This document shows positions 1 through 27,810 of a DNA stretch of 27,810 nucleotides, one piece after another (position 1 is the stretch's first letter; each line of letters begins with the position of its first letter). The DNA comes from a virus. Location of the stretch: the IMG/VR virus record IMGVR_UViG_3300047477_000139, positions 1 to 27,810 of that record; one strand, given 5' to 3'. Both the position numbers and the translations under genes were made by a program. The notes below the pieces were generated by a model. That model was not told the origin of the DNA. It saw only the letters and a program-made list of their open reading frames with translations, and did no database searches.

Positions 1-155
1 CCGCACGCCGCGAGGGTGTGTCGATGCAGCTTACTAACAGCAACGGCACCGATTTCGTGCAGGGCAAGGTCACTGTCCGCGCCGAGGAGCGCCTGGGCCT
101 TCTGGTCTACCGCCCCTCTGCATTCGAGCTGATTAACTTGGTTGTCGGCCCGTAG
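1..155 (+). CDS. Major capsid protein, C-terminal fragment
   Basis: The reading frame is open from the window edge and ends at TAG 153-155, giving about 50 residues that end LVYRPSAFELINLVVGP. The pattern of RAEERLGLLVYRPSAFELI matches the C-terminus of HK97-fold capsid proteins of actinophages, where this part lies in the axial/P-domain region. The following genes are head-tail connectors, which is the usual position for a capsid gene. The start lies outside the window, so length and any fused scaffold cannot be judged. The identification rests on context and the short C-terminal match. Confidence 0.75.
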   Translation, partial: ARREGVSMQLTNSNGTDFVQGKVTVRAEERLGLLVYRPSAFELINLVVGP

Positions 156-173
156 TTCTAGTCCATTAGGGAT

Positions 174-213
174 GGGGGAGGGGATGCCCTTAGGGGTGTC
201 CCCTTCCCTTCCC
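174..213 (+). terminator. Candidate terminator after capsid gene
   Basis: AGGGGA (179-184) pairs with TCCCCT (199-204). The stem extends outward through a GGGG/CCCT-rich flank, and an inner CCC/GGG closes a TTA loop. The downstream tract is pyrimidine-rich but poor in T, so it may act as an attenuator or mRNA-stabilising hairpin that keeps capsid mRNA abundant. Confidence 0.5.
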
Positions 214-236
214 TTTGGTGAAAGGTTGGTCGTACT

Positions 237-482
237 TTGAGTACGAACATTTCGGTGATCGACGAGTATCACCAAAGCATCATTACGGGTCCTGTTGGCG
301 CGTTCTATGTGACGGGTCAGCCGGAGGTTTCTACCGTTCCTGTTGAAGCACCAGCCGAGGTTGAAGCGCCTGCTGACACCGAGGAAGAAGTTGTGGAAGA
401 AGACGTTGAGGCTAAGGTCGTTGCGGCCCCGGTTAAGCGTCGTCGTACCACTAAGGTGACCGAGGGCGCGGAGACGAAGTGA
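237..482 (+). CDS. Small acidic protein downstream of capsid, unknown function
   Basis: Protein of 81 residues. The start is TTG, preceded by GAAAGG about 11 nt upstream; no better in-frame ATG or GTG exists early in the ORF. Residues 30-62 are low-complexity and strongly acidic (runs of Glu, Asp, Ala, Pro, Val), followed by a basic patch around KRRRTTK near the C-terminus. It looks largely disordered. It sits between the capsid and the adaptor genes, where actinophages often carry a small head-associated protein, but no fold is recognisable. The last four bases overlap the next gene's GTG start, so the two are translationally coupled. Confidence 0.7.
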   Translation: MSTNISVIDEYHQSIITGPVGAFYVTGQPEVSTVPVEAPAEVEAPADTEEEVVEEDVEAKVVAAPVKRRRTTKVTEGAETK

Positions 483-1054
483 ATCCACTCGCCAGTGCGT
501 CAGATTTAGTTTCCAATTCTTATGATGCGGCGGCTGTGGAAGGGGCGCTTGCTTGGGCCACGTCCGTTATTAGTAGCTACTGCAATCGGAATTTCGATCT
601 GGTGACCGGCGATGTGGTGGTGCTTAGCCCGTACCGGGGGTCGGTGTTATTGCCGAATTTCCCGGTGGTGGACGTTACTTCGGTCGAGGCTTACATTCCT
701 TCGGATGCCGGTATGTCGTGGGTGGCGCTAGAGGATTACAGTTGGGTCGCTTCTACGGGCCTGCTGTTTGACACGTCCGGTCTTCCGGGCACCCATGTGG
801 GCGTTAGTTCGTTTACCTGGCCTTGGCTTCCAGGGTCACTAAGGGTGACGTATGACCACGGTTATGCATCAGTTCCGACTGATATTCGGGATGTGTGTGT
901 GCGTTTGGCTACGCAGTACCTCGAGAATCCGGTGATGATGGTTCAGCGTTCGGTGGGGGATATGTCGGCCCGGTTTTCGGGTGCGGCCGGTCCTGTTATC
1001 GGCGCTATGGATCGCAGCATCCTTGATCGGTACGCGCACGTCGGTGTGTCGTGA
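479..1054 (+). CDS. Head-to-tail adaptor (HK97 gp6-like)
   Basis: This 191-residue protein resembles siphovirus adaptor proteins that dock onto the portal ring. It has an N-terminal helical segment with AVEGALAWATSVISSYCNRNF, a central beta region with the typical VLLPNFPVVDVTSVEAY strand pair, and then RVTYDHGY followed by a helix (DIRDVCVRLATQYLENP). The 'LP.FPV..V.SV' and 'Y..GY...P.DI' signatures are classic for this family. GTG start overlaps the previous stop by 4 nt and a CGGAG lies just upstream. Immediately followed, again with overlap, by the stopper gene. Assignment is from family pattern plus position. Confidence 0.82.
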   Translation: MNPLASASDLVSNSYDAAAVEGALAWATSVISSYCNRNFDLVTGDVVVLSPYRGSVLLPNFPVVDVTSVEAYIPSDAGMSWVALEDYSWVASTGLLFDTSGLPGTHVGVSSFTWPWLPGSLRVTYDHGYASVPTDIRDVCVRLATQYLENPVMMVQRSVGDMSARFSGAAGPVIGAMDRSILDRYAHVGVS

Positions 1055-1383
1055 ATCCGGGTGGGGACACGGTTACGTTTGTCACTAAGGGTGGCAGTAG
1101 CCGTGATTCGATGGGCAACCTGATCGTGGTGGAAACATCCGAGGATGTTGATGGTTGTTTCTTTCAGCCGGTGTCGGTTGATGACACGGTGTCGGATACG
1201 CAGTTCGCGTCCGCTACGCACCGTTGCATCAGCCCACCTGATGATGCGGTGGTGGCTATTGGCCCCGAGGATCGCCTGATCTTCAACGGGGTTAGCCACC
1301 GCATCCTGGGTAAGCGCACCTTCAATGACTGGCATGGCCGGCTCGATCACATCACGATTGTTTGCGAGGAGCAGAGTAGCTGA
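1051..1383 (+). CDS. Head-to-tail stopper
   Basis: Protein of 110 residues starting at GTG inside the preceding stop (GTGA overlap). It is beta-rich, with an N-terminal strand (DTVTFVTKGGSSRDSMGN), a central DRLIFNGVSHRILGKR hairpin and a final strand (HITIVCEE). This is the layout of SPP1 gp16 / head-closure proteins, in which 'G..Y.V.G....W' motifs close the portal channel after packaging; here NGVSHRILGKRTFNDWHGR fills that place. It lies between the adaptor and neck genes. No clear Shine-Dalgarno is seen, which fits translational coupling. The shadow ORF on the other strand was ignored. Confidence 0.75.
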   Translation: MNPGGDTVTFVTKGGSSRDSMGNLIVVETSEDVDGCFFQPVSVDDTVSDTQFASATHRCISPPDDAVVAIGPEDRLIFNGVSHRILGKRTFNDWHGRLDHITIVCEEQSS

Positions 1384-1766
1384 TGGCAGGTCTTCAATCC
1401 CTGGTGGACGAGGTTTTCGGCGCGGGGGCCATCGAGTTGGCTTTGGCCGAGTCGGTGGCTGTCCGGCACGCTTTGAAGGTTAAGGCCGAGGAAGTGCAGG
1501 ACATGTGGATCACTTACTGGGAGTCTTTCCCACATCCGCATTCCAGGGTGCATTCGCTTAGGTCTGGTTACGTCGAACGTCCTGGTGATTATTCGAAGTC
1601 GATCCGTATTAAGTATATGGAACACGGCAGGTTCATTAAGGCCAGGGTTACGGCGCATGACTACAAGGCGCACTGGATCGAGTATGGGGCTAAGCATATG
1701 CCGGAATTCGCTCCGCGTGCCGCTATGTTGAGCTACTTCGGGGGTGAGACAACTGTCAGCGCTTGA
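1383..1766 (+). CDS. HK97 gp10-like neck/tail-completion protein
   Basis: Protein of 127 residues, ATG sharing one base with the previous TGA. A helical N-terminus (LVDEVFGAGAIELALAESVAVRHALKVKAEEVQDMW) is followed by a segment containing RSGYVERPGDYSKSI and then DYKAHWIEYGAKHMPEFAPRA. The 'hWiEyGT..mp..p.' motif is the hallmark of the HK97 gp10 family, which joins the completed tail to the head. Its place between stopper and tail terminator fits. The next gene overlaps its end by 23 nt if the GTG start is used there. Confidence 0.8.
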   Translation: MAGLQSLVDEVFGAGAIELALAESVAVRHALKVKAEEVQDMWITYWESFPHPHSRVHSLRSGYVERPGDYSKSIRIKYMEHGRFIKARVTAHDYKAHWIEYGAKHMPEFAPRAAMLSYFGGETTVSA

Positions 1767-2148
1767 TGGGATTGCTGTTTCGGCCGAAAAGTTCATGGTT
1801 GCCTATCTGGCACCTACGTTCACTAATGTTGGAACGGAAATGGAGCATGGTGCCCCTAAGCCGTTCTATTTGGTTCGCCGGGTTTCCGGCCGGGAAGACA
1901 TGGTTTCGGACTATCCAACAATGTCTGTCCATGTGTTTGCCGACACCCGCACACACGCGCACGATGCGGCGCGTTTGATGCACGTCAAAATGAAGGCGCT
2001 TGACGCTAAGGTCGCTGTGACCGTCGAGGGCCATGATTACAGTGTCGATTTCGTTGATGTTGATGAAGTCCCAATTTGGGTTGACTACGACGATAAGACT
2101 GTTCACCGGTATGTGGGCAGGTACACGCTTGGCCTTCGGCTTCTGTAA
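1744..2148 (+). CDS. Tail terminator protein
   Basis: Protein of 134 residues. The GTG start overlaps the neck gene by 23 bp and has a GGGG tract directly upstream; an internal ATG at codon 18 is the alternative. The body shows the alpha/beta layout of tail terminators (lambda gpU / SPP1 gp17 type): an N-terminal helix leading to PTFTNVG, a strand pair FYLVRRVSGRED, VHVFADTRTHAHDAARLMHVKMKALD (strand then long helix), and closing strands. The 'V.vfa.tr..A...a...h..l..l' pattern is characteristic. It caps the tail tube before head joining. It is the last gene before the A-rich leader of the major tail protein. Confidence 0.75.
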   Translation: MRQLSALDGIAVSAEKFMVAYLAPTFTNVGTEMEHGAPKPFYLVRRVSGREDMVSDYPTMSVHVFADTRTHAHDAARLMHVKMKALDAKVAVTVEGHDYSVDFVDVDEVPIWVDYDDKTVHRYVGRYTLGLRLL

Positions 2149-2191
2149 GGCCACCCTTTCACCAATTCTAAAAAGAAAGAAAAACTAAATA

Positions 2192-3229
2192 ATGGCAGGA
2201 CAACTGTGGACCTCGCTCTACAACGCTGACGGCGTTGGCGGTCAGGGTGGCGATGCCGCCCGTATCCGTAAGTGGCTTTATGGGTCCGTTCTGATCCGCG
2301 ACTGGAAAGCTGATTCCAGCACCAGCCTCGCGGCGTTCACCCCGTTCGACACCGATTTCAACCTTAAGGCCACGCTGACCAGCCCGTCCAATCCGGGTGG
2401 CCAGTGGTACGAGGTGGGTGCCCTTAGCGAGGAAGGGGTTGAGTTCAACCCCAAATTCTCGACTGATGACACCAAAATCTGGCAGTCGCGTCGGGCGCAG
2501 CGCACCGATATCACCGCCGACGATGAAGAAGTGATGTTCACTTTGATGCAGTCGTCTCCGCTGATGGATGTGCTGCGTAACAACCTTCCGATTTCGTTCC
2601 TCACGCAGGGTTCGACCGGCGACGGTCAGCCCGAGGAAGTTGGCGATGCGGCTTACGCTTCGATCAAGCCGGACACCACCGACACCATCTACCGGCAGAT
2701 TCTTGTCATTGGTGTTGACGGTTCCATGTCGAACGCCGAGTACATTGCCGAGCTTCGGCCGCGTGTGGCGCTGGGCAAGGTTGGCAAGCGTCAGTTCAAC
2801 GCTAAGAAGGTTGATTCTGTCGAGCTGACCTACAACGTCTTCCCCGATCCGGCTTCCGGCTTCTCGGCTAAGACGCTGCGTTCCGGCCCGTCGTGGGTTG
2901 CTTCGGGTGGCCCGGTGCTGTGGCCGACTTCGCAGGTTGCCCCGGTGGTTTCGGGTCTGGCGGCTGGCGGTAAGGCCACTATCACCTTGCAGCAGCCGGT
3001 GTCGCTGAACGATCCGTTCGTCTACTCTGTTAAGGCTGGCGGCACTGCCGCAACCCTGGACACCACCTTTAACACGGTGGGCTACCAGACCGCCACTAAC
3101 GGCCAGGTGACCATCAAGGTCACTGGTGTTGCGGCTGGCGCTAAGACCGTCACCGTCACGGCGACTGGTTCTAACGGCTCGATTTCGGCCGAGTCGCTGC
3201 CTTCTACTTCTGCCACCTTCCTGGCGTAG
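2192..3229 (+). CDS. Major tail protein with C-terminal Ig-like domain
   Basis: 345 residues. ATG is preceded by an A-rich leader with AAAGAAAG about 8-15 nt upstream. Residues 1 to about 235 form the tail-tube domain typical of actinophage major tail proteins (GSVLIRDWKADSS, GVEFNPKFSTDDTKIWQSRR, DEEVMFTLMQSSPLMDVLRNN). Residues about 245-345 are a Gly/Thr/Val/Ala-rich beta sandwich (VAPVVSGLAAGGKATITL; VTVTATGSNGSISAES) resembling bacterial Ig-like domains that decorate tail tubes. The gene stands alone between two short intergenic gaps and ends in a strong terminator, consistent with its high dosage. Confident from sequence pattern and position. Confidence 0.88.
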   Translation: MAGQLWTSLYNADGVGGQGGDAARIRKWLYGSVLIRDWKADSSTSLAAFTPFDTDFNLKATLTSPSNPGGQWYEVGALSEEGVEFNPKFSTDDTKIWQSRRAQRTDITADDEEVMFTLMQSSPLMDVLRNNLPISFLTQGSTGDGQPEEVGDAAYASIKPDTTDTIYRQILVIGVDGSMSNAEYIAELRPRVALGKVGKRQFNAKKVDSVELTYNVFPDPASGFSAKTLRSGPSWVASGGPVLWPTSQVAPVVSGLAAGGKATITLQQPVSLNDPFVYSVKAGGTAATLDTTFNTVGYQTATNGQVTIKVTGVAAGAKTVTVTATGSNGSISAESLPSTSATFLA

Positions 3230-3252
3230 TAGGGCTGCCCTTACAAGGGCTT

Positions 3253-3303
3253 GTGGCACGCCCCCGGCATGGGTTACCCCTGTGCCGGGGGCTGCCACTT
3301 TTA
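3253..3303 (+). terminator. Strong intrinsic terminator after major tail gene
   Basis: GTGGCA (3253-3258) pairs with TGCCAC (3293-3298), and inside it GCCCCCGGCA pairs with TGCCGGGGGC around a loop. TTTTAT follows. This is a long GC-rich stem with a short T-tract, placed to limit read-through from the major tail gene into the chaperone and tape measure genes. Confidence 0.85.
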
Positions 3304-3330
3304 TACCGCTTTATATCGCTTTATATCCGT
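3301..3330 (+). repeat. Three tandem 10-bp AT-rich repeats
   Basis: TTATACCGCT, TTATATCGCT and TTATATCCGT follow one another without gaps, and a weaker fourth copy (TTTGATATAC) follows. Each differs from its neighbour by only one or two bases. The unit equals about one helical turn, which would place identical contacts on one face of the DNA. It occupies the leader of the tail chaperone gene, directly after the terminator. Confidence 0.7.
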
Positions 3331-3359
3331 TTTGATATACAACAGGGGAACTAATACTT

Positions 3360-3824
3360 ATGGCTACTAATCGTGCCGAACGCCGCGCTCAGAAGCGGTG
3401 GAAGGTTGAAGAATTCCGGGCGCAGGCCATCGAAGCTCTTGGGCAGACTGCTTCTGTCTTCCTCGAGGTGCCTGACTCGAATGAAGTTTTTGAAGTACCG
3501 CACCCGCTGTCTATGGATGACGTGACGCAAGCTCGCGTCGAGGCGTTCCAGCGCGGGGATGGCCTGGACCGCGAACCGGTGATCGACAGCGAGGGTGAAC
3601 CGCTGATCGGCACTAACGGCGAGCCGGTTACCCGGATCAAAGAGCCGCACCAGATTGACGGTGTGATCCTTGAGCCGCTTAGCGTCCGTTCCGCACGCAC
3701 CATCCTTGGCGACGAGGTTCACGCCCGGTTCATTGCGGCCGGTGGACGGTCTAACGACGTGTCCCTGGCGTGGCAGTACATGGTCGAGCAGACGAGCAAA
3801 CGGCAGGCAGAAGACCCAAAATAA
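3360..3824 (+). CDS. Tail assembly chaperone, short form (gpG-like)
   Basis: 154 residues, ATG with AGGGGAA about 9 nt upstream. Charged, helical protein beginning with a basic segment (RAERRAQKRWKVEEFRAQAIEA), then SVFLEVPDSNEVFEVPHPLSMDDVTQ, which is typical of actinophage tail chaperone G proteins. It ends ...KRQAEDPK with TAA directly after a slippery heptamer. Together with the long form it binds and holds the tape measure protein while the tail tube polymerises. The position just upstream of the tape measure gene and the frameshift make this identification firm. Confidence 0.9.
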   Translation: MATNRAERRAQKRWKVEEFRAQAIEALGQTASVFLEVPDSNEVFEVPHPLSMDDVTQARVEAFQRGDGLDREPVIDSEGEPLIGTNGEPVTRIKEPHQIDGVILEPLSVRSARTILGDEVHARFIAAGGRSNDVSLAWQYMVEQTSKRQAEDPK

Positions 3825-4210
3825 TTGAGGCGCTGAAATTCGTTCGCGCCTACCCCCACGAGATTGAAGCCGATCTGGCGTTTCGTGGATTCGATATTTT
3901 GGACTGGCACCGGGGCGACATGACGAGCCGGCGACTGCTAGTGCTACTTGAAGGGCTTCCAGAAGATTCGCTGTTTCGGACGGCGATGCGTGACGGCGAC
4001 TGGGGCTTAGACACTTATGTCCAGGCAGGCATTTTGAACGAATTGCGTCTGCTTAGAACGGACCAGGCCGCTGTCAACGGTCACAAGATGGAAGTTTCGT
4101 TCGTTGAATCCCCCGCTCAGGTCGAGCGCCGGGAGGAAACCGAGCGTGAACGTGAAGCGCAACGGGCTGGCATTCTTGCTCAGCTTTATGGCCAGAATTT
4201 AGGAGGCTAA
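3360..4210 (+). CDS. Tail assembly chaperone, long form GT made by -1 frameshift
   Basis: The first 154 codons are shared with the short form. Slipping back one base at 3815-3821 enters the overlapping frame, which continues as KIIEALKFVRAYPHEIEADL and ends at TAG... no, at the TAA 4208-4210, adding about 129 residues for a total near 283. The added T domain contains LAFRGFDILDWHRGDMTSRRL and FRTAMRDGDWG, common to actinophage T domains, followed by a charged C-terminal helix (VERREETEREREAQRAGIL). The open -1 frame has no good independent start with a Shine-Dalgarno at the junction, supporting expression only as the fusion. The T part recruits the tail tube protein in the lambda model. Confidence 0.88.
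3815..3821 (+). promoter_or_regulatory. Programmed -1 frameshift slippery site CCCAAAA
   Basis: In the zero frame the heptamer reads C CCA AAA and is followed at once by the TAA stop. Both P- and A-site tRNAs can re-pair after a -1 slip (CCA to CCC, AAA to AAA). The -1 frame is open through 4210 and encodes the T domain. This is the classical arrangement for tail chaperone genes. Confidence 0.92.
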
Positions 4211-4216
4211 GCTTAC

Positions 4217-7200
4217 ATGCCAGCAGAAAAAGGCATCTTTCTAGATGTGCTACCTCGTTTCGACATGGCGGCGCTGGGTCTTATCCTTTCTAAGATTCAG
4301 GGGATGTTCAGCAAGACTGGGGCCGCTATTGGTTCCAGCTTCGGGGCCGAGGCGGAAACTAAGCTTCGGTCTTTGTCGGAGGCGGCGGTCCGGGCCAACA
4401 ACCTTGTTACGGATTCCGATATTCGGGCCGAGCGTGCGGCGCACGCACACGAGGTTGCCCGGATGCGCCTCAACGAGATGGTGGCGGCTGGCGTTTCTAA
4501 GCAGTCCACGTTAGCTAAGGCCACCTATGCGGTGGCTGACGCTGATCTGTTGGCGACGGCCAGGGCGCGTGACGCGGCTGCCGCTAGGCGGGTCGCTGCG
4601 GAAGCCGAGGGGGCGCACGCTACGGCGTTGGCTGCTTCCACGGTGGCTGTCGGCAACTTGGGCAAGGCTTTGAATGTTGCGGGGATGGTGGCGACTGGCG
4701 GCTTCATTTATGCGGTCGCAGAGTCCAGCCATAAGGCTGCCGACTTCCAAGAGAAGTTGGTGCGCCTGGTCGCGTCGGCCGGTGAAGTTACGTCGAACCT
4801 GGAAACTGTGTCTAAGGGTTTGATGAATGTCGCTTCGCAGACCGGCTACACGGCTTCCGAGCTTGCTGATGGCATGTATCTGGTGGAGAAGGCTGCTTAC
4901 CGTGGTGCTGATGGCATTACGGTGATGCGTGCTGCGGCGCAGTTGGCCCGTGCGGAAAACACTTCTTTGGAAGAAGTTATCCAGGGTCTTACTACGTCGA
5001 TGCGCGACTTCCATATCCCGGTGGAGAAAGCCGCCGAGGTTGCGTCGAAGATGAACATTGCGGTGGGCGATTCTAAGACCACACTGCAACTGTTTTCGGG
5101 TGCGCTGCACAACATCGAGCCGATCGCCATGATCGCGGGGATGCGGCTGGAAGAAGTGTATGCGGCTATGGCCCGTATCACGCAGTCTGGCACTACCCCG
5201 GATCAGGGTTCGCAGCAAATGTCGAACATGGTTCAGCACTTCACGAACATCACGGGCACGCAGCGTGACGCGATGGGCAAGATGGGCCTTAACGCCGACG
5301 AGTTGAAGAAGAAGCTGGGTGACCCAGAAGTGGGCCTGGTGGGCGTTCTGCACATTCTGTCGGAAACCATCAATAGCCGGTTGACACCGGATCAGTTGGT
5401 GATGGTCGATACGACTTACAAGAACGCGCAGGCTGTTTCGACGCTTAGCAAGATGTATAGCGTCATGTCGGACAGCGCTAAGAGCTTGGTCGATGGCGTG
5501 AAGTCTGGCGCTATGTCGTGGGAGGAATTCCACAAGGCTTCCCGTAAGGGCAATGACGAAGATCGTGCGAAGCTGATGCAGTGGGATCAGATGAACACGA
5601 AGATCATGGGCTACAGCAGCAACTTGAAAAAGATGCAGTCCGAGGAGCAGACGGTAGCTCAGACGTGGAAAGAGCTGACGGGCACTGACGCTGGCTTCAA
5701 GATTGCGGCGCAGTTGGCTGGCACGCCGGAAGCTTTGCACGAGTACAACGAGGAACTTAACAAGATTCTGGCTGCGACTACCGAGGCTGATGGCACTGTC
5801 CACGGTTTCAATAAGACGCAGGAAACGCTTAATGCACAGTTGCGTGATGCTAAGGCCTCGTTTGGCAATGTGGCGATCCAGTTGGGCAATGCGTTCATTC
5901 CGGCGTTGACGGTGGCAGCAGAAGCTTTGGGATGGGTTGCAGAGAAGCTGTACGAGCATCCGGCGATCATGTTTACGGTGGTCGGCCTGATGGGGGCCAT
6001 GTCTACGGCTTGGTTGGCGTGGAAGGCCATTGTGATCGGTCAAGCCCTGTGGGGTGCGATCACGGGTGGTTTCGCGGCCATGTTTGGTTGGTTGGGCCGG
6101 ATTAACGCTTCCCTTGGGTTGCTGATTTCCGAAACTTTGGGCATTGTTCCGGCGCAGGCTACTGCTACGTCGGCTGTTGTGGCCGGCTCGGCGGCAGAGG
6201 TCGTGGCGGTTGCCGGTATCGGCACGGCGGCGTTGGCTGCTATTCCGTTGGTCGGTTTGTTGGCTAGCGCGATCTGGATGACTAAGCAAGCCGAGCGTGC
6301 ACCCGCTATGGGTGGCGATGCCGGGGTGGCTGCGGCCACCACTGTTAAGGGCATGTCGGAAGAAGACATTGCCAAGCTGACTGTGCCCGAGGGTGCGGCT
6401 AAGCCTGGTTCTGCTGATGCCGAAATGGCAATGACTGGCATGGCTACGCAGGACGGCGAGTTCCATGATGCCGCTAAGTGGGTTGTGTCCACTGGTGATA
6501 AGTGGGATCAGGCTGCCCGGTATGCGTGGTTGATGAACCACGAGGAAGATGCCAAGAACGGCAGGTTTAAGCCGCCAACGGACTATCTTCCAGAGGGCTT
6601 CAAACCCCCTGGTGCCGATATTCCTGATCCGCAGAAGGAATTGGACGAAAAGCTTAAGGCGATCACTGACGGGATTCCCGGCAGCTTGGATGACATTATC
6701 CATCCGCCAGATTCCGCCCTTGGGCTGGACAGCACACCGTTCGTTGACCCGTTTGGTTCGGAAGCCGAAAAGGAAGCTAAGAAGCGCGAGAAGGAGTTGG
6801 CCGAGCTTCGCAGCAAGGCACCGGATGGGTCTAAGGACGATCCGATCTTCACGCTTCCCATGCCGGACTTCGGTGCTGGCGGTGTTGGTCTTGCGCCCGA
6901 TAAGGACAAGAAGGGTGATGGGGTCGGCGAGAATTACGACCCGTTCCAAGAAGCTGGCTCTGGCGGCTGGACGCTGCCTAACGTAGCTAAGTTGATGGCG
7001 ACGTGGGCTGCGAACATGGCGTTCGGCAATCCGTATGGGAAGTTGCAGGCCGCTAAGAAGGGCGAGACCAAGGGCAACCCCATGTATGTGCAGGACGTTG
7101 GTCCTGGCGGGTTGCTTGGGCAGGCGGGTATCACCCCGAATGCTGACGGCACGATCACTGCTACGCAGTCGCAGCTTGATTTGTTGCAGAAGAATTACGA

Positions 7201-8932
7201 CATTCTTTTGTTGCAGGCCAAGCGCGATAAGGCTTTGGCTGAGAATGGTGCCGGTTCCCCGGAAGCCCAAAAGGCTGAAATGGATTTGTTGGCGGGGCGG
7301 CAGTCCCGCGACGAGATGGTGGCCAAGAAGGCGCAGAAGGATAAAGAGAACGCGGAGAAGGAAACCGAGCGGCTGGCTAGGATCGCCGAGCTTGAAGCCG
7401 GGTTACCGGCCGGCTCGCTGACCACACCGGGCAGTGCGCCTGGTAGCAGCAGTTCTTCTTCTACTGCTGGCGATGCTTCATCGTCTGCTTCCACCCCGGC
7501 TGCTTCTTTGGGTCCGCGTGGGTCTAACCCGTCTAACCCGGTGTATGTGGCTGTGGTTAGCGGCAGTTTGGGTGCTGGCGGCGCTGCTGGCGGCGCTGCG
7601 TTCAGTGCTAGCGGCGAGTATGCGGGTGATGCCGCGCTGTTGGCGAACATCCCCAAGGGTGGTCATTACCTTAGGGACGGCGAGGATGCCGACTTGACTA
7701 AGGGTCTGGCTGACTGCACCAGCGGCATCGAGGATTTGGTGAACATCATGGACGGCCGTCCTACGGGTGGCCGCAGCATGAACACCAACTCTGATTACGG
7801 CGGCAACGCTGCTAGCTGGCTGCTTAATCGCGGGTTCCTTGGCACGCAAGAACCTGTTCCGGGTGCGTTCAATGTGGGTTACAACCATCACCACATGGAA
7901 GGCACGCTGCCAGATGGCACGAATGTGAACTTCGGTTCTGATGCGGCCGTGGCTTCCGGTGGCACTTCCGGTGCTGCGGGTGCATGGGGTGACCCGTCGT
8001 TCACGTCGCACTACTACCGGCCGGTCGGCACTAAGCCTGCCCCCGTCCAGTGGCCTGCTGTCACCCCTTCGGGTACTGGCGGGACAACAAACGGTGGGGC
8101 GGCACCTTCAAGTCCTGGGCTGCGTGTCAGTCCTGGTATCACGGCCACGCCTGGTTCCGCTGGGGGTGTTGCGGGTACTGGCCTTCCGGCTTTGGCCCCT
8201 AACAACTATGGGTCTGCGGCTAACGCCAATCCTGCGTTGACCCCGCCGATTGTTCCTGGGGCGGCTGCTGCTGGTGGCCCCGGCCCGACTGGTAACGGTC
8301 CTGGCGGTGCCCCCACGGGTGGCGGCTTGGGTACTGCTGGGCGAGGTCCTGGCGGCATGGGTCCGGCCCCTGGTGCGTCACCGTTCGCGCAGCATCAGGC
8401 ACCGCCCCCTAACTCGTCGCAGCAGTTGACGAGTAGTGGGTCCGGCTTCGGTGTTTCCGGCGGTTTGTTGGGCACGGCGCAGGCCGCTGCTTCGCAGGCC
8501 ATCAGTGCCGGTGTGAACATGGTTGCGCCTGGTGCTGGCGCTGCGGCTGGTGCAGTTGCGGATATCGCTTCGCAGGAAGCTAACCGTGCTGTCGGCTACC
8601 TTGGCCAGCTTGCGGGTATTGGTGTGTCGGGGTTGCTCGAGACGTTCAGTTTGAACGATTCACCTATTGCTGATCCTTCTAAGAGTTTGTTCGGGAAGGT
8701 TGCGCTTGGCATTGCTGGCGCTCACGCTTCTAACAACAACTCTGCTGGCCAGACGGCACCGCCGTTGAAGCCGGAAGAAGGCAAGGACCCGAATGCCCCC
8801 GATGGGCAGCAGCCGCAGGGCGCTGCTCCGCTGGTTCATATCGAGAATATGACTAATAACCAGGGTGATGGGCAGCAGGTTGGTAAGGATATTGGCCGTC
8901 AGTTGATGGCTGTTTCGCCTAATGGCGGATAA
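4217..8932 (+). CDS. Tape measure protein with embedded Cys/His peptidase-like module
   Basis: 1571 residues, with an excellent AGGAGG about 10 nt before ATG. Residues roughly 170-380 match the TP901/PhageMin tail core (HKAADFQEKLVRLVASAG, TGYTASELADGMYLVEKAAY, SGTTPDQGSQQMSNM). Hydrophobic segments near 150-170, 582-630 and 663-690 could insert into the host membrane during DNA entry. A charged helical stretch with coiled-coil character lies near 990-1060, followed by a Ser/Ala/Gly linker. Residues about 1150-1275 form a compact module with DCTSGIEDLV (Cys1167) and a His triplet (1224-1226) before MEGTLPDG, resembling a variant NlpC/P60-type fold. The C-terminus is Pro/Gly/Ala-rich. It sets tail length and probably helps penetrate the wall. 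Confidence 0.93.
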   Translation: MPAEKGIFLDVLPRFDMAALGLILSKIQGMFSKTGAAIGSSFGAEAETKLRSLSEAAVRANNLVTDSDIRAERAAHAHEVARMRLNEMVAAGVSKQSTLAKATYAVADADLLATARARDAAAARRVAAEAEGAHATALAASTVAVGNLGKALNVAGMVATGGFIYAVAESSHKAADFQEKLVRLVASAGEVTSNLETVSKGLMNVASQTGYTASELADGMYLVEKAAYRGADGITVMRAAAQLARAENTSLEEVIQGLTTSMRDFHIPVEKAAEVASKMNIAVGDSKTTLQLFSGALHNIEPIAMIAGMRLEEVYAAMARITQSGTTPDQGSQQMSNMVQHFTNITGTQRDAMGKMGLNADELKKKLGDPEVGLVGVLHILSETINSRLTPDQLVMVDTTYKNAQAVSTLSKMYSVMSDSAKSLVDGVKSGAMSWEEFHKASRKGNDEDRAKLMQWDQMNTKIMGYSSNLKKMQSEEQTVAQTWKELTGTDAGFKIAAQLAGTPEALHEYNEELNKILAATTEADGTVHGFNKTQETLNAQLRDAKASFGNVAIQLGNAFIPALTVAAEALGWVAEKLYEHPAIMFTVVGLMGAMSTAWLAWKAIVIGQALWGAITGGFAAMFGWLGRINASLGLLISETLGIVPAQATATSAVVAGSAAEVVAVAGIGTAALAAIPLVGLLASAIWMTKQAERAPAMGGDAGVAAATTVKGMSEEDIAKLTVPEGAAKPGSADAEMAMTGMATQDGEFHDAAKWVVSTGDKWDQAARYAWLMNHEEDAKNGRFKPPTDYLPEGFKPPGADIPDPQKELDEKLKAITDGIPGSLDDIIHPPDSALGLDSTPFVDPFGSEAEKEAKKREKELAELRSKAPDGSKDDPIFTLPMPDFGAGGVGLAPDKDKKGDGVGENYDPFQEAGSGGWTLPNVAKLMATWAANMAFGNPYGKLQAAKKGETKGNPMYVQDVGPGGLLGQAGITPNADGTITATQSQLDLLQKNYDILLLQAKRDKALAENGAGSPEAQKAEMDLLAGRQSRDEMVAKKAQKDKENAEKETERLARIAELEAGLPAGSLTTPGSAPGSSSSSSTAGDASSSASTPAASLGPRGSNPSNPVYVAVVSGSLGAGGAAGGAAFSASGEYAGDAALLANIPKGGHYLRDGEDADLTKGLADCTSGIEDLVNIMDGRPTGGRSMNTNSDYGGNAASWLLNRGFLGTQEPVPGAFNVGYNHHHMEGTLPDGTNVNFGSDAAVASGGTSGAAGAWGDPSFTSHYYRPVGTKPAPVQWPAVTPSGTGGTTNGGAAPSSPGLRVSPGITATPGSAGGVAGTGLPALAPNNYGSAANANPALTPPIVPGAAAAGGPGPTGNGPGGAPTGGGLGTAGRGPGGMGPAPGASPFAQHQAPPPNSSQQLTSSGSGFGVSGGLLGTAQAAASQAISAGVNMVAPGAGAAAGAVADIASQEANRAVGYLGQLAGIGVSGLLETFSLNDSPIADPSKSLFGKVALGIAGAHASNNNSAGQTAPPLKPEEGKDPNAPDGQQPQGAAPLVHIENMTNNQGDGQQVGKDIGRQLMAVSPNGG

Positions 8933-8952
8933 GTGAAGTTATAGGCGGGAAA

Positions 8953-9052
8953 GTAAGCCACCTTAGCTTAGTTTGACCCTTTTAATTTTAGTCTCGACGG
9001 TACTTTAAGCGCCTCGGGCTTAATTTTGGGCTTTCTAAGCTAAGGGGCTTAC
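8953..9052 (+). promoter_or_regulatory. Long-range inverted repeat in gap after tape measure gene
   Basis: The left arm (8953-8971) and right arm (9035-9052) are reverse complements over 18 bp with a single unpaired base: GTAAGCC-A-CCTTAGCTTAG against CTAAGCTAAGG-GGCTTAC. They are separated by 63 nt of AT-richer sequence. CCCCCTTTTG follows, so it could act as a terminator or processing stem, or as a protein-binding site. The next gene starts 29 bp later behind a TTGGAGA ribosome-binding site. Confidence 0.6.
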
Positions 9053-9081
9053 CCCCTTTTGTCATCCGAATTGGAGATTTA

Positions 9082-10791
9082 ATGGCAGCGACGTACCCGC
9101 CGGGGCAGGTTTCCCTATTGGGCACCAGGCGGCTTGAAGCTAATCGGTTCCCCCACATAAGCTACGTCGCCCCGAATGGGACGAAGTTTTACCTGGCCGG
9201 TCCGCTGGCACCTACACCTGGCGCACAGGATGGCGTTACGGCGCTTAGCGTGCAGGGGTTGAACCCGCCGTTCAAACACATTGATACGCAGGGTGCACGG
9301 CAGGACGGCATTACTTGGACTGACACGGTTTACGATCCGGGCGAGATCGACATGATCCTCGAGGCTTCGGGGTTGACGGCTTCTGATACCCGGCGGGTTA
9401 TCCGTTCGTGGATGGGGGCGTGGGACCCTAAGTTGCAGGGCCGGATGCATGTGTTCACCCCCGAGGGTGGTGAATGGTGGGCGCGGGTTCGCAGCTTGAA
9501 GTCATTCAATGACCAGTTGACGCTTTCCGGCGACGGCAGCGACAAGCAGAAGTTCACTTGGGCTATCCGTAACGATGACGCTTTCTGGGAATCGTTTGAT
9601 TCGACGGGCAGCTTCCAGCTCGAGTTAAGCAGCTCCAAGGATTCGTTCGAGGGCAGCCAATCGACCACGTTGGGTTCGGGCTGGTCGCAGTCGTACTTCG
9701 GTGCGGGTGCGGGAACGTGCGGCCTTAGCGGTGACGGTATGGCTAAGTGGAATGTTTCCGGCTTCGGCGGTCGGACGGTGGTGAACCGGAAGATCGGCAC
9801 GGGGGCTACGTCTTCGACTGACAATCAGGTCATCACGGTTAAGTTCAATGGCCCGGTTGGGCTGGATTTGAACGGCGGCGTGTTCGTTGACATTTGGGGC
9901 CGCATGGATACCAGCGGCAACGGTATTCGGGCGCGGATTGGCGGCGCGGGGATCGTTAACATGGTTCGCCTGTCGTACTTCACCAGCGGCACCGAGCATG
10001 TGATGTACGAGCGCCCGTTGTTCACTGGCCCGTTGTGGAATGAAAAGTGGACGCTGATTTGCGGCACGATGGCCGGTGCGCGGAACTTTAAGATTCAGCG
10101 CGGCGATGGGCACACGGTGGTGAACTACACCGAGAATGGGTCTAATTCCAACCTGGGCGCTTCGCATCGTGGCTGGGGCTTCGGAATGTCTGCCGGTGAT
10201 GGTGTTGACCTTCCGGGCACGTTCTTTGATGTGTTGCAGGTTCCCCCGCCGTCGATTGAAAAGTGGACGGCTGGCGATAACGTGCCGGTGACGCAAAGCG
10301 GGTTCATTCCGCTGGTGAACCGTGGGGAACTCGAGGCTTGGCCACGGTATCTGTGTTCAGGTCCGGGGACGTTCACGTTTTCGGATGGGGCTTCCCCGTC
10401 TAAGAACACGGTGTCGTTTGGGCCGCTGCTCGAGGATCAGGTTGCGTTGGTGACCACGATGCCACGTCTGCGTGGTGTGGTGGATGTGTCGCCGTCCGCT
10501 CCGCAGGCACAGGTGCTTACTAAGTTCCAAGAATTTGTTAAGCGGCTGGTGGATTTGTCCACGAATAACAATGTGCCTCCGCTGTTGGAGAATTGGGAAT
10601 CGTCGTTCGGAATTTTGCCGCCGCAGGGTCCTTTGTATTCGCTGCTGGAAGGCAGGTTCACTACCCCAATTAAGGGTAAGGATAATGACGCGGCTGCCGA
10701 GGTTTCTAACATTGCGGTGTCGATCACTGACGGTAATGCGGATTCGAAGATCATTGCTGCTGTTACGCCGCGTCGTCGCTGGCCTATGTAG
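9082..10791 (+). CDS. Minor tail protein (distal tail type) with inserted beta-sandwich module
   Basis: 569 residues; ATG behind TTGGAGATTTA. Residues 1-180 resemble the N-terminal ring domain of actinophage distal tail proteins (PHISYVAPNGTKFYLAGP, GGEWWARVRSLKSF, KFTWAIRNDDAFWES). Residues about 185-392 are a separate beta-rich module opening LGSGWSQSYFGAGAGTCGLS, like the one in the fibre protein at 13314-15521. Residues about 395-569 return to tail-like sequence with SGFIPLVNRGELEAWPRYL, typical of the Dit C-terminal domain. It is the first gene after the tape measure protein, where Dit is expected; the insertion probably adds a glycan-binding function at the tail tip. Confidence 0.8.
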   Translation: MAATYPPGQVSLLGTRRLEANRFPHISYVAPNGTKFYLAGPLAPTPGAQDGVTALSVQGLNPPFKHIDTQGARQDGITWTDTVYDPGEIDMILEASGLTASDTRRVIRSWMGAWDPKLQGRMHVFTPEGGEWWARVRSLKSFNDQLTLSGDGSDKQKFTWAIRNDDAFWESFDSTGSFQLELSSSKDSFEGSQSTTLGSGWSQSYFGAGAGTCGLSGDGMAKWNVSGFGGRTVVNRKIGTGATSSTDNQVITVKFNGPVGLDLNGGVFVDIWGRMDTSGNGIRARIGGAGIVNMVRLSYFTSGTEHVMYERPLFTGPLWNEKWTLICGTMAGARNFKIQRGDGHTVVNYTENGSNSNLGASHRGWGFGMSAGDGVDLPGTFFDVLQVPPPSIEKWTAGDNVPVTQSGFIPLVNRGELEAWPRYLCSGPGTFTFSDGASPSKNTVSFGPLLEDQVALVTTMPRLRGVVDVSPSAPQAQVLTKFQEFVKRLVDLSTNNNVPPLLENWESSFGILPPQGPLYSLLEGRFTTPIKGKDNDAAAEVSNIAVSITDGNADSKIIAAVTPRRRWPM

Positions 10792-10809
10792 CTTTTATGG
10801 AAGGTCGTA

Positions 10810-12489
10810 ATGGCATCTTTAAGCCGTGATGAACTGGCTAAACTTGAAAACGATTTACAGCTTAGCGATTACCGTTCCGCGACTTCGCCACAGATTCGGA
10901 AGATTTACACAGAGCCGTCAACGCCGCAGGCTGTTGTCACGCTGTATAGCAAGACTTACGAGCCTATCGGCGAGTGCAATGACTACATTTCGGTGACGTG
11001 TGATTTCACCAGGAATGCTATTGATTCTGCCACGGTAGTAATGAAGGTTACCGATCCTTTGGCGCAGGCTGCTATGCAGTGTTTCGAAACTGTTGTGCCG
11101 ATCACTATTCAGGTTGGCGCTATGCGCTGGACTGGCCGGATTGACAATTTCGATTACGCGATGGTTAATGGCGTTAAGACGTTGACTTTGCAGTGCATGG
11201 GTGACTATGCGTGGTTTTCGAAAATTCTGGTGTGGCCTAACTTTCTGGCTCCAATTCAGGCGCAGTGGCCGAACCGGGCTTTGTTTATCGGTCCTGCTAT
11301 TACTTGCATTAAGACGCTTATTCAGGAGCAGTGTTTCAGACTCCAGTCGGGCATTTGGGAATTGACGAACAACTTGTTGTCGGGCAATTTCGATTGGCAC
11401 GCTTGGTTTGGCCGTCTGCTTACCAGTAATGGTAATCCGATTGATATGTTGTTGACCCCCATTGTGGTGGTTCCAACTAATCCGTTGTTTGATACTTCTA
11501 AGTGGGTGTCTTTTAACGGCCGGATGGATAAGATTTCCACGGTTGTTGAACAGGTGTTGAAGGATAACGGTCTGCTGTTGACGGCGGATTTGTGGCTGCC
11601 GGGGGAGCCGCAACCTAAGGGGTTGTCGGTCGAGTTGAAGGCTCCGACGATCGTGGTGGATTGCAAGGACCGTTCTGGTATCACCGGCCCTACCGGCACG
11701 TTCTTGGATGGCCTGGTGACGTTCGGCGTTGACATGGTTAACAGTGCGTTGGGCGAGGCGTTGAAGCCGTTCTTGAATCCGGGCAACGAGTATGCGCCGG
11801 AAGGTATCAATATCGCCCCGGCTTTGGGTGTTAACTTTGTCGAGCCGTGGGTGCTTTTCCAAGATCACCCGCGTTCCGGTTTGACCGAGTTCCATTTGTT
11901 TGGGCACCATCCGCTTGCCTATACGGTGATCGGCGGCGGTAAGTCTCCTAAGTGGATTAACGACCTCATCAATGCAACCCTCGAGTGGATGATCGACTCG
12001 ATTTCTATTGCGATCGGCATTGTGGGTATTCCTTCTGATTTGTTGAATGGCACGCTTGACGATGTGTTGTTGGCGTTCCAGTTGGTCGAGAATTACGAGC
12101 GCAGGTTGCAGCTTGGGCCGTATGGTTGGCCGGAATTCTTTGTTCAGACTGGCGCTAGTGCTTATACGTTGGACGAGTGGTTCGCGTTGACGAGTGCCAT
12201 GTGGGATACCCGTGGTTATCATGCGGTGCAGTTGACGTTCGATAACGGATTCCCGTACACGCTTGGTGTTGATCTTTTCATTGGTTCGCTTGCATCGTTT
12301 GCAGTTGAGGGGATTCTTTACACCGAGTATGTGGAAAGGGCGACGTTTACGGATGACCGTTCGTCGCGTGCAAAGGTTATGTGTGTGATCGGTGACGGTA
12401 AGCGTCACGATAATCCGATCATTAAGTTGCAGCGCAATATGGTTCATTTCCAAGAAGCGTTCCAGATTATCACTCTTAGCTCTGGTTAA
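10810..12489 (+). CDS. Tail-tip hub protein (Gp37-like / tail-associated)
   Basis: 559 residues, ATG with GGAAGG about 9 nt upstream. The N-terminal half has the beta-barrel hub layout found in Gp37-like actinophage tail proteins: VTLYSKTYEPIGECNDYISV, then DSATVVMKVTDPLAQ, then RWTGRIDNFDYAMVNGVKTL. Later segments include VVDCKDRSGITGPTGTFLDG and helical stretches near 300-430. The C-terminal part contains DEWFALTSAMWDTRGYHAVQ and FTDDRSSRAKVMCVIGDGKR. It should form the trimeric hub beneath the distal tail ring. No lysozyme-type catalytic motif is visible. Function is assigned from family resemblance and position. Confidence 0.75.
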   Translation: MASLSRDELAKLENDLQLSDYRSATSPQIRKIYTEPSTPQAVVTLYSKTYEPIGECNDYISVTCDFTRNAIDSATVVMKVTDPLAQAAMQCFETVVPITIQVGAMRWTGRIDNFDYAMVNGVKTLTLQCMGDYAWFSKILVWPNFLAPIQAQWPNRALFIGPAITCIKTLIQEQCFRLQSGIWELTNNLLSGNFDWHAWFGRLLTSNGNPIDMLLTPIVVVPTNPLFDTSKWVSFNGRMDKISTVVEQVLKDNGLLLTADLWLPGEPQPKGLSVELKAPTIVVDCKDRSGITGPTGTFLDGLVTFGVDMVNSALGEALKPFLNPGNEYAPEGINIAPALGVNFVEPWVLFQDHPRSGLTEFHLFGHHPLAYTVIGGGKSPKWINDLINATLEWMIDSISIAIGIVGIPSDLLNGTLDDVLLAFQLVENYERRLQLGPYGWPEFFVQTGASAYTLDEWFALTSAMWDTRGYHAVQLTFDNGFPYTLGVDLFIGSLASFAVEGILYTEYVERATFTDDRSSRAKVMCVIGDGKRHDNPIIKLQRNMVHFQEAFQIITLSSG

Positions 12490-12501
12490 AGGGGAGTTAC
12501 A

Positions 12502-13317
12502 TTGTCAGGCATTGTGTGGACTGGTCAGGTGAATTTCACCGATTCCAGTGATGTGGCTACCACTGGGGTGGCTACGCTTACGTTGACCCCGGATATTGGG
12601 GTTTCTAATCTTCCGGCTTTGGTTTCGGGTGATCCTGGGTTGCCGCCTACGTTGCGGAATGTGACGGTGAATCAGGTTCCTTATGGAACGACACCTTCGG
12701 CTTCGACGTGGACTTTGGTGACTGCTGGCGGTCCTGGTGTTGCGTCGGAATACGATTTGACCCTGTATGTGAATTCGGGGGCGCAGGGGCCGTCTGGAAC
12801 GGTCACTATTTCGACGGCTACTGATCTGTTGGGCACCCCGACCGATAAGTACACGTTGGTGTATAACAGTGCGACTTCTAAGTGGAAGGTCAGCCCTATG
12901 TTGGCTGGCGATATCTACGAGCCTTCCACGATTAACTCGTTTTCGGGGAATGCGGCGCAGGCCACGTTGGCGACGATCACTGTTCCGGCGCAGCCGTTTG
13001 ACTGGAGGCCCGAGGTTTCTGGTTATGCGATTGCTGGTGGGACGATTTATACCCGCGTCGAGTTGGCTGCCCGGTTGAACAATGCGACTTCCGGGGATCA
13101 GATCGGTTATGCGCCGGGGACGACGGGCACGCAGCCTCCCCCTATGACTTTGGTTAGGACTACGGGTCCTGGCGGGTCTTCAACTTTTGGGAAGGTTTCG
13201 GCCGGCTCGGCTGCAACTATCTATTTCCTTGCTAGGCAGACGGCGGCGACTACGGATGCGTGGAACGTCAACGCCGGTAACTGCCGGTTCAGTGTGAAGG
13301 TGAATGCGATTCCATGA
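12502..13317 (+). CDS. Minor tail protein
   Basis: 271 residues. The start is TTG, chosen because AAAGGGGAG sits 5 nt upstream. The first 130 residues are a Thr/Val/Gly-rich beta domain (SGIVWTGQVNFTDSS, VATLTLTPDIGV), with a short collagen-like GAQGPSG around residue 93. The remaining half is a second beta domain (TLATITVPAQPFDWRPEVSG ... YTRVELAARLNN) that resembles small receptor-binding or adaptor domains. It overlaps the next gene by the ATGA motif. No enzymatic motif is seen; it is probably a structural base for the large fibre that follows. Confidence 0.72.
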   Translation: MSGIVWTGQVNFTDSSDVATTGVATLTLTPDIGVSNLPALVSGDPGLPPTLRNVTVNQVPYGTTPSASTWTLVTAGGPGVASEYDLTLYVNSGAQGPSGTVTISTATDLLGTPTDKYTLVYNSATSKWKVSPMLAGDIYEPSTINSFSGNAAQATLATITVPAQPFDWRPEVSGYAIAGGTIYTRVELAARLNNATSGDQIGYAPGTTGTQPPPMTLVRTTGPGGSSTFGKVSAGSAATIYFLARQTAATTDAWNVNAGNCRFSVKVNAIP

Positions 13318-15521
13318 CATATCCCATTACTCCTAACCCGGCTGTTCATAGCGGTGCTGGCAGCAAACCTACGGCTAACGCCCCGGTTCCGGCGCAGCAG
13401 CTTCAAGCGTGGGCGCAGAACCTTCTTAACGCGATTGTGGCGCAGGTTCTTTCTGCGTTGACGTTGGGTTTGGTTAAGCCGGGTGACGTGGTTAATGGGT
13501 TGCTGGAACTCGAGGAGTGGGCGGCTAGCCTTTTTGATCCGCAGACGTATCAGGATTTGTTGAACGATCTTTATCATGCGTTCACGGGTCAGCCTGCTGG
13601 CACGATTCCCGCTTTCCCTAAGACGTTGGGCGAGTTGGTTGATGCTGCTGGTGATGTGTTCCAGAACGCTTTGGATGGCATTACGGGCCTGATTGACCAT
13701 GCCCGTCTTCCGGTGATCCCGGTGTCGAATATCGGTTCGGCGTTTGCGAATCTTCTGGTTGGCGGCAGTTTCGATTCGGCTGTGACGCTGGACCCGGACG
13801 GCCAGTTTGTGTGGGATTCGGTTGGCCGTGATAAGCCTGGTTCGGCTAAGGCTGTGGCTGATGGCACCACTAAGGTGTTGCATTCGAACACGATCAATGT
13901 GACGGCGAATCAGACGTTTGATTTCGACGGGTATGTGCAGTGGTCTGGTGTGACTGCTGGGGGCGGTCCGGCGTTTCAGATATCGGTGGTTCCGTACCTT
14001 GCGGGTGTTACCGGAACTGCTGTGGTGTTGGATTCGATTACGTCACCTGGGACCAGTGCTGGGTGGCAGCATTTGCAGGGGTCTTACGCGGTTCCCAGCA
14101 GCGGCGTTGATGCTATTCGTGTCCGCATTTCGGTGACTACGAATGTGACGGCCGGGAGTGTGTGGTTTGACGACCTCGAGGCCGTTAAGACTGGGCTGCT
14201 GTCCGGCGGTCTGGTTAAGGGCATCGTTGACACGATCAACGACGAGTTGCAGAACACTTGGAACAGTTTGACCGGCGGTTTGTCGGGGTTGAATGTTCTG
14301 ACTGGTAACGCGACGGCTGTTGATGTTAACGGCCAGTTGATTGCGACGGCCGAGGCTATTGCCCGTAACGCTGCGGCGGTTGCGGCGTTGCAGACCACTG
14401 CTAACAGTAATGCGAATAGCGGCAATTCTGCGTTCGTGAACTTTGCCACTAGGGCGAATTCGGGGTCGTTGGGTTCGGACTTTTCGCAAACGTATTCCGG
14501 TTCGGGTACGGGCACGTTGGGTATCAGTGGTGGCATGGCTGCGTGGCAGGTTGTCAACAACAACGAGCGCACTTGCGTGGCTGTCTATAACGCTAAAGAG
14601 ACCATGACTGACTATCAGCGGGTGGGGGCGGCTTACGCTTCGATCCCGTCTAAGTGGTTTTGGACTGTTCCGGCTTACAACTATTTGTATGGCCGGATGA
14701 ACGCTGCTGGCACGTCGTATGTGTATGCGCGACTGGAGTCTGGTTTCGCCGAGATTGGTTGCGTCGTTGCTGGCGTTAAGACGGTGTTCGCGTCGAATGC
14801 CGGGTTTACGTTCCAGTCCGGCATGGCGTATTGGCTGGAGTGTGGCCAGACTGGCGGCGCTAACATCATTAAGCTGCTGGATTCGAACGGTAACGCACTG
14901 ATTTCTTACACCGATTCTGCTGCTGTTTCGCAGGTCGGTTCGGGTTACCGGTACACGGGCTTCGGTGGTTATGCGTTCGCTAACGGTTTGGCGCATACCG
15001 AGCCTGGGCGTGTGATGGCGTTTTCTATGTCGGATAACACCCCGCAGCCGATTATCGGTTCTGGTTTCCGTAGGTATCGGTCCAGCACTTCTGGTGTGGG
15101 TATGTCGGATGGCGCTAATCTGATTCCGGGTTCGTTCTTCGATACGGCCGATATCAATACCGGCGAATACACTTACGATCATTCGACAAACAAGATCACG
15201 GTGACTAAGGCTGGCTGGTACGGCGTGTCGCTTAGTGTTAAGTTTGACACCTATTTGAACAACGGTTTGGCTGGCATCATTATCACGCCGCTGTTGTATA
15301 AGAATAGTTTTATCGCCGAGTGGGGTACGCAGTCCTTTGGTGTGGCTGGTGGTTATGGCGGCTCTAGTAGTTTGTCTAGCACTTGGATTGTGTATTGCAA
15401 TGCTGGCGATTACTTGCAGCCTGGATACGATGCCGAGCATGATCCTGCTTCCGACATGATTGGTGGCGGCGGTTCGGAAACGTATTGGAAAGTTTCGTTA
15501 CTGAACTGGAGTTTGAGCTGA
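13314..15521 (+). CDS. Large minor tail/fibre protein with carbohydrate-binding-like modules
   Basis: 735 residues, ATG overlapping the upstream stop. Residues 1-145 are helical (AQQLQAWAQNLLNAIVAQVL; TLGELVDAAGDVFQNALDGI), a probable attachment stalk. About 149-299 resembles a CBM4/9-type jelly roll (GGSFDSAVTLDPDGQFVWDS through AGSVWFDDLEAVKTG). About 375-567 is a module beginning LGSDFSQTYSGSGTGTLGIS, related to that in the distal tail protein. About 582-735 is a C1q/TNF-like jelly roll ending ETYWKVSLLNWSLS, typical of phage receptor-binding tips. The domain stack suggests a host-glycan recognition fibre. Confidence 0.78.
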   Translation: MTYPITPNPAVHSGAGSKPTANAPVPAQQLQAWAQNLLNAIVAQVLSALTLGLVKPGDVVNGLLELEEWAASLFDPQTYQDLLNDLYHAFTGQPAGTIPAFPKTLGELVDAAGDVFQNALDGITGLIDHARLPVIPVSNIGSAFANLLVGGSFDSAVTLDPDGQFVWDSVGRDKPGSAKAVADGTTKVLHSNTINVTANQTFDFDGYVQWSGVTAGGGPAFQISVVPYLAGVTGTAVVLDSITSPGTSAGWQHLQGSYAVPSSGVDAIRVRISVTTNVTAGSVWFDDLEAVKTGLLSGGLVKGIVDTINDELQNTWNSLTGGLSGLNVLTGNATAVDVNGQLIATAEAIARNAAAVAALQTTANSNANSGNSAFVNFATRANSGSLGSDFSQTYSGSGTGTLGISGGMAAWQVVNNNERTCVAVYNAKETMTDYQRVGAAYASIPSKWFWTVPAYNYLYGRMNAAGTSYVYARLESGFAEIGCVVAGVKTVFASNAGFTFQSGMAYWLECGQTGGANIIKLLDSNGNALISYTDSAAVSQVGSGYRYTGFGGYAFANGLAHTEPGRVMAFSMSDNTPQPIIGSGFRRYRSSTSGVGMSDGANLIPGSFFDTADINTGEYTYDHSTNKITVTKAGWYGVSLSVKFDTYLNNGLAGIIITPLLYKNSFIAEWGTQSFGVAGGYGGSSSLSSTWIVYCNAGDYLQPGYDAEHDPASDMIGGGGSETYWKVSLLNWSLS

Positions 15522-15856
15522 TGACTGAACCTAATCCGAGCATTCCCGAGGCACCTGCCACCGAGGTGGCAGAGGTTCCGGTGACACCCGAGGTGGTCGA
15601 GCAGATTTCTTCGCATTTAGGCGAGGGGGTTACGACCGAGCAGGTGCAGACGGTGTTGGCGGCGTGGAATGCGGTTCGCCAGGGCGCTGCGGTGGGCACG
15701 GTGTTGCGCGATTCCGTTTCGGGTGCTTTGGCGCACCGGGTGGAGGCGAATGGTGTGCAGATGTGGCGTTGCACTGGTGTGGACGGCACTCAATGGAATG
15801 ACATGCAACCTACGTTGCCGTGGGATGTGGTTTTTGACCCATCCTCTGTGTCGTAG
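15521..15856 (+). CDS. Small protein between tail fibre genes, unknown function
   Basis: The ATG shares a base with the fibre gene's TGA, giving 111 residues; this start is preferred over an upstream in-frame one at 15485 that would overlap by 37 bp. The N-terminus is Pro/Glu/Val-rich (EPNPSIPEAPATEVAEVPVT), followed by a helical segment (EVVEQISSHLGEGVTTEQVQ) and a short beta-like tail with TQWNDMQPTLPWDVV. No known domain is recognised. Because it is co-translated with the fibre, it could be a fibre chaperone or a minor virion component. Confidence 0.72.
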   Translation: MTEPNPSIPEAPATEVAEVPVTPEVVEQISSHLGEGVTTEQVQTVLAAWNAVRQGAAVGTVLRDSVSGALAHRVEANGVQMWRCTGVDGTQWNDMQPTLPWDVVFDPSSVS

Positions 15857-15890
15857 GGGCACGTTTATAGCTTAGGTGGGGTGATGGGCC

Positions 15891-16097
15891 TTGGCGTGGT
15901 CTGAGGACGGTTCTGATCCGGTACGGCCGGACATTCAGTCGTGGTGGGTGACACCCCCCGCTGCGGTGCCCCGGCATAGGCGTGGGTGGTGGGGGTCTGG
16001 AAGCTCGCAGCTTCCCTGGCTTCTGTCGTTCGGGTTCACCGGGTACGGCGTTTACCTGGGCACTGATTCGGCGACACTTCCGTTCGATTTACCGTAA
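15891..16097 (+). CDS. Small Trp-rich protein in tail region
   Basis: 68 residues from TTG, with GGTGGGG and GATGGG in the preceding 16 nt; in-frame GTG upstream is blocked by a stop. The sequence begins MAWSEDGSDPVRPDIQSWWV and includes RRGWWGSGSSQLPWLLSFGF. It ends 11 bp before the next start, after which AAGGA serves as ribosome-binding site. Spacing and same-strand layout support a real gene. The function is unknown; small linkers of this sort occur between fibre genes in actinophages. Confidence 0.6.
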   Translation: MAWSEDGSDPVRPDIQSWWVTPPAAVPRHRRGWWGSGSSQLPWLLSFGFTGYGVYLGTDSATLPFDLP

Positions 16098-16108
16098 GGA
16101 CTTTTTAG

Positions 16109-16513
16109 ATGGCTGTTAAGCAGGATTGGGGCGATGGGGATGTGGTCGGCCCAGCCGACTTGAACGCTTTGGCGGCGCAGGCGAACAGTGTCAGCTTCGC
16201 CAGGTTTTCTTCCCCCGTCGCCATGATCGGCGTAAGCCCTTCTGATCGCGCCTACAGCAGTCGAACTTTCAGCAGCGCCAGGATGCGGGTTTCTTCCGCC
16301 CCTGTCGGCTCTGATTTGACGGTTCAGGTGCAGCATTGGAATGGGTTCACTTGGATCACGCAGGGCACGCTGCAAATCGCTAACGGGTCCGTTGTCGAGT
16401 CTGTCGTATCGCTAAGCTTTTCGCAGGCGGCAGGCGACATGGTTAGGTTGAACTGCACGTCGGTCGGTTCCACGTCTGCCGCCACAGGCGTGGTTGTGGA
16501 TGTGCTTATCTGA
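16109..16513 (+). CDS. Minor tail protein with DW-motif N-terminal anchor
   Basis: 134 residues, ATG with AAGGA about 7 nt upstream. The first 25 residues (AVKQDWGDGDVVGPADLNAL) carry the 'DW..G..V...D.N' anchor that reappears in the tailspike at 18766-19968. The rest is a beta domain with RFSSPVAMIGVSPSDRA, LTVQVQHWNGFTWI and ATGVVVDVLI. It resembles short fibre subunits that attach by the N-terminal motif and expose a small beta head. It overlaps the next gene by one base (TGATG). Confidence 0.72.
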   Translation: MAVKQDWGDGDVVGPADLNALAAQANSVSFARFSSPVAMIGVSPSDRAYSSRTFSSARMRVSSAPVGSDLTVQVQHWNGFTWITQGTLQIANGSVVESVVSLSFSQAAGDMVRLNCTSVGSTSAATGVVVDVLI

Positions 16514-18750
16514 TGCCAACCACAAAAGCAAAGTATCTTTACGACGACTTTTCCAGTCCGATCACCAGGGCTGATACCCCTTGGTATCGGACTGCTACGG
16601 CCACCGGGGCGCAGATCAGCGGCGGGATCAAGCTAAACCCGACACTTGGCTACGACTACATTGGCACCACTGACACTTACGACCTTGTTGGTTCGTACAT
16701 TTCGTGGCGGCTAGTCGAGAACTGCGCCAAGAATGCCAACAACTCGTGCACGATCAATTTGCGTGCCCGTGTTGGGGCTAGCGATTGGGTCGAGTTTGTT
16801 TTGACGGGTGGCCGGCTCGCCTCGAATAACGCTGTCGTGTCGATGACCGAGACTGTTAGTGGAACGCCAAGCGTTACGACGTTCACCTATGACCCTTCGG
16901 TTCATGTGTGGTTCCGCATCCGCGAGGCTGCCGGGACGGTGTACTGGGAAACGTCGGTGGACGGTTCGACGTGGACGGTCCGGCGATCTAAGTCAACGAC
17001 CTTAGACCTTAGTTCGATCGAGGTGCAGCTTGAGGCTGGGCGGTGGGCTGCCGAGGCTGGAACTTACGCAACGATTGATGACTTCAACTTGTTTGCGGGT
17101 GTCCCCACCCGCCCACCTGGCAGTGAACTTACCGACGAGTTTTCCACCATTGACCCCCTTGTTTGGTATTACGAGGGTGGTGTTGCGGTTAGCGGCGGTA
17201 AACTGGAGTTAACGCCGGATGGCAGCTATTCGGCATTCATCCTGACATACGACACTTTCGATCTTTCGGCTTCGTATTTCAGTTGGAAGTTCACTAACGC
17301 TACCGGCGCTACTACGCAGTGTGACGGTGCGGCGATGGTGGACAGCAATAACTGGTTCGGGTTCATGGTCGAGTATGACTGGCAGGGTGTCCCGATGATG
17401 GTGATGCGGGAAAAGGTCGCCGGTACTAACTCTGATACGTCAATGACGTATGACCCTGATAAGCATGTTTGGGCGCGTGTTCGCGGCGCATCCGGGGTGC
17501 TGTATTGGGAAACGTCGTTCAATGGTGTGTCGTGGACGATTCACCGGTCTAAAGCCTCGTCGCTTAATTTGACTGCGGTTAAGTTGCGGTTCACTGCCGG
17601 GTATTGGGGAACGGAATCTTCGCCTGGGAAGTTCCGGGTGGAGGCCGTGAACGCACCCGATCCGGGTGTCGTTGCTTCGATGGGCTGGTTCACCGGGCCG
17701 TTGGCGTTCGGCGCTAGCGATGGTGGGACCTTGGTTAAGCGTGCTTATTTCCCTGCGTCGAATGCTTACTGGGAGCCTATACCGGACGATCCTGTCCTTG
17801 ACCCCATGTCTTCGACGTGGGCCGGGTTACTTGTCGATGACCCACTTAAGACCACGGCTTCGCATCCGTTTGACCATTGGGATTTCGGCAAGACGTTGGT
17901 CACCCCGGATTGGTATGACGATTCAACGCCACGCTATCCGGTGAAGATTTACGCTGACGGCCACAGCCACACTATCCCCGAGTGGATTACCGAGTCGCCA
18001 TCCGATTGGCCTTTGCACAACTTTATGGTGCCGTGGAAGTCCGAGTGGCGGGTGGCCGGCTCGGAGGTTACCCCCGAGCCTGACGGTTCCTTTTTCGGCT
18101 GGGATGGCTGGGTTGGGATTTACAACCCTAAAGAAAAGTGGATGGTCAATCTGTGGAGGACTAAGTTCGTAAGCGGCGAGGTCCGCTGCGAATGGGGCAC
18201 ACTGTTCAGGTTTGACAAACCGGGCGAGCAGATGCAGTACCTTAACGGCGTTACCGATTACCACGGTTCTTCTTCGGCTTCTTCTTTCCAGTCTTTCTTC
18301 GGTGTCATTAGGGTCGCGGAAATTGATGCCGGTGAAATACCACATGCCATGTTTTTTGCGTCCGACATTTGTAAACCGGCAGAGTTTCGCTTCCCGGCAT
18401 TGTCAACAGATGGGTCGAACCTGGCGGGGGTGGAATTCCCCATGCCGCAAGGTGCCAGGGTTCAGCTTGATCCTTCTATAGATTTGTCTGCAATTTCTGG
18501 TATCACCCGCGCTGAATTAACTATCGGCAGGGCTTTGCAAAAGTATGGCGCTTACCTTGGGGACAATGGCGGCGCTAGATTGGGCCTGCTTTTCGAACAT
18601 GACCAGTCCGCTACCGGACAGGGCTGGGACGCATTCACGTCAGTTGGCCAGGTGTGGGTAGAGAATGGTTTAACTTTCGGATACCAGGAGATGAGTCACA
18701 TCCCTTGGGGTTCCCTTAGGGTCCTGAAAAACTGGGATGGAAGCGCTTAA
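16513..18750 (+). CDS. Minor tail protein with two tandem concanavalin-like domains
   Basis: 745 residues. Residues about 8-200 and 205-378 are two copies of one domain. Both open with D(D/E)FS, contain the strand FS/ISW(R/K), a TYDP..HVW.R(I/V)R segment, then YWETS.(D/N)G.(S/T)WT(V/I)(R/H)RSK, and end in a 'TAG.WG/A.E' strand. The fold prediction is a laminin-G/concanavalin-type beta sandwich, commonly glycan-binding. Residues about 380-745 form a distinct C-terminal part rich in Trp and Asp (DHWDFGKTLVTPDWYDD; FFGWDGWVGIYNPKEKWMVN) with no recognised catalytic motif. Likely a host-surface binding fibre. Confidence 0.75.
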   Translation: MPTTKAKYLYDDFSSPITRADTPWYRTATATGAQISGGIKLNPTLGYDYIGTTDTYDLVGSYISWRLVENCAKNANNSCTINLRARVGASDWVEFVLTGGRLASNNAVVSMTETVSGTPSVTTFTYDPSVHVWFRIREAAGTVYWETSVDGSTWTVRRSKSTTLDLSSIEVQLEAGRWAAEAGTYATIDDFNLFAGVPTRPPGSELTDEFSTIDPLVWYYEGGVAVSGGKLELTPDGSYSAFILTYDTFDLSASYFSWKFTNATGATTQCDGAAMVDSNNWFGFMVEYDWQGVPMMVMREKVAGTNSDTSMTYDPDKHVWARVRGASGVLYWETSFNGVSWTIHRSKASSLNLTAVKLRFTAGYWGTESSPGKFRVEAVNAPDPGVVASMGWFTGPLAFGASDGGTLVKRAYFPASNAYWEPIPDDPVLDPMSSTWAGLLVDDPLKTTASHPFDHWDFGKTLVTPDWYDDSTPRYPVKIYADGHSHTIPEWITESPSDWPLHNFMVPWKSEWRVAGSEVTPEPDGSFFGWDGWVGIYNPKEKWMVNLWRTKFVSGEVRCEWGTLFRFDKPGEQMQYLNGVTDYHGSSSASSFQSFFGVIRVAEIDAGEIPHAMFFASDICKPAEFRFPALSTDGSNLAGVEFPMPQGARVQLDPSIDLSAISGITRAELTIGRALQKYGAYLGDNGGARLGLLFEHDQSATGQGWDAFTSVGQVWVENGLTFGYQEMSHIPWGSLRVLKNWDGSA

Positions 18751-18765
18751 AAGGGGAAACACTGT

Positions 18766-19968
18766 ATGGCAATTAGGAACGACTGGTCTAGCGGCCAGCG
18801 GGTAGAAGCGACGGATTTCAATGACATTACGAATGCCATTTGGGATACGGATGTAAAGCGTCGTGCTGCTGGCATCTTCATTGTGACGAAGGATTTCGGC
18901 GCTTTAGGTAACGGAACTGGCGACGATCAACCGGCGTTCATGGCTGCAATCGAGGCTGCTGTCGCTAACGACGGCGGGACGGTCCTGGTTCCACCAGGGG
19001 ATTATGCGTTAGGTGCACCGATCGCCCCGGTGGACATGGGGACGGCTTCTGATGCCGCCGAGAATGTGCAGCTTATGGGTGTTGGCTACCGTGGCTTGAA
19101 CGGCCTCGAGGCTGGCGGCGCAAGGCTGCAATCTAAGGGCGACTACGAGGTTATCGGCGGCTGGTGGAACGCCTGCCAGATCACCGGCTTCTGCATGGAC
19201 GTGGAAGGGCACAACGCCCCCGCGATCAAGGCCGATCTGTCTAAGTCGATCATTTCGCACAACGAATTGATTGGCTGGGTTGGCTACGGGATGCAGTTGT
19301 GCACTGATTCGTGGAAGGCTAACGGGCAGCCGACGTACCTGAACAAAATTGAATACAACCATGTTCAGCAGCAGGGCGGTATCGGCATTTACGCCTCGTA
19401 TTTGATGTGGGATTCGTATATTCGGTTTAACAATATCGGGTCCACCGAGGCGAACATTATGACCGAGGGCGGTCCGCATAAGATTCACTACAACTGGCTG
19501 GACGGCGAGACCGGACCTAAGCACAACATTCACATGGCCAACGTGGGGCATACCACCGAGATTGTTGGCAATTACATGGAGAACTGTAAACGCGAATCGG
19601 TGCTAATCGAGCGGCCGTCCTGGGAGACCGGGGACCGCCGCCTGTCGTTCAAGATTGTTGGCAACCAGATTCTCAACGGTGGCCACGAGGGTTCGGTGGG
19701 CACTTATTCTGCGGTGAAGGTTGTCGGCAATGCCGGCTCGGACACCGGGAAGCTTAGCGGCCTTATGTTTAACAACAACCAGTTCTTCGATGACGAGGGT
19801 GGGCATTGGAAGCACGCCATCGAATTGGTGAACATTAACCACGGCACTGTGGTTGGTAATGACTGGTCGAACAATGGTTACACGGCCACCGAGGCGCTTC
19901 GCATTGTGAACTGTTCGGATGTGCAGGTTGTGGGCAATGCTGGCGGGTCAACGATCAAGACGACGTAA
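18766..19968 (+). CDS. Tailspike-like protein, pectate-lyase-type beta-helix
   Basis: 400 residues, ATG behind AAGGGGAAAC. Residues 1-25 are the anchor motif (AIRNDWSSGQRVEATDFND). Residues about 44-90 show the entry signature of right-handed beta-helix lyases (DFGALGNGTGDDQPAFMAAI, then GGTVLVPPGDYALG). Afterwards turns with Asn ladders recur about every 20-30 residues (HNELIGW, EYNHVQQQ, RFNNIGS, HYNWLDGE, VGNYMEN, VGNQILNG, FNNNQFF, VVGNDWSNN). This is expected of a depolymerising or glycan-binding tailspike. The catalytic residues cannot be identified by eye. It is the last structural gene before lysis. Confidence 0.82.
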   Translation: MAIRNDWSSGQRVEATDFNDITNAIWDTDVKRRAAGIFIVTKDFGALGNGTGDDQPAFMAAIEAAVANDGGTVLVPPGDYALGAPIAPVDMGTASDAAENVQLMGVGYRGLNGLEAGGARLQSKGDYEVIGGWWNACQITGFCMDVEGHNAPAIKADLSKSIISHNELIGWVGYGMQLCTDSWKANGQPTYLNKIEYNHVQQQGGIGIYASYLMWDSYIRFNNIGSTEANIMTEGGPHKIHYNWLDGETGPKHNIHMANVGHTTEIVGNYMENCKRESVLIERPSWETGDRRLSFKIVGNQILNGGHEGSVGTYSAVKVVGNAGSDTGKLSGLMFNNNQFFDDEGGHWKHAIELVNINHGTVVGNDWSNNGYTATEALRIVNCSDVQVVGNAGGSTIKTT

Positions 19969-19989
19969 ACAATTGAATATGGGGGTTGG

Positions 19990-21261
19990 ATGGCGGCGCA
20001 CCTCGAGGAGTATGCGCGACAGGTTCTTAAGGCTGGCCAGGATTTAGGGGTTACCCCACGGGGAATCGTTATCGGTTTCGCCACGGTGTTCGTCGAGTCG
20101 GGGTGGACAATGTACTCCAACCAGGCCGACCCACCTTCCCTTAACTTCCCACACGAGGCGTTGTCGTATGACGCGAACAGTGTGGGGTTGTTTCAGCAGA
20201 GGGCTGAATGGTGGGGGACTGTCGCTGACCGCATGGACCCTTACCGGTCTGCGGTTCTGTTCTTCAATCGGTTGAAAAGTTTCGACTACAACAACACTGG
20301 CCGTTCTCCTGGGTCTTACGCGCAGTCGGTGCAGGGCAGCGCTTTCCCTGACCGCTATGACAAGCACATAGGCGAGGCGCAAGAGCTGTACGACCGGCTG
20401 GTGGTGCCGGTGGTCAAGAAGGAAGTTATGGAAAAGGTTCTTAGCTATCCCCGTTCGTCTGTCGGGGAATACGACGGTGTGGCGCAGCAGAAGTCCTGGG
20501 ATTGCGGTCCTGCGACAGCGCAGATCATTTTGGCTGCGGCCGGGGTGCAGCGCAGCGAAGAATGGCTGATCCAGCAGATCGGCACCACAGTTAACGGCAC
20601 TAATTCGGCCGAGTACATTGCGCCGGTCCTGAACCGGCTGCTGGCCGGCTCGGGCTACAAGTCGGTGTGGATATCCCGCGAACCTGTTACTAAGGCTCAG
20701 GTCGAGCAGCTTTGGAAGGACATTGTTCGTTCCATTGATGCCGGTCGGGGTGTGGTGCTGAATTTCGAGGCACCGCCGAATAACTATCCGCGTGGCACCC
20801 GTGGATCGGTGTCCCCGGCTTACGGCGGCGGCAACACGATTTACCACTACACCGCTGGTATGGGCTATGCAGTGGATGCGGATGGCAGCCGACACATTTG
20901 GGTGGCCGATCCTGGCTTTAGACCGTTTGGGTATTGGTGCAGCCTCGAGCAGGTTGCCACCCTGATCGTGCCGCACGCTTACGCTTACGCGGCTGATGCC
21001 CCGGCGGTTGTCACTAAGCCGCCCGTGTCGCCGTCTGTCCCGGCACCGGCACCTTCCATCCCCACTGTGCCGTCTTCGGATGGCAGCTTGGCGCGTCTGT
21101 GGCTCGAGTGGAATGCCGTCGAGTTTGGGGACCAGGAGGCGATCGGGCAGATCGTTAGCGCCGCTAAGGCCGGAGAGAGTCGTTCTAAGGCCACGCTGGC
21201 TGTGATCGAGCGGGTCAATCCGGCCGCGCTTCAAACATATATCCAATCGAAGGGCAAGTAA
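19990..21261 (+). CDS. lysA: Endolysin: transglycosylase-like plus C39-type peptidase domains
   Basis: 423 residues, ATG behind a G-rich GGGGGTTGG. Residues 1-140 contain GFATVFVESGW (Glu36 as the likely catalytic acid) and DANSVGLFQQRAEWWG, typical of the glycosidase domain in actinophage LysA. Residues about 148-330 are a C39-family peptidase with QQKSWDCGPATAQ (Cys172), YHYTAGMGYAV (His286) and VADPGF (Asp307) in the expected order. A Pro/Ser/Ala linker (about 338-360) leads to a helical C-terminal domain (about 365-423) that could bind the wall or holin partner. No signal peptide is present, so export depends on the holin. It overlaps the holin gene by one base. Confidence 0.9.
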   Translation: MAAHLEEYARQVLKAGQDLGVTPRGIVIGFATVFVESGWTMYSNQADPPSLNFPHEALSYDANSVGLFQQRAEWWGTVADRMDPYRSAVLFFNRLKSFDYNNTGRSPGSYAQSVQGSAFPDRYDKHIGEAQELYDRLVVPVVKKEVMEKVLSYPRSSVGEYDGVAQQKSWDCGPATAQIILAAAGVQRSEEWLIQQIGTTVNGTNSAEYIAPVLNRLLAGSGYKSVWISREPVTKAQVEQLWKDIVRSIDAGRGVVLNFEAPPNNYPRGTRGSVSPAYGGGNTIYHYTAGMGYAVDADGSRHIWVADPGFRPFGYWCSLEQVATLIVPHAYAYAADAPAVVTKPPVSPSVPAPAPSIPTVPSSDGSLARLWLEWNAVEFGDQEAIGQIVSAAKAGESRSKATLAVIERVNPAALQTYIQSKGK

Positions 21262-21650
21262 TGTCACCTAAGTTCCGCGAAATTCTTTACAAAGTCGGCG
21301 CTGCCGTTTTTGCCATTATCAGCTTGCTGTCCGCGTTCCACATCATTAACCCGGCAGCTTCGACGGCGCTTTCCTTCGCCCTTGATGCTTTGCTTGGCCT
21401 GTTCGGTGTGACTGTGGCCGGTACTGCCGCCTACAACACGTCTAAGCAGCGCCGCGACGGCACGTTCGACAGTGCCCCGCAGGTTGCACCCGAGGATCAG
21501 GTCATCAACGGTCTGCAAGAGGTGCTTAACAACCAGTTGAACGCGCAGGCTGCTGTCGAGCGGGTGAAAGACGCTGTGTCTTCCGTAGCTAAAGACGTTC
21601 CCGTTTTCGGCCCGTTGGCACAACAGGCACTTGACTCGATAGTCACATGA
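21261..21650 (+). CDS. Holin, two transmembrane segments
   Basis: 129 residues; ATG begins on the last base of the endolysin stop. Two hydrophobic helices, about 12-29 (VGAAVFAIISLLSAFHII) and 34-58, are separated by a short Asn-Pro turn, followed by a charged, amphipathic C-terminal tail. This is the common actinophage holin layout directly after lysA. The C-terminal tail (NGLQEVLNNQLNAQAAVERV) is predicted to be helical and could control oligomerisation. It forms membrane lesions that release or activate the endolysin. Confidence 0.85.
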   Translation: MSPKFREILYKVGAAVFAIISLLSAFHIINPAASTALSFALDALLGLFGVTVAGTAAYNTSKQRRDGTFDSAPQVAPEDQVINGLQEVLNNQLNAQAAVERVKDAVSSVAKDVPVFGPLAQQALDSIVT

Positions 21651-21681
21651 CAGCAGGTCGGTGTAGTCCGGGGGGTGGGTT

Positions 21682-22266
21682 ATGAAGATAACCCCCATGA
21701 ACATTGCCCGTTTCTGGAAGCGGCTGATGTTCCCACCGGACACCGACGTGTATCGCGTTAACCGTCTAACCCTTCGATCGGACATGCCGTGGGAGCCGTG
21801 GTTGCACGCGGGTACATGGATTTCGATGTTCGCCATCTTGTTTATTGGCGAGGAGGGTGTGGTCCCGCCGATCGACGGCATCGACTGGATATGGCTGACC
21901 TTCGGGCTTGTGTCACCGTTCATCGGGTTCTTTTCGGTGTGGACGCTGGCACATAAGACTGGTAAGCCCCGCTATTACGCTTTGTGGGGCCGAATGATAG
22001 CCGATTCTGGGCTTGCTTTGGCGATACTTTTGTATCAGCTTGACCGGTTTTTAGTGAACAACGAGGCGCAGGAGATTGGGTTAGGTCACGGTGTGTGGCC
22101 CAACTTAATTCTGTTTTTGTCTATGTGGTTCACGGCAACTTTGGTTGTGCGCGATATCCGTTTCATTATCGCTACTGAACAGCTTGCGTCTGAAATCTAT
22201 CGGGGAGTCCACGACCTTGTGGTCATGGAGTGGCTCACCAATTGGGGAGATGATGCACTCGGATGA
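21682..22266 (+). CDS. Four-TM membrane protein of lysis cassette
   Basis: 194 residues, ATG behind a strong GGGGGGTGGG. Hydrophobic segments lie near 43-57, 66-88, 104-122 and 138-160. Basic residues precede the first helix (ARFWKRLMFPPDTDVYRVNR). Such four-helix proteins are widespread between holin and late accessory genes in actinophages; the biochemical role is not established here. Position suggests a second holin-like or holin-regulating protein. The next gene starts inside its 3' end, so they are translationally coupled. Confidence 0.75.
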   Translation: MKITPMNIARFWKRLMFPPDTDVYRVNRLTLRSDMPWEPWLHAGTWISMFAILFIGEEGVVPPIDGIDWIWLTFGLVSPFIGFFSVWTLAHKTGKPRYYALWGRMIADSGLALAILLYQLDRFLVNNEAQEIGLGHGVWPNLILFLSMWFTATLVVRDIRFIIATEQLASEIYRGVHDLVVMEWLTNWGDDALG

Positions 22267-22549
22267 CCTCGTTAAGATCATTGCTGCTTTGGGGGTGGGA
22301 TCAGGGGCCAGCGCTGTAGGGACAGCGATCATTGCCGCTAGAAGCGGTAAGGGTAAGTCCAGGGCCGAGGCTGCCGATCTTCTCGTTAACGCCGCCGAGC
22401 GGGTGGGAAAGATGAACGCATCGTTGGATGACGAGGTGCGTGCATTGAAGGCGAAGATCGACCTGATTCAGTTAGCGATGTTTCAGTATTTAGGGGAAGA
22501 AATAAGCAAGGAAGAACTATTGCAACGTGTCAGGGAATTGCGCCAGTAA
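22253..22549 (+). CDS. Single-TM protein with coiled-coil tail, lysis cassette
   Basis: Tandem ATGs at 22250 and 22253 give 98-99 residues; GGGGAG lies immediately upstream, which favours the second ATG. An upstream in-frame start at 22145 would overlap the membrane-protein gene by over 120 bp and add unlikely sequence. Residues about 6-27 are one small-residue-rich hydrophobic helix (IIAALGVGSGASAVGTAIIA), followed by a basic GKGKSRAE and a long helical tail (NASLDDEVRALKAKIDLIQL) with coiled-coil spacing. It resembles small membrane-anchored lysis accessory proteins; a spanin-like role is only a guess. Confidence 0.7.
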   Translation: MHSDDLVKIIAALGVGSGASAVGTAIIAARSGKGKSRAEAADLLVNAAERVGKMNASLDDEVRALKAKIDLIQLAMFQYLGEEISKEELLQRVRELRQ

Positions 22550-22561
22550 GGGGAGTGGTTA

Positions 22562-22840
22562 GTGCAGGTAACTGTTTATACGCAGGCGAATTGTCAGCCG
22601 TGCCGGTTGACAAGCATGAAGTTGAAGCAGCGGAACATCGAGTTTTCGGCGGTGCGTCTTGACCAGGACGCTGCGGCTGTTGATGCGGTGAAGGCTTTAG
22701 GTTATGCCGCTGCCCCTGTTGTTGTTGTCGATCTAGGTGATGGTGCTTCTTGGTCTTGGCAGGGTTTCAGGCCAAGCGAGATCGAGAAGTTGGAGAAGGT
22801 GTTGGCCGGTGCGGACCCAGAGGTGGTCTTCGCGGCTTAA
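22562..22840 (+). CDS. nrdH: NrdH-type glutaredoxin-like protein
   Basis: 92 residues, GTG with AAGGGGAG about 6 nt upstream. The thioredoxin fold shows VTVYTQANCQPC (redox Cys11 and Cys14), a cis-Pro segment AAPVVVV (Pro52), and WQGFRPSEI near 66-74, matching the NrdH 'W.GFRP' signature. NrdH passes electrons to class I ribonucleotide reductase; phages use it to support dNTP supply. No ribonucleotide reductase gene is in the window, so it would serve host or distant phage enzyme. It is the last gene of the rightward block, ahead of a large terminator. Confidence 0.88.
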   Translation: MQVTVYTQANCQPCRLTSMKLKQRNIEFSAVRLDQDAAAVDAVKALGYAAAPVVVVDLGDGASWSWQGFRPSEIEKLEKVLAGADPEVVFAA

Positions 22841-22843
22841 CTG

Positions 22844-22863
22844 ACCTAAGCGGTGGCTTAGGT
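22844..22863. repeat. Perfect palindrome between convergent genes
   Basis: ACCTAAGC and GCTTAGGT flank a GGTG loop (8-bp perfect arms). It starts 3 bp after the nrdH stop and contains the TAA of the leftward ORF. No T-tract follows on either strand, so it is not a standard terminator by itself. It may stabilise 3' ends or bind a protein. Confidence 0.7.
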
Positions 22864-23040
22864 GAAAGACTGGCCCCCCGTGGCCTCCTGTGTTGGCGTT
22901 CCCCCCAGCACAGTTGAGGCTGCGGGGGGTCTTTTTTTGTTTTCTAAGACCTTGTAGGGGATCAGCGGTATGTCGATTTCTTCGGGGAATGCGTAGATGG
23001 CGGTGGTGTGAAGGATGCGGCCGCTGTGGTGCATCCGCAT
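22858..23040 (-). CDS. Small hypothetical protein, end of leftward operon
   Basis: 60 residues from ATG (22858-23040), with CCGGGGA just upstream; a GTG at 23064 in the same frame is possible. The N-terminal portion (RMHHSGRILHTTAIYAFPEE) and IDIPLIPYKVLENKKR look protein-like, whereas the last 20 residues are encoded by the strong rightward terminator. The stop lies 17 bp from the nrdH stop, a tight convergent fit. No domain is recognised. Confidence is limited by size and the embedded terminator. Confidence 0.4.
   Translation of the reverse strand: MRMHHSGRILHTTAIYAFPEEIDIPLIPYKVLENKKRPPAASTVLGGTPTQEATGGQSFT
22873..22938 (+). terminator. Nested intrinsic terminator of late operon
   Basis: Three stacked stems: CCCCCCG (22874-22880) with CGGGGGG (22923-22929), GCCTC (22883-22887) with GAGGC (22916-22920), and CTGTG (22888-22892) with CACAG (22909-22913). 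TCTTTTTTT follows. It ends transcription of the structural and lysis genes before the leftward operon. Confidence 0.92.
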
Positions 23041-23076
23041 GGGTTCCCCGGCCTGCGCCCCCACCCCTGTGCAGCG

Positions 23077-23247
23077 TTACCCCGAGGCTGCGTTGCAGCA
23101 GGGGCAGGGGACGGTGCGCGAGGCGGCGAACGCTGCGGCACGCTGATCGTTCCAGGTGGGCAGGGCTTCAACCGCCTCTATCCACGGCATTGCCACAGCC
23201 ATTGCGGCTAGGAACATGAACCGTGGCACGGGAAGGTTGCGTGACAT
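23077..23247 (-). CDS. Small CPCC zinc-knuckle-like protein
   Basis: 56 residues from ATG. The N-terminus is hydrophobic with basic start (SRNLPVPRFMFLAAMAVAMP), then VEALPTWNDQRAAAFAASR and a C-terminal CPCCN. The paired cysteines suggest metal binding. It runs in the same direction as lsr2 and its downstream neighbour. No clear ribosome-binding site is present, and an internal ATG at codon 11 is an alternative. The composition looks genuinely protein-like, but identification as a gene is tentative. Confidence 0.42.
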   Translation of the reverse strand: MSRNLPVPRFMFLAAMAVAMPWIEAVEALPTWNDQRAAAFAASRTVPCPCCNAASG

Positions 23248-23285
23248 AAGGATAAGCTAAGCTTGCCTAAGTAGAAAATCAAACG

Positions 23286-23492
23286 CTAGGTCTGTTCATG
23301 TAGCTGACCTGCATGTTCCCACAGGTATTCACGTTCTGTTCGTGTTGCGTCTACCCAATCGACCACCACCATGCCCGGAGCCGGCGGGTCGGTTGTTAAC
23401 CATTCGCCGTCCGGGCCGTCCATCCACCCGGCAGTGCCTTCGGGCTGGACGTACCCGACAAGTCCGGGTCGATGGGTGGCGGTCACTGGCAT
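23286..23492 (-). CDS. Small hypothetical protein downstream of lsr2
   Basis: 68 residues. ATG lies 2 nt after the lsr2 stop, with AAGGGG at the end of lsr2 as ribosome-binding site, so they are clearly co-expressed. Sequence includes GYVQPEGTAGWMDGPDGEW, PGMVVVDWVDATRTEREYLW and a final HAGQLHEQ. The first half could be a small beta domain and the last part a helix. No known family is recognised. Confidence 0.7.
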   Translation of the reverse strand: MPVTATHRPGLVGYVQPEGTAGWMDGPDGEWLTTDPPAPGMVVVDWVDATRTEREYLWEHAGQLHEQT

Positions 23493-23494
23493 GT

Positions 23495-23860
23495 CTACCC
23501 CTTAGCTTCGGCGAACACAGGCACATCCCGTCCGTTGGCTGCGTGGTATGCCTGGACGATATGGACGGGGATGCGTCCCTTATCTGATACCGCGTATCCG
23601 TTCTTCGACGCCCAATAGCGGATGGCATCTAGTTCGGCGTTCGGTGCGCTTTTCTTCCGGGGCACCGAGGCGACTGTGGGTGCTATGCGTGGCACTTTCC
23701 TGGCGGCTTCTATGAAGGGTTCCAGGGCGGTGCGTAGCCGGTCAATGTTCTTGCTGGATAGGTCTAGCTCGTAAGTGTTGGCCCCCAGCGCAAAGGTGAT
23801 GGTTTCGTCTGCTTCCAGTTCGGGGTCTAGGTCATCGAACAGGGTCACTTTTTTGCCCAT
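23495..23860 (-). CDS. lsr2: Lsr2-like DNA-bridging protein
   Basis: 121 residues, ATG behind AAAGGGAACTAA. It starts KKVTLFDDLDPELEADETIT as in host Lsr2, followed by the dimerisation beta/helix segment (TYELDLSSKNIDRLRTALEP) and the C-terminal DNA-binding region IRYWASKNGYAVSDKGRIP. The KGRI motif at 94-97 replaces the RGR core that inserts into the AT-rich minor groove in Lsr2; one arginine-to-lysine change may alter affinity. Host Lsr2 silences foreign DNA; the phage copy may counter or mimic it, or act in the lysis-lysogeny choice. It follows the HNH gene with a 2-nt gap. Confidence 0.9.
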   Translation of the reverse strand: MGKKVTLFDDLDPELEADETITFALGANTYELDLSSKNIDRLRTALEPFIEAARKVPRIAPTVASVPRKKSAPNAELDAIRYWASKNGYAVSDKGRIPVHIVQAYHAANGRDVPVFAEAKG

Positions 23861-23862
23861 TG

Positions 23863-24366
23863 TTAGTTCCCTTTCAAGGAATGTTGTTGGCAGTTCGACA
23901 CGATACCCCTGTCGGCATTGTTGTGGGTGTAGAGGCTGTTCCTTAGCTTGATTGCGGCAGCTTCGGCTTCGGCTAGATCGGTGAAGCAGCCGCCGCTATA
24001 CCTGCGGTCTCCGTGGCGAACCTGAACTCGCCACCTCTTTATGTCTTTCTGCCAGGAAACCCCGCGTATGCCACTCTGGCTGTCTCGGTGGGCACCGGAA
24101 AGGTTCTCGATGTTCTGCTTGTTCGTTACAGGGCGCAGATGGTCAGGGTTTACACATCCCTTGTTGTAGCAGATGTGATCTAGGAACATGCCGTCCGGTA
24201 TCGGACCTACCATCCACTCGTAGGCAACCCGGTGGGCGCACTTCTTACGCAGGGAGGAATCCAGAAAAAATAAGCCGTATCCTGCGGGGTTTTTGCACGC
24301 TGTCCAGAACCAGCATTCGTCAGTCTTTTCGACCTTTGCCCAAAACCGGGCTTCAACTTTACTCAT
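23863..24366 (-). CDS. HNH endonuclease with AP2 DNA-binding domain
   Basis: 167 residues. Residues about 1-60 contain FWAKVEKTDECWFWTACKNP and HRVAYEWMVGPIPDGM, the usual N-terminus of phage HNH homing enzymes. The active site is LDHICYNKGCVNPDHLRPV (Asp63/His64, Asn73, His76). Residues about 99-146 are an AP2-type domain (GIRGVSWQKDIKRWRVQV ... FTDLAEAEAAA). Such genes are mobile and often lie next to essential genes. The upstream ribosome-binding site is weak, and the lsr2 site lies inside its 3' end. It could be an insertion between the repressor-integrase locus and lsr2. Confidence 0.9.
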   Translation of the reverse strand: MSKVEARFWAKVEKTDECWFWTACKNPAGYGLFFLDSSLRKKCAHRVAYEWMVGPIPDGMFLDHICYNKGCVNPDHLRPVTNKQNIENLSGAHRDSQSGIRGVSWQKDIKRWRVQVRHGDRRYSGGCFTDLAEAEAAAIKLRNSLYTHNNADRGIVSNCQQHSLKGN

Positions 24367-24647
24367 GTAGTAAGCCTACCGCTTCTGCTGGCTTCACGCC
24401 ATCCCTCTGTACTTACCTTCTCAAGCCAACCACGTTGTTCTTGTCTTTTGTCTTGCCCGTTGCGTCGTGTAGGTGACTCAAGCACTTCTTTGTTGTCTTC
24501 ACTCTTGGTGCTTGTTCCCCGTTCCCAAAGGCGACGGGCGCTGCGGTCCCAGCGTGGACGGTGGCGGCTTTCGGAAGGTTACTAAAGAGAGGAATACAGG
24601 GCTTTTGCGACAAGTCGGACACACGACACGCCGCCGTTATCCGATCG
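24367..24647. other. Non-coding gap between repressor-integrase ORF and HNH gene
   Basis: No convincing gene is seen in these 281 bases; the overlapping ORFs on both strands are Cys/Arg/Pro-rich and run antisense into the integrase-like region. It should contain the leftward promoter for HNH and lsr2, but no clear -35/-10 pair could be picked. If the neighbouring attP is functional, integrase arm sites might lie here. Confidence 0.5.
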
Positions 24648-25505
24648 TTATGAAACCCGTAACGGTGCAGGCTTCTGACCTGCATAAGCCGCCTCGGACA
24701 CTCCGCGCACTTCTGACTGCGACACCGCCACATACCGCTGAGTGGTGGCCACCGACACATGCCCCAAAGCCTCTTGAACAGCACGCAGATTCCCCGTCCC
24801 GGCATAGCCGCGTGTGGCATACCGGTGCCGCAACTTATGGATCGACCAGCCCTTAGGCATCAACCGGCCGATCAACTTCCCCACATGCTGTGGGGTGACG
24901 TGATCGCGCACCACATTCCCCCACCGATCCACACCAGGAAACAGAAAGCCGCCCCGGCCGTCCGAATGCTCGAGGATTTCCTGCGCTAAGTGTTCCGTAA
25001 TGGGCACCACCCGCTGCTTACCGCCCTTGCCGTGGACGATCAACGAATAGCCGATTGGCGGTTGATTATCTTTTGCTTCTACGTCAGGGCAAACAATCGG
25101 CGGCGGGTCTTCGCCAGTCACGCAATGTTCCCTGATAGTGCTATGTTTCGGGCTTAGCTTCCAATCGGACGGTTCTTGGTTCGAATCCAAGCGGGGGAGC
25201 TGGCTAACCGTGCCATTGGTGCTGGTGTCGGCCCCTGACTTATCACGTTTCGACGTGCCAGCAACCCCCGCGCCTATGAGGGATGCCGTGTTGTATCCGG
25301 TGATCTGCGCCCACGCATTGATGAAGGGCGGTTTCGGTGTGGTGCGTCCCGTTTCCCAATTGCTGATCGTGGACGAACTCACCCCCAGGACCTCGGCCAT
25401 CTCGTCTTGTTCAAGACCGGCCTTGATCCGCGCTAGACGAAGCAGGTCGCAGGTTTCGACCACAAGGTCCCTGCCGCTTTCGTAGTCGTCCAGTTTTCTG
25501 TTCAT
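24648..25505 (-). CDS. Repressor-attP-integrase fusion ORF
   Basis: 285 residues in one uninterrupted frame. Residues about 20-72 are an XRE-type HTH (QDEMAEVLGVSSSTISNWE at 33-51), as in phage immunity repressors. Residues about 103-117 (LPRLDSNQEPSDWKL) are encoded by the antisense of a tRNA 3' half. From about 152 it is a tyrosine-recombinase catalytic C-terminus: the beta-hairpin Lys in VHGKGGKQR (160/163), HKLR (His223, Arg226), LGH (His249) and Tyr258. The box I Arg and the arm- and core-binding domains are absent, so catalysis is unlikely. The ATG has no Shine-Dalgarno, so leaderless translation is possible. It may be a deletion fusion of separate rep and int genes. Confidence 0.8.
   Translation of the reverse strand: MNRKLDDYESGRDLVVETCDLLRLARIKAGLEQDEMAEVLGVSSSTISNWETGRTTPKPPFINAWAQITGYNTASLIGAGVAGTSKRDKSGADTSTNGTVSQLPRLDSNQEPSDWKLSPKHSTIREHCVTGEDPPPIVCPDVEAKDNQPPIGYSLIVHGKGGKQRVVPITEHLAQEILEHSDGRGGFLFPGVDRWGNVVRDHVTPQHVGKLIGRLMPKGWSIHKLRHRYATRGYAGTGNLRAVQEALGHVSVATTQRYVAVSQSEVRGVSEAAYAGQKPAPLRVS
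25158..25200 (+). other. tRNA 3'-half within ORF, probable attP core
   Basis: The plus strand contains a perfect T arm: CTTGG (25175-25179), loop TTCGAAT (25180-25186), CCAAG (25187-25191). It is followed by CGGGGGA plus G, fitting an acceptor 3' strand and discriminator. Upstream, CTTCCAA then TCGGA fits an anticodon loop (TCC, glycine) and stem 3' strand; the complementary 5' stem is missing, so this is not a whole tRNA. Phage attP cores copying a tRNA 3' end are common in actinobacteria. CCA is not encoded. Confidence 0.8.
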
Positions 25506-25587
25506 TACACAACGCTAGCCCCAGCTCGCAACCGGTGGCAAGAGCTGAAAGTCCCAGTTCAAAACGCATTGTGGCGTAGATCACTTG

Positions 25588-25610
25588 ATTGTCGGTTGAC
25601 AGCAAACAAT
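25588..25610. promoter_or_regulatory. Candidate operator and -35 element
   Basis: ATTGT and ACAAT form inverted arms, and inside them TGTC-GGTT-GACA is a smaller palindrome. TTGACA (25596-25601) matches a -35 consensus for rightward transcription; only a weak -10 (CAAGAT, 18 nt on) is visible. It lies between the divergent repressor ORF and the rightward small genes, exactly where a repressor operator would be expected. Confidence 0.45.
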
Positions 25611-25659
25611 GGTGCACTGCAAGATTGGCGTACACCACATTTTGAACAGGAGCTAGAAA

Positions 25660-25767
25660 ATGGAACGCGACCCCATCTGGGACACCATCATTGCGGCCGG
25701 ATCGCTGGCCGCGTTCATCCTAATCTTCGCCTATGCCCTTGCTGGCATGTGGCAGCCTTACGCCTGA
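25660..25767 (+). CDS. 35-residue single-TM membrane peptide
   Basis: ATG with AGGAG 7 nt upstream, an excellent ribosome-binding site. The peptide begins MERDPIWDTIIAAGSLAAFI, has one hydrophobic helix over residues about 9-30, and ends MWQPYA. It is the first rightward gene opposite the repressor, the place where cro or excise usually lies in related phages, but it has no HTH. The strong start signal supports expression; the function is unknown. Confidence 0.65.
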   Translation: MERDPIWDTIIAAGSLAAFILIFAYALAGMWQPYA

Positions 25768-26331
25768 TATAAAGGCACGCCGCTACGGCGTGTCGCACCG
25801 AATCTGTCGGTGCCCAATGCTTTACTGATAGGACAACTTCACAGTCACCGTAAACCCCCTGGCGTGTTCTGAGAAACAGTCCAGGCGAGACGGCCCACCA
25901 GGCCGGATGCCAGGGGATCACGGTGATAGCTTTACCTGGCACAGATTCACCAGGCGATCGTCGGTGCACCTACAGCGGTGCCGCTTCGCGCCGGTTTGTC
26001 TGTCACCATTGCCCGGAAGGGTCCGCCCTTCCAAGCACCACCTTTACGGGTGAGGTAACTGGCCGCTTCGGCGGTGATACGGGGATGGTGGGAATGATGT
26101 GCCGGGATTCGCACGGGCCGTCTGGCCATCCAATATGGGGCGACATACCTATATGGGTGCGGGGGATCAACGCCCCCGTCGTGCACCAAAACCGCCGGGG
26201 TTGAGCCGCCGCTTTGGGCAGCGCAGCGCCATCGTTGTGGGTTCGGTGGCCTATGCGGCTCCCCCGGCGGTCTCCCACCACAGGTTTACAACTGAATACG
26301 GCAACCAGATAACGCAACCAGGAGCTAGCTG
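25768..26331 (+). other. Hairpin-rich stretch without convincing gene
   Basis: 564 bp hold several stem-loops in series: two abutting hairpins at 25774-25813; CCTGG...CCAGG near 25859-25886; GCCAGG...CCTGGC enclosing ATCAC-G-GTGAT near 25909-25940; GGAAGGG-TCCG-CCCTTCC near 26021-26039; a CCGC-TTCG-GCGG tetraloop near 26062-26073; and GGTGC/GCACC around CGGGGG/CCCCCG at 26156-26187. Reading frames here (25923-26204, 26099-26332) lack good start signals. It could be a structured noncoding RNA, a long leader or an origin. Confidence 0.5.
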
Positions 26332-26574
26332 ATGCGATCGACTGACCCCCGTTTTGAAGACCTGTCCCACGACGGCCAAGTGGCTTTGGCTGTGTGGGCT
26401 TTGTTCGTGAAGGCCGAGCCGGCCGACCACGTTGCCTTACCTGATCCCGTGTATGCCCGTGCTGTGGGCGATATCGCCACCACGATCGGCCTGCGTTCCC
26501 GTAAGGCCCGGAACTACGAGGACATTCACCGGAAGCGCCGCAAGAACCGCACCAAGAAAGCGGTGTCGGTGTGA
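26332..26574 (+). CDS. Small helical basic protein, unknown function
   Basis: 80 residues, ATG behind AGGAGCTAGCTG. It starts MRSTDPRFEDLSHDGQVALA, has a helical middle with DPVYARAVGDIATTIGLRSR, and ends in a strongly basic tail (HRKRRKNRTKK) that could bind nucleic acid. It heads a run of tiny overlapping genes, and its stop overlaps the next GTG. No known family is recognised. Confidence 0.78.
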   Translation: MRSTDPRFEDLSHDGQVALAVWALFVKAEPADHVALPDPVYARAVGDIATTIGLRSRKARNYEDIHRKRRKNRTKKAVSV

Positions 26575-26750
26575 CCAAGAAAAGGTTGAAGCCGGTTGAA
26601 GCGCAGTTCGTGCCTTCTGATGCGGCGATCGCACGGTTCAAAACCGAGTTGGCTAAGTGCCCCAGTTGCCCGGTGTGCCACCGCAAGGTGGTGGCGGGGC
26701 AGAAGGTTGACGGCAGGCCCATGCACCTGTCTTGCCAGGGGCAGCGGTGA
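26571..26750 (+). CDS. 59-residue zinc-finger-like protein
   Basis: GTG start overlapping the upstream stop (GTGA). It begins MTKKRLKPVEAQFVPSDAAI and carries CPSCPVCHRK near residue 30-39 with a second pair around MHLSC, i.e. CxxC...HxxxC spacing suited to one zinc ion. The 3' end overlaps the next gene by four bases, again GTGA. Such small zinc-knuckle proteins are abundant in actinophage early regions and may modulate host transcription; this is inference. Confidence 0.72.
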   Translation: MTKKRLKPVEAQFVPSDAAIARFKTELAKCPSCPVCHRKVVAGQKVDGRPMHLSCQGQR

Positions 26751-26965
26751 AGGCCGCGCAACGTCTGACTGAACGTAATCAGTTGATGGAAACCCTGGCC
26801 GCGATCGACGCTTTGTTGCGGCAGTTGTTTGAAGGGCGCTACTCGAATCGGGTTGGCGCACAGTGCCGATCCCTGCTGGCTGAACGAACAGCGTTCGGGG
26901 AACGGTTATCCGAGCTGGGTGGCGATCCTGGCGAACTTCCCATGCCGGAAAGGTTGTGGCAGTAA
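26747..26965 (+). CDS. Small helical protein, unknown function
   Basis: 72 residues from GTG inside the previous stop; an upstream ATG at 26732 would overlap it by 19 bp and is less likely. Sequence KAAQRLTERNQLMETLAAID, LLRQLFEGRYSN and RSLLAERTAFGERLSELGGD predicts three helices, with a proline-rich end. No recognised domain. It ends TAA overlapping the next ATG. Confidence 0.68.
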   Translation: MKAAQRLTERNQLMETLAAIDALLRQLFEGRYSNRVGAQCRSLLAERTAFGERLSELGGDPGELPMPERLWQ

Positions 26966-27294
26966 TGAGTGAGCTTCCGCATCATTGCGCTAAGTGCACG
27001 TCCCGCTGGAACGGATACAGCACCGCCCACTGCGGTGCCTGCCATCTGACGTTCACCGGCATCACGGCTTTCGATAAGCACCGGGACGGTTCCCATACCG
27101 ATCGGGTGGGCCGGTTCTGTGTGGCCCCGGAAACGGTTGGCCTTGTCCTTAGCGGCCGCACCTACCCGTGCTGGGGGTTCCCTGGCCCGGATGGGGATGT
27201 GTGGGACGGCGGGGACGATGCCGAACCCCTGATGGGGCAGGCCGGTTTCGACGCTGTTGTCGATGAAATCTTAGAAAGGCGCGAAAATGTCTGA
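26965..27294 (+). CDS. FDXHR-type putative zinc-binding protein
   Basis: ATG 26965 overlaps the preceding TAA; GGAAAGG about 11 nt upstream favours it over the GTG at 26956. 109 residues. CAKCTSRWNGYSTAHCGACH followed by LTFTG and FDKHRDGSH is the FDXHR zinc-binding signature found in many actinophage proteins: two Cys pairs, then His-rich FD.HR. The C-terminal half has YPCWGFPGPDGDVWDGGDD and a helical end (FDAVVDEILERR). Role is unproven; metal binding is inferred from the motif. Confidence 0.8.
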   Translation: MSELPHHCAKCTSRWNGYSTAHCGACHLTFTGITAFDKHRDGSHTDRVGRFCVAPETVGLVLSGRTYPCWGFPGPDGDVWDGGDDAEPLMGQAGFDAVVDEILERRENV

Positions 27295-27517
27295 CGATTT
27301 GGCTTGGGAAGCTGACCACCACGAGTGGGACACCGACCACCTGGCCGAGGCGAAACTTCATTTGCAGCTTGCAGACGAGCAGATGCAGAAGATCGTGGCC
27401 CCCGCACTGGACACCCGGCTGATCCTGGCCGCAGTGCACGCATTAACCGCGATCGCGGAAGCATTGGAATCAGCATCGTTTCCTGATCTGCCGGTGTTTC
27501 CCGTCGAACACAAGTGA
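27287..27517 (+). CDS. Small acidic helical protein
   Basis: 76 residues, ATG with AAAGG upstream and 8 bp overlap with the previous gene. The N-terminus is acidic and His-rich (SDDLAWEADHHEWDTDHLAE), followed by two helices (KLHLQLADEQMQKIV; ILAAVHALTAIAEALESA). No family is recognised. Its stop overlaps the next GTG. Confidence 0.7.
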   Translation: MSDDLAWEADHHEWDTDHLAEAKLHLQLADEQMQKIVAPALDTRLILAAVHALTAIAEALESASFPDLPVFPVEHK

Positions 27518-27633
27518 ATAGCCCCCACTTCCACGTCAACAAGAAGACCGTTCAACGCCTGTTGGTGTTGGCGGTCTTTTTGTTGGCGGTGCTGACCTAC
27601 ATGGCCAGGGAAGTGATTCCGCCGGGGCTTTAA
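27514..27633 (+). CDS. 39-residue single-TM peptide
   Basis: GTG overlaps the previous TGA. It starts MNSPHFHVNKKTVQRLL, then one hydrophobic helix over about residues 15-31 with basic residues on the N-terminal side, and ends EVIPPGL. Overlap with the upstream gene and the positively charged flank support a real inner-membrane peptide. Function unknown. Confidence 0.6.
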   Translation: MNSPHFHVNKKTVQRLLVLAVFLLAVLTYMAREVIPPGL

Positions 27634-27678
27634 CCCGGCACCAACCCCAGTTAACCCGGCTTAGGAGCTAGCTACGCC

Positions 27679-27810
27679 ATGTTTATTGACAACTTTTCCT
27701 TCCACCCCCATGCCCTAGAGCGAATCCTCGACATGGCCGTTGACCCGGCCGAGATTCGCAACTGCTTGATGTTCCCCGACAAGGTGAAGCCTTCCCGCAA
27801 GTACGCCGAC
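27679..27810 (+). CDS. DUF4258-like small protein, N-terminal fragment
   Basis: ATG 9 nt after AGGAGCTAG; the frame runs off the window after 44 codons. FHPHALERILDMAVDPAEIR followed by MFPDKVKPSRKY resembles DUF4258, in which an N-terminal 'H..eR...rgi...ei...l..P..v' helix pair leads to a beta sheet. That family is toxin-like in places, but its phage role is not known. The rest lies outside the window. Confidence 0.6.
   Translation, partial: MFIDNFSFHPHALERILDMAVDPAEIRNCLMFPDKVKPSRKYAD

Follow-up and report, generated by a model that had tools for sequence, protein, structure and literature searches.

Integration-dependent immunity has been described in mycobacteriophage BPs and its relatives, in which attP lies within the repressor gene (rep), the integrase gene (int) is adjacent, and integration shortens the C-terminus of the repressor (PMC4557955). 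Immunity systems of this kind are also found in prophages of M. abscessus (PMC8092301). The viral form of the repressor typically ends in a C-terminal degradation signal, -AA, which some of the known members nevertheless lack (PMC8092301). We analyzed a locus related to these systems in IMGVR_UViG_3300047477_000139. The window, that is, the whole stretch of DNA analyzed, is the complete record of 27,810 bases. It is a linear IMG/VR virus record, a type that is often a fragment, and was treated as a fragment here.

At this locus the repressor, attP and part of an integrase are found in one ATG-started frame without any internal stop (Table 1). Pfam HTH_31 (residues 21-70, 1.9e-12) and Pfam Phage_integrase (residues 155-263, 4.4e-13) both exceed the Pfam cut-offs within this single ORF, the latter match covering only positions 57-170 of the 172 in the profile. 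The PHROGs matches are arranged in the same way, with phrog_2328 at residues 22-123 and integrase families from residue 157. The repressor part shares 45% identity with the immunity repressor of Gordonia phage Arri over residues 8-76. A first-pass annotation of this DNA had described one frame containing an HTH, a tRNA antisense segment and integrase motifs; the ORF check, the Pfam matches and the tRNA match described below confirmed this description. No INPHARED record covered 80% of the fused ORF in one place. In the AlphaFold model, the pLDDT was 92-96 for the HTH, below 50 for residues 82-148, and mostly 50-83 for the integrase part. The ORF terminates in PAPLRVS and has no -AA signal. Since some known members lack this signal, its absence alone does not exclude the locus from the group.

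Table 1. Features of the fused repressor-integrase locus
Feature	Position	Strand	Remarks
Fused ORF: repressor HTH, attP and integrase C-terminal fragment	24648..25505	-	285 aa; Pfam
Tyrosine integrase C-terminal fragment, residues 152-285	24651..25052	-	K, H, R, H and Y retained; no Arg I or core-binding domain
Link of 110 nt from attP core to integrase homology; deletion junction somewhere inside	25053..25162	-	No similarity to 13 relatives above shuffled controls
attP common core, antisense 3' half of tRNA-Asn(GTT), within repressor frame	25163..25200	-	37/38 nt to the L172 tRNA-Asn gene
Repressor HTH domain	25293..25445	-	Residues 21-71; Pfam HTH_31/HTH_3; PHROG 2328 transcriptional repressor
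Intergenic region upstream of repressor, expected promoter/operator site	25506..25659		Position suggested by the BPs layout (PMC4557955)

In the intergenic region upstream of the repressor, a promoter scan gave no signal above chance, and a search of the intergenic regions for operator palindromes returned nothing telling. Pfam gave no HTH match in the ORFs scanned to its right, and no xis- or cro-like gene was found there. Several relatives have such an excisionase or Cro-like gene, transcribed away from the repressor; none was seen among the ORFs scanned in the stretch 25506-26332.

The 38-nt attP core (GCTCCCCCGCTTGGATTCGAACCAAGAACCGTCCGATT) lies inside the repressor reading frame. The tRNA-Asn gene that it matches comes from a genome selected from the family to which Mycobacterium parascrofulaceum belongs. 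The tRNA segment noted in the first-pass annotation is thus real and precise, although it occupies residues 102-115 and not 103-117. Weaker matches to phage tRNAs hinted at tRNA-Gln as the att gene; this candidate was dropped in favor of tRNA-Asn. No full tRNA was detected in the window by ARAGORN and Rfam.

When the repressor of the window was spliced in silico to the host tRNA-Asn, the resulting protein was 114 aa long and ended in SQLPRLDSNQEPSD (PSD, then the stop), with an immediate stop at GAT-TAA. The TAA following residue 114 is supplied by the anticodon region of tRNA-Asn. The repressor of an IMG/VR prophage (L184) ends in SQLPRLDSNQQPSD followed by its stop, the record itself ending in GATTAA, and the repressors of prophages L185, L186, L187, L215 and L216 stop at the same GATTAA. 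These prophages support the splice model independently, although the record of L184 yielded no matching integrase. These facts indicate that the ancestor of this locus had ordinary integration-dependent immunity. The earlier proposal that integration trims the repressor right after the tRNA segment is supported by both the splice model and the prophage repressors, so that, as judged from the sequence, a shorter repressor with a nearby stop would be formed upon integration.

The integrase part is less complete. Its homology starts at residue 152 of the ORF, with 50-52% identity to annotated actinophage integrases and up to 70% identity to IMG/VR contigs. The residues listed in the first-pass annotation (K160/K163, H223, R226, H249 and Y258) are all present at those positions. 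What was overlooked is the lack of the Arg I motif, which reads LRRAEVA in relatives, and of the entire core-binding domain; the catalytic set of a tyrosine integrase is thus incomplete. The aligned relatives carry Arg I, and they carry the core-binding domain upstream of the shared part. In an alignment with 71 distinct integrases, in which a column was called conserved when it was conserved in at least 93% of them, the window kept 29 of the 30 conserved columns from residue 152 on. Of the 22 conserved columns that precede this residue, the window has gaps in 17, those of Arg I included, and the remaining five coincide with the link, over which the alignment cannot be trusted. No convincing relocated N-terminal piece of the integrase was found elsewhere in the window, and the 27.8-kb record, itself a fragment, gave no second Phage_integrase or Resolvase match. 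The locus thus contains only a fragment within the fused ORF and not a separate functional tyrosine integrase. Judging from the tyrosine recombinase family, a fragment without Arg I and the core-binding domain should not recombine DNA.

The spacing between attP and int was then compared with that in relatives. From the start of the attP core to the first shared integrase residue there are 148 nt here. The corresponding stretch measures 609-881 nt in 12 relatives in which attP and int are arranged in this order; L076, a thirteenth locus, stands apart as an outlier with 1456 nt. About 461-733 nt (~0.46-0.73 kb) are therefore missing. An open frame of at least 150 aa precedes the shared part in all 78 relatives kept for alignment, a set that leaves out L010, with its broken frame, and any locus whose open frame extended for fewer than 150 aa to the left of the match; the integrase frames of the shorter relatives begin at a record end. 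L010 (2266-3399 and 2405-2917) is the closest IMG/VR integrase by identity. It is split across two frames, with the N-terminal half in another frame, which points to a frameshift or else to another integrase that is broken. In another relative (L024, 2413-4176) the integrase frame is 587 aa long and has a long C-terminal extension.

The link was compared with 13 relatives, both as a repressor tail and as an integrase N-terminus, and nothing rose above shuffled controls; the exact junction therefore cannot be placed. Likewise, no protein matches were found in the link left of about residue 151. A deletion best explains the fusion, the lost segment comprising the stop and tail of the repressor, and the start, the core-binding domain and the catalytic Arg I of the integrase. 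The comparison with relatives that the first-pass annotation had proposed showed that rep and int are separate genes in that order, that attP lies in rep, and that the repressors end before int. In virus-form relatives (L013, L018, L022, L189, L221 and others), the repressor reads on to its own stop, mostly with -AA. No repressor-integrase fusion was present among the relatives examined, and a narrow literal-phrase search of the literature found none.

We therefore consider that an ordinary integration-dependent immunity cassette gave rise to this locus by losing ~0.46-0.73 kb between attP and the middle of int, the frame being kept by accident, with a probability of roughly 0.88. On this view a known switch has been damaged, and no new switch has arisen. 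Two proposals of the first-pass annotation, the derivation from a cassette with attP in rep and int downstream, and the fusion of rep and int by a deletion, are thereby supported, the former by attP and the relatives, the latter by the shortened spacing and the missing first half of int. The ancestral phage would have made a repressor with an -AA tag and encoded its integrase separately, as the relatives do. The present integrase fragment would be inactive, and the phage would not lysogenize by itself. Since Arg I and the core-binding domain are gone, the phage could not reach the 114-aa repressor state with its own integrase. The fused repressor would carry a 171-residue tail without the -AA tag. 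If the deletion is real, the fused form is expected to be weak or inactive as a repressor, because a stable and active full-length repressor would hinder lytic growth.

Retention of 29 of the 30 conserved integrase positions means that the event is either recent or an artefact of assembly. We lean towards a recent, real deletion that gave an int-minus, lysogeny-defective derivative. The other form of the same explanation, which the first-pass annotation had itself raised and which we regard as the less probable of the two and yet a substantial one, is that two true sequences or strain variants were misjoined in the assembly and that rep and int are normal in the phage itself. It would be in keeping with the type of record, with the undecayed integrase part, as expected of an intact gene, and with the failure to find a second contig with the same junction. 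On the other hand, no repeats that would favor a wrong join were found near the junction, and a 4.1-kb IMG/VR contig (IMGVR_UViG_3300046821_000096; L180 / L183) is 99.96% identical to positions 1-2779 of the window, though it stops short of the locus. This contig indicates that the phage is real; it does not confirm the junction. It apparently represents the same phage and extends beyond the left end of the window by 1.3 kb. A megablast search of INPHARED gave no sibling contig carrying the locus, and IMG/VR single-protein scans with the fused ORF and with the repressor part gave no sibling and no second copy of the junction. The scan with the lysin found one distant relative, and that with the major tail protein found the 4.1-kb contig and a 32-kb relative ending before the locus.

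Some observations count against a deletion. The relatives from which the deletion is deduced have integrase parts of about 45-70% identity, no intact sibling having been found over the locus. The frame is open and in register across the junction, for which the chance is ~1 in 3 for the register alone, and the catalytic part is undecayed, which would also fit a part under selection. The open frame and the undecayed tail, together with an attP geometry that still yields the 114-aa repressor, could be taken to mean that the repressor and the integrase remnant work as one protein, in which the tail provides oligomerization, DNA contact or instability of the viral form and is removed by another integrase. 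This seems improbable to us: Arg I and the core-binding domain are missing, residues 82-148 have very low AlphaFold confidence and the tail only moderate confidence, none of the relatives examined shows a second case of fusion, and no integrase that could act in trans was found in the 27.8-kb record, itself a fragment. Slightly less probable still is the specific case that the recombinase-derived tail keeps the viral repressor inactive and is lost when an integrase provided in trans carries out the integration. The "novel design" considered in the first-pass annotation is accordingly not supported, the relatives offering no fusion and a fused design being unneeded as an explanation; nor is the suggestion that the integrase tail takes the place of a degradation tag, in view of what the tail lacks and of the absence of a fused relative. 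Finally, the two domains passing the Pfam cut-offs in one ORF might suggest a full-length integrase of ordinary type that carries an HTH at its N-terminus. We give this practically no weight, for it is contradicted by the separate rep and int of the relatives, in that order and with attP in rep, and by an integrase part without half its domain set.

Directly downstream of the fused ORF, as a homing-type neighbor of the deleted region, lies an HNH_3 endonuclease (23863-24366, minus strand) with an AP2-type DNA-binding domain, the AP2 match being below the cut-off. It is followed by a phage-encoded Lsr2-like nucleoid protein (23495-23860, minus strand), in which the dimerization and DNA-binding domains are both present. 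The phage is actinobacterial and probably mycobacterial; its host is suggested by the att match and by the related phages.

The locus adds a tRNA-Asn example of integration-dependent immunity in which the lysogenic repressor is precisely predicted at 114 aa, and it illustrates how such a cassette appears once the integrase is lost. If the deletion is real, the phage would represent a natural derivative defective in lysogeny. Should it instead stem from assembly, the locus would caution against accepting fused regulators in metagenomic phage contigs without the support of reads.

Several described loci resemble the one in the window. In the Gordonia Wizardviruses (Arri, Wizard and Twister6), a repressor-integrase pair lies on one strand and both parts match the ORF in order; they differ in having two overlapping genes, of 137 and 311 aa. 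The IMG/VR virus contig L013 has a separate 305-aa integrase that shares a WGN insert with the window, and its repressor frame, like those of L189 and L221, ends on its own stop. M. abscessus prophi79-1 (MW584153, L003) carries 35 nt of a near-identical att core beside int, the copy showing 3 differences over 38 nt and lying at the record end, ten bases before the integrase. Its integrase is 51% identical to the window fragment. That integrase is 340 aa long, has Arg I and starts about ten bases past the core, whereas here the start and the first half are gone. As in the BPs group (PMC4557955), attP lies in rep, int adjoins it and the C-terminus of the repressor would be trimmed on integration; unlike in that group, rep and int form one frame here, there is no -AA ssrA-like tag, and int is without its N-terminal half.
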